Positions 1-64,000 of a stretch of 64,000 nt of DNA are shown here, piece after piece. This DNA is from Alphaproteobacteria bacterium (GTDB lineage: Bacteria; Pseudomonadota; Alphaproteobacteria; JAUHZC01), in contig JAUHZC010000003.1 in NCBI GenBank assembly GCA_030425805.1, positions 126,701-190,700 on the forward strand. Direction: 5' to 3'. Each line of letters starts with the position of its first letter. The first letter of the stretch is position 1. Position numbers and translations under genes: made by a program. Below the pieces are notes generated by a model. That model was given only the letters and a program-made list of their open reading frames with translations, searched no databases and was not told the DNA's origin.

Positions 1-191
1 CTCTATTAAATCTTTTAGTATGTCCAACGACAAAGGGCCCTCTTATTCTGGACAAGAAGGCAGGGGAGCTCATTAGTCCAAAGGCTCAGCTTGCATATCC
101 CATTCGGGATGATATCCCTGTCATGCTTCCAGAAGAAGCTCGCCCTTTGACGGAAGAGGAAATCAAAAAATATAAGCCCAAGAAAGGGTAA
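1..191 (+). CDS. Trm112/YcaR-family small protein (UPF0434), 3' part
   Basis: An open frame enters from the window edge and ends with TAA at 189-191; about 62 codons are visible and only a few N-terminal residues should be missing. The readable protein starts [14 protein letters not shown], continues through [19 protein letters not shown] and ends KKYKPKKG. This matches the Trm112/YcaR family: a CPxxxGPL segment followed by the AYPIRDxIPVML strand and an acidic tail. Family members are short zinc-ribbon-like proteins that in many organisms activate methyltransferases; bacterial copies often keep only part of the cysteine set, and here one cysteine is visible. The stop lies 6 bases before the mfd start, so the two are probably co-transcribed. 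Family assignment is firm; the partner is not known. Confidence 0.8.
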
Positions 192-197
192 GGGTCC

Positions 198-3100
198 TTG
201 CTTCACTTGCCTTCTTCTTTGAATAGCGGAACGCTGGGTCCGGTTTTGCCTGGAGCTCTACCCTGGGTTTTGAATGAGGTTGTGCGGGCAAAAAAATTAG
301 TACTGTTTCCAGTTGAAAATGAAAAAGAGATGCGCCGATTACAGGTGCAAATGCAAACCTTAAATCCAAGCTTAGAGGTCCTATGCTTCCCGGCTTGGGA
401 TACGGTACCTTATGATCGGTCTTCTCCCCAAGCCCACCTCATGGCAGAGCGTGCCCAAACTCTAGGGCGGTTAAAAAATCTTCAGGGGAAAGCGCCGCTC
501 CTTGTGCTGACAACGCTTAAAAGCATAGTCCAGAGAGTTTTGCCTATAGGTTTCCAAGGGGAAGAAATCACTTTGAAACCACAGGAAACCCTGGATCGTG
601 ATGATCTCATCAAATCTTTAACAAATCAGGGATACCATCGTGTCATGACGGTGCGTGAGCCTGGGGAGTTTGCAGTTCGGGGAAGCTTGATAGATCTTTT
701 TCCCCTTTTAGAAGAGCAAGGATACCGCCTTGATTTCTTTGGAGATGAAATTGAAGAAATTAAAGTTTTTGATCCTCTCACCCAGGTTTCAAAGGAGGCA
801 GTTTCTTCTCTCATACTGAGTCCTTTTCAGGAGTTTCCGATCCAAGAGTCGCAGATTTCTCTTTTCCGGTCCCAGTATCGGGAGCTTTTTGGAGCCCAAA
901 GTGCAAATGATCCTCTTTACCAGGAAGTCTCATTAGGTCATCGCCCGAAGGGAGTTGAACAGTGGGCGCCTCTCTTTTTTGAAAAGCCATTGCCAAGTTT
1001 GTTTGATACAAATCAAAATATCACAGTGGTTTTACCTTCTGGATGGGAGGAGGCATTAGCTAAATCATGGGAACTGATAGAGGAGTATTACCAGGGACGT
1101 CTTGCCCTGTTAAAGAGCAAAACTGAGTCTCTTCCATACTATCCTCTCCCTCCCGAAAAACTTTATGTCTCTTTGGCAGAGCTTCAGGATGCTGCCAAAA
1201 ATAGAACGCTTTTGTTAAGCCCTTTTGCGCCTGCATCAGAAAAAGCTGGGGCTCATCTTTCCTTCAAGCCAATTTCTCCTTTTGGACCTCATCGGGGCCA
1301 GAGATTAGAAGAATTAAAAGGCCGGATCTCTGATGCGGCTTATCCCTTAATTTTAACAGTGTCTTCAGAGGGGCAAAAAGCCCAAATTGCTCGCCTCTTT
1401 GAAGATGTTCAAATTCCTGTCCAGGGAGAGGCCGTCTTGTCTCAGAATATTGCTGAGCTAGAGCCGGGGCTCTGGATTGGGCAGGGAGATTTTCTAGAAG
1501 GTTTTCAAACGCCTGAATTTGAGTTAATCCCAGCAAGCTTGATTCTTGGGAAGGAAACAACACGATCTGCCAAACAGCAAAAAGATGCTGCCAATTTTAT
1601 TGCTGAAGCTTCTGCTTTGTCGCCAGGGGATCTTATTGTCCACGAGGATCATGGCATTGGGCGCTTCATAGCCTTGACTCCCCTTGATATTGATGGGGCA
1701 GTGCGAGACTTTATTGAGCTTGAATATGCAGACCAGGATAAGCTTTATCTTCCTGCAGAAAATCTTGATCTTCTGACTCGGTATGGATCAGGAGAGATGC
1801 TGGTTCCTCTCGATCGTTTGGGAGCGAAAGGATGGCAATTACGCAAAGCTAAAGCCAAGGGCCGCATTAAAGTTGCTGCAGAAAAAGTCATTGAGCTGGC
1901 TGCCCAAAGAGCTTTAAAAAAAGCGCCTCTCTTTCCCTTGCCGGGGGAAAGTTACGGTCAATTTGAACGCCGCTTTCCTTTTCAGGAAACAGATGACCAA
2001 TTGGCAGCAATTTCAGATGTAATCCAAGACCTTGAACGGGGTCAGCCTATGGATCGGCTCATTTGTGGAGATGTGGGTTTTGGGAAAACAGAAGTTGCTT
2101 TGAGGGCTGCATTCATTGTTGCAGGACAAGGCGCACAAGTTGCGGTAATTGTGCCGACGACCCTGCTTTGCCGGCAGCATAGTGCAAACTTCCAAAGACG
2201 ATTCCAGGACACGGGTTTGAAGGTTGCGTCTCTCTCACGGCTGACAACACCGAATCAAGCTAAGGGGATTCGTCGGGAATTAAAAGAGGGCAAGGTGGAT
2301 ATTGTCATTGGTACCCATGCTCTTTTAAGCAAGCACGTCTCTTTTAAAAACCTGGGCTTGGTTATTGTAGATGAAGAGCAGCACTTTGGTGTTCAGCAAA
2401 AGGAGAAAATTAGATCTCTTGCTGCACAAATTCATGTGCTGACATTGACAGCAACACCTATTCCCCGGACACTCCAGATGTCTATGAGTGGCGTCCGGGA
2501 TATGAGTTTAATCTCTACGCCCCCAGTTGATCGGCTGGCTGTGCGGACATTCATTTCACCGCTAGACCCTTTGATTGTGAAAGAAGCTCTTCTCCGAGAA
2601 AAGCATCGTGGTGGGCAGTCTTTTGTCGTTTGTCCTTATATTAAAAATCTGACCACTGCCCATGAACTTCTTCAGGAGCTTGTTCCGGATATGACAGTTG
2701 GTGTAGCGCATGGAGGGCTCACGGGACCTGCCTTGGATCAAGTAATGACACAGTTTGATGCTGGGGAGATCGATATTCTTCTTGCAACAAATATTATTGA
2801 ATCAGGGATTGATATTGCACGGGCAAATACCCTGGTTGTCATGAATGCGCACCTTTTTGGTCTGGCGCAGCTTTACCAAATTCGAGGGCGGATTGGTCGT
2901 TCTAAGGAGCGAGGGTATGCCTACCTGACATGGCCCGAGGCAACAACACTTACACCCCAGGCAGAAAAACGTCTGAGTGTTCTTCAAACCCTTGATACTT
3001 TGGGTGCGGGCTTCCAGCTTGCAAGCCATGATATGGATATTCGTGGTCCTGGAAATCTTCTGGGAGAAGAGCAATCAGGCCATATTAAAGAAGTTGGTGT

Positions 3101-3641
3101 TGAGCTTTATCAACACATGTTGCAGGAGGCTATTGCAGAAATTCAGGCCCAAGATCAGGGAGCACCTTCTAGAGAAATAGAGGAACATTGGTCTCCTCAG
3201 CTACAGCTTGGAATTTCATTCATTCTTCCACAGAGTTACATTGCAGATGATGCCGTGCGGATTGATTTTTATAAGCGTCTGAGTTGCGTGACGGATAAGG
3301 GCGAATTGGGGCCTCTTATCGGGGAGATGGTGGATCGTTTCGGCGCTCTTCCTGGGGAGGCAGAAAATTTAATTCAAGTGATTGAATTGAAGCTCCTTTG
3401 CCGGGAAACACAAGTGGAAAAAATTGAAGCTGGAAACAAGGGGTTCCTCATCACTTTTCACAAAAATACTTTTCCAGGTGTCGCGGGGCTTATGATTTAT
3501 TTGCGGCAACACCCAAACTGGGCAAAGATACGCCCAGATCAGCGCCTTTTTATTTCTCAGGGGCTTGCACAAAAATCAAAAAGATTGGGGGAAGCTAAAT
3601 CCCTCCTTACCCAACTCAGATCCTTCGTAAGTGAAGATTAA
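198..3641 (+). CDS. mfd: Transcription-repair coupling factor Mfd
   Basis: Mfd is an ATP-driven translocase that removes RNA polymerase stalled at DNA lesions and recruits UvrA. The 1147-residue product has nearly the length of E. coli Mfd (1148). The N-terminal third is the UvrB-like module (for example EFAVRGSLIDLFPLLEEQ). A CarD-like RNA-polymerase interaction domain begins near residue 474 (PGDLIVHEDHGIGRF). The helicase core has Walker A GDVGFGKTE near residue 624, DEEQ near 725, the TATPIPRTL motif and motif VI QIRGRIGRS. The C-terminal TRCF domain follows. The start is probably TTG at 198, six bases after the Trm112 stop, with AAAGGG and AAGGG just upstream; in-frame TTG codons at 207 and 219 are alternatives. 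Its stop codon overlaps the stop of the convergent response regulator by two bases. Confidence 0.96.
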   Translation: MLHLPSSLNSGTLGPVLPGALPWVLNEVVRAKKLVLFPVENEKEMRRLQVQMQTLNPSLEVLCFPAWDTVPYDRSSPQAHLMAERAQTLGRLKNLQGKAPLLVLTTLKSIVQRVLPIGFQGEEITLKPQETLDRDDLIKSLTNQGYHRVMTVREPGEFAVRGSLIDLFPLLEEQGYRLDFFGDEIEEIKVFDPLTQVSKEAVSSLILSPFQEFPIQESQISLFRSQYRELFGAQSANDPLYQEVSLGHRPKGVEQWAPLFFEKPLPSLFDTNQNITVVLPSGWEEALAKSWELIEEYYQGRLALLKSKTESLPYYPLPPEKLYVSLAELQDAAKNRTLLLSPFAPASEKAGAHLSFKPISPFGPHRGQRLEELKGRISDAAYPLILTVSSEGQKAQIARLFEDVQIPVQGEAVLSQNIAELEPGLWIGQGDFLEGFQTPEFELIPASLILGKETTRSAKQQKDAANFIAEASALSPGDLIVHEDHGIGRFIALTPLDIDGAVRDFIELEYADQDKLYLPAENLDLLTRYGSGEMLVPLDRLGAKGWQLRKAKAKGRIKVAAEKVIELAAQRALKKAPLFPLPGESYGQFERRFPFQETDDQLAAISDVIQDLERGQPMDRLICGDVGFGKTEVALRAAFIVAGQGAQVAVIVPTTLLCRQHSANFQRRFQDTGLKVASLSRLTTPNQAKGIRRELKEGKVDIVIGTHALLSKHVSFKNLGLVIVDEEQHFGVQQKEKIRSLAAQIHVLTLTATPIPRTLQMSMSGVRDMSLISTPPVDRLAVRTFISPLDPLIVKEALLREKHRGGQSFVVCPYIKNLTTAHELLQELVPDMTVGVAHGGLTGPALDQVMTQFDAGEIDILLATNIIESGIDIARANTLVVMNAHLFGLAQLYQIRGRIGRSKERGYAYLTWPEATTLTPQAEKRLSVLQTLDTLGAGFQLASHDMDIRGPGNLLGEEQSGHIKEVGVELYQHMLQEAIAEIQAQDQGAPSREIEEHWSPQLQLGISFILPQSYIADDAVRIDFYKRLSCVTDKGELGPLIGEMVDRFGALPGEAENLIQVIELKLLCRETQVEKIEAGNKGFLITFHKNTFPGVAGLMIYLRQHPNWAKIRPDQRLFISQGLAQKSKRLGEAKSLLTQLRSFVSED

Positions 3642-4507
3642 GCTTTTGAAAAGAGAGGCCGGGGATTTTTTTCAATATGGTATTTAAAGGGAAAATCTTC
3701 TGAAGTTTTAAGAGGAAAGGTGTATAGGGCTAGATCTTTGGGTGGGATTTCTCCATGAATTTCCTGGTGATAGGTGCAAAGTCCATGCTCTCCACCTTCT
3801 AAAAGGCTAATAACTTTTTTGGGAACCTTTCCCATGTATTGGGCCTCTTCAGCTTGTGTTGCTAGGCTGTTTTTGTCAAAGACGTATAGAAAAGATTCTT
3901 GGCCTTTTCCATCTTTGAGAAGGAAGACCCCTCCGTCCGTGAGCTTGTAAAATTCCCAATATTGGTCCTTTCCTATGAAGCTCATCATAAAATTAAGAAG
4001 AAGCTTGTCTCTTTCTTCCTGCAAAAATTCCTTGAAAAAAGATTTCGTGCTTCGGAGTACGTACTGGGGAAACTTAGCAAAAAACTCAGGATCTGCCTTA
4101 GAAATAAAACGGTCAATTCTAGCATCATTAAGGGCATCTGTAGCCTGATCATACCCAAAAATCCCTGAGAAAAGAATTTTTTGGGATTGTCTCCCAACCT
4201 CCTGCAGGAAGTCTATACCACTGAGAGATGCCATACTGTAGTCACTAATAACACAGGAAATTGTATTTATTTTACTGGGATCCTGGATAAAAGCCTCAAC
4301 ATCACCAGTATCAAAGCCATCATCGTCCATATAGCTCTGAATACGGTCAAGAGCTTGAAATTGATGTTCTCGAATGTAGCGTATAGCCTTTTTGGGACTA
4401 TTGAATGTTTGAATTTGAAAGGGAAAAGGAGACAGGAGCTTTTGTAGCCCTCTCAAGAAGGCTGCATCATCATCAACGACTAAAATTGTTGTTGGATAGT
4501 AAAGCAT
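3638..4507 (-). CDS. Response regulator with insertion in the receiver and unrecognised C-terminal domain (paralogue 1)
   Basis: The 289-residue protein begins with a CheY-like receiver: ILVVDDD gives the acidic pocket (D12-D14), CVISDYSM places the phosphoacceptor at D89, ILFSG the Ser/Thr position (S114) and FISKAD the lysine (K137). The acceptor normally lies near residue 55, so about 35 residues are inserted between beta-2 and beta-3, including an acidic stretch (MDDDGFDTGD). Residues about 150-289 form no output domain I recognise; there is no HTH, GGDEF, EAL or HD motif. The gene at 7251-8216 has the same architecture and the same YxPTTI N-terminus, so the two are paralogues. GGGAGAAGA precedes the ATG. 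No histidine kinase is adjacent. A role in phosphorelay signalling is inferred from the conserved phosphorylation residues only. Confidence 0.8.
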   Translation of the reverse strand: MLYYPTTILVVDDDAAFLRGLQKLLSPFPFQIQTFNSPKKAIRYIREHQFQALDRIQSYMDDDGFDTGDVEAFIQDPSKINTISCVISDYSMASLSGIDFLQEVGRQSQKILFSGIFGYDQATDALNDARIDRFISKADPEFFAKFPQYVLRSTKSFFKEFLQEERDKLLLNFMMSFIGKDQYWEFYKLTDGGVFLLKDGKGQESFLYVFDKNSLATQAEEAQYMGKVPKKVISLLEGGEHGLCTYHQEIHGEIPPKDLALYTFPLKTSEDFPFKYHIEKNPRPLFSKA

Positions 4508-4522
4508 TCTTCTCCCTATTTT

Positions 4523-4559
4523 ATATGTGTAAAGCGTAAAGCACTTTTAGCACACATAT
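4523..4559. promoter_or_regulatory. Inverted repeat upstream of response regulator 1
   Basis: ATATGTGT at 4523-4530 is the exact reverse complement of ACACATAT at 4552-4559, separated by 21 bases. It sits 16-52 bases upstream of the minus-strand start at 4507, where an operator or a leader hairpin would lie. No transcription factor can be named from the sequence. Confidence 0.35.
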
Positions 4560-4611
4560 CACTGTATCAGAAATCCCTTTATAAAGAGATAATACAACAT
4601 TTCCTACAATT

Positions 4612-5469
4612 TTACGAAAGGGGGGCCTCCCCTTCTGGGATATTAGGTGCTTCAGAAGCTTGGGCCTTTGCCTTGTTTTCGGAAGAATGTGCAGGCCTGG
4701 GTTGTTTAGAGGGAGCTTTAGCAGCTTCTGCTTTTGGCGTAGCCGGCTTAGTCGCCTCAGTTTGCTTGGCAGAAGATTTTGTGCTGACTTGATCACTGTT
4801 GTGAGTAGATGATGCAGGTTCGGCGCTTGTAGAAGCTGTCACTGAAGTTGCTGCAGGGGATTCTACAGAAGGTACATCAACTTGTGTAGCTTCATCATCT
4901 TGGAGGAGCTCAAACCATCCCCACATGAAGACACAAGTTACAATAATACCCCCAAGAATATATAGCCACTGTGGAATTTCGGAGAGAATAGGAAGAGACA
5001 ACGCCATGCCTTCTCTGTTCGCTGGAAGTGTAGCAGGGCTCTTGGAGCAGTGGGCTTGGTCATAGATTGGCTTGTACTTTTTAACGAGGATAACACCATC
5101 TAGGCCAAGATAATTCCCATAGGATCGAATGAAGCCAAGCGTGAAAACTCTCTCTGGCAAGGCAGTAAAGTCACCATCTTCAAGGGCCTGAAGATACCGC
5201 GCTTGAATCCGCAGGACGCGTGAAGCTTGTTCAACAGAAACTTTTAGCTGGCTGCGACGTTGGCGAAAAATCTCTCCAAAGTGATATGCTTGCTGATTTT
5301 GCTGAGAATCGTTAGCACTATCCTTAATAAGGGACTCCACATTTGGAGTTTCTGAGTTTGAAGATGGGGCCTCTGTCTCTTCAGCGGCTTGCTGGACATC
5401 CTTTACTTCTTTTGGATTCTCAGGCTTTGCCTTCTGAGTCGACCTTTTTTTCTGCGCTGCTGATGCCAT
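4612..5469 (-). CDS. RodZ-like membrane protein with cytoplasmic HTH_25 domain
   Basis: This 285-residue protein has the RodZ plan. A charged, low-complexity N-terminus of about 60 residues is followed by an HTH_25/Cro-like helix-turn-helix domain (about residues 63-125: GEIFRQRRSQLKVSVEQASR, ALPERVFTLGFIRSYGNYLG). A single transmembrane helix lies near residues 165-187 (WLYILGGIIVTCVFMWGW). An extracytoplasmic tail rich in Ala, Ser, Pro and Lys follows. In RodZ the HTH domain contacts MreB and helps organise the elongation machinery; whether this protein does so cannot be told here, because the usual ispG/gcpE neighbour is absent and the C-terminal beta domain is not evident. It lies between the two response regulators, next to a periplasmic protease, which suggests an envelope role. 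The ATG at 5469 starts MASAAQKKR. Confidence 0.72.
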   Translation of the reverse strand: MASAAQKKRSTQKAKPENPKEVKDVQQAAEETEAPSSNSETPNVESLIKDSANDSQQNQQAYHFGEIFRQRRSQLKVSVEQASRVLRIQARYLQALEDGDFTALPERVFTLGFIRSYGNYLGLDGVILVKKYKPIYDQAHCSKSPATLPANREGMALSLPILSEIPQWLYILGGIIVTCVFMWGWFELLQDDEATQVDVPSVESPAATSVTASTSAEPASSTHNSDQVSTKSSAKQTEATKPATPKAEAAKAPSKQPRPAHSSENKAKAQASEAPNIPEGEAPLS

Positions 5470-5558
5470 AGCCCCATCCTGTCACTTGTATAGTATTATT
5501 TAAGCAATTCTTTAGATAAGACACAAGGGGCAATAACAAAAATTGTGTCAAATTTGAG

Positions 5559-7187
5559 TTATCTCTCTTGAGAAAGCTCTTCTTTTTTTTGACTATTTAA
5601 AGTTTGGGGCAAAATGGAAGTCGGCTCTTCTTCATGAGCTTGCTCTGGTTGCACCGGCTCTTGTGCCTGTATAGCTTCTTTTTCAAGCATATTTGAGAGC
5701 TTACCCTTTTTAAGGTCTTCAACTGTATCAGAATAAGTGATCAATTGAGCTTTCCATTGCCCTGTTTTACGATCAAGTGAAAACAACATAGGGGGAGATT
5801 GGTAACGAGAGATACTCACAAATGCCCGCCGTTCTCCACGCGTTGTGATTGCTGTTTGGTTATACCCTGGTGCAACACCGTAGTTTCGGTATGTTACGCA
5901 GAAATTCTCTTTCTTCTGGAGTTCCGGAATTATTGTAAGGAGATCATCAAGAGAGCGAATAGGTTTTCCGTCCATAGATTCAATGAGAATTTGAAGGCCT
6001 AATCCTGTGTCAGCTGCAGGAAAAACATGGTGAAATGCACTTCCCTGTTGTACGTCTGTGACCATAACACGGCCTGTATTTGCTCCAGAGATATTACTCA
6101 TGAGCGGATCTATTTCATAAAAAGTTCCTCCCCCAAAAGCAAGAAGCTGTTTAACTTGTTGGTCACTTACACGCTCAGGAGTGAGTGTGATATCAGTCAT
6201 CTGTCCATGCCGCATGACCGTCAATGTAATGGGCGCATCTTTGTTTTGATTCATTTTAAGTTGGATGTTTTCAAGATTTGGCCCAACATCTTCTCCGTTA
6301 AATTTCATTAAAACATCCCCAACCTGGAGCCTTCCTTGAGCAGCTGTACCATGAAAAATACGGCAAAGATGAAGGATTTTTCCTGAAGCCTCAGGATACA
6401 TTTCGCGGTATTTATGGGCGAGGGTTTCTGGAAAATGGTCATGCCGGACAAGTTTATCAACCGGGAGATAGTCCCATTTTGCCCCAATTTCCCACCGCTC
6501 AGGCCAGGAAATGCCTGCTTGAATTTCTCTCAAAGCCACTTTCAGATACCCTGTATGCAAAGCAAAAGCTGAGCTGTCCATGTTCCCAGAGTATATGATA
6601 GCAACAACTTCCCCATCTGCATTCAGGACGGGGGAGCCACTTCCTCCGCCACGTGTGTTCAGGGAAAGACGCATGGACTGGCTTGGGAAAAAACCGCTTG
6701 TTTCATAAAGGCTAGAAATTCTTCCCGATTGAAATGAAAAGTCCTGGCCTTCATTTTTTCCGACAATAACAATAGTTTGACCAGGCTTTAAAGGGCTTTG
6801 TGAAAAGGTGAGTTCTTTTGCAACCTCAGGGAGCTCAGCAGGATCTACCTTGAGTAAAGCAAAATCATGGTAGGCATCTTCATAAATTTTTTGTGCTTCA
6901 AGTTGGCGCCCTGCATAGAGGCTAACATAATATTGACCAATGCTTGCACTCGCCAAAACATGCCGATTTGTCATGATAAGCCCGCGATTTTTATCAACGA
7001 TAAAACCTGTTCCATAAGAAACACCACGAGCTGTGTAGGCACCATGACTGATCCGGGATTCAATGCTCACAACCCCATTTTTGACCTTATCAAAAAGGGT
7101 TTTAATGTTAACGCCTTCGTCTTCTGCAATCGCAGATGTATGTAAGAAGAAGACAAAAATAGGAAGTAGGAAAAAGAAACGATACAT
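5559..7187 (-). CDS. Periplasmic trypsin-like serine protease with PDZ domains (Deg/Nma111-like)
   Basis: The 542-residue product starts with a signal peptide (MYRFFFLLPIFVFFLHTSAI, then AEDEG). The chymotrypsin fold carries the full triad: H76 in TNRHVL, D108 in YHDFALLKVD and S183 in RGGGSGSPV. Two PDZ-like regions follow (LQVGDVLMKFNGEDVG near 275-330 and LGLQILIESMDGKPI near 385-440), then a low-complexity Glu/Gln-rich tail. Deg-family proteases of this kind degrade or refold envelope proteins; the two-PDZ layout with a non-canonical first PDZ resembles the Nma111/Deg7 group. A GTG at 7199 would extend the frame by four codons, but GTGAGG just before the ATG at 7187 is the better ribosome binding site. 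It is flanked by the RodZ-like gene and response regulator 2, all on the minus strand. Confidence 0.87.
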   Translation of the reverse strand: MYRFFFLLPIFVFFLHTSAIAEDEGVNIKTLFDKVKNGVVSIESRISHGAYTARGVSYGTGFIVDKNRGLIMTNRHVLASASIGQYYVSLYAGRQLEAQKIYEDAYHDFALLKVDPAELPEVAKELTFSQSPLKPGQTIVIVGKNEGQDFSFQSGRISSLYETSGFFPSQSMRLSLNTRGGGSGSPVLNADGEVVAIIYSGNMDSSAFALHTGYLKVALREIQAGISWPERWEIGAKWDYLPVDKLVRHDHFPETLAHKYREMYPEASGKILHLCRIFHGTAAQGRLQVGDVLMKFNGEDVGPNLENIQLKMNQNKDAPITLTVMRHGQMTDITLTPERVSDQQVKQLLAFGGGTFYEIDPLMSNISGANTGRVMVTDVQQGSAFHHVFPAADTGLGLQILIESMDGKPIRSLDDLLTIIPELQKKENFCVTYRNYGVAPGYNQTAITTRGERRAFVSISRYQSPPMLFSLDRKTGQWKAQLITYSDTVEDLKKGKLSNMLEKEAIQAQEPVQPEQAHEEEPTSILPQTLNSQKKEELSQER

Positions 7188-7250
7188 AATAAGCCTCACA
7201 TGATCGAGACATCCTAGCGATAAATACCAAGAATGAAAAGGTCGTTTTGG

Positions 7251-8216
7251 CTAAACCTTCACAGTATCTCGAAAAGTTGTGTAGGTCGCAGGCTTGAGCC
7301 CAAGAAAAGCCAGTTCCTTGTGGTTAAGTCGACTATAGTAGAAATTTTTCTCTACCGATTGCTTCACTTTTATCAAGGGAGCTGATTTAAGGTCCCAAAA
7401 GCCAAAAGCTGGTGCCATCTTACGCTCTTTCACTTTGCGGATGTCCTCTTCAGAACGTCCCAAGGCCGTGAGGTCTGTTACAAATCTCTCGAAATCTTTG
7501 TCCCGGTAGACAAGCAATCCAGACATTTGTCCTTTGTTATCCATGAAAATCCGAGATCCGTTTGTGCAAACAGTATAAAACTCAGTTTTTGTAGAGGAAA
7601 GAAGAGCTGTTAAGAAGCCTTGATCCATTTCTTTGAGAAAAAGCTCTACATATGAGTCGCTTTCTACAATATCTGTATTCATCTTGCTGACATGTCTTTT
7701 ATACACTTGTCGGAAGTAGAGTTCCATTTGCATGGGCAGAAGATCTAGAATTTTCTTCAGGACTTCAATGGATCCCTTAGCAACGAAGCAATCAATCTCT
7801 TCATCATTAAGAAGCTCGACCCCTTCTTCAAAGGTTTGGGCTCCTGTTAACAGAACGCGACGAATTGATTTTTCAATGGGAACTTTCTTGAAAAAGGTAA
7901 GACCATCCATGATGGGCATGCGCATATCAGAAATTGCAACAGAAATAAGCTTATACCTATTTTGCTGATGGAGAATATGCTGCAGGGTTTCCTTATCAAC
8001 GTAATAAGAATCATGCCCTTCCCATTCTAACCACCGCCAGGAAGGCGAAGAAGGTTCATGGTGAATAAAACCTAAGAGTTCATGGGGGTCAACAAAAGCC
8101 TTAGCCTGGAACCCTTTTTGGCGAATCGCTTTTTCAAAGGAGTCGCAAAAATACTGAACATCATCGACAGTGACGATAGTCGTTGGGTGATAAAAGAGAA
8201 GGTCAAAATTCTTCAT
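7251..8216 (-). CDS. Response regulator with insertion in the receiver and unrecognised C-terminal domain (paralogue 2)
   Basis: This 321-residue paralogue of the protein at 3638-4507 has the same layout. YHPTTIVTVDD supplies the acidic pocket (D18, D19), VAISDMRMPIMDG the phosphoacceptor D97, VLLTG T124 and CFVAKG K147. As in paralogue 1 about 40 residues are inserted before the acceptor strand (SSPSWRWLEWEGHDSYYVD and following). The C-terminal half (about 155-321) is not a known output domain; its segment FYTVCTNGSRIFMDNKGQ aligns by eye with FYKLTDGGVFLLKDGKGQ of paralogue 1. The protein therefore probably signals through a shared, undescribed domain. It follows sucD by about 50 bases on the same strand; the short spacer includes TTAAAG-GA-CTTTAA, a small inverted repeat. 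No cognate kinase is nearby. Confidence 0.8.
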   Translation of the reverse strand: MKNFDLLFYHPTTIVTVDDVQYFCDSFEKAIRQKGFQAKAFVDPHELLGFIHHEPSSPSWRWLEWEGHDSYYVDKETLQHILHQQNRYKLISVAISDMRMPIMDGLTFFKKVPIEKSIRRVLLTGAQTFEEGVELLNDEEIDCFVAKGSIEVLKKILDLLPMQMELYFRQVYKRHVSKMNTDIVESDSYVELFLKEMDQGFLTALLSSTKTEFYTVCTNGSRIFMDNKGQMSGLLVYRDKDFERFVTDLTALGRSEEDIRKVKERKMAPAFGFWDLKSAPLIKVKQSVEKNFYYSRLNHKELAFLGLKPATYTTFRDTVKV

Positions 8217-8269
8217 GATGTAACCATTGTAAACTGTGAACCTTTAAAGTCCTTTAACATCCTATCACA

Positions 8270-9166
8270 CTATGCAAGATGAGCCTTTCCTGGATTTTGC
8301 ATCATCTCTGCCATAGCACTTCCCATATCGGCAGGAGAATCAATGACGTGCACGCTTGCATTTGTTAGAGCTTTCATCTTTGAATCAGCAGTACCAACTC
8401 CTCCAGAAATGATGGCGCCAGCATGTCCCATGCGCTTTCCTGGAGGGGCTGTTCGACCCGCAATAAACCCAACCATGGGTTTCTTAACAGGAAAAGATTT
8501 TAGGAATTCAGCAGCTTCTTCTTCTGCTGTACCTCCAATTTCTCCAATCATAATAATGCCCTCTGTTTCAGGGTCTTTTAAGAAAAGCTCTAAACAATCA
8601 ATAAAGTTTGTCCCATTGATGGGGTCTCCCCCAATTCCAATGCAGGTAGACTGACCAAGCCCATGCTGTGTGGTTTGCCATACAGCCTCATAGGTCAAGG
8701 TTCCAGATCGAGAAACAATCCCAATCGTGCCAGGTTTATGGATATGTCCTGGCATAATACCAATTTTACATTCATCAGGGGTGATGATTCCAGGACAGTT
8801 TGGACCAATCAAGCGGGTCTTTGATCCCTTAAGAGCTGCCTGGACTTTCATCATATCCAGAACAGGAATTCCTTCCGTGATGCAAGTGACAAGCGGGATT
8901 TCAGCATCAATGGCTTCCAAAATTGCATCTGCTGCAAAAGCGGGAGGAACGTAAATCACACTTGCATTCGCACCAGTTTCTGCAACAGCTTCCGCAACAG
9001 TATTAAAGATTGGGAGACCCAGATGCTCTGTTCCCCCTTTACCAGGTGTAACACCTCCAACCATTTTTGTACCGTAGGCAAGAGCTTGCTCAGTGTGAAA
9101 AGTACCATGCTGTCCTGTGATGCCCTGACAAATGACTTTTGTGTTTTTATTAACAAGTACGGACAT
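8270..9166 (-). CDS. sucD: Succinyl-CoA synthetase alpha subunit
   Basis: SucD binds CoA and carries the phosphohistidine of succinyl-CoA synthetase, which makes GTP or ATP from succinyl-CoA in the TCA cycle. The 298-residue length is normal. The Rossmann CoA-binding segment is at the N-terminus ([19 protein letters not shown]), the [14 protein letters not shown] block lies in the middle, and the catalytic histidine is in MGHAGAI near residue 248. The gene begins three bases after the sucC stop, so the subunits are translated from one message in the usual order sucC-sucD. No sucAB genes follow in this window; a response regulator does. Confidence 0.97.
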
Positions 9167-9169
9167 GGG

Positions 9170-10339
9170 TTAGGCTCCTTTTCCTACAGCAGCGACAACT
9201 TTTTCGGCAGCATCTCCCAAATCATCTGCAGGAATAATTTTAAGGTCTGCATTTTCAAGAATGGCTTTGCCTTCTTTTACGTTTGTTCCTTCGAGGCGGA
9301 CAACAAGAGGAACATGAAGATCAACTTCACGAGCTGCTTCAAGGATCCCGTCTGCTATGACATCACATCGCATGATGCCTCCAAAAATATTAACTAAAAT
9401 GCCCTCCACCTTCGTATCAGAGAGAATCAGTTTAAAGGCTTTTGTAACACGTTCTTTAGGGGCTCCGCCACCAACATCAAGGAAGTTTGCAGGCGCTGCA
9501 CCATGAAGTTTAATAACATCCATTGTGGCCATAGCCAGTCCAGCCCCATTAACCATGCAGCCAATGTTTCCATCAAGCTTAATGTAGTTGAGCTCTTCTT
9601 CCTGGGCTTCTAATTCATGGGGGTCATATTCATTAGGATCACGCATCTCAACCAGATCTGGATGACGGAAAAGAGCGTTATCATCGAAAGACATTTTGGC
9701 ATCAAGAGCAACAATATCATCTTCTGCTGTGAGAACGAGAGGATTAACCTCGAGGAGGTTTGCATCAAGTCCAACAAACGCTTTATAGGCATTGAGGAAA
9801 AATTTTACAAAGGCAGAAACTTGCTTTCCTTCAAGACCAAGAGCAAAGGCAAGTTGGCGCCCTTGAAAAGCATGAGTTCCCTGGAGGGGATCAATAGAAA
9901 GGGTTTTAATGGCATCGGGGTTAGACTCGGCAACTTCTTCAATGTCAACACCTCCCTCAGAAGAGGCAATGGCTTTAAAGCACCTATCTGTTCGGTCCAG
10001 GAGGAGGGAAAAGTAAAATTCTTTTACGATATTGCAGCCAGATTCGATGTAAAGTCGCTGGACTTTCTTTCCTTCAGGGCCTGTCTGGGGTGTGACAAGC
10101 GTCTTTCCAAAAATATCTTCAATGGCAGCCCTCGCCTCATCATCAGATTTTGCAACCTTAACACCACCAGCTTTTCCACGTCCACCTGCATGAATTTGGG
10201 CTTTCACAACTTTAATGGGGCTGGAAAGTTTTTTAAGGGAAGAAAGAGCCTCTTCTTTGGAAAACGCAGGGTATCCTTCAAGGACAGAAACACCGTACTT
10301 TTTCAAAAGAGATTTGGCTTGGTACTCATGAATATTCAT
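9170..10339 (-). CDS. sucC: Succinyl-CoA synthetase beta subunit
   Basis: SucC provides the nucleotide-binding ATP-grasp domain and the succinate site of succinyl-CoA synthetase. The 389-residue length matches the family. The N-terminus [17 protein letters not shown], the [16 protein letters not shown] glycine-rich nucleotide loop and the C-terminal [18 protein letters not shown] block are all diagnostic. It lies 62 bases downstream of mdh and directly ahead of sucD on the minus strand, the mdh-sucC-sucD order seen in many alphaproteobacteria. All three are probably one TCA-cycle transcription unit. Confidence 0.97.
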
Positions 10340-10401
10340 TAAAGAAGGCCTTTATGATGATTTTGTAGGGAGTATATCCCAGAGAGAACGTGTAGAAAAC
10401 C

Positions 10402-11352
10402 CTACAGATATTGACTAACACTTTGAACAAGTCCTTCTACACCTGCAACGGAAGTTGCAAAGGCTTCCTTTTCAGCCTTGTCTAGCGGAAGTTCAACAAT
10501 TTTTTCAACGCCAGTCTTTCCAAGCACAACAGGTACCCCTACATAAATGTCTTTAACGCCATATTCACCCTGACAGAGGGCAGCACAGGGCAAAAGGCGC
10601 TTTTCATCATATAAATAAGCCTGTGCCATTTCTAGGGCAGAAGCTGCAGGAGCGTAAAAAGCAGAGCCATTTTTGAGGAGACTGACGATTTCCCCACCAC
10701 CCTTGCGGGTACGCTCTACCATGGCATCAAGGTCAGCAGAAGAGAGGTGACCCTGATCTATAAAGTGCTGAAGAGGAATACCATTCACCGTTGTAAACTT
10801 GAGCAGAGGAACCATGGCATCGCCATGTCCACCAAGGACCATTGTATGAATATCTTTCATAGAAACCCCAAGGGCCTCAGAAAGGAAAAAGCGAAAACGA
10901 GAAGAATCTAAAATCCCCGCCATCCCCACAACTTTTTGGGCAGGAAGGCCGCTGGCTTGCTGCATCACCCATACCATGGCATCAAGGGGATTCGTGACAA
11001 CAATTACAAAGGCGTCAGGAGCATGTGCTTTGATTTCCCGGCCAACGCCTGCAATGACTTTTGCATTGATTTCAAGAAGATCATCCCGGCTCATTCCAGG
11101 TTTGCGTGGAATGCCTGCTGTTACAATAACAACATCTGAGCCTTTGAGGTCTGCGTATGATTCTCCCCCCCTCAGGTTTCCTTCAAACCCAAGAACAGCT
11201 CCTGCTTGATCAAGATCTAGAGCTTTCCCTTTTGCCATGTCTCCAGCAATGTCAATCACTTGGACTTGGCCAAGTTTTGAGAGGCTGGCCAAAAGAGCCA
11301 TGGTGCCCCCAATTTGGCCCGCGCCAACAAGGGAAATTTTGGGAAGTGCCAT
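10402..11352 (-). CDS. mdh: Malate dehydrogenase (LDH-like, NAD-dependent)
   Basis: The 316-residue enzyme interconverts malate and oxaloacetate. It has the NAD-binding loop VGAGQIGG, the mobile-loop sequence [15 protein letters not shown] whose arginines select dicarboxylic substrate, and the catalytic [10 protein letters not shown] with His near residue 175. These features place it in the LDH-like bacterial MDH group. The frame is open for 29 more codons upstream, but the ATG at 11352 ([12 protein letters not shown]) fits the family and is preceded by AAGGA. The upstream hydrolase ends 10 bases before this start, so the two are probably co-transcribed. sucC follows. Confidence 0.95.
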
Positions 11353-11362
11353 CTTGAAATCC

Positions 11363-11962
11363 TTAAATTTGTGTGTTCCCATTCTGGACTGAGTCCTGGT
11401 GAATTGCAAGGGCTGTTGCCTCAATCCAAGAGGGCTCAACCCAGTGACCAGCTTCGGGATCGAGTGTCAATTTTGCTTTTAAAGCTTCGGCTGTTCCTTT
11501 TGAGAAAAAAGCAGGGACAACATCATCTTGAAGGCCATGGAAAAGATGGAGAAGTTTTGGAGGGGTTGCGCTTTTTACATCACAAAGACCCCCGGAGAAG
11601 GAAAAGACCCCCTGGGTTTCTACATGGTGTAAGCCCAGCTGAAGTGCCATCATTCCCCCTTGAGAAAAACCTGCAAGATACAAAGGGAGACCCGGTGTGA
11701 TGTTTTCTTGAAGTTGCTCTAGGAACGAAGCTGCGCCTTCTTTCAAGAGTTTCAGAAGTGTTTGAGGGTCAAAGGATGGAATTGAAAACCATCCTGGAAT
11801 CCCCTCAGGGAGTAGGGGAGCCTGAGGAAGCCAAACCGTCAAAGCCGGATTTTGGGATTGAATAATTTTTGCAAGAGGGGCGAGATCATCACTGCCAGCA
11901 CCATAGCCATGGAGGAGAATCAATTGGGCTGTCGGTCTTTTCTGAAGAGCAGGAATATGCAT
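11363..11962 (-). CDS. Alpha/beta hydrolase, phospholipase/carboxylesterase type
   Basis: This 199-residue protein fits the small carboxylesterase/acyl-protein thioesterase family. It has the oxyanion segment [14 protein letters not shown], the nucleophile elbow GFSQGG (serine near residue 99), the acid in HGLQDDVVP and the histidine in AGHWVEP. Family members hydrolyse acyl esters with broad specificity; the natural substrate cannot be read from the sequence. AAAGGAAG lies five bases before the ATG at 11962. It sits between the minimal prepilin peptidase (12 bases upstream) and mdh (10 bases downstream), so it is likely in the same operon although functionally unrelated. Confidence 0.88.
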
Positions 11963-11973
11963 GTGAACTTCCT

Positions 11974-12414
11974 TTAAAAGTTATATAAAGCAAAGGCACT
12001 CATCCAGCCTGTAATAAGGCCTGGAATGAAAGGAATGTGCCCACGGAGTGTGGCAATCCAGCTGAGAATGAGAGTCACACCGCCGCTTGAGGCAAAGAAG
12101 ATAGGAAGCCCTTCAAGAGGGAGTGTTAATAAAAGTGGAGGCAAAAATAAAACATCTCCCAGCCCAAGGGGGAGCCGGCCAAGACGCCACCAAAAGACGC
12201 TGATTATGATTGCGATCAGTCCCGCCCCGATACTTAATGTTTCCAAATAAAAGGGATATTCTCCAAGCCAGGTGCCAGGAAGAATAAGGTAGCTTGCTAA
12301 GAGTCCCAGAATTGAAACTTCAAAGTCTCTTAAATCTTGGAAAATGAGGTGACCCCAAGCTAGAAGTGTCAGGAAAAAACACCCCCATGACAGAAAAAAA
12401 GATAAGTTTTCCAT
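11974..12414 (-). CDS. Minimal A24-type prepilin peptidase (peptidase domain only)
   Basis: A 146-residue polytopic membrane protein with the two aspartate motifs of type IV prepilin peptidases: a first Asp in LIFQDLRDFEVS and a second in LGLGDVLFLP. The C-terminal HIPFIPGLITGW resembles the IPFGPFLALG motif of the family. The N-terminal methylase domain of PilD-type enzymes is absent, so it resembles short TadV/CpaA-type peptidases. Such enzymes cleave the leader of prepilins and pseudopilins. The gene is transcribed away from a secretin that starts 65 bases away, which supports a shared pilus or secretion role, though no pilin, ATPase or inner-membrane platform gene is in the window. AAAGGGAAAAT precedes the ATG. 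Confidence 0.72.
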   Translation of the reverse strand: MENLSFFLSWGCFFLTLLAWGHLIFQDLRDFEVSILGLLASYLILPGTWLGEYPFYLETLSIGAGLIAIIISVFWWRLGRLPLGLGDVLFLPPLLLTLPLEGLPIFFASSGGVTLILSWIATLRGHIPFIPGLITGWMSAFALYNF

Positions 12415-12479
12415 ATTTTCCCTTTCCAGGAAATTTTAGTTCTTATAGTATGTGCCGAAAATTTCTCAAAGGAAATTTA

Positions 12480-14114
12480 TTGAAATTATATAATATTTTA
12501 ACAGGGAGTTTGGTTGGGATCGTTTTATCTGGATGTCAGCCTTATCTTCATCATCGCTATCATGATCCAGACCTCAAGACGACACCTGAGGTCTACGATA
12601 AACTTACCCAAGATCAGTTTTGGGAGGGGCCTCAATCTTTGCCGCCAAAGCCGTTCTCACTGCCGGTGGTGTTTCCTTCAGGATTTCAAAAGCCGGTGTC
12701 TTTAGTTGCTTTAGATGGTGTTCCTCTGAAGGAGGCTTTGATTGCCCTTGGGGGGCAAGCAGATGTCAATCTTGTGATTGATTCATCTATCGAAGGTCAG
12801 GCCCAAGTCTCCTTTCAAGAAGAGCCCTTTGGGCGGGCCTTGGATGCCCTGTGCCAGTCCCATCGGCTACGCTTTCGCCTTAACCATGGAACTTTGATTG
12901 TTGAGCCGGATACACCTTACGTCAAAACCTATGCACTTAATTTCTTCTCAGGGCATCGCAAGACTGAAACGCGGATGGCTTTGGCAACAGACGTATTTTC
13001 AGCTGCTGCCCAAGATCAAGGGGCGCATCTTTCAGATATAGATAATGGTTCTCACACGCTGATCACGGCTTCAACCAAAACAGACTTTTGGGAAAGTGTG
13101 CATCAAAACATCCAGCTGATCCTCAATTCCCAAAAAATATCAAAAAGTGAAGACTTCACGCAGATATCTTTAAGCCCAGGATCAGGAACAATTTCCATTA
13201 GGGGAAAGAATGCGGATCATCGGGCAGTTGAGAGCTACCTGCGGATGTTGAAAGTTATCATGGGAGCCCAGGTTCTTATTGAAGCAAAGATTCTGGAAGT
13301 CAGTCTTTTGGATGAGTTTCAAAGCGGTATTAACTGGAGTCGTTTGCAGGGAGACTTTAATTTCAAAGCGGGCCTTGGTCCCTCAGCAGTGATTACGCCT
13401 GGAACTGTTCAACTTTCGGAGAATCCTCCCCAGGACGTGATTCGTTTGGGGAGCCGTGGGCAAAATCTCCAAACTTTCTTGGGAATTTTAAGTCGTTTTG
13501 GAACCGTGCGCACACTCTCAAGTCCCCGTCTGACCGTGATGAATCATCAAACAGCTGTGATGAAAGTTGCAACAAATGAGGTTTTCTTTCGTGTGGACTA
13601 TACACGGGAACCAACAACACAAAACACACCTGGTATAGAGCGTGCCTTTAGCCAAATTCAAACAGTTCCTATCGGATTCCTGATGGTAGTCCATCCCGCC
13701 CTTGATCCCGAAACGGGGAAGATCATTCTAAGTTTGCGCCCTACACTCTCCAAGGTTGATACGCGCAAAAAGGATCCGGCAACGGCTCTTCTGACAAACC
13801 AACAGATTACCTCTGAGGTTCCTGAGGTTCGGGTTCGGGAAATGGAAACACTCATTACCTTGAACTCTGGAGAAACAGCTGTGCTAGGCGGGTTGATGGA
13901 GGAAAAATCGGCAAATATCCGAACAGGGCTTCCAGAGGCAGGCAAGATTCCCGTTGTGGGGCCTTTGCTGAATGGAAAGGATGATCGGCGTGAAGTGACA
14001 GAACTGGTAATTTTTTTGCGTGCTACAATTCTTGCAGATCCAACAGAGTCCCTTGCGCCGGCAGATCAAGAAATCTATCAAGCTTTTGCCCATGATCCAA
14101 GGCGGATTGCTTGA
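12480..14114 (+). CDS. Secretin lipoprotein (PilQ/MshL/GspD family)
   Basis: The protein is an outer-membrane ring protein of a type IV pilus or type II-like secretion system. The open frame extends upstream, but TTG at 12480 preceded by AAAGGA (12468-12473) gives a perfect lipoprotein signal (MKLYNILTGSLVGIVLSGC; lipobox LSGC), so I use it: 544 residues. An STN-like domain follows (ALIALGGQADVNLVIDSSIE), then an N-domain and the secretin beta domain, with VLIEAKILEVSLLDEFQSG and the C-terminal signature GLMEEKSANIRTGLPEAGKI followed by PVVGPLL. Conservation is closest to the MshL/PilQ group as judged by eye. It is divergent from a prepilin peptidase; an ALDH gene follows after 77 bases. No other assembly genes are nearby. 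Confidence 0.88.
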   Translation: MKLYNILTGSLVGIVLSGCQPYLHHRYHDPDLKTTPEVYDKLTQDQFWEGPQSLPPKPFSLPVVFPSGFQKPVSLVALDGVPLKEALIALGGQADVNLVIDSSIEGQAQVSFQEEPFGRALDALCQSHRLRFRLNHGTLIVEPDTPYVKTYALNFFSGHRKTETRMALATDVFSAAAQDQGAHLSDIDNGSHTLITASTKTDFWESVHQNIQLILNSQKISKSEDFTQISLSPGSGTISIRGKNADHRAVESYLRMLKVIMGAQVLIEAKILEVSLLDEFQSGINWSRLQGDFNFKAGLGPSAVITPGTVQLSENPPQDVIRLGSRGQNLQTFLGILSRFGTVRTLSSPRLTVMNHQTAVMKVATNEVFFRVDYTREPTTQNTPGIERAFSQIQTVPIGFLMVVHPALDPETGKIILSLRPTLSKVDTRKKDPATALLTNQQITSEVPEVRVREMETLITLNSGETAVLGGLMEEKSANIRTGLPEAGKIPVVGPLLNGKDDRREVTELVIFLRATILADPTESLAPADQEIYQAFAHDPRRIA

Positions 14115-14152
14115 GCCAAAAGGGCCCTGCTTTAGCTTTTGAATAAAATCAG

Positions 14153-14173
14153 TTATTCTAAATTATAGAATAA
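14153..14173. promoter_or_regulatory. Perfect inverted repeat before the ALDH gene
   Basis: TTATTCTA (14153-14160) and TAGAATAA (14166-14173) are exact reverse complements separated by AATTA, centred 29 bases before the GTG start at 14192. It could be an operator or a leader hairpin. It lacks GC pairs and a T-run, so it is a poor terminator for the secretin gene. Confidence 0.4.
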
Positions 14174-14191
14174 TATTTCAGGGAGCGACGT

Positions 14192-15691
14192 GTGTTAATT
14201 CAAGATATTTTGAAAACTTTTGAATTAGAAGGTTTCCACATTACTGAAGGGAACCGTCCTATCGTTAATCCCGCTACAGGGCAAATCATTGCTCAGGTTC
14301 AAGATGATACACCTGAGAGCGTTGAAACAAAGCTTTCCCAGTCCGTCCTAGCTTTTAAAAATTGGCGTACTGTCCCTGCGCCAAAACGGGGAGAGCTCAT
14401 ATATCAATTTGGGAAGCTGTTGCGTGAATATAAAGTGCCCCTTGGCACGCTGATTACGGCTGAATCAGGAAAAATCGTGCCGGAAGGGCAGGGTGAAGTC
14501 CAGGAAATGATCGATATTTGCGACTTTGCTGTGGGGCTTTCTCGACAGCTTTATGGAAAAACAATACCTTCTGAAAGGCCTCAACATCGAATCCAGGAAG
14601 TTTGGCACCCCCTGGGTCCTGTGGGGATTATTACAGCCTTCAATTTTCCAGCTGCTGTTTGGTCATGGAATGCTGTTATCAGCCTTGTTTGCGGAAACAG
14701 TGTGCTGTGGAAACCTTCTGAAAAAACACCTTTAACGGCATTAGCTGTTCAGAATTTACTTGAAAAAGCCGCGTCTGAAGTTGACCTTGCCGTCCCCCAA
14801 GGGCTTTCTCAGGTTGTGCTTGGAAACGGTCAAATCGGGGAACTTTTGGTTGATTCAACACAGGTTCCCTTAATTAGCGCAACAGGAAGCTGTGCCATGG
14901 GAAAGGTTGTTGGCCCCCGTGTAGCCCAACGGCTTGGCCGATCTATTCTGGAGCTCGGTGGAAACAACGCCATGATTGTCTGTGAAAGTGCAGATTTAGA
15001 TTTGGCAGTCGATGCGATTGTCTTTAGTGCCGTCGGGACAGCAGGACAAAGGTGCACATCCTTGCGGCGCCTCTTTGTGCATAAAAATGTGCACGAGTCT
15101 TTGTTGTGGAAACTGAAAAAGGCTTATAACAAGCTCAAAATTGGGAATCCCATGGAACCAGAAATGCTTGTAGGTCCCTTAATTGATAAGCGTGCCTTTG
15201 ATGAGATGGAAACCACACTCAAGGCTGTGCAGGAAGAAGGTGCGACGGTTCATGGGGGGCAGCGAATTTTGGCAGAACAGTATCCTGAGGCTTATTATGT
15301 TCAGCCAGCTTTGGTAGAAATGCCTGAGCAAACGGATATGATGTGGAAAGAGACGTTTGCACCTCTTCTTTTTGTTATGCCTTTCTCCTCTTTTGAGACC
15401 GTAATTAATCTCCACAATGAGGTTCCCCAAGGATTGTCTTCTTGCATTTTTACCCAAAATATCCAAGAGATGGAGCTCTTCCTCAGCGCACAGGGGAGTG
15501 ACTGTGGTATGGCTAATGTAAATATCGGCCCTTCAGGTGCAGAAATTGGGGGGGCTTTCGGTGGAGAAAAAGAAACCGGTGGAGGCCGAGAAGCCGGGAG
15601 TGATGCCTGGAAATCTTATATGCGTCGCATGACTTGTACAATTAATGGTGGAAAATCTCTACCTCTTGCTCAGGGGATCGAGTTTGGTTAA
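14192..15691 (+). CDS. ALDH7-type aldehyde dehydrogenase (aminoadipate-semialdehyde dehydrogenase-like)
   Basis: A 499-residue NAD(P)-dependent aldehyde dehydrogenase. It has the substrate-entry block PLGPVGIITAFNFPAAVWSW, the glutamate in LELGGNNAMIV and the nucleophilic cysteine in GTAGQRCTSLRRLFVH, the last being characteristic of ALDH7 (antiquitin, AmaB). The C-terminal AFGGEKETGGGREAGSDAWK is also typical of ALDH7. Family members oxidise alpha-aminoadipic semialdehyde in lysine catabolism, but some act on osmolyte or lipid aldehydes. No other lysine-degradation gene is visible here, so the substrate is inferred only. The start is GTG at 14192 after GGGAG; the next gene lies 30 bases downstream on the same strand. 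Confidence 0.9.
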   Translation: MLIQDILKTFELEGFHITEGNRPIVNPATGQIIAQVQDDTPESVETKLSQSVLAFKNWRTVPAPKRGELIYQFGKLLREYKVPLGTLITAESGKIVPEGQGEVQEMIDICDFAVGLSRQLYGKTIPSERPQHRIQEVWHPLGPVGIITAFNFPAAVWSWNAVISLVCGNSVLWKPSEKTPLTALAVQNLLEKAASEVDLAVPQGLSQVVLGNGQIGELLVDSTQVPLISATGSCAMGKVVGPRVAQRLGRSILELGGNNAMIVCESADLDLAVDAIVFSAVGTAGQRCTSLRRLFVHKNVHESLLWKLKKAYNKLKIGNPMEPEMLVGPLIDKRAFDEMETTLKAVQEEGATVHGGQRILAEQYPEAYYVQPALVEMPEQTDMMWKETFAPLLFVMPFSSFETVINLHNEVPQGLSSCIFTQNIQEMELFLSAQGSDCGMANVNIGPSGAEIGGAFGGEKETGGGREAGSDAWKSYMRRMTCTINGGKSLPLAQGIEFG

Positions 15692-15721
15692 AGATGTTAG
15701 GCAGCTAATGAGAGTTGTTTT

Positions 15722-16303
15722 ATGGATAAAGTTTTGATTGATCTCCCTGAAGAAATAGAAACTTCTCGCTTATTCCTTCGGGCCCCAAAAGCAGGATTTG
15801 GCTCTAAGGTTCATGCTGCAATTCATGATGGCTATGAAGATTACGTAAAGTGGCTGAATTGGTCTCCAAAACCTCCAACAGTAGAAGAGGTTGAGATTGA
15901 GTGTCGTAGGAATTATGCAGAGTTTATTCTGCGGGATTTTATACGCTATGTGATTTTTGAAAAAAATACGCAAGAAGTTGTTGGCCGGTGTGCACTTCCC
16001 TCTTTTCAGGCAAATTGGGCGATTCCACAATTTGGAATTTCATATTTCATTCGTAGAAGTCAGCGATCAAGGGGATATGCAACGGAAGCTGTTCATGCAC
16101 TTTCGACCCTTGCTTTCAAGACCTTAAAGGCAAGGAAACTCGAAATTTATTGTGATGCTGATAATGCTGCATCAACAAGAATTCCTATTCGATTAGGATT
16201 CCAGCTTGAGTATACAGCAAAGGGTGGGTGGCCTAAACAAGATGGCTCCCTTGCTCAACTTCAGACGTATTCCTTATTTTCAGCTGACGATTTGGTATAC
16301 TAA
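15722..16303 (+). CDS. GNAT-family N-acetyltransferase (RimJ/RimL type)
   Basis: The 193-residue protein starts LPEEIETSRLFLRAPKAGFG, the common opening of RimJ/RimL-type GNAT enzymes. It has the beta-4 strand FGISYFIRRSQRSRGYATEA, in which the RSRGYATEA loop corresponds to the acetyl-CoA pyrophosphate-binding R/QxxGxG/A motif, and the later LEIYCDADNAASTRIPIRLG block. These enzymes acetylate amino groups of proteins or small molecules; the substrate is unknown. It follows the ALDH gene by 30 bases and precedes an M17 aminopeptidase by 22 bases, so a common transcript is likely. Confidence 0.85.
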   Translation: MDKVLIDLPEEIETSRLFLRAPKAGFGSKVHAAIHDGYEDYVKWLNWSPKPPTVEEVEIECRRNYAEFILRDFIRYVIFEKNTQEVVGRCALPSFQANWAIPQFGISYFIRRSQRSRGYATEAVHALSTLAFKTLKARKLEIYCDADNAASTRIPIRLGFQLEYTAKGGWPKQDGSLAQLQTYSLFSADDLVY

Positions 16304-16325
16304 AGGCAGTTTAGAGGATCTTGCG

Positions 16326-17732
16326 ATGACAAAATGGGGACTGACAACACAACCTGGTGAGAAGAAACTCTCTCTTTATCATGATAAAGTGCAATGGGAG
16401 AAACTGCTTTCAAGCTTATCGCCTATAGAAAAGAGTTACAATGCGAGTTCTTTGCAAAGTGGTGAACCAGGTCCTGTTTTGCGCCTCAATGATACGGACG
16501 AAGTGGCAGAAATTGCCTTGTTTGTTCCCCATAAATCTCCTTTCGAGTGCTATGGGCTCCTTGCAAAGTATCGCAGACACCTTCCTGGAGGGTGCTACAC
16601 TTTATCACAGTCCTTACCTGAAGATATTCTTATGCCCCTTCTCTTAGGGTGGGCTTTGGATCACTATTCCTATAAGATTCAGAAGGCTTCACAGGTGGAA
16701 TCTGTGGAGAGGTCAGTTTTGTCTATTCCTCAGTCTCTTCATGAGATTATTGTTGGTAGAGTAGAAGCTTTAGTTTGTGGAATGGACCTCATCAACATGC
16801 CTGCAAACTTTTTAACGCCCCAGGTTTTTGAAGAGAAAATTCAGGAGTTTGCAAAACAAAATCAAATGACACTTAAGGTGGTTCCTCCAAAAGATGTGGA
16901 AAAAGACTTCCCTTGTCTATGGGCTGTTGGAAAAGGGGCTGCGGAAGGGCCTCGTCTTCTCTCTTTGCACTGGAAGAATCCAAAGGCAAAGGCTGAGTCA
17001 AAGGTTGCATTAGTTGGTAAGGGTATAACCTTTGACAGTGGCGGCCTTAATATTAAGCCAGATGCTGCAATGCGTTGGATGAAAAAAGATATGGGGGGAG
17101 CTGCAAGTGTTTTAGCCCTTGCTCAACTTATTATTCACGAAAACCTTCCTCTAGATTTAAGTGTCTATCTTCCGATTGCGGAGAATGCTGTGGGTCCTGA
17201 TGCAATGCGTCCTGGAGATGTTTATGATACACGTAAGGGGCTTACTGTTGAGATCGGACATACTGATGCAGAAGGGCGTCTGGTTTTAGCAGATGCGCTG
17301 ACATATGCAGGAGAAGAAAAGCCAAATCTTATCATTGATTTTGCAACTTTGACTGGGGCTGCCCGTGTGGCTTTGGGACTTGAGGTTCCTGGATTTTTTA
17401 CAACAGTTCCAGAATGGCGGGAGCAACTTCTTAAACTTGGAGAAGCGTTGGGAGATCCTCTCTGGCCCCTTCCTCTGTGGCAGTCTTATAAGAAAGGGCT
17501 TAAGGGAACGGTGAGTGATCTTGTGAATGTTTCTAAAGCACCTTATGGCGGTGCTATCACGGCAGCCCTGTTTTTAGAACATTTTATTCCCGATGGAGCG
17601 CCTTGGATTCATGTTGATACAATGGGCTTTCGTCTTTCAAGTGCTCCCGGAGTGCCAGAGGGCGGGGCCATTTTAGGGGCTCAAACGATGTGCCAATTCC
17701 TTCAAAAATGGGTGAACCAGCATGGAAAATAA
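16326..17732 (+). CDS. M17 family leucyl aminopeptidase
   Basis: A 468-residue cytosolic metallo-aminopeptidase. The metal site and active-site lysine are in VGKGITFDSGGLNIK (about residue 230), followed by KKDMGGAASVLAL and the signature HTDAEGRLVLADAL (about residue 310), where many M17 enzymes have NTDAEGR. The first half is the poorly conserved N-terminal domain. The frame is open further upstream, overlapping the acetyltransferase gene, but ATG at 16326 with AGAGGA before it is the likely start. Family members remove N-terminal residues during peptide turnover. The last 11 bases overlap the umuD-like gene, so the latter is likely translated by coupling. This looks like the shorter PepA/PepB relative rather than the 500-residue PepA. 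Confidence 0.9.
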   Translation: MTKWGLTTQPGEKKLSLYHDKVQWEKLLSSLSPIEKSYNASSLQSGEPGPVLRLNDTDEVAEIALFVPHKSPFECYGLLAKYRRHLPGGCYTLSQSLPEDILMPLLLGWALDHYSYKIQKASQVESVERSVLSIPQSLHEIIVGRVEALVCGMDLINMPANFLTPQVFEEKIQEFAKQNQMTLKVVPPKDVEKDFPCLWAVGKGAAEGPRLLSLHWKNPKAKAESKVALVGKGITFDSGGLNIKPDAAMRWMKKDMGGAASVLALAQLIIHENLPLDLSVYLPIAENAVGPDAMRPGDVYDTRKGLTVEIGHTDAEGRLVLADALTYAGEEKPNLIIDFATLTGAARVALGLEVPGFFTTVPEWREQLLKLGEALGDPLWPLPLWQSYKKGLKGTVSDLVNVSKAPYGGAITAALFLEHFIPDGAPWIHVDTMGFRLSSAPGVPEGGAILGAQTMCQFLQKWVNQHGK

Positions 17733-18174
17733 AGCGCTAGCAAAACAGGATCCCTTTGAGTTCTTTGCACCTGATTTATCCTCGCCACAAATGTTAAACT
17801 TCTATTTATCTTCTGTGCAGGCTGGACTTCCTTCACATGCTTCTGATTATGAAGATGGGAAACTTGATCTCAATAGCTATGTTATTGACAATCCGACTTC
17901 AACATTTTTCCTACGCGTTGCAGGGCATTCTATGACAGGAGTTGGGCTTCAGGATGGAGACGTCGTGGTTGTTGACAAGTCTTTAGATCCTCAACCTGGT
18001 AAGCAGGTGATTGCTATTTTAGATGGGGAGTTTACTGTTAAGACCTTCTCTAAAGACAAGATGGGTCGGGTAATCTTGAAGGCTGAAAACCCTGACTATC
18101 CTCATATCTACCCTTCATCAGAGCAGGAATTCCAAATTTGGGGTGTTGTGATGGCAGTGATTCATAAGCTTTAA
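17722..18174 (+). CDS. umuD: UmuD-like S24 autoprotease
   Basis: The 150-residue protein aligns with UmuD. SVQAGLPSHASDYEDGKLDL resembles the UmuD cleavage region, with Ala-Gly at the expected site. The catalytic serine is in VAGHSMTGVGLQDGD, the lysine in DGEFTVKTF, and the C-terminus (IWGVVMAVIHKL) matches. UmuD' is a subunit of DNA polymerase V; other S24 proteins are LexA or phage repressors, but no DNA-binding domain is present here. No umuC gene adjoins it in this window: the next gene makes polysaccharide precursors. Its start lies 11 bases inside the aminopeptidase gene, so it has no room for its own LexA-controlled promoter directly upstream. A hairpin (TTCTCC-N7-GGAGAA, 18230-18248) without a T-run lies downstream. 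Confidence 0.8.
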   Translation: MENKALAKQDPFEFFAPDLSSPQMLNFYLSSVQAGLPSHASDYEDGKLDLNSYVIDNPTSTFFLRVAGHSMTGVGLQDGDVVVVDKSLDPQPGKQVIAILDGEFTVKTFSKDKMGRVILKAENPDYPHIYPSSEQEFQIWGVVMAVIHKL

Positions 18175-18293
18175 GGTGTTCGAGTTCGTCTTGTCGCCAG
18201 CAGCCCCTGCAGTATATGCTGCATAAAGATTCTCCATTTTTTGGAGAACTTGTGCTATATAACGAGTAGAATTTACCAAGGAATACATCCTTA

Positions 18294-20234
18294 ATGCAAA
18301 AAATTGCAAAAAGATTTACAAGATTTGTAATGGACTCAATCTGGCTGGTTCTGGAGTTTCCGCGTCCTCTCAAAGTTACAATTGCTATCCTTATAGATAT
18401 GGCTTCTTGCATTATGTGTACGTGGGCAGCTTTTTACTTAAGGACTGGGGAGAAAATCTCCCTTTTAGAGCCTTCTGTTTTGAAGGTGAGTGGCGCTTCT
18501 ATGTTACTGGCATTTCCACTTTTTTTGCTTGCTGGTTTTTATAAAACAATTTTCCGTTATGCAGGATGGGCTACAATGATGCGTCTGGTCCAGACTCTGG
18601 CCATTTATGGTATCTTTTTTGCAATTCTTATAACCTTTATAGGTCTTTTTGATATTCCTCGCACAGTCGGTGTTTTGCAGCCAATTCTATTGATTTTAGT
18701 TGTTGGGTTTACACGCTCTATGACTCGCTTTTGCTTGGGGGGAATTGATCGTAAATCTCACAGATCTGGTCAGAAAATCAGAGCATTGATTTATGGGGCA
18801 GGCATAGGAGGCCGTCAACTGGCTGCAGCCCTTTTGAGTAGTCCAGATTTTCGCATTAAAGGATTTGTAGATGATGATGAGCGTTTGCATGGACATTCAG
18901 TAGATGGTCTCCATATCTATAATCCCAAGGCACTTGAAAAGCTGATAAAACGCTTGAAAATAAGTGAGATTTTTCTTGCCGTGCCCTCAATAGATCGTGG
19001 GCGTCGTAATCAAATTTTGAAGGATATGCAAAGGTTCCAAGTGGCGGTAAAGACGCTACCGGGTGTTCATGAACTGGCTAAGGGGACGGTTTCTCTTTCA
19101 GATATCAGGGAGCTTGATATTGATGACCTCTTGGGTAGAGAGCCTGTGGCACCCTACGATCATTTGATGAAATTTACGACAACTGGAAAAACTGTAATGA
19201 TTACAGGGGCAGGAGGCTCCATTGGAAGCGAGCTTGCTCGGCAAGCTTTATTCATGGACCCTCAGACACTCCTTTTAGTGGAAAATAGCGAATTTTCCCT
19301 GTATAAGATCCACGAAGAAATAGAAGAATTAGCCAAAAATAAGAATATAAAAATTGTTCCTATCTTGGCTAACGCTTGCGATAAAGAGCAAATGGGGCGG
19401 ATCTTTAAAGAATGGCACCCCCAAACGGTTTTTCATGCTGCAGCTTACAAGCATGTTCCCATTGTAGAAAATAATCCAGTTACGGGTATCCTGAATAATG
19501 TGTGGGGAACCTTAAATACAGCGCAGATTGCAAGTCGCTATCACGTTCAACACTTTGTTTTAATTAGTACGGACAAAGCTGTGCGCCCTACAAATGTCAT
19601 GGGCGCAAGTAAGCGTATTGCAGAGCTTATACTTCAGGCTTTTGCTGCAAACTCTACAAAAACAATCTTTTCTATGGTGCGTTTTGGAAATGTTTTGGGA
19701 TCTTCAGGGTCAGTTGTTCCCCGCTTTCGTCAGCAAATAAAAGATGGTGGGCCTATTACGCTTACACATCCAGAGATCATTCGCTATTTTATGACAATTT
19801 CAGAAGCTGCACAGCTTGTGATTCAAGCAAGTGCCATCTCTCGAGGGGGAGAAGTTTTTGTTCTTGATATGGGGGAGCCTGTTAAAATTAAAGACTTAGC
19901 TGAGCGTATGGTTGAGCTTTCGGGTTTGACTCTCAAAAATGAAGATAATCCGGATGGAGATATTGGGATTGAAATTATTGGCCTTCGGCCTGGTGAGAAA
20001 CTTTATGAAGAACTTCTCATTGGGGATAATCCACTTCCAACAGATCATCCCCGCATCATGAAAGCTCAGGACAGTTACATTCCTTGGGGAGAGCTCAAGG
20101 ACCGATTAATGGAATTTCGCCATGTTCTCACAGAAAATGATATTGGCAAAGTTCTTTCGCTTCTTTCTAGCCTGGTCCCTGAATACTCCCCACGCCATGG
20201 GGACAATAAGGAAAAAAAGATTGACCTCGTGTAA
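18294..20234 (+). CDS. Membrane-bound nucleotide-sugar 4,6-dehydratase/epimerase (CapD/WbpM/PglF family)
   Basis: A 646-residue protein with four predicted membrane helices at the N-terminus (about residues 20-140; for example LLAFPLFLLAGFYKTIF). A CoA-binding-like Rossmann domain (ALIYGAGIGGRQLA) and a C-terminal SDR domain follow. The SDR domain has NAD loop MITGAGGSIGSELARQAL and HAAAYKHVPIVENNP, in which the family's characteristic residues appear. LISTDKAVRPTNVMGASK carries the serine/threonine-aspartate-lysine region of the WbpM class. These enzymes convert UDP-GlcNAc to a 4-keto-6-deoxy sugar for surface glycans. The weak RBS (GGAA, 12 bases before the ATG) leaves M13 at 18330 as an alternative start. 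It stands 25 bases before tRNA-Lys. Confidence 0.93.
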   Translation: MQKIAKRFTRFVMDSIWLVLEFPRPLKVTIAILIDMASCIMCTWAAFYLRTGEKISLLEPSVLKVSGASMLLAFPLFLLAGFYKTIFRYAGWATMMRLVQTLAIYGIFFAILITFIGLFDIPRTVGVLQPILLILVVGFTRSMTRFCLGGIDRKSHRSGQKIRALIYGAGIGGRQLAAALLSSPDFRIKGFVDDDERLHGHSVDGLHIYNPKALEKLIKRLKISEIFLAVPSIDRGRRNQILKDMQRFQVAVKTLPGVHELAKGTVSLSDIRELDIDDLLGREPVAPYDHLMKFTTTGKTVMITGAGGSIGSELARQALFMDPQTLLLVENSEFSLYKIHEEIEELAKNKNIKIVPILANACDKEQMGRIFKEWHPQTVFHAAAYKHVPIVENNPVTGILNNVWGTLNTAQIASRYHVQHFVLISTDKAVRPTNVMGASKRIAELILQAFAANSTKTIFSMVRFGNVLGSSGSVVPRFRQQIKDGGPITLTHPEIIRYFMTISEAAQLVIQASAISRGGEVFVLDMGEPVKIKDLAERMVELSGLTLKNEDNPDGDIGIEIIGLRPGEKLYEELLIGDNPLPTDHPRIMKAQDSYIPWGELKDRLMEFRHVLTENDIGKVLSLLSSLVPEYSPRHGDNKEKKIDLV

Positions 20235-20262
20235 GAGACAGACTATTTTCCAACACATGGCC

Positions 20263-20338
20263 GGGCACTTAGCTCAGTTGGTAGAGCATCTGACTTTTAA
20301 TCAGAGGGTCACAGGTTCGAATCCTGTAGTGCCCACCA
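20263..20338 (+). tRNA. tRNA-Lys (UUU)
   Basis: A complete cloverleaf: acceptor GGGCACT pairs with AGTGCCC, the D-arm is AGCTCAGTTGGTAGAGC, the anticodon loop CTTTTAA carries UUU, and the T-arm is ACAGGTTCGAATCCTGT. CCA is encoded (20336-20338). Confidence 0.97.
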
Positions 20339-20370
20339 GCCATTTAATTTCCTGAATAAAATTATATTGT

Positions 20371-20838
20371 CTATTGAAGAGCTTGGGCCAAGAAATCTAG
20401 GATTCTTGGGTTTGAGTCTTTGGCTGCCAAGATGACGCATTTGGCAACACCATCTTTTGCCACCTGAAGCCGATCCCGATTTCCTTGGGACCGATCTAAG
20501 TAAGTCGTTCCATATTGCTCAATTGTATTAAAAAATGTGCCCATATTCTCAAGAGTTTCTTTGATGCTCTGGATTTGTGCTTGGGTGGGGTCTTTTCCAG
20601 ACATTGATTTTGCAATTTGATCAAGACTCCTCTCAAGACTAGATGCACAGACCGATGGCTTGAAATTACTAAGTGCCGTATCAATGCTTCTTCCTGCAAA
20701 CCGCGCCATAAATCCGCTTTTATTTGCTTTTGCAAGCTTTTCCAGATGCTCGGTGAGCTCCGCATCTGTGTACATAGCCTCACCCAGGGCAGGGAGGCTA
20801 TGTAGTGAGAATAGTAAGCTTAGGAGAAGATGTTTCAT
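20371..20838 (-). CDS. Small secreted protein, distant relative of the upstream gene
   Basis: A 155-residue protein of unknown function. It has a clear signal peptide (MKHLLLSLLFSLHSLPALGE), and the mature part is predicted mostly helical with two cysteines: one in KPSVCASSLERSL and one in KDGVAKCVILAAKD. The gene immediately upstream (20847-21449) encodes a protein with the same spacing and the related segment KDGLPKCFADAVAK, so they are probably diverged duplicates. The two cysteines may form a disulphide in the periplasm. The upstream gene ends 8 bases before this start, so they form an operon. I recognise no domain family. Confidence 0.68.
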   Translation of the reverse strand: MKHLLLSLLFSLHSLPALGEAMYTDAELTEHLEKLAKANKSGFMARFAGRSIDTALSNFKPSVCASSLERSLDQIAKSMSGKDPTQAQIQSIKETLENMGTFFNTIEQYGTTYLDRSQGNRDRLQVAKDGVAKCVILAAKDSNPRILDFLAQALQ

Positions 20839-20846
20839 ATTTTTCT

Positions 20847-21449
20847 CTAGAAAGCAAAGTCATCGCCACCTGGAGGAGGAGGGAAAAAACCAGTTGGCTG
20901 TTGCTGTTGGGGGAATCCGCCAGCCATTCCTTGCTGTTGTGGAAATCCGCCAGCCATTCCCGGTTGTGCACCGCCACCGCCAGTGCTACTGAGCCGTGCA
21001 ATGAGTTGTTGAGCTGCGTTAGGGGCAGTTTTTGCAACTGCATCTGCAAAGCACTTAGGAAGCCCATCTTTGGCTTTTTCAATATCTGAGGTGTTTTTTG
21101 AGGAAAATTCACTCACATTTTGAAATTTCTGTAAGGCAGTTCCTGCACCTTGGAAGTTTTTTAGAACCCACTCAACGAGACCAGGAATATTATTCTTTAA
21201 TCTTTGAAGGTCTTTTGAAATTTCATCATAGCACTTTTTATATTGCATTCTTTGAACATAACCGACGGCTTTTTGTTTGTCGGTTGACATAAAACCTGCA
21301 TTAGGAAGGTTTTGGATAATTTTATTAATATATTCATCATCTTTTGGGCCAAAATACTCATTTGTGACAGCCCGATTTCCAAACATCTGAGCCTTTACAC
21401 CGACAGATGATCCCAAAAAAATTAATAATGCTAAGACAGTTCTCATCAT
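20847..21449 (-). CDS. Small secreted protein with Gly/Gln/Pro-rich repeat tail
   Basis: A 200-residue protein of unknown function. ATG at 21449 is used because AAAGG lies six bases upstream; the frame is open 11 codons further. The signal peptide is MMRTVLALLIFLGSSVGVKA. The mature helical part has two cysteines (YKKCYDEISKDLQ and KDGLPKCFADAVAK), matching those in the downstream gene. The C-terminus is low complexity, with two copies of GMAGGFPQQQ followed by PTGFFPPPPGGDDFAF. Proline/glutamine-rich tails of this kind occur in surface or secreted proteins; a function cannot be assigned. It is the first gene of a two-gene operon. Confidence 0.7.
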   Translation of the reverse strand: MMRTVLALLIFLGSSVGVKAQMFGNRAVTNEYFGPKDDEYINKIIQNLPNAGFMSTDKQKAVGYVQRMQYKKCYDEISKDLQRLKNNIPGLVEWVLKNFQGAGTALQKFQNVSEFSSKNTSDIEKAKDGLPKCFADAVAKTAPNAAQQLIARLSSTGGGGAQPGMAGGFPQQQGMAGGFPQQQQPTGFFPPPPGGDDFAF

Positions 21450-21566
21450 AATAGACCTTTCTCTACTATGAGGATATCCCAAGAAGGTAAAGAAAAGTTT
21501 AAATAAATTAAATCAATGTTGGTGATTTTTTTGGGATTATGAGGAAAATCTCAAATTTATAAATAT

Positions 21567-21593
21567 TTATCACTCTAGCTTCTTGAGTGCTTG
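21567..21593 (+). promoter_or_regulatory. CIRCE-like operator 1 upstream of groESL
   Basis: TTATCACTC (21567-21575), nine bases, then GAGTGCTTG (21585-21593). This matches the CIRCE consensus TTAGCACTC-N9-GAGTGCTAA at 15 of 18 positions with exact spacing, and overlaps the -35 TTGACA. HrcA is the known repressor of CIRCE in many bacteria. Confidence 0.7.
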
Positions 21594-21618
21594 ACAGAGG
21601 GGGGTTCTTTGATTAAAT
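21591..21618 (+). promoter_or_regulatory. Sigma-70 type groES promoter
   Basis: TTGACA at 21591-21596, 16 bases, then TTAAAT at 21613-21618. The start of transcription would be near 21625, inside the second CIRCE-like element. Inferred from motif match only. Confidence 0.5.
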
Positions 21619-21623
21619 AGTGT

Positions 21624-21650
21624 TAAGCACATAGATTTAGCGAGTGCTAA
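21624..21650 (+). promoter_or_regulatory. CIRCE-like operator 2 upstream of groESL
   Basis: TAAGCACAT (21624-21632), nine bases, then GAGTGCTAA (21642-21650). The right arm is a perfect CIRCE half; the left arm matches 6 of 9. It lies just downstream of the promoter -10. Confidence 0.6.
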
Positions 21651-21674
21651 TCCAATCAACTGATGGAGGAAATT

Positions 21675-21962
21675 ATGAATTTCAAGCCTCTTCATGACCG
21701 CGTTGCGGTTAAACGCATTGAAGAAGATCAAAAAACACCTGGTGGTATTATTATCCCTGAAACAGCAAAGGAAAAGCCGATGCAGGGTGAAGTTATTGCT
21801 GTTGGGTCCGGAATCAAGACAGAAGATGGTCGCATTGTGCCATTAGATGTCAAAAAAGGAGACAAAGTTCTGTTCGGCAAGTGGTCTGGGACAGAAGTAA
21901 AGTTGGGTGGGGAAGAGTACCTCATCATGAAAGAATCCGACATTATGGGCATTGTTGCTTAG
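21675..21962 (+). CDS. groS: Co-chaperonin GroES
   Basis: The 95-residue lid protein of the GroEL chaperonin, a heptamer that caps the folding chamber. It begins [20 protein letters not shown], contains the mobile loop [16 protein letters not shown] and ends [16 protein letters not shown] at 21675 has GGAGGAA upstream; a further in-frame ATG at 21663 lies in the ribosome binding site and is rejected. It is the first gene of groESL, with CIRCE-like control sites upstream. Confidence 0.98.
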
Positions 21963-21998
21963 GCAACGTCCCCTCAACACAAAATTAAGGAGAAATAA

Positions 21999-23654
<1,656 letters not shown>

Positions 23655-23681
23655 TCCTCTCCCTCTACCTTCTGTAAAGCT

Positions 23682-23709
23682 AAAACCCCTCCACTGGAGG
23701 GGTTTTTTG
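23682..23709 (+). terminator. Rho-independent terminator of groESL
   Basis: CCCCTCC-ACT-GGAGGGG (23686-23702) flanked by AAAA and TTTTTT. Confidence 0.93.
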
Positions 23710-23741
23710 TATTTAAATTCCTTAACAACTTAGGATTAAGG

Positions 23742-23770
23742 TGGAAAATCAGAGCAAAACCTCTTATAAT
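23742..23770 (+). promoter_or_regulatory. Promoter of the permuted tmRNA
   Basis: TGGAAA (23742-23747), 17 bases, TATAAT (23765-23770). Transcription would start near 23777, just before the acceptor piece. Confidence 0.5.
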
Positions 23771-23776
23771 GAAGGA

Positions 23777-24151
23777 GTTAGCTTCGGTTAACTATGGCAA
23801 TAAACGGCGTGCGAAATAGACGGCGTGGACCCGGGGGCGGTACCCGGCACCTCCACCAAAAAAAGTGAGTTTGTGAGTCCAATCTTTAAGGGCTCCAGTT
23901 TTGGGGGTGAAATAGGATCGACACACGTGGTAAAGGTATTGTCTTTTGCTCGGTATAGTACCACCGTCATCGGGCTGTTTAAAATAAATGCTAACAGTAA
24001 TGTAGCAAATGGTAACTCAGTAGGAGCAACAGGTGGTTTTGCCGCTTTTGCGCCAGCAAACGGAAATTTTGCAGCAGTAGCTGCTTAATTTAGTTTGAGC
24101 TGAATTATCGGGGCCCGGAGGGGGCCTAGCAACAGAACCCCTCCACTTTTT
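23777..24151 (+). ncRNA. ssrA: Two-piece, circularly permuted tmRNA
   Basis: tmRNA rescues stalled ribosomes and adds a degradation tag. The order is permuted. An acceptor piece ends in CCGGCACCTCCACCA (CCA at 23856-23858); a 44-base spacer follows; the coding piece begins at 23903 with GGGGGTGAAATAGGATCGAC. The two pieces pair as an acceptor stem, GGGGGTG with CACCTCC, with one G-U pair. The reading frame resumes at GCT 23990 and gives ANSNVANGNSVGATGGF followed by AAFAPANGNFAAVAA, stop 24086-24088: 32 residues ending in the typical AVAA. The 3' end has GGAGGGG pairing with CCCCTCC before TTTTT (24147-24151). The T-loop reads GGCGGTA and not the usual TTCxAxx; I cannot tell whether this is normal for the lineage. 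Outer ends are approximate. Confidence 0.93.
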
Positions 24152-24160
24152 AGAAATGCT

Positions 24161-24775
24161 TTATAACTCGCCACTTCTGAGATGCTGAGTTGGCGAAGCC
24201 ACGGCTCCTTCCCCTCCCCACAGGGTGTCCCAGGGGATTGCCTCCCAGACTGCAGGAAAAACTCCAGAAACTGCACTTGCTGCAGCGCCAATAGTACTGG
24301 CGGCGCCTATTGGAACTGCAAGCCAGGACCTCACACGTTTTGAACAGCAAACCCTTCCAAGCAGGTCGTTGCCGAGGGAGATACCAACCAAGGCCAAGGC
24401 AAAAGTCGTTTCCGTTTCTGAGGGATGTGAGAGCCAGTCTGGGAAGGGGGAGAGGCACATACCAACTTCAACAGATAATTCTCCAAAAGGAGAGGGAATA
24501 GGGCAGCTTGCACTCTGTGTGGAAAAAGCTTCTACTAAAGCAGAGGCACTTCCAGCAAGATAGGGTAGTATTTGGGGCAAAATAATACGTAATCCTGCAG
24601 CGCCACCAATCATTTTGTTCATAGTCATGATAACGGTAAGTTCTGGCTCTGCTGGAGTTGGCCCCTCCTTCGTTAGTCTAGGTTCAGGATTTTCTCGGTA
24701 TGGTGCTGTCGCACCAAACACCCCTTGTGCGCACAGTGAAAAAACCATAAAAGAAACAACTGAAAAGAAACGCAT
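24161..24775 (-). CDS. Secreted or membrane protein of unknown function
   Basis: A 204-residue protein. The N-terminal MRFFSVVSFMVFSLCAQGVF followed by GATA is a likely signal peptide. A Pro/Glu-rich segment follows (about residues 24-46), then hydrophobic stretches LRIILPQILPYLAGSASALV, FALALVGISLG and WLAVPIGAASTIGAAASAV, which suggest two or three membrane helices. Four cysteines are in the second half, two of them adjacent in RVCCSKRVRSW. No family is recognised. The gene is divergent from ssb with 140 bases between starts. Its stop lies 10 bases after the tmRNA terminator, transcribed toward it. Confidence 0.6.
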   Translation of the reverse strand: MRFFSVVSFMVFSLCAQGVFGATAPYRENPEPRLTKEGPTPAEPELTVIMTMNKMIGGAAGLRIILPQILPYLAGSASALVEAFSTQSASCPIPSPFGELSVEVGMCLSPFPDWLSHPSETETTFALALVGISLGNDLLGRVCCSKRVRSWLAVPIGAASTIGAAASAVSGVFPAVWEAIPWDTLWGGEGAVASPTQHLRSGEL

Positions 24776-24826
24776 TTTTTGACTCCCTGTTTCTTAAAGG
24801 CTAAGACAATTTTGAGGAGACTGTAA

Positions 24827-24851
24827 ATCCCCTATGTTAAAATTAGGGGAT
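24827..24851. promoter_or_regulatory. Perfect inverted repeat between divergent starts (ssb side)
   Basis: ATCCCCTA (24827-24834) and TAGGGGAT (24844-24851) are exact reverse complements with a nine-base spacer, in the 140-base gap between the divergent gene at 24775 and ssb at 24916. Shape and position fit an operator for either promoter. A TATAAT at 24893-24898 lies between it and ssb. Confidence 0.45.
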
Positions 24852-24915
24852 GTGAAAAGCCTATAGCCATGGGCGCTCACATTGCGTATAACTATAATAA
24901 TGTAGAGGAGATGAT

Positions 24916-25368
24916 ATGTCTGGAAGCATCAACAAAGTCATGCTGGTTGGGAACTTAGGGCGCGATCCAGAGGTCCGTCATGCCCAGACTGGTGGGAAGA
25001 TTGTGAACCTCTCTGTTGCGACAGGAGAGTCTTGGAAAGATAAGTCCACAGGTGAGCGCAAAGATCGTACAGAATGGCACCGGGTTGTCATCTTTAATGA
25101 GAAACTTGCTGAGGTAGCAGAGCGTTATCTTAAAAAAGGATCTAAGATTTATCTGGAAGGTCAGCTCCAGACGCGTAAATGGACAGATCAAACTGGTCAA
25201 GAGCGCTATACAACAGAGGTTGTTGTACCACGCTTCCGGGGTGAGCTCACGATGCTGGATAGCCGTGGAGGCAGTGATATGGGTAGTAATCAGGACTATG
25301 GACCTGAGCCAGCAATGCCGCAAGAGGCTCCAGCAGCCCCAGTTGTGGATGATGAGATTCCTTTTTAA
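24916..25368 (+). CDS. ssb: Single-stranded DNA-binding protein
   Basis: The 150-residue SSB binds ssDNA as a tetramer in replication, recombination and repair. The OB fold covers about residues 1-110 ([40 protein letters not shown]). A Gly/Pro-rich linker follows, and the conserved acidic tip DDEIPF is at the C-terminus. GAGGAG lies five bases before the ATG. gyrA starts 39 bases downstream. Confidence 0.98.
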
Positions 25369-25407
25369 GCGATAACTTTATTTTATTGAAAACAGAACGG
25401 AGAGGTT

Positions 25408-28125
25408 ATGGACACGTCACCACCAAATGCCAGTCGGGATGATATTCGCCAAGTTCATCTTGAAGATGAGATGCGGAGCTCGTACCTAGACTATGCAATG
25501 AGTGTGATCGTGGCCCGGGCTATTCCTGATTTGCGGGATGGTCTTAAGCCTGTGCATCGTCGCATTCTCTATGCGATGCAAGAAGCTGGAAACACCCATG
25601 ATAAAGCCTTTCGTAAGTGCGCGGACCCTCTCGGAAACGTGATGCGGAAGTATCACCCCCATGGTGATGCGCCGATCTATGAGGCATTGGCCCGTATGGC
25701 TCAGGATTTTTCCATGGGAGCCGTGCTCATTGAGGGGCAAGGAAACTTTGGATCCATTGATGGAGATCCACCTGCAGCTTTCCGTTATACAGAATCTCGT
25801 CTTGATAAGATTGCAACATGTATTCTCCGGGATATTGATCAAAAGACGGTTGATTTTCAGCCAAACTTTGATGGGCGTTACCAAGAGCCAACCGTTCTCC
25901 CTGCACGTTTTCCTAACCTCCTTGTGAATGGAGCAGGGGGAATTGCTGTGGGTATGGCCACAAACATTCCTCCCCACAATCTGGGTGAAGTGCTAGAAGC
26001 GTGTATTCGACTTATCCATGAGCCGGAAATGGAGCTTCCTGAGCTTATGGAAATTGTCCAAGGCCCTGATTTCCCAACTGGTGGAATTATTATGGGCCGC
26101 AAAGGTATCATCGATGCCTACAAGGCAGGGCGCGGCTCTGTTATATTACGCTCAAAAACACACGTAGAAGAAGTCCGCAAGGACCGTCAGGCTATCATTG
26201 TGACGGAAGTGCCTTACCAGGTGAACAAGGCCCGTGCGATTGAGCGTATTGCAGAGCTTGTCAATAACAAGATTATAGAGGGAATCTCTGATCTTCGGGA
26301 CGAATCAGACCGAAAGGGAATCCGGGTTGTTATTGAATTGAAGCGGGATGCGGACCCTGATGTTGTTTTGAACCAGCTTTTCAAGCATACGCCTCTCCAG
26401 ACGTCCTTTGGGGCGAATATGCTGATGCTGAGTGATGGGCGCCCCCAAACACTCGGCCTCAAGGAAATTTTGACGGCTTTCTTGAAATTCCGGGAAGAGG
26501 TGATCACACGCCGAACCCGCTACCGTTTGTCCCAAGCCCGTGATCGGGCACATGTCTTGGTAGGGTTGTCTGTAGCTGTATCAAACCTTGATAATATCAT
26601 TAAGTTGATCCGTACGTCTCCTGATCCAAGTACGGCTAAAGAGCGGTTGATGGCTGAGAAGTGGCCTGCAGAAGATGTGGCCCCTCTCATCAAACTCGTA
26701 GAAGCAACAGTGACCCGGCTTCTCGGAGGGACTTATCAGCTTTCGGAAGCTCAGGCTAAAGCCATTCTTGAGCTTCGCTTGCATCGCCTCACAGCTCTTG
26801 AGCGGGATAAAATTGCAGAAGAACTTGATGGCATCATCCAAGAGATCAAAGAATTTGTTGATATTCTTACACGCCGGGAGCGCCTGTTCGAGGTCATGGA
26901 AGAGGAATTCCAAGAGGTTAAGAGCAGTTTTGCCGTTCCCCGCCGGACACAGATTGAAGAGGGTGCAGCGACAGCAGATATTGAAGATTTGATCCAACGT
27001 GAAGAGATGGTCATTACGGTTTCTCACCGAGGCTATATCAAGCGTGTGCCATTGGATACCTATCGGGCCCAACGTCGTGGTGGACGGGGACGCTCTGGAA
27101 TGTCAACGCGGGATGAAGATTTTGTAGATCAAATCTTTGTCGCCTCAACCCATGCTCCGGTCTTGTTCTTTACAACAAAAGGAAAGGCCTATCAGTTGAA
27201 GGCTTACATGCTTCCACAAGGATCCCCACAATCCCTTGGAAAGCCAATGATTAACTTGTTGCCTTTGGAATCTGATGAAACCATTGCAACTGTCTTGCCT
27301 CTGCCGGAAGATCAAGAAACTTTAGAAAATAAGACGATGGTCTTTACAACAACCTCAGGGGGAGTCCGCCGGAATCGCGTTGAGGATTTCTTGAATATTA
27401 AGGCGAACGGAAAAATTGCAATGAAGCTGGAAGGCGGAGAGGCGCTGAAAGCTGTTCGCATTTGTGATGACTCTCAGGATGTGCTTCTCACAACAGCCCT
27501 CGGGAAGTCTATCCGCTTCCCTGTGAAAGATCTACGTATCTTTAATAGCCGTAATTCTACAGGTGTGCGGGGTATTCGCCTTGGTAAAGATGATCATGTG
27601 ATTTCTACATCTATCCTTCATCATATGGATGCAGATAGTGAAGAGAGAGAACATTATCTCAAGTGGGCTCGGGCTCAACGCCAAGAAGGTGATGAAAATG
27701 AGGCTTTTGAAACACCTCTTTCCCAGGAACGTCTTGATGAACTCCAGTCTCAGGAGCAAATGATCCTTTCTGTGACAGAACGCGGTATGGGTAAGCGATC
27801 CTCTTCTCTAGAGTATCGTGTCACGGCACGTGGAGGTTCTGGAATTACAAATATGGCTCTAAATGATAAGACAGGGCCAGCAGTTGTTTCTTTCCGGGTT
27901 GAGGACACAGACCAGCTCATGATGGTGACAGATGCGGGGCAGCTCATTCGTATGCGGGTTGATGAGATTCGTATTGCAGGGCGCTCAACGCAAGGTGTTC
28001 GTCTTTTCCGTCTCGGGGCTGACGAGAAGGTTGTCAGCGTAAGCCGGGTACCAATGTCTGAAGAAGATGAGGATGAAACTCTTGATAATGAAGGAATTAG
28101 CCCAGAGGCTGTGGCAGAAGAATAA
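25408..28125 (+). CDS. gyrA: DNA gyrase subunit A
   Basis: The 905-residue breakage-reunion subunit of DNA gyrase, which negatively supercoils DNA. It contains the winged-helix/tower domain with the active-site tyrosine in [10 protein letters not shown]. The GyrA-box [10 protein letters not shown] in the C-terminal wrapping domain separates it from ParC. The C-terminal domain shows six blades of GyrA repeat and an acidic tail. The quinolone-determining region reads [16 protein letters not shown], so the positions equivalent to E. coli Ser83 and Asp87 are Ala (residue 88) and Glu (residue 92). A terminator follows at 28149-28178. Confidence 0.98.
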
Positions 28126-28148
28126 CTTCTTAGAATCATTTCCAGGTC

Positions 28149-28178
28149 AAAAACCCCGCATTTTTGCGGGGTTTTTTT
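28149..28178 (+). terminator. Rho-independent terminator of gyrA
   Basis: CCCCGCA-TTTT-TGCGGGG (28154-28171) with a preceding A-run and seven Ts after. Confidence 0.93.
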
Positions 28179-28342
28179 ATGAAAAAACGACTTTCCTTTT
28201 GCTAAGGAGATTTTTTGGGCTATCATGAAGCATTAGGTGCTGAGTAGATATAAAAACAGGGGACGCATTGTTGTAAAAATGAGAAAATCACGGTGAGCCA
28301 CATAGTTCTGCTAACGCACAAACAAGGCTGCAAAAACTCAAA

Positions 28343-30610
28343 ATGAACGAAACATATTTTACCCTCAGAAATAAAATAATATGGCTGGCATGTGGGCTGA
28401 CCCTTTTTGTTTCCCTTCTCATTGGAGGTTATGCGTTTAACAGTATTAAAAATGTAACGATTGATACTGCTATTCAAGGTCTTGCCGGAGAAACACGGCA
28501 AATGACTCTTAAGTTTCGAAATGCATACAAGCAAATGGAAAATGATGCCCTGATTCTCCAACAGACTCCTCCTATCAAAGGGCTTATTCGAACACAGGAT
28601 GGTCAGGAAGATTCCCTTGACGGCTCAACAAGAGAACTGTGGAAGACTCGCTTAGAAACGATTTTTAGGTCTGTTATGAGGCTAAGACCTCACTACACTC
28701 AGATGCGCTATATCGGTGTAAAAAATAATGGTCAAGAGCTTGTACGTGTCAATCGAAAAGGCAAGAAACTCCTTCCTGTAAGTCATGCGGAACTGCAGGA
28801 AAAGGCTGGAGAGCCTTACTTCAAGCAGGGTATTTTATTACATGACGGAAAATCATTTTTCTCAAAGGTAACCTACAATAGGGAGCATGGGAAGGTTGAT
28901 TCAGAGAAAATACCGACGGTGCGGCTTGTCATCCCCGTCTATCATGAAGGTGAAGTTTTTGGCCTGATCGTTATCAACGCAGATTATAGCAAGTTTCTAG
29001 ATAGAATTTTTCAACGCATTAAGCCAGAGAGAGATACGGCCGTTGTTAGCAGCCTTGGAGACTATGCCCAGTATTCAATTGAAACAAACAAGATGAAATT
29101 TTATTTTCATGAAGAGAGAGAAATTGAGAATTTCCCTGATTTTGTGAAGTCTTCCCTAAATTCAATTGAAAATGAAATTGCCTTTACAGAGGGAGACAAG
29201 GTTTCCTACCTTGTTCGATTAAATTTAGAGAAAAACAATCCAGAATCTTTTCTCAGTGTGATTCTAACAGTTCCTAAAAAAGAACTTCTTGCACAGGGGC
29301 GGAAGAAGCAAACAGATACGATTGCCTTAATCATAGGGCTCATTATTCTTTGTTTGATCATTGCCTTTTTAGCCTCAGAAAAAATGACAGCTCCTCTGAC
29401 ATATATGACAAATGAGATTTTGGATGTAGGATCAAACTATAAGCGCAAGCTGAATCTTCCCACACATTTAAGCGATGAAATTGGAGATCTTGCGCGAGCC
29501 TTTATGGATTTGACCAGGCATCTCCAAAAAAGCGATGAAAAATCCAGAAGTATCATTGAAAATATTGTTGATGGCATTATCACCTTTGATCATAACGGAA
29601 AGCTGGCTAGCTTTAACGTGCCATGTGAAAAAATATTCGAGTGTAGCCGAGAAAAAGCCCTCACTGAAAAAATAGATAAATTTATCAGTGATCCTCGTTT
29701 TAAAGAACAGGTGGAGCTTGTTAAAACACGCCTGGAGTCAACCAAGAGTAATTCTGCTTCCGTTAATCTTGAGATTAAGGGAAAACGATTAACAGGTGCG
29801 ACTTTTCCTATGGAACTCTCTTTGAGTGCCATAAGGGATGGTGAAGGATGGTTGTACATTGCTGTTCTCCGAGATATTACAGAGCGTAAGCAAGTTGAAA
29901 ATATGAAGAATGAGTTTGTAGCTTTGGTGAATCACCAATTAAGAACTCCTCTGACATCAATTCTAGGATCTTTGGGGCTTTTGAAAGTCAAGGCAGAGAA
30001 AAATCTTGATCCAAAAGAAAAGAAGCTTCTGGAAATTTCATATGCAAATTGTGAACGTCTCTCAAAACTTGTGAGTGATATTTTGGATGTGGAAAAAATT
30101 GACTCTGGGCGTATGCCATTTGATCTCAAACCTACGGAAATGGGCTCTTTGGTAAGGACTGTGATTGGGAAACACCAATCAGAGGCAAATCAGCATAAAG
30201 TTGGATTTATTCTTAATTTAAAAGCCAAAGATGTATATTGCAAAATTGATAAAAATCGTTTCGAGCAAGCTCTTGGGAATATTCTTTCTAATGCGATTAA
30301 ATTTTCTCCTGCAGAACAAAAGGTCAAAGTCACTGTTTTTCAAGATGATAAAAAGGTTATCACTATCTCAATTGAGGATGAGGGGGCTGGGATTCCTGTG
30401 GCTCTCCACAAAAATCTATTTGAGAGGTTTGCAAAAAATTACAACCCATCTAGCCCTGAAAAAAGTGGGACAGGCCTTGGTTTGAATATTTCAAAATCTA
30501 TTATAGAGGCTTTTGGAGGAAAGATAAGTTTTGAAACAGATAAAGAAAAAGGAACAATGTTTTACCTGATTCTCCCAGCTTGTTCCCCAGAAAACACAGA
30601 GGAAGTATAA
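28343..30610 (+). CDS. Membrane sensor histidine kinase with Cache-like, HAMP and PAS domains
   Basis: A 755-residue kinase. Two membrane helices (about residues 13-33 and 330-350, the second LIIGLIILCLIIAFLAS) enclose an extracytoplasmic sensor of about 290 residues with the Cache-type pattern (KSFFSKVTYNREHGKV). HAMP (about 351-405), PAS (about 410-520), HisKA (H531 in VNHQLRTPLTS) and HATPase_c (DEGAGIP, GTGLGLN) follow. Such kinases respond to a small extracellular ligand. TAATG links it to the following response regulator (start 30610), so they form a two-component pair. Confidence 0.93.
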   Translation: MNETYFTLRNKIIWLACGLTLFVSLLIGGYAFNSIKNVTIDTAIQGLAGETRQMTLKFRNAYKQMENDALILQQTPPIKGLIRTQDGQEDSLDGSTRELWKTRLETIFRSVMRLRPHYTQMRYIGVKNNGQELVRVNRKGKKLLPVSHAELQEKAGEPYFKQGILLHDGKSFFSKVTYNREHGKVDSEKIPTVRLVIPVYHEGEVFGLIVINADYSKFLDRIFQRIKPERDTAVVSSLGDYAQYSIETNKMKFYFHEEREIENFPDFVKSSLNSIENEIAFTEGDKVSYLVRLNLEKNNPESFLSVILTVPKKELLAQGRKKQTDTIALIIGLIILCLIIAFLASEKMTAPLTYMTNEILDVGSNYKRKLNLPTHLSDEIGDLARAFMDLTRHLQKSDEKSRSIIENIVDGIITFDHNGKLASFNVPCEKIFECSREKALTEKIDKFISDPRFKEQVELVKTRLESTKSNSASVNLEIKGKRLTGATFPMELSLSAIRDGEGWLYIAVLRDITERKQVENMKNEFVALVNHQLRTPLTSILGSLGLLKVKAEKNLDPKEKKLLEISYANCERLSKLVSDILDVEKIDSGRMPFDLKPTEMGSLVRTVIGKHQSEANQHKVGFILNLKAKDVYCKIDKNRFEQALGNILSNAIKFSPAEQKVKVTVFQDDKKVITISIEDEGAGIPVALHKNLFERFAKNYNPSSPEKSGTGLGLNISKSIIEAFGGKISFETDKEKGTMFYLILPACSPENTEEV

Positions 30611-31004
30611 TGAAAGAAGAATTAAAAAAGATTTTATATGCAGAAGATGATGAGAGTATCGCCGAAGTTGTCAAAATGACTCTTGAAGACATGGGAGGCT
30701 TTGAGGTTAAGCATTGTTTTCTTGGTCAGGGGCTCTTGATACATTTATCGAGTATGACCCTCATCTCATTCTGCTAGATGTTATGATGCCAGGTATTGAT
30801 GGCGTTGAGGTGTTCAAGAAGATGAAAGCTCATCCACAGTGGAAAGATGTTCCTGTTGTTTTTATCACGGCAAAATCCCAGCACCATGAACAGGGTGCAT
30901 ATGAAAAGCTAGGGGCTGCAGGGGTGATTATCAAGCCTTTTGACCCTTTAACCCTCTGTGAAGAGTTAACTTTGATGTGGAAAGGGTATAAGAGTAAAGG
31001 CTAG
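30610..31004 (+). pseudogene. Single-domain response regulator, broken by a one-base frameshift
   Basis: ATG at 30610 overlaps the kinase stop. The first frame encodes KKILYAEDDESIAEVVK through FEVKHCFLGQG and then runs into a stop at 30775-30777. The second frame, -1 relative to the first, continues ALDTFIEYDPHLILLDVMMP to the stop at 31002-31004, with the phosphoacceptor in LLDVMM, Thr in VVFITAK and Lys in VIIKPFDP. Adding one G to GGGG at 30729-30732 joins both into GQGALDTF and restores an intact 131-residue receiver. It is a CheY-like protein without an output domain. The cause may be a sequencing error in the G-run, a real inactivating or phase-variable change, or programmed -1 frameshifting; the sequence alone cannot decide. 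Confidence 0.85.
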
Positions 31005-31010
31005 CTATGC

Positions 31011-32267
31011 TTAGCGGGCTTTTTTCTTAAAGAACTTCTTTCCCTGTTGTCCGGGCTTTCCTTTGTTAAAGGAGCGCTTCTTTTCTCCGGTTTTTACCCC
31101 AGGTCCCTTCCCTCTGTGAAAAGGTTTTTTGGGACCAGAACGGAAAGGTTTCTTCTTTCCTGGCTCTCTAGGCTCTGACTTTTCCTTAGCATCTGGATTC
31201 ATGAGACGATCAATGTGAAACCATTGCTTCTTATCCCCAGGTGTGAGGAAACAAAGAGCTTCCCCTGACGCGCCAGCACGTGCTGTGCGGCCAATGCGAT
31301 GAATATAATCTTCTGGGCATTGAGGGAGGTCATAGTTAATCACATGTGCTACGTGAGGGATATCAAGACCACGAGATGCAACGTCTGTTGCAACAAGAAC
31401 TTGGTACTTTAGGCCACGGAATCCTTTGATGACTTGCTCTCTCTTATTATGGCGCAGATCTCCATGAATAGCCTGGGCATCAATTTTGTCCTGGCGGAGT
31501 TGTTTCGCCATTTTTTCTGCACCATATTTTGTTTTAACGAAAACAATGATTGCACCAGAACGGTCTTGAAGTTGCTGGCGGAGGTGATCAAACTTTTCAT
31601 GGTGTGACATGTGGAGAACATCATGCTGAATATTTTTTGCATGTGCAGAAACTTGGTCAACTGCAACGCGCTTGGGGTTGCTAAGATAAGATGAGGAGAG
31701 GCGTACAATTTCTTTAGGGAGAGTTGCAGAGAATAGCAAAGTCTGACGCTCTTCAGGCATGTGTTGAAGAATGTCCTCAATCTGAACGGAAAAACCCATG
31801 TCAAGCATACGGTCTGTTTCATCAAGAACTAAGAATCGTACATGATCGAGTTTGAGGCTTCCCCGGCGAAGGTGGTCATTGATACGCCCTGGTGTGCCAA
31901 CAAAGAGGCGTGTTTTGCCACTTAGTTGACGAAGCTGACGGTGAATAGGTTCTCCCCCAATCATGAGAGCTGCTTTAATTGGAGATTTCGGGCCAAGAAG
32001 TCCTTTCAAGGCAGACATAACCTGAGTTGCAAGTTCACGGGTAGGCGTGACAATCAACGCACCCTGTTCTTGGTTTTCAAGAAGCTTTGCAATGAGGGGG
32101 ATGCCAAAAGCGGCTGTTTTTCCAGTTCCTGTTGCGGCAGATCCAAGAATATCGTGTCCGTCGAGGGCAAGCGGAATTGCCTGTTCTTGAATAGGAGTTG
32201 GCGTCGTAAAGCCTAGTTGAGAAATAGCAGCCTGAAGGGGTTGCGGGAGGGAAAATTGTGAAAACAT
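31011..32267 (-). CDS. DEAD-box RNA helicase (RhlE-like)
   Basis: A 418-residue ATP-dependent RNA helicase. The Q motif (LGFTTPTPIQEQAIPLALDG), motif I ATGTGKTAA, motif II written as DETD instead of DEAD (LVLDETDRMLDMG), SAT, and HRIGRTARAG are present. The C-terminus (about residues 360-418) is a basic Lys/Gly-rich tail. RhlE-type enzymes help ribosome assembly and RNA decay. The DETD variant is unusual; other residues of the core are intact. It converges with the response regulator at 31004. Confidence 0.92.
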   Translation of the reverse strand: MFSQFSLPQPLQAAISQLGFTTPTPIQEQAIPLALDGHDILGSAATGTGKTAAFGIPLIAKLLENQEQGALIVTPTRELATQVMSALKGLLGPKSPIKAALMIGGEPIHRQLRQLSGKTRLFVGTPGRINDHLRRGSLKLDHVRFLVLDETDRMLDMGFSVQIEDILQHMPEERQTLLFSATLPKEIVRLSSSYLSNPKRVAVDQVSAHAKNIQHDVLHMSHHEKFDHLRQQLQDRSGAIIVFVKTKYGAEKMAKQLRQDKIDAQAIHGDLRHNKREQVIKGFRGLKYQVLVATDVASRGLDIPHVAHVINYDLPQCPEDYIHRIGRTARAGASGEALCFLTPGDKKQWFHIDRLMNPDAKEKSEPREPGKKKPFRSGPKKPFHRGKGPGVKTGEKKRSFNKGKPGQQGKKFFKKKAR

Positions 32268-32362
32268 TTTATATAAATCCTAGGGAGGGGTTGTCGTTAC
32301 TAATTAACACTTTCCCACATCACAAGGATCCACTGTTTATCGGGATCAAAAAACTGGGAAAT

Positions 32363-32439
<77 letters not shown>

Positions 32440-32569
32440 TCAATGATGGAAATATAGGGGTTTGAGTCCTCGTTGTCAAATTTTATTTATGCGAACAGTT
32501 GACATAGAGTTGGACAGCCCTTGTTTTCCTCGTTAAGCTGTTGGGGAAAAAGTGAAAAGGGAGTCTTTA

Positions 32570-33877
32570 ATGGCACAGGAATTTATCGGTATTGATGAAA
32601 TGGTAAATAATCCCCAGCCGGAGACAAAATCTCTTCGATTGCCAGTCCTAAAGGGTACATTGGGTCCCAGTGTGGTTGATGTTCGAGACCTTTACAAAAG
32701 CAAGAAAATTTTTACGTATGATCCAGGCTACACGTCGACGGCGAGCTGCACATCAAAAATTACCTTCATTGACGGAGAGCAAGGGCAGTTGCTTCATAGG
32801 GGGTATAGTATTGAAGAGCTTGCTTCTCAAAGCACATATCTTGAGGTAGCTTACCTCCTTTTTAATGGGGAGCTTCCCACAAAAGATGAATATGCAGCTT
32901 TTGAAAAAGAGATTACATACCATACCCTTCTTCACGAGCAGGTCATTCATTTCTTCAGGGGGTTTCGCCGGGATGCGCATCCAGTAGCTGTAATGATTGG
33001 TGTTGTTGGGGCTTTGAGCTCTTTTTACCATGATAGTTTGGATATCCAGGATAAAGCTCAGCGAGACCTTGCATCCTTGCGTCTTTTGGCAAAGGTTCCA
33101 ACGATTGCAGCGATGGCTTTTCGGTATTCCCAGGGGCATCCCTTTATGTACCCTCAGAACAATCTATCTTATGCCGGGAATTTCTTGCACATGTTATTCG
33201 GCTATCCTACAGAATCATATGAAGTAGACCCTGTGATAGAGCGGGCAATGGATCAGCTTTTAATTCTCCATGCTGACCATGAACAGAATGCCTCAACATC
33301 TACTGTGCGAATGGCCGGATCAAGCGGAGCAAATCCTTTTGCTTGCTTGGCTGCAGGAATGGCTTCTCTTTGGGGGCCAGCCCATGGGGGAGCAAATGAG
33401 GCTGTTCTCTATATGCTGCATGAAATTGGGGATAAAAGCCAAATTCCAAAATATATTGAAAAAGCGAAAAGTAAGAAGGACCCTTTCCGTCTTATGGGCT
33501 TTGGGCATCGGGTTTATAAAAATTATGATCCTCGTGCAGCAGTACTCCGGGAGAGTTGCCACAAGGTCCTTGAGGTTCTTGGTATTGATGATCCTTTACT
33601 AGAGCTTGCCCTTGAGCTTGAAAAGATGGCTTTAGAAGACGAATACTTCCTCGAGAAAAAACTTTTCCCGAACGTCGATTTTTATTCTGGATTGATCTTC
33701 AAGGCACTTGGAATCCCAACTCCAATGTTTACCGCTTTATTTGCGGTAGGGCGGACAGCGGGATGGATTGCCCAGTGGCGAGAGATGCTGGAGGATCCTG
33801 AAACAAAGATTGGGCGGCCACGCCAGCTTTACAAAGGAGAAAAGCTTCGCACTTATGTCCCCATTGTGAAGCGTTGA
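32570..33877 (+). CDS. gltA: Citrate synthase
   Basis: A type II citrate synthase of 435 residues that condenses oxaloacetate and acetyl-CoA. The active-site blocks are [31 protein letters not shown] and [14 protein letters not shown]. The ATG at 32570 ([10 protein letters not shown]) has AAAGGGAG upstream; an upstream in-frame GTG (32552) lies before the ribosome binding site and is rejected. TTGACA at 32499-32504 may be the -35 element, but no convincing -10 follows. The stop adjoins the tonB-like stop on the other strand. Confidence 0.97.
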
Positions 33878-34426
33878 TTAGCTCTCAATACGAAAGCGCA
33901 AAGGAACCCGGACTCTATAGGAGTGGCCAAAACTTCTAAGACGCCAGGTTTTAAGGGTTTGTTCTGCTGACTTGACAAGAATGTCAATCCCAGAGGCATG
34001 TGAACATGCTGCCACACGGGCTATATGCCCTTTCTCATCAACTTCCAGGTCAACCTCAAAGCTTCCTTCAATTTCATGAAGAAGCGCCTCCTGGGGATAA
34101 GGAGGCTCTGGAGTGAAGGCCTTCTCACCCTGCTTTGCTGCCCTCAGAGGGATATGTTTGATTATAGGTGTCGGTGCTGATATTTGGTGCTTTGCAGGCT
34201 CAATTTGTGCTTTTGGAGGAAGACGCTTCACAATAGCACGAGGCTTTGGGAGCAGAGCGGGAGAAAGCTCTGCGTGCTCTTGGAAAGATGTTTTAACAGC
34301 AGGAAAAATTTCAACAGTCATAGGAGCTTCAGTCTCAAGAGCTGTTTGAGAAGCTCCAAAAAAGCCAAGGCCAAAAATCACTGGTGCATGCAGTGTTGCG
34401 GAAAGGAGAAGTGTTTTTGTATTCAT
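33878..34426 (-). CDS. TonB-like energy transducer
   Basis: The 182-residue protein has one N-terminal membrane helix (LLLSATLHAPVIFGLGFFG), a Pro/Ala/Lys-rich periplasmic spacer and a C-terminal TonB domain (PPYPQEALLHEIEGSFEVDL through LKTWRLRSFG). TonB couples the inner-membrane proton motive force to outer-membrane receptors. The ATG overlaps the btuB stop by four bases (ATGA), so it is translated with the receptor it likely serves. No exbB or exbD is next to it. The stop abuts gltA directly. Confidence 0.85.
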   Translation of the reverse strand: MNTKTLLLSATLHAPVIFGLGFFGASQTALETEAPMTVEIFPAVKTSFQEHAELSPALLPKPRAIVKRLPPKAQIEPAKHQISAPTPIIKHIPLRAAKQGEKAFTPEPPYPQEALLHEIEGSFEVDLEVDEKGHIARVAACSHASGIDILVKSAEQTLKTWRLRSFGHSYRVRVPLRFRIES

Positions 34427-36204
34427 GACATGACCTTATAAGTTGCACCAAAGAGGGCAAAGCGGGGAAGTCCTGCAAAGCCATAGGCTGTCTCATATCG
34501 TACATTTGCAATATTTTCAACTTTTGCAAAGATGTCCCACTGAGGTGTTGGCTTATAAGTCGCTCCGAGTTTTCCAAGGAAATGCCCTCGAAGGCGATGT
34601 GTGCCCCCTGCCGTATCTGTAGTTGCAGATTGGAAGATGCCTTCAGCAACAAAAGCCCAGGTTTTGGAGGGAGTATATTCCAGGTTTAGGAGGCCTTTAT
34701 GCTTTGGCATGCGTGCAGGTTGTTTGTCTGCAGGAGCTGCATGAGCCAGGAGAAGTGTATACCCCCCACCAACAGTAAGGTCTTCCTGCAGGGGGAGACT
34801 TGCAGAGACTTCAATTCCCCAGTTTTGTTGCCGGCTGATATTAATGTACTGATTATTTCGCCAGTCTATAAGGTTTTTTGTGCTCTGAGTAAAGACAGCA
34901 AAGTTATACTGTGTTTGTCCCTGAGTATATCTATAGCCTCCTTCAAGGCCGATAGAGGATTCGGGTTTGAGATTCGGGTTTGGGCGATTAAATTGCCCGC
35001 CATAAATTTGGAGAATGGAGGGAGGGCGAAAACCTGTTTTGGCAACGCTATAAAGCTGGCCAGTTTTAAGAAGATAGCTAAAACCAGCGCTCGTATTAAA
35101 ACTGTTTTTTGCGCCCTTAATAATATCGTACCGAATCCCTCCTTCGATAATAAATTTCTTTGTCAGGGGATGTATAGCTTCAATGGCCTGAAAAATGCGG
35201 TGCTGACGAATGCTAACACTAGGCCGATTGTGCTTAGCAAAAACAACACCTCCGTGAAGCCTAAGTTTTTGATGCCGGGCTTTTGACCAGGTATGTCCAA
35301 GCTGAAGCCCTAAAAGTTGCCCCCGATTTTTTCCACCATAGGGTCCAATGTCTTTACGAAGGGTTTGTTGGACATGGCTACCACCATGCCATCCTTTCTC
35401 CTTATTCCCATAGAAAATGCCCCCAAGAATACGGTGGGTAACTTGGGAGCTATCACCTCCTTGAGCAGGTGTGCGCGAATCAAAGGGAGAGCGGCCCTCT
35501 TGAAAAAGCCAGGTACTTTTAAACTGCTTATGGCGTATATGGAAACCCGTTGAAAGACTCCGGAAGCCAATATCATAAGCATTACCAGTGATATGATTTT
35601 GTATACCCTGTTGGCTTTGGTCAGTTCCAGAAATTCCTGCTAGGAGACATGTACTCCCAATTTGGAAGGCCTGTTGATGGCTTGCTGTTTGAGAACGTTG
35701 CGTTGTTTTTTCCACACTTGTTCGATGTTTAGGAAGTTGATTTGGTTCGGGTGTTTGAAAATGAATGACGCCCCCAAGAGCATTAGGCCCGTGAGTCACA
35801 GACTGAGGTCCTTTCAAAATGTGAAGATCCGTTTGCCAGGGATTTTGCCAATCTCCAGAAACAAAAGTTTCGGTAATCATCCCCGGATCATTCAGGGGAA
35901 TATCATCGAAAAGAACAAGTGTGTGTTCTGCACGGTTTCCTCGGATTTGGATTTTTGCATCACTGCCCCGATAGCTTCCCCCATTGATCGAGATGCTAGG
36001 AATTTTTGCAATGCTCTCTAAATGAGAATGGTCTAAGGATTGCTCTTGATCTTCGGCGGTGAAAATTTGCGATTGGTAGGAAGTAGGGCGGCGATCGATG
36101 CGTTTGGCACTTATAGTGATGGGGGTCATCTTCTGGTCAACTGCAACTGCCTTGCAGCAGAGGAGGGTATAAGAAAGTAGTAGAAGTGGGTTGCCCCTCA
36201 CCAT
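34423..36204 (-). CDS. btuB: TonB-dependent receptor, probably BtuB (vitamin B12)
   Basis: The 593-residue outer-membrane receptor has a signal peptide (MVRGNPLLLLSYTLLCC), a TonB box-like segment (MTPITISAKRID), a plug domain (SIAKIPSISINGGSYRGSDA, IQIRGNRAEHTLVLFDD) and a beta-barrel ending in the typical C-terminal strand (FALFGATYKVMS). The ATG at 36204 is chosen because AAAGGA precedes it; an upstream ATG would extend it by 19 codons. A cobalamin riboswitch lies in the leader, which points to B12 as substrate. The following tonB overlaps by four bases. Length is close to BtuB. Confidence 0.85.
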   Translation of the reverse strand: MVRGNPLLLLSYTLLCCKAVAVDQKMTPITISAKRIDRRPTSYQSQIFTAEDQEQSLDHSHLESIAKIPSISINGGSYRGSDAKIQIRGNRAEHTLVLFDDIPLNDPGMITETFVSGDWQNPWQTDLHILKGPQSVTHGPNALGGVIHFQTPEPNQLPKHRTSVEKTTQRSQTASHQQAFQIGSTCLLAGISGTDQSQQGIQNHITGNAYDIGFRSLSTGFHIRHKQFKSTWLFQEGRSPFDSRTPAQGGDSSQVTHRILGGIFYGNKEKGWHGGSHVQQTLRKDIGPYGGKNRGQLLGLQLGHTWSKARHQKLRLHGGVVFAKHNRPSVSIRQHRIFQAIEAIHPLTKKFIIEGGIRYDIIKGAKNSFNTSAGFSYLLKTGQLYSVAKTGFRPPSILQIYGGQFNRPNPNLKPESSIGLEGGYRYTQGQTQYNFAVFTQSTKNLIDWRNNQYINISRQQNWGIEVSASLPLQEDLTVGGGYTLLLAHAAPADKQPARMPKHKGLLNLEYTPSKTWAFVAEGIFQSATTDTAGGTHRLRGHFLGKLGATYKPTPQWDIFAKVENIANVRYETAYGFAGLPRFALFGATYKVMS

Positions 36205-36239
36205 GTGTGATCCTTTATAACTATTCACGATCACCATGA

Positions 36240-36425
36240 CGGAAGCCGCCTCTCTCTTCATAATCCCGTGAAGGTCGAACGGTGATAAAGAAGATCGGTC
36301 TCCTGGCTTTGGTTCTCTGAGAGATGATCCTTCCCAGCCTTTTAGCCAGTGGATTTACTCATCTCTCTCCCCATTACAGTTGCGGGCACAGCTGACGATT
36401 TTCACGTCATTCCCTGCTTTTATGT
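36240..36425 (-). promoter_or_regulatory. Cobalamin (adenosylcobalamin) riboswitch
   Basis: On the minus strand the leader reads GCAGGGAATGACGTGAAAAT (36416 downward), then CAGCTGTGCCCGCAACTGTA (near 36392-36373), and the B12 box GCCAGGAGACC (36307-36297). These match the conserved core of cobalamin riboswitches, including the CCCGCAACTGT element. It precedes btuB by about 35 bases or more. Boundaries are approximate. It predicts that B12 lowers expression of btuB and tonB. Confidence 0.9.
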
Positions 36426-36521
36426 GTCTGAATGACCTACAAAAGCATCCTCTTTTTCTGTTTTCAAAATACCGAAAGTTGTTTGCCCTGGCAAGGGGGT
36501 TTGACTATAGTAGTAGAACTT

Positions 36522-39251
36522 ATGACCACACAAAAGCCTCATCTCTACGCAATCGATGGCTCCGGCTTTATTTTCCGGGCCTTTCATGCTTTGCCTCCGT
36601 TAACGCGCCCTGACGGAACTCAGGTGAATGCTGTTTACGGTTTTTGCACAATGCTCATGAAAGTTTTGGGAGAGCTAGATGCAAGCCATTTGGTGGTTGT
36701 TTTTGATAAAGGGCGGGAGAATTTTCGCCATAAGATTTACCCTGAATACAAAGCAAATCGAGGAGAGACTCCGGAAGAGCTGATTCCTCAGTTTGAGATC
36801 ATCCACGAAGCTTGTCAGGCTTTTGGTGTTCCTCTTGTTGCGCAGGAGGGGGTAGAGGCAGATGATGTGCTTGCAACCCTTGCAGCGAGGCGAGAAAAAG
36901 AGGGATATGATCTTTGTATTGTATCTTCTGACAAAGATCTTATGCAGTTAGTGCAGCCTGGGGTGGATTTGTATGACCCCATGAAAAATCGTGTGATTGA
37001 CCAAGAGGGTGTTGCTGAGAAATTTGGTGTTAAGCCAGAGCAGGTTGTGGATGTACAATCTTTGTGTGGAGATAGTACAGACAATATTCCAGGGGTGCCA
37101 GGGATTGGGATTAAGACAGCATCTGTTTTAATTCAAGAGTTTGGGACATTAGAAAATCTTCTGGAAAACACAGACCAGGTTCCTCAAAAAAAACGCCGAG
37201 AACTTTTAGAAGAGCACCGGGATATGGCGGTTTTATCCAAGAAGCTTGTCCAACTTGACCAGCAGGTTTCTCTCTCATCAACATTGAAAGATTTTGTGCG
37301 TCAGGATATTGATTCTAAAAAAATTGTACCCTTCTTAAGGGCCCAGAATTTTCGAAAACTTGAGGGCCGTCTCAGCGATCTGGGTGTTGCAGGACTTGAA
37401 AACAGGGCTGCAGTTAAGGTGGAATATTCCTGTATCCAAAGCACTGAAGATCTTAAAGATTGGGTCTCTAAAATCAAGGAAGCAGGCCAAGTTGCTGTTG
37501 ATACAGAAACGGATAGCCTGAACCCAATGCGGGCTGAGTTAGTTGGTATTTCTTTGAGTGTGAAACCTGGTGAAGCTGCCTATATCCCTATCGGGCATCA
37601 AAAAGCAGGGACAGCTGATCTTTTTGCATCCTCAACACTTGTGGATGGACAGCTTCCCCTGGCAGAAGTGCAAGAGCATCTAGGCCCCGTGCTTTCAAAT
37701 TCGAAAATTGTGAAAATAGGGCAGAATATTAAATTTGACCTCCATGTCCTAGCAAAAGCTGGCTTTGAGGTGAAAACAATCCAGGATACTATGGTAATGT
37801 CGTGCCTCATTGATGGGCATCGTCACGGACATGGTATGGATGAGCTTGCGCTCCTGCATTTAGATCATAAAACAACAAGCTTTAGTGAAGTGGTTGGCAA
37901 AGGGAAGCATGCGCTGAAGTCATTTGCTGAGGTGGATCTTGAGACAGCAACCCACTACGCTGCAGAAGATGCAGATATTACGCTCCAATTATATAATGTT
38001 TTAGCGCCTCGCTTGAAAGAAGCAGGCCTTGAGACACTTTATAATGAAATTGAGCGGCCCCTTATAGAAACTCTTTTTCATATGGAGCAAAAAGGTATTC
38101 GTTTGGATCGGGATGTTTTGCGACATCTCAGCAATGAGTTTCTACAGCAAATGCAGGAAAAAGAAAAACAAATTTATGCTCTTGCTGGGCAGGCCTTTAA
38201 CATTGGTTCCCCTAAACAAATGGGAGAAATTCTTTTTGAGAAACTGAAACTTCCTGGCGGGAGGAGAGGGAAGAGCGGGGCTTACAGTACCAGTGCTGAT
38301 GTTCTGGAAAACTTGGCAGGAGAAGGTCATGAGATTGCCCAGGAGATCTTAGCTTGGCGGGCAGTCTCAAAACTTCGCTCGACTTATACACAAAGCCTGA
38401 TTGACCAGATCAATCCAGAAACGGATCGGGTGCATACATCCTTTTCGCAAACGATCACATTGACGGGTCGGTTATCTTCTTCTGAGCCAAATCTTCAGAA
38501 TATTCCTATTCGGCGCCTGGAAGGAAAACGGATCCGAGAAGCTTTTGTGCCTCAAAATGGATGGCAACTTTATAGTCTAGACTATTCACAAATTGAGCTT
38601 CGCTTACTGGCTCATGTGGCAGAGATAGAGGTCTTGCAGAGAGCGTTTCATGAGGGGGCTGATATCCATGCCCTTACAGCTTCTCAAGCAATGGGAATAC
38701 CAATAGAGGAAGTTACGTCCGAGCAACGTTCAATGGCAAAAACTATCAATTTTGGCATTATCTATGGTATCAGTGCTTACGGTCTTGCCCAGCAGACTAG
38801 CATTTCCCAAAAGGAGGCTGCTGTGTATATCGAAAAATATTTTGAGCAGTATCCGGGAATCAAGGCTTATATGGAGAATTATAAGGAACGTGCTCGGGAG
38901 CATGGGTATGTTGAGACTTTAATGGGGCGAAAAATTTATCTCCCTGATATCCAAAGCAAGAACCCAATGCTTCGAAATTTTGCAGAGCGTCAAGCTATTA
39001 ATGCACCTCTTCAGGGGACAGCAGCAGACCTTATCAAGAAAGCAATGAATCAGGTGGATGAAGAATTACGGGCGTCAAAGGTTCAGACGCGGTTGCTACT
39101 CCAAGTTCATGACGAATTGGTTTTAGAAGCTCCACCAGAAGAAGAAACAGTTATTAAAAAGGTTCAAGATATCATGCAAACTGTTATGCCTTTGTCTGTA
39201 CCTTTGGAGGTTGCCGTTGGAGTTGGTCCAAATTGGGCACAAGCACATTAA
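36522..39251 (+). CDS. polA: DNA polymerase I
   Basis: A 909-residue polymerase with all three domains: 5'-3' exonuclease (residues 1-290; YAIDGSGFIFRAF), 3'-5' exonuclease (VAVDTETDSLNPM, catalytic Asp and Glu kept) and family A polymerase (LYSLDYSQIELRLLAHVAE, KTINFGIIYGISAYG, LLLQVHDELVLEAP). It joins Okazaki fragments and fills repair gaps. The frame continues 30 codons upstream, but ATG at 36522 (MTTQKPHLYAIDG) matches the family start. It is divergent from btuB. Confidence 0.98.
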   Translation: MTTQKPHLYAIDGSGFIFRAFHALPPLTRPDGTQVNAVYGFCTMLMKVLGELDASHLVVVFDKGRENFRHKIYPEYKANRGETPEELIPQFEIIHEACQAFGVPLVAQEGVEADDVLATLAARREKEGYDLCIVSSDKDLMQLVQPGVDLYDPMKNRVIDQEGVAEKFGVKPEQVVDVQSLCGDSTDNIPGVPGIGIKTASVLIQEFGTLENLLENTDQVPQKKRRELLEEHRDMAVLSKKLVQLDQQVSLSSTLKDFVRQDIDSKKIVPFLRAQNFRKLEGRLSDLGVAGLENRAAVKVEYSCIQSTEDLKDWVSKIKEAGQVAVDTETDSLNPMRAELVGISLSVKPGEAAYIPIGHQKAGTADLFASSTLVDGQLPLAEVQEHLGPVLSNSKIVKIGQNIKFDLHVLAKAGFEVKTIQDTMVMSCLIDGHRHGHGMDELALLHLDHKTTSFSEVVGKGKHALKSFAEVDLETATHYAAEDADITLQLYNVLAPRLKEAGLETLYNEIERPLIETLFHMEQKGIRLDRDVLRHLSNEFLQQMQEKEKQIYALAGQAFNIGSPKQMGEILFEKLKLPGGRRGKSGAYSTSADVLENLAGEGHEIAQEILAWRAVSKLRSTYTQSLIDQINPETDRVHTSFSQTITLTGRLSSSEPNLQNIPIRRLEGKRIREAFVPQNGWQLYSLDYSQIELRLLAHVAEIEVLQRAFHEGADIHALTASQAMGIPIEEVTSEQRSMAKTINFGIIYGISAYGLAQQTSISQKEAAVYIEKYFEQYPGIKAYMENYKERAREHGYVETLMGRKIYLPDIQSKNPMLRNFAERQAINAPLQGTAADLIKKAMNQVDEELRASKVQTRLLLQVHDELVLEAPPEEETVIKKVQDIMQTVMPLSVPLEVAVGVGPNWAQAH

Positions 39252-39272
39252 TCTAGAGAACATGGAGTTCGT

Positions 39273-39911
39273 ATGAAAATAAATTTATTAATTGTCTTCT
39301 TGTTACTGAGTGGCCTTGGCGATGTTTATGCAGAATGTGGCTGTTGTGGTCAGCATAAAAAAGAGCAAAAAATGGATGAAGAACTTATGAGCCAGGCTCC
39401 AAAATTGGTGATGGAAACCGAGGCTGGGAGTGTAGAGGTGCAGCTTCCTTGGGCCAGAGCAACAACAGCAAAGAATGGTGCTTGCTATGTAAGTTTAAAA
39501 ACAGGGACACCGGATGTACTGAAGAGCGCTTCGGTAGCTCCTGATTTATGCGAGCGGGTTGAGCTTCATAACCATATTGAGGAAGCTGGGGTTATGAAGA
39601 TGCGCCGCGTTAAAGAAATGCCCCTCTCTTCAGAAAAACCCCTTGTTATGAAGCCCGGAGGATACCATATCATGCTTATAGGCCTAAAACGCCCTCTACA
39701 GGTTGGGGAGCGATTTCCTTTGAAGCTTATATTCCAAGAAGCAGGTGAAATTGAGGTGACAATTCCTGTTAGCAAAAGAATTCCCATCAACAAAACCATG
39801 GTAGCTTATGTGGCGCCTGGGGATGTTGATCCTGCTCCTGAAGAAGGCATCCATGGAAACCTCAGTGCAGAAGAAATGGCTCATACTCCTGAAACAGTGA
39901 TGAATGGGTAG
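39273..39911 (+). CDS. PCuAC-like periplasmic copper chaperone
   Basis: A 212-residue exported protein. The signal peptide is MKINLLIVFLLLSGLGDVYA. It is followed by a cysteine-rich stretch ECGCCGQHKK, which may bind metal. The DUF461/PCuAC domain contains VELHNHIEEAGVMKMRRV and KPGGYHIMLIGL, the conserved His/Met ligands for Cu(I). The C-terminal tail of about 40 residues is rich in Glu and Pro. Such proteins deliver copper to cytochrome oxidase. It lies between polA (21 bases) and dnaG (3 bases), so probably is in the same operon. Confidence 0.85.
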   Translation: MKINLLIVFLLLSGLGDVYAECGCCGQHKKEQKMDEELMSQAPKLVMETEAGSVEVQLPWARATTAKNGACYVSLKTGTPDVLKSASVAPDLCERVELHNHIEEAGVMKMRRVKEMPLSSEKPLVMKPGGYHIMLIGLKRPLQVGERFPLKLIFQEAGEIEVTIPVSKRIPINKTMVAYVAPGDVDPAPEEGIHGNLSAEEMAHTPETVMNG

Positions 39912-39914
39912 AAA

Positions 39915-41732
39915 ATGACGCAAATGCGGGGCACTTTCCCCCCTTCCTTTTTAGACGAAGTGAGAGAGCGCACCTCCTTGGTGAGTATCATCTCTCCTTA
40001 TTCTAAATTGGTTAAAAAGGGGAGAGAGTACAGTGGTTTATGCCCTTTCCATCAAGAAAAATCCCCTTCTTTTACAGTGAATGATGACAAGGGTGTCTAC
40101 TATTGTTTTGGATGTGGGGCTTCTGGGAATGTTTTTGATTTCCTCAAAGATAAAATGTCGATGAATTTTCCTGAGGCTGTGACCTATCTTGCTGAGCGAG
40201 CAGGAATTCCCCTTCCGCAAATGGAACAAGTTTCCCCAGAAGAGCATGATGCTCGAAAAAATCTATGGGATGCCCTTGAGGCGGCAACACAATATTTTGA
40301 GAGTTGTTTGCAGGACCCGACGCTTGGAAAAAGTGCAAGAGAATATCTTGAGCGTCGTCAGATTCAACCCACAACACAGTCCCATTTCCGGGTTGGGTAT
40401 GCGCCTCCAGCAAAAGATTTTATGGCTTGGACTAAGCGGCAACAGCTGGACCTGAATGTACTAGAGAAGGTAGGGTTGGTAAGAACTTATGAAGATGGTA
40501 ACAAAGGGCCTTGGTTCCATCATCGCATTATCTTTCCTATTTTGAACCCCCAAGGAAAAGTCATCGCTTTTGGGGGGCGTGTTCTTGGGGACCAAAAACC
40601 AAAGTACCTTAATTCTCCTGAAACAGCCTTATTTAACAAGCGTCGTGTTCTGTATGGCCTCCCATATGCTCAAAACAGAGGCGGAAAAAAAGCAGAGAAT
40701 GTTTTTGTTGTTGAAGGCTATATGGATGCTATTTCCTTGGCTGACAAGGGAATCCAGGGAGCTGTGGCGCCTTTGGGAACAGCACTTAGTGAAGAGCAAA
40801 TGCAGATTCTTTGGCGTTCCTGGGATAGCCCCGTTCTTTGCTTTGATGGAGACCTTGCAGGGCGCAAGGCTGCTTTTCGTTCTGTAGAGCGGATGTTGCC
40901 TCAAATTACGACATCAAAAACCTTGCGCGTTGCTTTATTGCCTGAAGGTCAAGATCCAGATGACTTTATCAAGGTTCATGGCATAGAAAAATGGAAATCT
41001 TTCATAAAGCAGGCTCTTTCTATAGATGCATTCTTGCCTGAAGAAGTTATTCAGGCTTCTGCACCAAAAGGTCTTAAAAATGCAAGTTCGGAAGTGCAAG
41101 CAAGTATCAAAAAGCACCTTAGTCAGCTTTCAAAAATGGTCAAAGATGTTGATCTATCCCGGGCTTTTGAAAAAAAATTTCTGGGTGTTTTTTATGAGAA
41201 ATTACGATACAAAGCACAAAAAAGTATGAAAAACCAGTTACACATGACACATACTGAACATCAAGCTAAGCGCAGATGTGAATGGTTAATCGTCTCAGCT
41301 TTCTTCCATTTTCCATGGCTTTTGGAAGAAAAGCTTTCCCAATTTGAGAACTATGAATTTCAAGATCAAGGCTTAGCCGAGTTGGTGCCTTTCTTTTTTC
41401 AATATCTGGAGGAAGAAAATTCTCTTGAAAAAGAGAATCTTATTACCTATCTCAAGAATTATGGGCAGGGAATTTGGGTAGAAAAATTTCAGGACCCAAA
41501 ACTTCTTGCCCATGGTCGGTTTTTATTTGATGCAACTTCTCCCGAAATACTTCGTGAGGGGTGGCAAAAATTATGGGATCAACTTGTGACTTTGCCTGAA
41601 GCGGAAAATGATTTAAAATCCGCAGAGGAGCAAATGGCAAAAGACATGACCCCCGAAGCTTGGGAACGAGTGCAAAACCTCAAAGCCTATCTGGATGAGG
41701 TTCGTACTCGAGTTCAAGATATCCAATTGTAA
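39915..41732 (+). CDS. dnaG: DNA primase
   Basis: A 605-residue primase that makes RNA primers at the replication fork. The CHC2 zinc finger is [13 protein letters not shown] with CFGCGASG; the TOPRIM core is [17 protein letters not shown] and [16 protein letters not shown]; a C-terminal helicase-binding domain follows (about residues 430-605). ATG at 39915 starts [10 protein letters not shown] three bases after the previous gene. rpoD follows after 11 bases, a common macromolecular-synthesis arrangement. Confidence 0.97.
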
Positions 41733-41743
41733 ACGAGGAACAC

Positions 41744-43699
41744 GTGGAAAAAGTAAAAGCAATCTCAGCAGACGTTCAAAGTGCAATCAACCGCCTGATG
41801 ACCCAGGGGAAGAAAAAAGGATATGTGACTTTTGATCAAATCAACAACACTTTAGAAGAGGAAAATCTCAGCTCAGAGCAAGTTGATGAAATTATGTCAA
41901 GCTTTACAGAGAAGGGAATCACCCTTCTTGAAAGTGAAGATGATGAGGATGCAGATGTTGAGGTTGAAAAACCCTCTGAAGAAGAAAGCCGTAGTTCTGA
42001 TTTTTCATTTGAAGCAACTCCTCAACCTGAGGTTGAAGATGAAGGCGCTCGCAGTGATGATCCTGTAAGGCTTTATCTCCGAGAAATGGGGAAAGTCGAG
42101 CTTCTTTCCCGTGAGGGTGAAATCAACATTGCAAAGCGTATTGAAGAGGGGCGCGAGTTGATGAAAACTGGGATTGCACTCAGTCCTTTAACTGCGGAAG
42201 CTCTTTTGCTGTGGTGCGAAGAACTAGAGTCAGGTTCTCTAGCTTTACGCGATGTTGTGGACCTTGATTCTCTTTATCGTGAGCATTTTGGAGGAAATGA
42301 AGAGGAAGACTTCTCTAAACTTTCTGAGAATGAAGCCGAGGAAGTTGAAGAAGAGGAAGAGTCTGAAGAAGACTCGGAAAATGAGAGTGAAGAGTCTGAG
42401 GAAGACTCAGAAGAAGGAGAAGAGGATCCTGCAAACACCAGTATGATCGTTAAGGAAGAGCAGCTCACTCCAATTATTATGCCACTCTTTGAGAAAGTTA
42501 AGAAGCTGAGCAAGCCTTTCCAAGATCTTCTAAGAGAAAGGGTGGAGGTTGTTTCAAAGGGCAAGCAAATCCCAGATGCGCTTGAGAAAAAGTATAAGGC
42601 AGCTCAAGATAAATTGTCTCAAATTGTTGCTCAACTTCCTTTGAATCCAGCGCGAATTGAAGAATTGACGGAACAGCTTTATACAGCAAACAAGCAGCTT
42701 ATTCAGCTTGAAGGAGGGTTGTTACGCCTCGCAACTGATAAAAAAGTTAAGCGTGAAGAATTCTTGGATTTATATTATGGCGCTGAGCTAGATCCTGCAT
42801 TGTGGTCTAGCATGGCAAGCCAAAAAGGAAAAGGCTGGTCTGCATTTGTTGAAATGGAATCTATTGTAAAGTCTAACCTTGAAAAGATTCAGAAGCTCTT
42901 TTCTCAAATTGGAATTCCACCTTTTGAATTTCGTGAAGTTTTACAAAAGGTTCAAAAAGGGGAGCGTATGGCGTCCCGAGCCAAGAAAGAGATGATTGAA
43001 GCTAACTTACGCCTAGTTATCTCCATTGCAAAACGATACCTGAACCGTGGTCTTCAGTTCTTAGACCTCATTCAGGAAGGGAATATTGGATTGATGAAGG
43101 CCGTTGATAAGTTTGAATATCGTCGTGGGTATAAGTTTTCCACTTATGCGACATGGTGGATCCGGCAGGCAATTACACGCTCCATTGCGGATCAAGCTCG
43201 AACAATTCGTATTCCTGTGCATATGATTGAAACAATCAACAAGATTGTTCGGACATCTCGCCAAATGGTGAATGAAATTGGTCGTGAGCCTACGCCTGAT
43301 GAATTGGCAAAGAAGTTAAAAATGCCGATTGAAAAAGTGCGCAAGGTTATGAAAATTGCAAAGGAGCCTATTTCTCTCGAGACGCCGATTGGAGATGAGG
43401 AAGATGGATCTTTAGGTGACTTTATTGAGGATAAGAACGCAGTGATTCCTTTGGATGCGGCTGTTCATGCAAACCTCAAGGAAACAACTACACGTATCCT
43501 TTCCACACTGACACCGCGTGAAGAGCGGGTACTTCGGATGCGTTTTGGCATTGGCATGAATACAGATCATACTTTGGAAGAAGTTGGGCAGCAGTTTAAT
43601 GTGACCCGGGAGCGGATCCGTCAGATTGAGGCAAAAGCACTTCGCAAGCTGAAGCACCCTAGCCGGTCCCGCAAGCTCCGCAGTTTCTTGGATACTTGA
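41744..43699 (+). CDS. rpoD: Primary sigma factor RpoD (sigma-70)
   Basis: A 651-residue housekeeping sigma factor. Region 1.1 opens the protein ([20 protein letters not shown]). Region 1.2 is [16 protein letters not shown]. Regions 2.3-2.4 include [20 protein letters not shown], and region 4.2 is [21 protein letters not shown] strongly acidic non-conserved segment lies near residues 184-232, with long Glu/Ser/Asp runs. The start is GTG at 41744 with CGAGGAA upstream, 11 bases after dnaG. Confidence 0.98.
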
Positions 43700-43700
43700 T

Positions 43701-44498
43701 TTATCTTAGTGCCAACGGATCTTTTAAGGCCTCCTTTGCTTCTTCAAGCAGGGTTGCAAAGCTTGAAGGGAGGTTGAGGCACCAGAGGCCTGACCCATAC
43801 ATGCCAGGGCCAGCTTCGTCTGCCCAAAGCCAGTGAGAAAAGAAGCTCTTAGGGAAAATATCCTTGAGAGCTTTTTCCATTTTTTGGAAGTGCTGACTAG
43901 GCAGGAGGGGATACCATAGTAGGATCATTCCTCCTGGCCACTGGGTATGTAGTTTTTTAATGAATGTTGGCAGCATTTCATACTCTGTTTTGATTTCAAA
44001 ACTGGGATCTAAGAGGATAATCCCGCGCCGGGGAGCTTTTGTGATTTGATTTGGAAGGTGAGTATAGACATCGGCCTTTTCAATGCAAAGACCTGGCACA
44101 CGGCCAAAAGCCTGGCGAAGAGCTTTTACTTCCTGAGGATGGTTTTCGTAAAACAACACCCTATCTCCACGACGTTTAAATTGAGTGAAAAAGAAGGCAG
44201 ATCCTGGGTAGCGTGTGAAGGCCGAAGAATTTAGGCTTGAGATAAATTTTTGATATTGCTGGAGGAGTGGAAGCGATGATGTGCTTTTGAGTACAGGAAA
44301 AATTCCTTCCTCAAATTCTTGGATTTTTTGTGCTTCCGGGCTGGTAAGGTTATAAAGACCCCGTCCTGCAAAGCCATCACACAAGAGTAGGGACTCACCA
44401 GGCCTCCGCCTGAATCTCGAAAGGGTTGCGAGCAAAGCTAGATGTTTGTGAACATCGGCTTTATTTCCTGCATGATAAATGTGTTGATAACTATACAT
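43701..44498 (-). CDS. rlmJ: 23S rRNA (adenine-2030-N6)-methyltransferase RlmJ
   Basis: A 265-residue enzyme that methylates A2030 of 23S rRNA. It starts YSYQHIYHAGNKADVHKHLA, the RlmJ signature. The catalytic loop is LLDPSFE (D-P-x-F/Y) and the C-terminal GSGLWCLNLPSS also matches. ATG at 44498 (MYSYQ) fits the family; a TTG two codons upstream gives the longer frame. The ribosome binding site is weak. It converges with rpoD, one base apart. Confidence 0.93.
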   Translation of the reverse strand: MYSYQHIYHAGNKADVHKHLALLATLSRFRRRPGESLLLCDGFAGRGLYNLTSPEAQKIQEFEEGIFPVLKSTSSLPLLQQYQKFISSLNSSAFTRYPGSAFFFTQFKRRGDRVLFYENHPQEVKALRQAFGRVPGLCIEKADVYTHLPNQITKAPRRGIILLDPSFEIKTEYEMLPTFIKKLHTQWPGGMILLWYPLLPSQHFQKMEKALKDIFPKSFFSHWLWADEAGPGMYGSGLWCLNLPSSFATLLEEAKEALKDPLALR

Positions 44499-44516
44499 AG
44501 ACAAAAGAAAGAATAA

Positions 44517-44593
44517 TGGCGCGCCCTCCAGGATTCGAACCCGGGACCTGCGGCTTAGAAGGCCGACGCTCTATCCAGCTGAGCTAAGGGCGC
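44517..44593 (-). tRNA. tRNA-Arg (UCU)
   Basis: Minus-strand cloverleaf: acceptor GCGCCCT pairs with AGGGCGC, D-arm AGCTCAGCTGGATAGAGC, anticodon loop CTTCTAA with UCU, T-arm CCGGGTTCGAATCCTGG, discriminator G, encoded CCA. Confidence 0.96.
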
Positions 44594-44669
44594 GCATGGG
44601 ATATCCCTAAACATTAGTGTATCGCAAAAACTGGCGGAAAACTCAAGTTTTTTGAGGCATTCTTCTGTG

Positions 44670-45932
44670 TTAATCAAATCGAGGATCTACAGTTCTTCCT
44701 GGATGTGTTTCTTTCAGGAGGCAAATGCTCGCTAGAGCAATAGCTGTACAAATGGGAATGACACATAGACCGAAACGATAGTCAGATTCTGTATAGAAAG
44801 GTGAGCCATCAAGGGAAGTTCCGGCCCAGTGCTTTACAAGGAGGTACCCAATCAAGGGATGAAAGATCAACCCAGAGAGATTCACAATAGTATTGGTAAA
44901 CCCAATCGCAACACCTCCTGCTTCACGGTTTGTCAGAACCTCTGACATGATCGCAAAACAAAGTCCTTTGGAGGTGTAGAAAAAACCAACAAGGAAAAAG
45001 AGAGGATACATCCAAAAGAGCGGCACATTGTGGCCAAAAACAATTAAGCTTTGAACTGTTAGAGCTCCAATAGATCCAATAATGAGCGGGAAACGTCGAC
45101 GCAATAGCATGTCTGAGAGGCCTGCAAAAACAGGTCCTCCTGCAGCCATACCTAAAAACATAGTTGTGACAATAGTAAGAGCTTCAGTTTCTTCCAAGCC
45201 ATAAGCTCGCATGAGGAAAGGCTTTCCCCATGCATCCCCTAATGTAATGATTGGAACATACATACAAAGCCCTACAACAGAGACAATCCAAGCTTGGGGA
45301 TTTGCCATGACTTGCTTGAGCCCTACAAGGGGGGATTGATAAACGGTTTTTGGAGATGGCTTGTCTTTGACAAATAAGAGGATAATTCCCCCTTGAACAA
45401 ATCCAAGCCCACCGAGCACATACATAGCATTGTGCCACCCAACGGCATCAACAAGGATGCTCAGGGGGGCATTTCCAAGAACAGCTCCAATGGTTCCAAA
45501 AATCATGGCAACAGCAATGACTTTGGCGAAATGCCGTGGAGGAACCCACATCATACCAAGCTTTAAAGTTCCCAAGAATCCATTCGCAGCACCAAGGCCC
45601 ATCATAATGCGGGCTGCAGCTGCAAAATAGGGATTACGTGTAGAAACAAACAGAATACATCCTGATCCACAAAGCGCCCCTGCAGCAGCCATAAATCGGC
45701 GTGGGCCTAGGCGATCCATCATCAGTCCGAGAGGTATCTGGATCCAGGAATACCCAATATAGAAAGCTCCTGTAATCATACCAAAGGTTGCCGCATCAAT
45801 AAGAAAGTCTGACATGATGTCATCTTTCATTGGGCTGGGAGAAACGCGCACCACAAACTGGTAGCTATAAAACATCGCTCCAGTGATGACGACAAACCAG
45901 TTTTTCAGCGGGCCAAATCCTCTCAAATTCAT
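44670..45932 (-). CDS. Major facilitator superfamily transporter
   Basis: A 420-residue protein with about 12 hydrophobic helices. MFS motif A is present after helix 2 (GLMMDRLGPRRFMAAAG). The start MNLRGFGPLKNWFVVITGAM is reminiscent of carriers common in intracellular bacteria, possibly for organic anions or amino acids; the substrate cannot be predicted. It is flanked by tRNA-Arg(UCU) and alaS. Confidence 0.87.
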   Translation of the reverse strand: MNLRGFGPLKNWFVVITGAMFYSYQFVVRVSPSPMKDDIMSDFLIDAATFGMITGAFYIGYSWIQIPLGLMMDRLGPRRFMAAAGALCGSGCILFVSTRNPYFAAAARIMMGLGAANGFLGTLKLGMMWVPPRHFAKVIAVAMIFGTIGAVLGNAPLSILVDAVGWHNAMYVLGGLGFVQGGIILLFVKDKPSPKTVYQSPLVGLKQVMANPQAWIVSVVGLCMYVPIITLGDAWGKPFLMRAYGLEETEALTIVTTMFLGMAAGGPVFAGLSDMLLRRRFPLIIGSIGALTVQSLIVFGHNVPLFWMYPLFFLVGFFYTSKGLCFAIMSEVLTNREAGGVAIGFTNTIVNLSGLIFHPLIGYLLVKHWAGTSLDGSPFYTESDYRFGLCVIPICTAIALASICLLKETHPGRTVDPRFD

Positions 45933-46031
45933 AGGTAACCCTCTATACAGGAAAGAAAATGCATTGTTGAAAAAGTATCAGTTTCAAATGTCATCTTCTT
46001 CCTGCTCCTATTAGGGGTTATCTCAAGGGGG

Positions 46032-48674
46032 CTAGCCAACGAGTTCCTGGCGAATGTCTTGAAAAGCCTTTTCCAACGCATCACCTTCTGGACCTCCAGC
46101 CTGTGCCATGTCTGGCCGACCGCCGCCGCCTTTTCCACCGAGAGCTGTTGCTCCGATCTTTACTAAGTTTATTGCATTGAACCGATTTGTCAAATCGGGG
46201 CTTACCCCAACAACGAGGGCCCCCTTATTTTGGAAGGATGTGCCAACGACAGCAACTGTGTGGGTGCTTTCCCTGAGAAGTTGATCTACAATTCCCCGAA
46301 GCTCCCCAGGTGCAACATCCTGCAGAAGCTTTGTCTTGAGGGTGAAACCCTTAAGAGCTTCTTCTTGAGACTTCCCAGTCCCACCTCCGCCAGCTTTACG
46401 CAAATCCTGAAGCTGCTTCTCTAAAGATTTGCGTTCTTCAAGAAGTTTTTCTGCTTTTTCAGAAAGCCCAGAAAGCCCTACTTTAAGAGTGCTGGAAAGC
46501 GATTGAAGTAGAGTTTGCTGCTGTTGATAAGCTGTGAGCACAGCATTGCCTGTGATTGCTTCAATCCGTCGGATTCCTGCAGCCACAGCTGATTCATGGA
46601 GAATGACAAAACTTCCAATATCTCCCGTACGGCAAACATGTGTCCCACCACAAAGCTCAACGGAGTAAGTCTCTTTACCTTCCGTGTCAGGAGTTCCCAT
46701 AGAGACAACACGTACGATATCTCCATATTTTTCACCAAACAAGGCCATAGCTCCTTTGGCCTTGGCATCTTCAGGGCTCATAAGGTGAGTTGTGACTGCT
46801 GCATTCTCAAGAATTTGTGTGTTTACTTCTTCGGTAACTGCCTGGAGCTCATCATAGGTCAGCGCCTTAGGCCAGCTGAAATCAAAGCGAAGCCGATCAG
46901 GAGTTACGAGAGAACCTCGCTGAACGACGGCTTCTCCTAGATGCTTCTGGAGTGCTTTATGCAGAAGGTGTGTGGCTGAGTGATTGCGTGCAGTCGCTCT
47001 GCGATGCTCTCTATCAACTTCAAGGTGTACTTGTGTGTCAGGTATAAGTGTGTCTTCAAGTGCTGTGCAGTGATGGACAAAGAGGTGGCCTTCAGCCTGT
47101 TTGGAGACATGGTTTACTTGGGCTTTAAAGCCTTCAGCAGTGGTGATTGTACCAGTATCTCCAACCTGTCCACCTGATTCACCATAGAAAGGCGTTTGGG
47201 AGAGAACGAGATCAAAGTTTTCATTGGGTTTGATATCTTGAAGAGATTTACCTTCACGAGATAGAGATCGCACAATAGACTCAGCTTTGAGATTATCGTA
47301 TCCCATGAATTCTGTAGGGCCGACTTGATCCAAAATTTCGAACCAGAATTTTTCTTGGCCGCTATGGCTGCCACCCTTCCAAGAGGCCCGAGCACGAGCT
47401 TTTTGAGCTTCCATCGCTTTTTGGAAGCCTGCCTCATCTACAGTGATATTTTGAGATTTAAGGATGTCCTGAGTCAGGTCTAGAGGGAAACCATAGGTAT
47501 CGTAAAGCTGAAAAGCTGTCTCTCCCGGAAGCATAGAGCTAGCAAGGGAGGTCGTTGCTTTTTCCAAAAGCTGTAGACCTGTAGAAAGTGTTTTCTGAAA
47601 GCGCTCTTCTTCCAATTTAAGCGTCTCTTCAATTAAAACTTGGCGTTCTGAAAGTTGAGGGAAAAAGTCACCCATTTCATGCACGAGAGAGGGTACGAGC
47701 TGGTAGAATTTGGGTGTTCTTGCACCTAAAATGTGACAATGGCGCATGGCTCTGCGCATGATGCGACGGAGGACATAACCACGGCCTTCATTAGAAGGGC
47801 TAACACCATCTGAAATTAAGAAAGAGCAGGCCCGAATGTGATCTGCTAAAACCCGGAAGGAAAAGCGTTGATCGCCTTCCGCTTTGAGCTTGAAAATTTC
47901 TTCTGCGGACCCAATCAAATTTTGGAAAAGATCAATGTCATAATTGTCATGCTTTCCTTGCAAAACAGTTGTGAGCCGTTCAAGGCCCATCCCTGTGTCA
48001 ATTGAAGGAGCAGGGAGAGGCTCCCGTGTCTCTCCATCAAGTTGATTAAAACTCATGAAGACGAGATTCCAGATCTCAATGAAGCGGTCTCCATCTTCAT
48101 CAGGGCTCCCGGGAGGTCCACCGGGAATATGTTCTCCATGGTCATAAAAAATCTCAGAGCAAGGACCACAAGGACCAGTATCTCCCATAGCCCAGAAGTT
48201 GTCACTGGTGGCAATGGAGATGATTTTTTTATCCCCAAAACCAGAGATTTTTTTCCATAAGGCTCGTGCTTCTTCATCTTCATGATAGACAGTCACGAGG
48301 AGTTTTTCTGGGGGAAGCTCAAGGGTCTTTGTCAGGTATTCCCACGCATGAAGAATGGCCTTTTCTTTGAAGTAGTCTCCAAAAGAGAAATTTCCCAACA
48401 TCTCAAAAAATGTATGGTGGCGTGCGGTATAGCCAACATTTTCCAGGTCGTTATGCTTTCCACCAGCCCGAACGCATTTCTGGGAACTTACGGCCCGAGG
48501 ATAGGGGTGGGGTGTGACACCCGTGAAGATATTCTTGAACTGATTCATTCCAGCATTGGTGAAAAGTAATGTCGGATCATTATCAGGAACAAGGGATGAG
48601 GACGGTACAACTGTATGGTCCTGGGCCTTGAAATAATCAATAAAGCTCTGGCGAATATCTTTTGTGGTGATCAT
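46032..48674 (-). CDS. alaS: Alanyl-tRNA synthetase
   Basis: An 880-residue class II synthetase. Class II motif 1 is near the N-terminus, followed by the recognition domain. The editing domain has HSATHLLHKALQ and CGGTHVCRTGD (zinc ligands). The C-terminal DHHA1 domain ends in GGKGGGRPDMAQAGG. It starts 15 bases downstream of the recA stop, so the two are co-transcribed, as in many alphaproteobacteria. Confidence 0.98.
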   Translation of the reverse strand: MITTKDIRQSFIDYFKAQDHTVVPSSSLVPDNDPTLLFTNAGMNQFKNIFTGVTPHPYPRAVSSQKCVRAGGKHNDLENVGYTARHHTFFEMLGNFSFGDYFKEKAILHAWEYLTKTLELPPEKLLVTVYHEDEEARALWKKISGFGDKKIISIATSDNFWAMGDTGPCGPCSEIFYDHGEHIPGGPPGSPDEDGDRFIEIWNLVFMSFNQLDGETREPLPAPSIDTGMGLERLTTVLQGKHDNYDIDLFQNLIGSAEEIFKLKAEGDQRFSFRVLADHIRACSFLISDGVSPSNEGRGYVLRRIMRRAMRHCHILGARTPKFYQLVPSLVHEMGDFFPQLSERQVLIEETLKLEEERFQKTLSTGLQLLEKATTSLASSMLPGETAFQLYDTYGFPLDLTQDILKSQNITVDEAGFQKAMEAQKARARASWKGGSHSGQEKFWFEILDQVGPTEFMGYDNLKAESIVRSLSREGKSLQDIKPNENFDLVLSQTPFYGESGGQVGDTGTITTAEGFKAQVNHVSKQAEGHLFVHHCTALEDTLIPDTQVHLEVDREHRRATARNHSATHLLHKALQKHLGEAVVQRGSLVTPDRLRFDFSWPKALTYDELQAVTEEVNTQILENAAVTTHLMSPEDAKAKGAMALFGEKYGDIVRVVSMGTPDTEGKETYSVELCGGTHVCRTGDIGSFVILHESAVAAGIRRIEAITGNAVLTAYQQQQTLLQSLSSTLKVGLSGLSEKAEKLLEERKSLEKQLQDLRKAGGGGTGKSQEEALKGFTLKTKLLQDVAPGELRGIVDQLLRESTHTVAVVGTSFQNKGALVVGVSPDLTNRFNAINLVKIGATALGGKGGGGRPDMAQAGGPEGDALEKAFQDIRQELVG

Positions 48675-48689
48675 TTTGTGTCAGTTATC

Positions 48690-49718
48690 TTAAGCTGCAA
48701 CTTCGTCGAGATCTCGATTCTCTTCAATGAGTTCACCAAGGCCTGAAGCATTGCGAATTTTCTTCTCAATTTCTTCCATGATGGCTGGGTTTTCCCGGAG
48801 GAAATTTTTAGTATTTTCCCGGCCTTGGCCAATACGATCATCACCGTAGGAATACCATGCTCCTGCCTTTTCAAGGATGCCTGCCTTGACACCCAGGTCA
48901 ATGAGCTCACCTGTTTTGGAAATACCTTCTCCATACATAATATCAAATTCAACAACTTTGAAAGGAGGGGCAACTTTGTTCTTAACAACCTTCACACGAG
49001 TTTGGTTTCCAACAACTTCATCTTTTTCCTTAATGGAGCCAATGCGTCGGATATCAAGACGTACAGAAGAATAAAACTTCAAGGCGTTTCCACCTGTTGT
49101 GGTCTCAGGGTTTCCAAACATCACGCCAATTTTTTGACGAATTTGGTTGATGAAGATCACCATGCAATTTGTCCGTGAGACAGAGCCTGTGAGCTTACGG
49201 AGCGCTTGGCTCATCAATCGTGCTTGGAGTCCCATGTGGGAATCACCCATATCCCCTTCAAGTTCAGCTTTTGGTGTGAGGGCTGCCACACTGTCAACAA
49301 CAATCACATCAACGCCGCCAGAACGCACAAGTGTATCCGTAATCTCCAACGCCTGCTCTCCTGCATCTGGCTGGGAGATGATCAGCTCATCCAAGTTCAC
49401 GCCAAGTTTCTTTGCATATTGAGGATCAAGGGCATGCTCTGCATCAATAAAGGCGCAGGTACCTCCAGCCTTTTGAGCTTCAGCAATGACATGAAGAGTA
49501 AGAGTGGTTTTACCAGAGCTTTCTGGTCCATAAATCTCAACAACACGTCCCTTTGGCAATCCGCCAATACCAAGGGCAACGTCAAGGTTGATGGAGCCCG
49601 TAGAAATAGCCTCAATTTCAATGGGATTTTGGGATTGCCCCAACTTCATCACAGACCCTTTTCCAAAGGATCGTTCAATTTGACTTAGTGCGGCTTCGAG
49701 GGCTTTTTGCTTGTCCAT
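48690..49718 (-). CDS. recA: Recombinase RecA
   Basis: The 342-residue recombinase has Walker [14 protein letters not shown], the [19 protein letters not shown] block, the L2 loop region [20 protein letters not shown] and an acidic C-terminus. It drives strand exchange and activates LexA cleavage. A TATAAT (49736-49731, minus strand) lies upstream; I did not find the alphaproteobacterial GAAC-N7-GAAC or GTTC-N7-GTTC SOS box in the 150-base gap to sodB. Confidence 0.99.
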
Positions 49719-49813
49719 GTGGAGACTCCGATTATATAGTTTGCTCCCACACTATCAGCATTCCCTGCCCAAGGAAAATGGTTTTTTAGATGGGCAAGAT
49801 AAGAGAACAACGG

Positions 49814-49842
49814 TTGACGTGGGAAACAATATATTCCTTAAT
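49814..49842 (+). promoter_or_regulatory. Candidate sodB promoter
   Basis: TTGACG (49814-49819), 17 bases, CTTAAT (49837-49842), 28 bases before the ATG at 49870. Confidence 0.4.
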
Positions 49843-49869
49843 GGACTCACAAAATGAGAGGAGTCCCTG

Positions 49870-50478
49870 ATGTCTTTTTCCCTTCCCCCCCTTCCTTATA
49901 AGCTGGATGCTCTTGAGCCCCATATGTCTGCAGAGACATTGGAATATCACCATGGAAAGCACCACAAAACTTATGTGGATAATTTGAACAAACTGACGGA
50001 AGGTTCTGAGAAAGCTGATATGGACCTGATGGACCTAATTAAACTCTCCAAGGGTAATTCAGAGATGGTAGGCATTTTCAATAATGCAGCACAAATTTGG
50101 AATCACACCTTTTACTGGAATACGATGGGGCCTCAGGGGAAAAATGCTCCCAATGGAAAGCTCAAGGATTTGATGGAGCGTGATTTTGGGTCTTACGAGC
50201 AGTTCCAGGAAACTTTTGTCAATGCCGGTGCGACACAGTTTGGCTCTGGATATGCATGGCTTGTCTTAAACACAAAAAAAGACGGCAAGCTTGAAGTTCT
50301 CAAAACAGGAAATGCTGATCTTCCCACGGAAGAGGGCATTGTGCCTTTGATGACCTGTGATGTGTGGGAACATGCCTACTACATTGATCACCGGAATCGT
50401 CGTCCAGACTATCTCAAGGTTTTCTTGAATGAGTTGGTGAATTGGGAGTTTGCAGAAGAGAATCTACGATCCGTTTAA
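49870..50478 (+). CDS. sodB: Superoxide dismutase, Fe/Mn type
   Basis: A 202-residue cytosolic dismutase that removes superoxide. The four metal ligands are present: His in ETLEYHHGKHHKTYVDNL, His in QIWNHTFYWN, and Asp and His in DVWEHAYYIDHRNRRPDYL. NAAQIWNHTFYW resembles iron enzymes. GAGGAG precedes the ATG and a terminator follows. Confidence 0.96.
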   Translation: MSFSLPPLPYKLDALEPHMSAETLEYHHGKHHKTYVDNLNKLTEGSEKADMDLMDLIKLSKGNSEMVGIFNNAAQIWNHTFYWNTMGPQGKNAPNGKLKDLMERDFGSYEQFQETFVNAGATQFGSGYAWLVLNTKKDGKLEVLKTGNADLPTEEGIVPLMTCDVWEHAYYIDHRNRRPDYLKVFLNELVNWEFAEENLRSV

Positions 50479-50555
50479 GAATAAATTTTCTTTTGTTTTT
50501 TCTAAAGATTATTTGGTGAGCCTAGGGTTTAAAAACTAGTCTTTATGATAGCTCT

Positions 50556-50592
50556 TCAAAAAACCCCGGAATGAATGTTTCCGGGGTTTTTC
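50556..50592 (+). terminator. Rho-independent terminator after sodB
   Basis: AAAACCCCGGAA, a short loop TGAATG, TTTCCGGGGTTTTT: a GC-rich stem with flanking A and T runs. It can serve both sodB and the convergent rne. Confidence 0.9.
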
Positions 50593-50613
50593 TTTTAAGC
50601 ATGGTTTTTTTGC

Positions 50614-52692
50614 TTAAGGCTTTAATAAACGCCCTAGCCAACCGCGCTTTTGCTTTTTAGAAGTGTTATCATCGTTATTTGTTTGGGAGGTTTCAGCTTT
50701 TTGATGTCCTTCACTTTTCAGATTGACAACTTCCCCTGTGGGGCTGGGGTCCCCCTTGTCTGCATTTTCGTTACCTGTTTTTGTGCGCTTATTGTTGGAG
50801 CGTCGACGATTGCGACTACGCTTTTTTTCTTCAGGCTTGGCTTCAGAGGTATTGTTTTCTGCAGGTTTAGAAGCTTCTGTCCTTTCCTTTTGAGCATCCT
50901 CTCCTCCCCCACGTTTTCTGTTTCTGCGGCGAGATTTTGAGCGCTTGGGGGGCTCTTCAGCTTTTTGATCATTTGTTTCAGGAGCTCCCTTGGAGGTTTC
51001 CTTTTTCTCAGCACGCTTTCGTGCAGAAGATGCTGGAGAAGAGTGATCTGCATCCGCTAAGATAAAAACGTCTTCTGCAGAGACCTTTCCAGAGCGGACT
51101 TCAATGGTCTGTCCTAGTTTTTCCTCAAGACCTACAATGATTTTTTTCTTGGTATTAAGCAAGTACTCCATCACAGCAGAGGACGTGATCACTGTTGTGT
51201 TGTTCTCTTCTCCGGGTGTTAGGCGTTCAAAATACCGCAAAACTTCCAAAGCACGAGACTCAATTGATCGGACAAAGCCCTTTCCTTCACAGTGAGGGCA
51301 AATGAGGGTGTTTGACTCAAAAAAGCTTGGACGTGTCCGTTGGCGGGACATTTCAAAAAGGCCGAATTGACTGATGCGGCCAAGCTGAATGCGGGCACGA
51401 TCTTGCGACAGGCTTTCCTTCAGTTTTCGCTCGACATTTTGGATGTGGCTTTTGCTTTCCATATCGATGAAGTCAATGACGATTAAACCAGATAAATCCC
51501 GCAAACGGAGCTGCCGCGCAATTTCTTGAGCAGCCTCTATATTTGTTCGGTAAGCTGTTTCATCAATATGGCGATCTTTTTTAGATTTCCCAGAGTTAAT
51601 GTCAATAGCAATTAATGCTTCTGTAGGGTTAATAACAATGGATCCCCCAGATGGCAAATCAACAGTATTCGTATAGAGCCCATCAATCTGATCATTGACA
51701 CCATAAGCTTGGAGAAGAGGGAGGTCTTCTCGATATTCTTTAACGCGGCGTACATGACTCGGCATGAAGGTCTTCATGATTTTGCGAGCCTCTGCGCATC
51801 CATCTTTACCTTGGACCAAAACTTCTTCGATCTCTTTATTATAAGTATCTCGGATGGACTTCTGAATGAGGTCTCCCTCTTCATAGACTAAAGCAGGAGC
51901 AATTGAATTTAGGGTTTTCTCCCGAATATCATTCCAGAGGCGTTTGAGGTAATCACTATCACGCTTGAGTTCTGTCTTATTTCGGCCTTGGCCTGCTGTG
52001 CGCACAATAAGACCCATGGTCTCCGGAACCTCAAGGCTATCGACAATTGTCTTAAGGCGCTTGCGATCAGCAGCACTTGAAATTTTTCGAGAAATACCAC
52101 CTCCTTTGCGGGAGTTTGGCATAAGCACGCAATACCGTCCCGCAAGGGAGAGGTAAGAGGTCATAGCGGCTCCTTTTTGCCCGCGTTCCTCTTTGACGAC
52201 TTGTACAAGAATCACTTGGCCTTTAGAGACAACTTCCTGAATTTTGTATTTCCGATAAGGGGAAGAACGTACAGGTGACTGAGTTGCTTCTGTAACCCCA
52301 TCACTTTCTGATTCCTCAGAGGAGCTTTCTGTTGGGATTTCAATCTCAATTTCATCTTCATCAATGGAGAGTTCGCCGTCTTCATCAAGAGTGATGTCTT
52401 CACGGCTTTCTTCTGCAGCTGCAGCTAGAGCTTCACGGTCACTGACGGGGATACGGAAATAGTCAGGGTGAATTTCAGTGAAGGGTAGGAAACCATGGCG
52501 GCTTTGCCCGTAGTCTACAAAAGCAGCTTGGAGTGAGGGTTCGACCCGCACAACCTTTGCAAGGTAGACATTCCCCCGATGGGTTTGTTTGTGGAAAGAT
52601 TCAAAATCAAATTCTTCTAATGTTTTGCCATTAATGATGGCAACTCTGGTCTCTTCTGGTTGAGACGCATCTATGAGCATACGCTTTGACAT
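50614..52692 (-). CDS. rne: Ribonuclease E
   Basis: A 692-residue RNase E/G family endonuclease for mRNA decay and rRNA/tRNA processing. The S1 domain (about residues 36-180) contains an acidic insertion of about 50 residues (SREDITLDEDGELSIDEDEI and following). The catalytic aspartates are D364 in AIDINSGK and D407 in VIDFIDM. The Zn-link is CPHCEGKG (about 465-468). A basic, low-complexity C-terminal scaffold of about 160 residues is present and ends KRGWLGRLLKP. AAGGAG precedes the ATG. Confidence 0.97.
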   Translation of the reverse strand: MSKRMLIDASQPEETRVAIINGKTLEEFDFESFHKQTHRGNVYLAKVVRVEPSLQAAFVDYGQSRHGFLPFTEIHPDYFRIPVSDREALAAAAEESREDITLDEDGELSIDEDEIEIEIPTESSSEESESDGVTEATQSPVRSSPYRKYKIQEVVSKGQVILVQVVKEERGQKGAAMTSYLSLAGRYCVLMPNSRKGGGISRKISSAADRKRLKTIVDSLEVPETMGLIVRTAGQGRNKTELKRDSDYLKRLWNDIREKTLNSIAPALVYEEGDLIQKSIRDTYNKEIEEVLVQGKDGCAEARKIMKTFMPSHVRRVKEYREDLPLLQAYGVNDQIDGLYTNTVDLPSGGSIVINPTEALIAIDINSGKSKKDRHIDETAYRTNIEAAQEIARQLRLRDLSGLIVIDFIDMESKSHIQNVERKLKESLSQDRARIQLGRISQFGLFEMSRQRTRPSFFESNTLICPHCEGKGFVRSIESRALEVLRYFERLTPGEENNTTVITSSAVMEYLLNTKKKIIVGLEEKLGQTIEVRSGKVSAEDVFILADADHSSPASSARKRAEKKETSKGAPETNDQKAEEPPKRSKSRRRNRKRGGGEDAQKERTEASKPAENNTSEAKPEEKKRSRNRRRSNNKRTKTGNENADKGDPSPTGEVVNLKSEGHQKAETSQTNNDDNTSKKQKRGWLGRLLKP

Positions 52693-53021
52693 ACTTTATC
52701 TCCTTAATATCAGCGATAAAGTACTTAAGGGACAAGACCCTACCTGGGGTTCATATACGAGCCCTCTCCTTAAACGGAGGGATGATATCTAATATAGACG
52801 TTTCTCCTTTCACCAACCTCATTTTTAGTTAACGTCACTTTCGCCAGGTGTAGATGGGGGTATCTCCTGAAAATCTCCGGTGTGTTCGGATACCCACACT
52901 TCTCTACATAAGTACAAAATTTTATACCTCTACCTTATCCTTTTCCTTGATCTGATACAATAAAATAGTTTAACAAAATAAAGTACAGGACCCTGCATTC
53001 CGCTATAAACCCGACTCATCC
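52693..53021. promoter_or_regulatory. 329-base gap between divergent rne and PBP genes: probable rne 5' leader
   Basis: No gene is seen. Several short hairpins can be drawn on the rne strand, such as CCCTCCGTTTAAGGAGAGGG and AACCCCAGGTAGGGT. Long structured leaders are known for rne, where the enzyme controls its own mRNA. A TACAAT at 52956-52961 could be the -10 of the PBP promoter, without a clear -35. Confidence 0.35.
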
Positions 53022-55469
53022 ATGAATTCTATTACCAGATTCCTCTTTTCAAGCTTTCTTTTCCTAGGAACACTCGTCGGCGTTACAATCCTTTTTCTAT
53101 TTCTCTTTTTTGGAACAGATCTTCCTGATACGCAACAGCTCAAAAACTATCGCCCTCCTGTTGTATCCCGATTTTATGCGAACGATGGACAGGCTTTTGC
53201 AGAATATGCCTCAGAAAAGCGGCTTTTTATTCCTATTGAGTCGACTCCTCCCCTTGTAAAAAATGCTTTTCTCGCAGCCGAAGATAAGAATTTTTATAGC
53301 CATTTCGGTATTGATATTTTGGGTAATATTCGTGCTGTGTTTTTGAATTTTTCCCGGATTGCTCAAGGTCGCCGCCCAATGGGAGCAAGCACGATCACCC
53401 AGCAGGTGGCTCGGAATTTCTTGCTTCCCGATACTAAGACAAAGGTTTCTATTGATCGGAAAATTAAAGAGGCCATCCTTACCCTGCGTATGGAAAATAC
53501 ATATAGCAAAGACTATATTCTTGAGCTTTATCTGAATGAGATTTTCCTAGGAAATCGCTCTTATGGGATTGCCTCTGCGGCACTTAATTATTTTAACAAA
53601 GCTTTGGATGAGCTTTCTCCTGGGGAGGCCGCTCTACTTGCAGCACTTCCGAAAGCACCATCTCGCTACTCCCCATATCGAAATCCAGAGCGAGCCCGAG
53701 AGCGTCGGAATTGGGTTTTGGAGCGCATGGCAGAAGAAGGAATGATTTCCTGGGAAACAGCGAGGGAAGAGCAAGCCGCTCCGATCCAGCTTGAGCGCCC
53801 AAAAATTCGACAAGTTCGGGCAGGTTATTTTGCAGAAGAGGTTCGCCGTCAGCTTGTAAAAGAAATGGGAGAGAAAGGGCTGTATGAAGAAGGTCTTGTT
53901 GTTCGGACAACTATGGATCCAAAGTTACAACAAATTGCCCATAAATCTTTGCGAGAAGGGCTCATTACCTATGATAAACGCCACGGCTGGCGAGGCGCCT
54001 ATGCTCATCTTGAAGTAAGCACAGAAGAAACCCAGGGGGAAGGCTGGGTCCAACGAATCAACAACGTTATGGATCCCGCAGGGGCAGAGACTTGGAAGCT
54101 AGCTGTTGTCCTCAAGGTTTCGGATAAAGCTGCAGAAATTGGATTTAAAGATGGAACCAAAGGAAAAATTCCTTTCAAGAGCCTCATTTGGGCCCGCAAG
54201 CATATCACGATAGATGAACTTGGTCCTTGGCCGAAGCGATGTTCGGATGTTTTGAAGATAGGGGATGTTATCCTTGCGGAGGCTCTTGAGGGAAAGAACG
54301 GGCAATTCCAACTTCGCCAGATCCCGGAAGTCTCTGGTGGTTTGATTGCGATGAATCCCCATACAGGGGCTATTGTTGCTATGTCTGGTGGCTTTAGTTT
54401 TGAGATTAGCCAATTTAACCGGGCAACCCAGGCCTTGCGCCAACCAGGATCTGCAATTAAGCCAATCCTATACCTGGGGGGGCTTGAGGCAGGCTTGACC
54501 CCTGTTTCAAAACTTTTGGATGCTCCTCTTGCTATCTACCTAGGGCCTAACCAAGGATACTATCGACCCAACAATATTTCCAAGCTGTTCTATGGGCCAA
54601 CAACGCTGAGGGTTGCATTGGAGAAATCTCGCAATATTCCAACCGTGCGTCTTGTGCATGAGGTCACAGGGCTTGAGAAAATTTCTGAAATCACTCAACG
54701 CTTAGGAATTTACGAGGATATGCAGCCTTACCTCTCTATGGCTTTGGGGGCTGGAGAAAGTACGCTTCTTAAAATGGTGAGTGCCTACGCCACCTTCGTA
54801 AATGGTGGTCGGCAGGTTGTGCCAAGTTTCTTTGATCGCATTCAGGATCGTTATGGCAAAACCTTGCAGCAGGGAAATATCATGTCCTGTGAGGCTTGTT
54901 CAGGGATTCAGGAGTGGATTCATCAGCCAGCGCCGACACTTCTTGATGAGCGTCCTTACGTGATTGATCCAGCGCATGCTTATCAGATTACAAGTATTCT
55001 TGAGGGGGCTGTGAAACATGGGAGTGGTGTTCGTGCGCGGATACCAGGTCATTCTATTGCCGGTAAAACAGGATCTTCAAATGATTTTCATGATGCCTGG
55101 TTCATTGGTTATGACCCAGATCTCATTGTCGGAATTTATATTGGCTTTGATGTGGGGAAAAACTTGGGAGAAAATGAACAATCTTCTCGTGTTGCATCCC
55201 CCGTTTTCAAAATGTTCATGGAAAGAGCCCTAAAAGGAAAACCCTCAATTCCTTTTCGGGTTCCTCCGGGCATTGTTCATGTCCATGTGAATCGGATAAC
55301 AGGAAAACGTGCAAAGCCAGGAGAGAAAGGCACAATCTTGGAAGCCTTTAAAGCCGGCACAGAGTCTGTCCTCTTTGGAGAAACGCCTTCTCAAAACGAG
55401 GAGGATGAAGAAACATCTGAGGAAAAAGCCCCCTCCAAGAGCATTAATAATATTGGTGGGGTGTATTAA
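53022..55469 (+). CDS. Class A penicillin-binding protein 1A
   Basis: An 815-residue bifunctional peptidoglycan synthase. An N-terminal membrane anchor (FLFLGTLVGVTILFLFLFF) is followed by the glycosyltransferase domain with EDKNFYSHFGID and GASTITQQVARNFLL. An OB-like insert follows, then the transpeptidase domain with nucleophile motif GSAIKP and KTGSSNDFHDAWFIGY. The C-terminal tail is low complexity. It polymerises and cross-links cell-wall strands. Gene names used for homologues are mrcA or ponA. Confidence 0.95.
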   Translation: MNSITRFLFSSFLFLGTLVGVTILFLFLFFGTDLPDTQQLKNYRPPVVSRFYANDGQAFAEYASEKRLFIPIESTPPLVKNAFLAAEDKNFYSHFGIDILGNIRAVFLNFSRIAQGRRPMGASTITQQVARNFLLPDTKTKVSIDRKIKEAILTLRMENTYSKDYILELYLNEIFLGNRSYGIASAALNYFNKALDELSPGEAALLAALPKAPSRYSPYRNPERARERRNWVLERMAEEGMISWETAREEQAAPIQLERPKIRQVRAGYFAEEVRRQLVKEMGEKGLYEEGLVVRTTMDPKLQQIAHKSLREGLITYDKRHGWRGAYAHLEVSTEETQGEGWVQRINNVMDPAGAETWKLAVVLKVSDKAAEIGFKDGTKGKIPFKSLIWARKHITIDELGPWPKRCSDVLKIGDVILAEALEGKNGQFQLRQIPEVSGGLIAMNPHTGAIVAMSGGFSFEISQFNRATQALRQPGSAIKPILYLGGLEAGLTPVSKLLDAPLAIYLGPNQGYYRPNNISKLFYGPTTLRVALEKSRNIPTVRLVHEVTGLEKISEITQRLGIYEDMQPYLSMALGAGESTLLKMVSAYATFVNGGRQVVPSFFDRIQDRYGKTLQQGNIMSCEACSGIQEWIHQPAPTLLDERPYVIDPAHAYQITSILEGAVKHGSGVRARIPGHSIAGKTGSSNDFHDAWFIGYDPDLIVGIYIGFDVGKNLGENEQSSRVASPVFKMFMERALKGKPSIPFRVPPGIVHVHVNRITGKRAKPGEKGTILEAFKAGTESVLFGETPSQNEEDEETSEEKAPSKSINNIGGVY

Positions 55470-55523
55470 CGGGCTATTGCTTTGGTAAAAGTGCGTCCTG
55501 GTAAATCGGCAGTTGTTGCCTTA

Positions 55524-55616
55524 TTAAAGATTTCTTAGAAAATTCATGGCTAAGCGCTCTGTATCCAGCATAAGATCATCCATATCAAAAATGACGGCCT
55601 TCGATTTCTTAATCAT
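55524..55616 (-). pseudogene. Truncated HAD hydrolase remnant
   Basis: A 30-codon frame reads MIKKSKAVIFDMDDLMLDTE and then RLAMNFLRNL before TAA. This is HAD motif I of the beta-phosphoglucomutase type (FDMDGLMLDTE), with the two motif aspartates kept but the usual DG changed to DD. Everything after motif I is missing; the next 54 bases to the PBP gene show no further HAD sequence that I can recognise. It starts six bases after the methyltransferase stop. It is most likely the leftover of a deleted hydrolase. Confidence 0.65.
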
Positions 55617-55622
55617 TTTTCT

Positions 55623-56405
55623 TCATGTTTTTTGTGCAACCGTCATAATGCTATAGCCAGACTCATCATTTTGAAAAGTATACGCATCTGCTTTGAACTG
55701 TTTAATAACTCTGAAATTATTCCTCTTAAGAATAGTGTTGAGTTCATCTATTCCATAAATTTGAAGAGAACAGCGATTTTTAATATTTTTCAGCTCACCA
55801 TCTTTTTCAAGAATAAAGTCGTTATCTGAAATAAAGTGGCCTTTGTCTCTATCAATCGTCGTATGCCTTTTTTGGTGTATAACTGTTCCATCAGCAGCTT
55901 TTCTTTTATTTGACATTTTTTGATTATCAGCTTTTACAACCTCATCTGTCATAGCTTCTAGGTTCAATATATCAAAGACATAAACCCCTTCTTCTTTGAG
56001 GTTTTGATGGACGTTAAGGAGCGCTAATTCAAAATCTTTTTTTGTAAGGTGCCCGATTGCATTGTCAATGGTGATGACGGCATCAAATTTTCCTGAAATA
56101 AAATTGCGTACGTCTCCTTCATTAAACTCCACTGAGAGCTTTTGTTCTTCAGCCTTTTTCTTGGCAATTTCAATAAGGCCAGGACTGAAATCTGATCCCA
56201 CCACCTTGTATCCATTCTGCAAAAGATGAAAAACCTGTTGTCCAGTTCCACAGGTCATATCACTAACTGTTTTGACATTGTTTTCACGCAACAATCTCTC
56301 AACAGCCTCATTTTTCCTTTGATCCTCAGGGTTTTCTTCAAAGCTATCAAAGAGTTCGGGCATATCAAAATAATCAATAGGTAGTCCCAAGTCTTTAGAT
56401 TTCAT
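55623..56405 (-). CDS. SAM-dependent methyltransferase, class I
   Basis: A 260-residue protein with SAM motif I MTCGTGQQVFHLLQNGY, motif II VVGSDFSPGLIEIAKKKA, and FDAVITIDNAIGHLTKKDFE as motif IV. The substrate is unknown. The longer frame is rejected because ATG at 56405 is preceded by AGAGGAATAATT. The gene is more AT- and Lys-rich than its neighbours and has no operon partner except the HAD remnant, so it may be acquired. Confidence 0.85.
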   Translation of the reverse strand: MKSKDLGLPIDYFDMPELFDSFEENPEDQRKNEAVERLLRENNVKTVSDMTCGTGQQVFHLLQNGYKVVGSDFSPGLIEIAKKKAEEQKLSVEFNEGDVRNFISGKFDAVITIDNAIGHLTKKDFELALLNVHQNLKEEGVYVFDILNLEAMTDEVVKADNQKMSNKRKAADGTVIHQKRHTTIDRDKGHFISDNDFILEKDGELKNIKNRCSLQIYGIDELNTILKRNNFRVIKQFKADAYTFQNDESGYSIMTVAQKT

Positions 56406-56580
56406 AATTATTCCTCTAGTGAGAATTCCCACATGTAGATAATACATCAATCCATAAAAATGTGGAAATTTTGAAATTAGGTAAAATAAAATAGGGGAGG
56501 ATAGCTTGTAGATTTGCTTTTTGAAAGGTCTGACTCTTGATTAAAAGGCTTCAGACTCATATACTTGTGCCTTAAGATAA

Positions 56581-57921
56581 ATGAGCCCGATGAACTCACC
56601 TCTACCCCGACTCATTGCCGGTGTGACCTGCTTTGTGATTGCAATCACCATTGCAACCTGGGATAAATGGGCCCTTCTTTTCCGTGTTCAGACCCTTGAT
56701 TTCGACGAACTTGCCCTGGAAGAGCAAGCTGAGGGTGAGGAAACAATTGTAGGGCCGGATGGCGACAAAGCAGAAGGGGAGCCAGCGAAGAAAGAACCAA
56801 CGGAGTTTATTCTGGACCTTCAGTCAGGAGAAAGCCTCTACACAGTTTTGCGCAAGCAAAATATTACACCGCAGCAGATTCATCAGGTAGTGAAAGCTTT
56901 GAGGCCTCTCTTCAACCCGCGAAACATTCGCCCTGACCACGATCTCCATATTGTATCAAAGCCTGCAAAAGATGGAGACCGCCAAGAGCTTTTAGGTCTT
57001 ACTCTCCGGCCTAATATGACAACAGAAATTGTCCTTGAGGCTGAAGGAAGCAAGTTTCGGGCAAAGAAAATTAAACTTCAACTTTTGGAGAAAAATCAGG
57101 TTGTTTCTGGAAAAGTTGACTACAGCTTATATGCAGATGCAAAGTCGAAAAATGTTCCTGACAGTATTATTAACCAAATGATACGAGGCTTCAGTTATGA
57201 TGTTGACTTCCAGCGGAGCATTACACCTGGAACAGAGTACGGCCTTTATTATAAGGTGTTTGAAAATGAGCGAACAGGTCAACAAGAAGCAGGAGATCTG
57301 CAGTTTGCTTACCTCAAGATTGGCCCTAAGACTTATAAAATCTATCGTTATACCCATAAAGGGGGGACAATTGGGTTTTATAATGGAAAGGGTGAAACTG
57401 TCCGTAAAACACTCCTGAAAACACCTGTAGATGGGGCGCGTCTTTCTTCTGGGTTTGGAATGCGCCGTCACCCTGTACTAGGATATAGTAAAATGCACAA
57501 GGGTATTGATTTCGCAGCCCCTATTGGAACGCCTATCATGGCGGCTGGTGATGGAAAAGTTATTAAGGCTGGTAAGTGGAGCAGCTATGGAAATTATGTC
57601 CGGATCCAGCACAATAAGACCTATGCAACGGCATATGCTCATATGCACCGTTACGGCAAAGGTATCAAAGTTGGGAAATGGGTGCGCCAAGGCCAAATTA
57701 TAGGGTACGTTGGCCGTACGGGGCGTTGTACAGGACCCCACCTTCACTATGAAGTTTTGAAAAATGGTGTCCAGGTGAATCCAACACGCATCACTCAGAT
57801 GGCTGGTAATAAGCTGAAAGGGCAAGAGCTCAAGAACTTTTTACACCATAAAAAGGCAGTCGATGGTGTTTTTGAAACAGCCCTTGCTTATGATCCACAA
57901 CATATAATTCAGTATGGGTAA
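56581..57921 (+). CDS. M23 family metallopeptidase (LytM-type), membrane anchored
   Basis: A 446-residue cell-wall hydrolase or regulator. A signal-anchor segment lies near residues 10-28 (LIAGVTCFVIAITIATW). A LysM/OapA-like region (SGESLYTVLRKQNITPQQIH) follows. The M23 domain (about residues 285-400) has HKGIDFAAPIG (HxxxD) and TGPHLHYEVLKNGV (HxH), so the zinc site is complete. Such enzymes cut peptide cross-links in peptidoglycan. The ribosome binding site is weak; the next ATG (fourth codon) is an alternative. Confidence 0.9.
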   Translation: MSPMNSPLPRLIAGVTCFVIAITIATWDKWALLFRVQTLDFDELALEEQAEGEETIVGPDGDKAEGEPAKKEPTEFILDLQSGESLYTVLRKQNITPQQIHQVVKALRPLFNPRNIRPDHDLHIVSKPAKDGDRQELLGLTLRPNMTTEIVLEAEGSKFRAKKIKLQLLEKNQVVSGKVDYSLYADAKSKNVPDSIINQMIRGFSYDVDFQRSITPGTEYGLYYKVFENERTGQQEAGDLQFAYLKIGPKTYKIYRYTHKGGTIGFYNGKGETVRKTLLKTPVDGARLSSGFGMRRHPVLGYSKMHKGIDFAAPIGTPIMAAGDGKVIKAGKWSSYGNYVRIQHNKTYATAYAHMHRYGKGIKVGKWVRQGQIIGYVGRTGRCTGPHLHYEVLKNGVQVNPTRITQMAGNKLKGQELKNFLHHKKAVDGVFETALAYDPQHIIQYG

Positions 57922-57977
57922 GGGCGAAGAGGGTGCGCTTGCTTTTGCCCTTTGAATCCTTTACTGTGAGGAGCATT

Positions 57978-58054
57978 GACCCCGTAGCTCAGCTGGATAG
58001 AGCGACAGATTCCTAATCTGTAGGCCGGAGGTTCGAATCCTCTCGGGGTCGCCA
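57978..58054 (+). tRNA. tRNA-Arg (CCU)
   Basis: Acceptor GACCCCG pairs with CGGGGTC, the D-arm is AGCTCAGCTGGATAGAGC, the anticodon loop TTCCTAA has CCU, the T-arm is GGAGGTTCGAATCCTCT, the discriminator is G, and CCA is encoded (58052-58054). This isoacceptor is a common integration site for islands. Confidence 0.96.
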
Positions 58055-58428
58055 GGATTTTCAAGGGTTTCAGGAAATTTAGATTCTACATAAAACACTC
58101 TGGGGAGCAAATGGGGAGTTGATATGCAGTATTTATGAGTTCCTAACTTTTCTTCTTAAGAGGTTTACTAAACAAAATTTTGGATTTTTTGAAGTGTGGA
58201 TAAAGCAAGAAATATGGACAAATCTTGATTATCTGCCAGAATCCCCTTTTGACATCACCCTTAATGCTGAAAGCTGGGATGTTGGTGATGGATGCTAAGG
58301 CACTGCCAGAGCTAAATGGCTTTTAAAGTAGGCCAAGAGATAAAATACTACAGATTGAAAAAAGATAATAATGCTTTAGTGCATGAAGGTCTTCTGTATA
58401 ATGCTAATGGAAAAGGAAGGAGAGTAGG
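58055..58428. other. 374-base gap after tRNA-Arg(CCU); no gene
   Basis: No convincing gene is present. A plus-strand frame runs from about 58083 to a stop near 58302 (around TLWGANGELICSIYEFLTFL) but has no good start, ribosome binding site or recognisable family. The stretch immediately after the tRNA (GGATTTTCAAGGGTTTCAGG) lies where an attachment site would be. I saw no second copy within the window. Confidence 0.4.
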
Positions 58429-58998
58429 GTGGTTACACGCTTGCTTATTCGCTTAGTTGATTTTTGGGCGAGCTTCTTTGGGCTTTTGCTTTTGTGGCCT
58501 GTGATTTTGGTTATATCCCTCCTCTTATTAAGGGAGTCGGGGGTTCCTTTTTTTATACAAGAGAGGGTAGGGCGATACAAAAAACCTTTCTGGTTGGTGA
58601 AGTTCCGTACCATGTGGGTGGGAACAAGATCTGTTGCAACCCATGAAGCTTCAAGAGATGCTGTTACACCCTTAGGCCGGATTTTGCGGCGAACAAAATT
58701 GGATGAGTTGCCGCAGCTTTGGAATGTGCTGAAAGGAGAGATGAGCCTAGTCGGTCCCCGGCCTAATCTTTTCAACCAAGAAGAACTAATAAAAGAACGC
58801 TCAGCCAGGGGTGTTTATAATGTTTTGCCTGGGATTACAGGTTTGGCTCAGATTCAGAATATTGATATGTCAACACCGAGGCTCCTTGCTGAAACAGATG
58901 CAAAGATGCTATCAAGATTAAGCTTGAGGAGCTATTTCAATTATATTTTCTGGACTGTCTTCGGAAAAGGGCAGGGGGATGCCATGAAGGAAGAGTGA
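58429..58998 (+). CDS. Undecaprenyl-phosphate sugar-1-phosphate transferase
   Basis: A 189-residue membrane enzyme of the bacterial sugar transferase (WcaJ/WbaP C-terminal) type. One N-terminal membrane segment (FWASFFGLLLLWPVILVI) precedes the conserved catalytic core, FWLVKFRTMWVG, RRTKLDELPQLWNVLKGEMS and LVGPRPNLF, ending with LPGITGLAQI. It places the first sugar phosphate on undecaprenyl phosphate, starting a surface glycan repeat. The start is GTG at 58429 with GGAAGGAGAG upstream; it lacks the N-terminal domain of full-length polyprenol transferases. The following epimerase starts three bases later. Confidence 0.9.
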   Translation: MVTRLLIRLVDFWASFFGLLLLWPVILVISLLLLRESGVPFFIQERVGRYKKPFWLVKFRTMWVGTRSVATHEASRDAVTPLGRILRRTKLDELPQLWNVLKGEMSLVGPRPNLFNQEELIKERSARGVYNVLPGITGLAQIQNIDMSTPRLLAETDAKMLSRLSLRSYFNYIFWTVFGKGQGDAMKEE

Positions 58999-59001
58999 AG
59001 G

Positions 59002-59844
59002 ATGAGTAGGTGTGTTTATATTACAGGCTTAAATGGTTTTGTAGGGGGGGATTTATGCAAATTTCTCCTCTCGCAAGGGTATGAGGTCCGTGGTTCTGTG
59101 CGTGATTTGAGCTATGATAATCAAGCAGTTTCACAGATTGATATAAAGGAATTTTCTTCGGAGACAGACTGGAAGAAGGCTCTAAAAGGTGTGGATTGTA
59201 TTGTTCATACTGCAGGGGTCACTTCGACAAAAGGTGCAAATATTTTTGCTGTGAATACAGACGCAACACTGAAGCTTGCTCGAGATGCAGTTTCTGCTGG
59301 TGTGAAGCGTCTAATTTTCCTGAGCTCAGCAAAGGTGAATGGAGAAGTGACATATGATAAGCCATTTGCTGTTAATGATCTTCCTAACCCCCAAGACGAT
59401 TATGCTTTGTCAAAGCTACAAGCCGAAGAAGGATTGCGTAAAATTGCAAAGGAGACAGGCTTGGAAGTTATATGTATTCGTCCTCCTATGGTTTATGGTA
59501 ATACCCCAACAGGGAATTTGAAGTTATTTGCTCTCCTTATTAAGTGGCGTATACCTATTCCTTTGGGATCGGTTAAGCACAATAAAAGAAGCTTAGTGAA
59601 TGTGGGTCTATTGAGTAGAGCTATTAGAGAGAAAATAGATGCTGACACAGTCTCAGGTGTTTCTTTTGTGAGGGATGAACAGGATTACTCAACACGGGAA
59701 ATCGTTGAGAAAGTAGGGGAAATGCTGAAAAAAAAACCATTTTTAATATCAATTCCTGAAGGATTACTCAAAAGGTTCTTTAAGCTCATAGGTCAGGCGA
59801 GTATGAGGCAAAAACTTATGGGTAATCTTCAGGTAAAATCATAG
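59002..59844 (+). CDS. NAD-dependent nucleotide-sugar epimerase, apparently truncated
   Basis: The 280-residue SDR enzyme has NAD loop YITGLNGFVGGDLCKFL, SSAKVNGE for the catalytic Ser, and YALSKLQAEEGL for Tyr and Lys. It resembles UDP-GlcNAc C4-epimerases such as WbpV. Relatives run about 310-320 residues; here the protein stops at MGNLQVKS, in the segment normally followed by a short helical C-terminus. Sixteen bases later, genes run in the other direction. The loss of the C-terminus at this point suggests a recombination joint. Confidence 0.85.
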   Translation: MSRCVYITGLNGFVGGDLCKFLLSQGYEVRGSVRDLSYDNQAVSQIDIKEFSSETDWKKALKGVDCIVHTAGVTSTKGANIFAVNTDATLKLARDAVSAGVKRLIFLSSAKVNGEVTYDKPFAVNDLPNPQDDYALSKLQAEEGLRKIAKETGLEVICIRPPMVYGNTPTGNLKLFALLIKWRIPIPLGSVKHNKRSLVNVGLLSRAIREKIDADTVSGVSFVRDEQDYSTREIVEKVGEMLKKKPFLISIPEGLLKRFFKLIGQASMRQKLMGNLQVKS

Positions 59845-59860
59845 GTTGCGCAAAGGGGGG

Positions 59861-60946
59861 CTAGTTATTCAGGAGGGGCGGCAATTTCAAAAATGCATCA
59901 GATAGTGATTTACGCTCACTGACAGTATAAAAAACATAATCGGGCTTCCAATCTTCAACTAATTCTTTGAGACGTGATGTTCCAACAACCCCCTCCCAAT
60001 GTTTTTTCAGGATATGCGAAAAAGTTGTAGCCATATAAGATTCCATACTTGTGCCAAAAGAATCAGTTAGCCAAAGAATCTTGTTTTGATTTAAAGCTGT
60101 AGGTGTATGAATAACGTAGGGCTGAGGCATCATGCTATTATAAAGAGCCTTTTTGCCTTGATAGATAAGGTCTTTAGAATTGTAATCATAAATGAAACTT
60201 TCGTGATTTTGTCTTTCTTTACATGTAATTACAGAGTAATCTGAAACAAAATTTTGAATTTTGAGCATATTAGCTAAGTCACCATTAGAAAAATTTGTAA
60301 CTGTAAATGTTTTTACACACCTTGATCTTGGATAAACAAACTTTTCACTTGGGTCTAATGCCCTCATAATTTGTTCAAAAGCAATGCCAGAACCATAGTT
60401 GTTCCAATGTGTATCTGTTTTGTAGTATACACGTTCAATGCTTTTGGCTTTAATCAATTGATCGATTGAATTAACGTATATACCATTACCATATAAATCC
60501 TTAGATATGGACATTCCCTCAGATTTTGCCCAGCCAGGTACTTTTTCGAAATATATTGTGCTTTTGTTGGGAGCTATTAATATTTTAAAATCTATGACGC
60601 CCTTTTCTAGAAAATATTTCTTCCAGGCTGTTTGTGCATTGACTATTTTCTTTGCTTTTTCCAACCTGGCATCGCCACCTTTTCGATATTCAGTCACAGT
60701 ATTTGCATATTTATCTCCAAGAAATAACCACCCATCAAGACCAATAATGACATCTTTAGGATTTGTGCTGATTCCAAGAAAAAATAAAAATTTGTTAGAA
60801 TATGCTTCTATTATATCGATGCAATATAGAGCTTTGACTTTTTTTCTTATTCCGTTGTTTTGAGGAATGCCTAAATGAATAACATTTACAATGGGCAACA
60901 CAGAGATTAGAGCAAAGCTAATGAGTAAAAATATTCGGATATACAT
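59861..60946 (-). CDS. AlgJ/AlgX-like SGNH acetyltransferase (DHHW family)
   Basis: A 361-residue protein with an N-terminal signal anchor (RIFLLISFALISVLPIVNVI). The AlgX/AlgJ catalytic motifs are present: GLDGWLFLGDKY, DTHWNNYG (the Asp-His pair, Asp near residue 177) and WLTDSFG (serine near residue 296). These enzymes transfer acyl groups, usually acetyl, to exported polysaccharide. It lies eight bases downstream of the MBOAT gene at 60955, its usual partner. Confidence 0.85.
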   Translation of the reverse strand: MYIRIFLLISFALISVLPIVNVIHLGIPQNNGIRKKVKALYCIDIIEAYSNKFLFFLGISTNPKDVIIGLDGWLFLGDKYANTVTEYRKGGDARLEKAKKIVNAQTAWKKYFLEKGVIDFKILIAPNKSTIYFEKVPGWAKSEGMSISKDLYGNGIYVNSIDQLIKAKSIERVYYKTDTHWNNYGSGIAFEQIMRALDPSEKFVYPRSRCVKTFTVTNFSNGDLANMLKIQNFVSDYSVITCKERQNHESFIYDYNSKDLIYQGKKALYNSMMPQPYVIHTPTALNQNKILWLTDSFGTSMESYMATTFSHILKKHWEGVVGTSRLKELVEDWKPDYVFYTVSERKSLSDAFLKLPPLLNN

Positions 60947-60954
60947 AGAGGTTT

Positions 60955-62427
60955 CTAGAAGTTAAAGTATAAAAACACGGAGCTTGATGACGTCATTATT
61001 AAGTAAGCCGAAAATGAAAATAGGATTGCGGCAAAAGAAATTCTAGCGCTATTTAAGGGTCGTTGGGATATTTCGACTGCATTATCTCTTGATATGATAA
61101 AGAATGATCCCAAAATAATAGAAAGTGGGATTAAGTTTGCTATAAAACCAATAGGCAAGATCTTACTCAACCAGTCTACATTGCCGCCTAACCAAGCTAG
61201 CTTTTCAGTTTTTATATCTAAAATATCTAATTGTAACTCCCAAATATTAAACATTTTCTTTAAAATATTTAATGCTACAGTCATGCTTTCAGCTCTAAAG
61301 AAAATCCATGCTACATGAACAAAGAGAAATGTTAAAAACCAAGCAAGGGGGCGAGGTAAGTTGCCGCCTAAAGATCTCCATGCCCTGTGAATTACAAGAG
61401 CAATACCATGTAAGGCGCCCCAAATGATAAACATCCAGCTCGCACCATGCCAAATACCACCAATTAAAAACGTTACAAAGAGGTTGGTATAAGTTCTGAT
61501 TTGGCTAGCATGACTTCCTCCTAATGGGATATATATGTAATCTCTTAAGAAACGACCTAATGTTATATGCCACCTTCTCCAGAAGTCTTGAATATTTATG
61601 GATTTATAAGGAGAATTAAAATTTAAAGGAAGCTTGATGTTAAAGAATAAGGCAAGGCCCATTGCCATATCACAATACCCACTAAAGTCAAAATACAATT
61701 GGAAGGTGTAGCTTAAACTTGTTACCCAAGAATCATAAAAGTTTAAATTAAAAGAATTTGAAAATCCTTGATCTGCCCACATGGAGAGTGTATCTGCAAT
61801 TGCAATTTTTTTAAATAAGCCTATAGAAAACAAGATCAACCCTTTTGCTACATTTCTTTGCTTTGGTAATAAATTCCATTTAGACTTAAACTGGCTCATC
61901 ATTTCTTTGTGATGAACTATAGGGCCTGCTATCAACTGAGGGAAAAAGGTAACAAATAGAATATAATTTAGTAAGTTGTACTCACTTGTTTCACCTTTGT
62001 AACTATCAACGAGGTAACCGATTTGTTGGAATGTGAAGAAGCTTATAGCAAGAGGAAGAATGATGTTAGGGGATTCAAATCCAAAAGGGATTATATCATT
62101 AATGTTGCTTATAATAAAATTTGAGTATTTGAAGTAAAATAGGAAAAAAGCGTTTAAAAAAATCCCTATAGAAAGACATACTTTTCTGTTAATGCTATTA
62201 TGGTAAGCTATCGATTGTGATAAGGTTGTCCCTAGTGAATAGTTAAATAAAATAGAATATAAGATTATTGATAGGTAATCAAATTTCCAATATCCATAGA
62301 AAAAAAAGCTACACAATACTAACCATATTTTGCCTCCCAAAAAGTAATTTAATCTAATTAGCGAAAAATACCCAAGAAAGCATGTTGGGAGAAATAGAAA
62401 TATAAACTGCCAAGAGTTGAACAACAT
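60955..62427 (-). CDS. MBOAT O-acyltransferase (AlgI/DltB-like)
   Basis: A 490-residue multi-span membrane enzyme. YKSINIQDFWRRWHITLGRF and GGIWHGASWMFIIWGALHG carry the MBOAT residues, with the catalytic histidine near residue 326. It delivers acyl groups across the inner membrane, and the AlgJ-like partner downstream completes transfer to the glycan. About ten membrane segments are visible. The gene is markedly AT-rich. Confidence 0.92.
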   Translation of the reverse strand: MLFNSWQFIFLFLPTCFLGYFSLIRLNYFLGGKIWLVLCSFFFYGYWKFDYLSIILYSILFNYSLGTTLSQSIAYHNSINRKVCLSIGIFLNAFFLFYFKYSNFIISNINDIIPFGFESPNIILPLAISFFTFQQIGYLVDSYKGETSEYNLLNYILFVTFFPQLIAGPIVHHKEMMSQFKSKWNLLPKQRNVAKGLILFSIGLFKKIAIADTLSMWADQGFSNSFNLNFYDSWVTSLSYTFQLYFDFSGYCDMAMGLALFFNIKLPLNFNSPYKSINIQDFWRRWHITLGRFLRDYIYIPLGGSHASQIRTYTNLFVTFLIGGIWHGASWMFIIWGALHGIALVIHRAWRSLGGNLPRPLAWFLTFLFVHVAWIFFRAESMTVALNILKKMFNIWELQLDILDIKTEKLAWLGGNVDWLSKILPIGFIANLIPLSIILGSFFIISRDNAVEISQRPLNSARISFAAILFSFSAYLIMTSSSSVFLYFNF

Positions 62428-62592
62428 AGATTTAAATAAGAACTGCCACTAGAGAGATTGACTCTAATGTAGTCCTGATGCATAGTCCATATTTTTTAAT
62501 ATTAAATTCTGTATAGCTGAAATTTTGATGCTGGAGAATATCTGATTTTTCTCAGGGGAGAGATAGCTAGTAAGAAAAAATATTTTTGAGAT

Positions 62593-63486
62593 TTAATTGT
62601 CACTTTTTGAAATTGCTTTGATTGAATCCTGGAGACTTAGGCGCCAATCATCAATAATTCCACATCCTAGATAAGATGATATTTTCTTACAATTCAGCTG
62701 TGAGTTATTTGGCCGCTCTAGGGAGTCTGGATACTCCTTGCTTGGTATGGGAATCAGCTCAGGCTGTGTCTCAATTATATCTTTCTCTGCAAATTCATCA
62801 AAAATTTCTTTAGCAAACTGATACCAGCTCACAGCTGGGTAGCCAGAGTAATGATATACTCCCCAAGATAAGTCTCCGCAATTAAAGTACTTATCTGCCA
62901 ATTTTAACAACACATGTGCTATGCTGTTAGCGCTAGTTGGACCACCAATTTGGTCATCAACGATTGAGATTTGTTTCAGGTCTTTTCCTAGGCGAAGCAT
63001 TGTCTTAACAAAATTGTTACCAGTGGCGGAAAACACCCAAGAAGTACGCAGAATTATATGCTGTTTAAGCCTCTCTTGTACTGCAATTTCACCTTCTAAC
63101 TTGCTTTTCCCATAAACGTTTTTCGGATTTGGGCTATCTTGTTCAACATATGGTCGATCTAATCGACCATCAAACACGTAGTCTGTTGAAATGTGAAATA
63201 AGGGAATGCCTACTTTATTACAAGCATTAGCTAATATTTTTGGCCCTAGGCCATTAATGGCATAAGCTTGTTTTGGATCATTTTCAGCTTTATTTACAGC
63301 TGTATAAGCAGCTGCATTTATTACTAAATCAGGTTTTATCTGATCAAAAATGGCATCAACGTTCGGGATATTGGTAACATCTAGCTGTGTTTTTGAAAAA
63401 CTACAAACCTCAAAACCGTATTTGGAGCTAAGATTTGTTAGACTCTGCCCTACCTGCCCCTCTCTGCCAGTAATAAGTATTTTCAT
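62593..63486 (-). CDS. rmlD: dTDP-4-dehydrorhamnose reductase
   Basis: A 297-residue SDR enzyme for the last step of dTDP-L-rhamnose synthesis. NAD(P) loop LITGREGQVGQSL, DLVINAAAYTAVNKAENDP, HISTDYVFDG, and YGKSKLEGE (Tyr and Lys) are diagnostic. It starts four bases after the rmlC stop. The 165 bases to the MBOAT gene show no gene. Confidence 0.95.
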   Translation of the reverse strand: MKILITGREGQVGQSLTNLSSKYGFEVCSFSKTQLDVTNIPNVDAIFDQIKPDLVINAAAYTAVNKAENDPKQAYAINGLGPKILANACNKVGIPLFHISTDYVFDGRLDRPYVEQDSPNPKNVYGKSKLEGEIAVQERLKQHIILRTSWVFSATGNNFVKTMLRLGKDLKQISIVDDQIGGPTSANSIAHVLLKLADKYFNCGDLSWGVYHYSGYPAVSWYQFAKEIFDEFAEKDIIETQPELIPIPSKEYPDSLERPNNSQLNCKKISSYLGCGIIDDWRLSLQDSIKAISKSDN

Positions 63487-63490
63487 GTTT

Positions 63491-64000
63491 TTAGATGCCG
63501 GATTTTATCTGTTTGAGAGTAGGGAGTTTCAAGTCTTTTTCTGAAAGAGAGGGGTTGTCAATTGGCCATTCAATACCAACATCTGGGTCGTTCCAAATAA
63601 GACCACCCTCATCCCCTGGAAAATAGAAATCTGTACACTTGTATTGGATATCTGCAGTTTCACTAAGTACGCAAAATCCATGTGCGTAGCCTGGCGGAAC
63701 CCATAATTGCTTGCCGTTTTCACTAGAAAGCTCAACACCTACGTACTGTCCAAATGAATGTGAGTTTGGGTTTATATCAACAGCTACGTCATAAATAGCA
63801 CCTGAGAAACAGCTAACAAGTTTACCTTGTGGGCGAGATTTTTGGAGATGCAGGCCACGAATTACTCCTTTTTGAGAGTGGGAGTGATTATCTTGGACAA
63901 AGGGTAAATCTATTTCAGCATCTTTATGATAGCGCTCACTTTGGAATGTTTCTTTGAAGAAACCTCTGTGATCGCTAAATTTCTTTGGCTCAATTACGAG
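63491..64000 (-). CDS. rmlC: dTDP-4-dehydrorhamnose 3,5-epimerase, 3' part
   Basis: The frame enters from the window edge and stops with TAA at 63491-63493; about 169 codons are visible. VIEPKKFSDHRGFFKETF, QDNHSHSQKGVIRGLHLQ (catalytic His region) and LWVPPGYAHGFCVLSETADI are RmlC signatures, and DNPSLSEKDLKLPTL is near the C-terminus. About 10-15 N-terminal residues are missing. It precedes rmlD in the same operon; rmlA and rmlB may lie beyond the edge. Confidence 0.95.
   Translation of the reverse strand, partial: LVIEPKKFSDHRGFFKETFQSERYHKDAEIDLPFVQDNHSHSQKGVIRGLHLQKSRPQGKLVSCFSGAIYDVAVDINPNSHSFGQYVGVELSSENGKQLWVPPGYAHGFCVLSETADIQYKCTDFYFPGDEGGLIWNDPDVGIEWPIDNPSLSEKDLKLPTLKQIKSGI

What the first reader, a model, noticed from the sequence alone, without database searches (positions are those of the whole stretch)
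23777..24151. Permuted tmRNA with a predicted 32-residue tag
The acceptor and coding pieces pair across a 44-base spacer, so this is a two-piece tmRNA. The tag from GCT 23990 to the stop at 24088 is 32 residues, while common bacterial tags have about 8-15; it includes internal GGFAAFA and ends AVAA. A longer tag may change protease selection or carry a second signal. The T-loop GGCGGTA also merits comparison.
Basis: partly seen in the sequence, partly recalled or inferred. Interest (0 to 1): 0.6.

Follow-up and report, generated by a model that had tools for sequence, protein, structure and literature searches.

The report
Long, modular tmRNA proteolysis tag
This is an ordinary two-piece ribosome-rescue RNA of an alphaproteobacterium whose unusually long 32-residue destruction tag looks like a normal 10-residue tag preceded by an extension carrying two extra copies of the likely adaptor-docking motif, a design repeated across a whole clade of uncultured relatives.

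Summary
Window 23777-24147 (+) is a permuted alphaproteobacterial tmRNA (Rfam RF01849, 222 bits), with a 44-nt spacer (23859-23902) and the 32-residue tag ANSNVANGNSVGATGGFAAFAPANGNFAAVAA. The T-loop is ordinary: GGCGGTA is the commonest one in the class. Length 32 is high but inside the published range (8-35). Among 269 tags from relatives the median is 12; 40 have 20 or more residues and two have 39-40. In a GyrA tree the window falls in a supported clade in which every tag found is long; a Micavibrio-like lineage has long tags separately.

The new point is the build. Long tags keep an xNxN motif (canonically ANDN) 9-16 residues from the C-terminus, the same span as a whole short tag, and many carry extra copies upstream. 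The window's tag is a 22-residue extension, holding two ANxN motifs, plus a standard 10-residue tag, ANGNFAAVAA. Genomes without the ClpXP adaptor SspB often lose NxN (12 of 20) and genomes with it rarely do (6 of 248). The window's genome encodes SspB, SmpB and ClpX. Best reading: an adaptor-plus-ClpX degron whose docking site is repeated upstream. The motif pattern is shown; SspB binding and any benefit of extra copies are inferred.

The parts
23742..23770 (+). promoter-like site TGGAAA-17-TATAAT
   Evidence: consensus scan, 10 of 12; the RF01849 model also covers a UAUAUU box here; consensus match only
23777..23858 (+). acceptor piece of the two-piece tmRNA, ending in CCA (5' end approximate)
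   Evidence: RF01849/RF04321 alignments
23836..23842 (+). T-loop GGCGGTA, stem 23831-23835 / 23843-23847
   Evidence: direct reading; commonest T-loop in 287 relatives
23848..23858 (+). acceptor stem 3' strand CACCTCC, discriminator A, CCA
   Evidence: U70 with A discriminator in 286 of 287 tmRNAs examined
23859..23902 (+). 44-nt intervening spacer, removed in the mature RNA (inferred)
   Evidence: between CCA and the coding-piece 5' strand
23903..24147 (+). coding piece of the tmRNA (3' end from the Rfam model; ARAGORN gives 24179)
23950..23974 (+). pseudoknot 1 region ending in CCGTCATCGG, 16 nt before the resume codon
   Evidence: RF01849 alignment; spacing 14-16 nt in nearly all relatives
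23990..24088 (+). tag reading frame: GCT resume codon to TAA; 32 residues
23990..24055 (+). 22-residue tag extension ANSNVANGNSVGATGGFAAFAP with two ANxN motifs (23990-24001, 24005-24016)
   Evidence: comparison of 39 distinct long tags
24056..24085 (+). C-terminal unit ANGNFAAVAA, the size and form of a complete ordinary tag
   Evidence: last NxN motif 10 residues from the end; short relatives 9-15, long relatives mostly 9-16

Best explanation
The locus is a permuted ssrA gene that makes a two-piece tmRNA. Alanine-charged tmRNA with SmpB enters a stalled ribosome and translation switches to GCT 23990, which adds 32 residues after the tmRNA-borne Ala. The tag is modular. Its last 10 residues (ANGNFAAVAA) are a complete normal degron, with an ANxN docking motif at the usual distance from a C-terminal AVAA that ClpX would grip. 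The first 22 residues are an extension with two further ANxN motifs. The alphaproteobacterial adaptor SspB, encoded in this genome, most likely docks on the ANxN motifs and hands the tagged protein to ClpXP. Extra copies would give several docking sites or a longer flexible lead. Shown: RNA anatomy, reading frame, motif placement, statistics and partner genes. Inferred: RNA processing, tagging, SspB binding to ANxN, and any benefit of extra copies.
For: RNA family and frame. SmpB (E 1e-54), ClpX (E 2e-21) and an intact 152-aa SspB (G000:C12:23935-24393, Pfam E 3e-40) are encoded in the same genome; the SspB matches the solved chains 2qas, 2qaz and 2nys, E 2e-31 to 3e-30. In 39 distinct long tags not chosen by motif, internal ANxN occurs 24 times in 21 tags against 3.5 expected (maximum 11 in 2000 shuffles); the window alone has two, shuffle P 0.004. 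In 32 of 39 the last NxN lies 9-16 residues from the end, against 8.7 expected (maximum 18 in 3000 shuffles); short tags span 9-15. The residue before internal xNxN is usually Ala or Val (73 of 90), like the Ala that precedes ANDN in an ordinary tag. In 25 Micavibrio-type tags, codons for V8, A9 and D12 vary only synonymously although the search pattern did not fix them, so the extension is read as peptide. NxN is present in 242 of 248 tags of SspB-positive genomes and 8 of 20 SspB-negative ones; it is absent from all sampled tags in four families in which SspB was never found (ANESYALAA, AKSDYAEYALAA, ANDKLAIAA, ANNKYALAA).
Against: No binding, tagging or degradation data. SspB-positive genomes with long tags but no NxN exist (for example L051, L129), and some SspB-negative genomes keep NxN (for example G133 and G030, both 99% complete). 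The SspB association counts related genomes; five families or so drive it. Long tags are largely one clade, so part of the motif enrichment is shared ancestry. Short tags also place ANDN 9-15 residues from the end, so a lineage that merely inserted sequence upstream would show the same spacing. Extension sequence is otherwise poorly conserved.
Confidence: 0.66

Rival explanations
1. The tag is long simply because length upstream of the C-terminal degron is unconstrained in this clade; ANxN copies are remnants of old in-frame duplications with no function.
For: Length varies from 20 to 40 within the clade and extension sequence is diverse, often Arg/Lys rich. Long tags cluster in one clade.
Against: Internal ANxN is kept far above shuffles across lineages whose GyrA is only about 60% identical. 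Codons of the copies do not match more often than independent choice would give (5, 28 and 29 of 47 against 8.9, 26.9 and 29.5 expected), so the copies are not recent duplicates. The first ANxN is often lost while the C-terminal one stays at fixed distance, which shows constraint on the last copy; for extra upstream copies this rival stays open.
Confidence: 0.25
2. The real resume codon is the later GCA 24056, so the functional tag is the ordinary 10-mer ANGNFAAVAA.
For: The 10-mer would be a perfect ordinary tag.
Against: PK1 spacing and upstream context fit GCT 23990 and not 24056 (3.3 against -13.5); in 70 long-tag genes the internal copy never had the better context. The Rfam alignment puts the resume codon at 23990.
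Confidence: 0.03
3. The repeated GCNAAY-NNN-AAY words are kept for RNA folding or ribosome positioning rather than as peptide.
For: The coding piece folds somewhat better than shuffles, z -2.8, which is expected of any tmRNA.
Against: Third codon positions of the motif vary while residues stay, and motif loss tracks absence of a protein adaptor.
Confidence: 0.05
4. A defective or mis-assembled gene with an accidental long frame.
For: Draft assembly of 12 contigs, 91% complete.
Against: All conserved elements are intact, the frame is open, and relatives in the same supported clade have tags of 20-40 residues.
Confidence: 0.01

Closest known systems
Permuted two-piece alphaproteobacterial tmRNA (Rfam RF01849; Caulobacter type)
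   Same: gene order, acceptor stem with G3-U70, T-loop, PK1, resume context, tag ending in AA, SmpB partner
   Different: tag of 32 residues instead of the usual 9-15
SspB-docked ssrA degron (AANDENYALAA in E. coli; ANDN-type tags in Alphaproteobacteria)
   Same: C-terminal 10-mer ANGNFAAVAA has the docking-like motif and hydrophobic/Ala end at the usual spacing; SspB encoded in the genome
   Different: two additional ANxN motifs in a 22-residue upstream extension; x is S or G, not D
Other long tmRNA tags (reviews give 8-35 residues)
   Same: length in that range
   Different: here a clade-wide modular design in Alphaproteobacteria, with two relatives at 39-40 residues

Membership tests
alpha permuted tmRNA (RF01849) | covariance-model match above the gathering score over the full model | tested here: met
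   222.5 bits against 50, model 1-355
alpha permuted tmRNA (RF01849) | acceptor piece upstream of coding piece, 7-bp acceptor stem with G3-U70, A discriminator and encoded CCA | tested here: met
   direct reading; U70 with A discriminator in 286 of 287 tmRNAs examined
alpha permuted tmRNA (RF01849) | resume codon at the usual distance and context after PK1, frame closed by a stop, C-terminal AA | tested here: met
   16 nt after PK1, context score 3.3 (5th percentile of short tags 2.4), ends AVAA
alpha permuted tmRNA (RF01849) | SmpB in the genome | tested here: met
   E 1.2e-54
alpha permuted tmRNA (RF01849) | transcript is cut into two stable pieces and charged with alanine | not testable with these tools
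   needs RNA end mapping and charging assay
SspB-delivered ClpXP degron | SspB adaptor and ClpX encoded in the genome | tested here: met
   SspB E 3e-40, intact 152 aa; ClpX zinc-finger E 1.8e-21
SspB-delivered ClpXP degron | docking motif of the ANxN type 9-16 residues from a C-terminal ClpX-type end | tested here: met
   ANGN 10 residues from the end...AVAA
SspB-delivered ClpXP degron | NxN motif is retained with SspB and lost without it | tested here: inconclusive
   242 of 248 against 8 of 20; strong but not corrected for relatedness and with exceptions
SspB-delivered ClpXP degron | SspB binds the tag and speeds ClpXP degradation | not testable with these tools
   needs purified proteins

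The most novel reading that the evidence does not exclude
In a clade of Alphaproteobacteria, and again in a Micavibrio-like lineage, tmRNA tags have become multivalent adaptor-docking tags: repeated ANxN motifs let SspB bind several sites on one tagged protein, raising avidity or allowing several adaptor subunits per substrate, while the C-terminal unit keeps the standard ClpX spacing.
Probability: 0.35. Interest if true: 0.62.

Novelty: new variant of a known kind. Interest (0 to 1): 0.47.

Why it matters
The ssrA tag is the textbook degron, and its two functions (adaptor docking and ClpX grip) were worked out in a few model species. These natural long tags move and multiply the docking-like motif while keeping its distance to the end in at least two lineages. 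They therefore test which spacing the adaptor-protease handover needs, offer natural multivalent degrons, and make the link between SspB and the tag's NxN motif testable by comparison across a whole class.

Tried and rejected
T-loop oddity: rejected, GGCGGTA is the commonest in the class. GGFAAFA as a recurring element: rejected, FA is not enriched in long tags. Later resume codon: rejected on context and spacing. Fresh tandem duplication of the tag: rejected for ANxN copies, since codon matches between copies equal independent choice. RNA folding as the driver of the repeats: not supported. A genome-contig scan with GyrA to name the nearest relatives returned nothing. No held paper contains both AANDN and tmRNA, but subscription journals and the tmRNA sequence database are not covered.

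Full report
Observation. The sequence at 23777-24147 (+) is a permuted tmRNA gene between groEL (21999-23654) and ssb/gyrA (24916-28125). ARAGORN and two Rfam models agree, and it is the only RF01849 match in the 1.41-Mb genome. By direct reading, CACCTCC-A-CCA (23848-23858) pairs with GGGGGTG (23903-23909) across a 44-nt spacer, including the G3-U70 pair of alanine tRNAs. The tag runs from GCT 23990 to TAA 24086: ANSNVANGNSVGATGGFAAFAPANGNFAAVAA, 32 residues.

Is the frame right? The resume codon is 16 nt after the PK1 strand (14-16 nt in nearly all relatives) and has the usual A/T-rich upstream context. In 70 long-tag genes an internal ANxN codon never had a better context than the first codon; in the window the scores are 3.3 and -13.5. 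So the long tag is the best reading, not a short tag with a missed start.

Is the length unusual? A review gives 10 residues as usual and 8-35 as the range (PMC3968760); a recent database paper gives 10 as the commonest and 2 as the shortest (PMC11915505). I took 269 tags from alphaproteobacterial species representatives (one genome is counted twice). The median is 12; 40 have 20 or more residues, 18 have 28 or more, and two (39 and 40 residues) exceed the window's. Low-scoring genomes were examined first, so 40 of 269 overstates the share; against the 352 genomes with a match it is about 11%. In a GyrA tree of 44 rows the window sits in a 99%-supported set of 14 rows, in which all 13 genomes with a tag have a long one; one Micavibrio-like genome has a long tag elsewhere. 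Named Holosporales, Odyssella, Finniella and Paracaedibacteraceae records also carry long tags, so the window's clade may be Holosporales-like; that placement is inference.

How long tags are built. Ordinary tags here begin ANDN and span 9-15 residues. In 39 distinct long tags collected without regard to motif, internal ANxN occurs 24 times in 21 tags against 3.5 expected, and a looser xNxN 41 times in 32 tags against 8.3. The last NxN lies 9-16 residues from the end in 32 of 39 tags, against 8.7 expected by shuffling, which is the span of a whole short tag. A long tag thus reads as extension plus standard tag; the window's is ANSNVANGNSVGATGGFAAFAP + ANGNFAAVAA. The residue before the internal motif is mostly Ala or Val, as if to restore the tmRNA-borne Ala that precedes ANDN in an ordinary tag. 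In 25 Micavibrio-type tags (ANDNxxxVAANDN...) residues V8, A9 and D12 are invariant with synonymous codon changes. The A and N codons there were fixed by my search pattern for most rows, so only V8, A9 and D12 count as evidence. Codons of the motif copies agree no more than expected by independent choice, so the copies are old or convergent.

What the motif is for. SspB (PF04386) was found in 338 of 385 genomes, including the window's. NxN is present somewhere in the tag in 242 of 248 SspB-positive and 8 of 20 SspB-negative genomes. In four families in which SspB was never found, all sampled tags lack NxN: ANESYA[IL]AA, AK[SR]DYAEYALAA and kin, ANDKLAIAA, ANNKYALAA. Counts are by genome and not corrected for kinship; one of these families rests on a single 80%-complete genome and another on genomes 68-79% complete; exceptions exist both ways. 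In E. coli the ssrA tag holds an SspB-binding motif and a ClpX-bound C-terminus (PMC8138137). The window's SspB is intact and matches the solved chains 2qas, 2qaz and 2nys, which are alphaproteobacterial to my knowledge. I infer that ANxN is the SspB dock in this class. A solved Caulobacter SspB-tag interaction is known to me only from memory and was not read here.

Mechanism. Most likely the RNA rescues stalled ribosomes with SmpB, adds the 32-mer, and SspB docks on ANxN and delivers the product to ClpXP through the AVAA end. Whether the two upstream copies bind SspB as well (multivalent docking) or are tolerated decoration is open; I give multivalent docking 0.35.

Novelty. The RNA is a plain member of RF01849. 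The clade-wide modular tag with displaced or repeated docking motif is, as far as the held literature shows, undescribed, although many of these sequences probably sit in the tmRNA sequence database. I call it a new variant of a known kind.

Noticed in passing
G361 (nearest GyrA relative; L063, L385): A 99%-complete genome of 4 contigs close to the window's has SspB but no convincing permuted tmRNA (best E 0.51); either a loss, a strongly derived tmRNA or an assembly gap.
   Followed up: partly
many relatives, e.g. G134:C16 tmRNA 48744-49122 and SspB 49263-49724; G037:C13 432203-432569 and 432696-433136: sspB lies about 60-220 nt downstream of the tmRNA gene on the same strand in many alphaproteobacteria (compare), a neighbourhood lost in the window's genome, where sspB is about 126 kb away.
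   Followed up: partly
L051 (G005) and L124 (G151): Predicted tags of 40 and 39 residues, longer than the published 8-35 range; one resumes at a Val codon.
   Followed up: partly
L104, L121, L129, L131, L168 and others: Several long tags from small genomes are rich in Arg and Lys (e.g. GRLNRTRRVVANRNLNVANRNRRQAAVAIAA); why a degradation tag should be strongly basic is unexplained.
   Followed up: no
window 20371-20838, 20847-21482 and 24161-24775 (- strand): Three open frames with signal-peptide-like starts and no Pfam match; the third ends just beyond the tmRNA.
   Followed up: no
window 36276-36455 (- strand): Cobalamin riboswitch, 85 bits.
   Followed up: no
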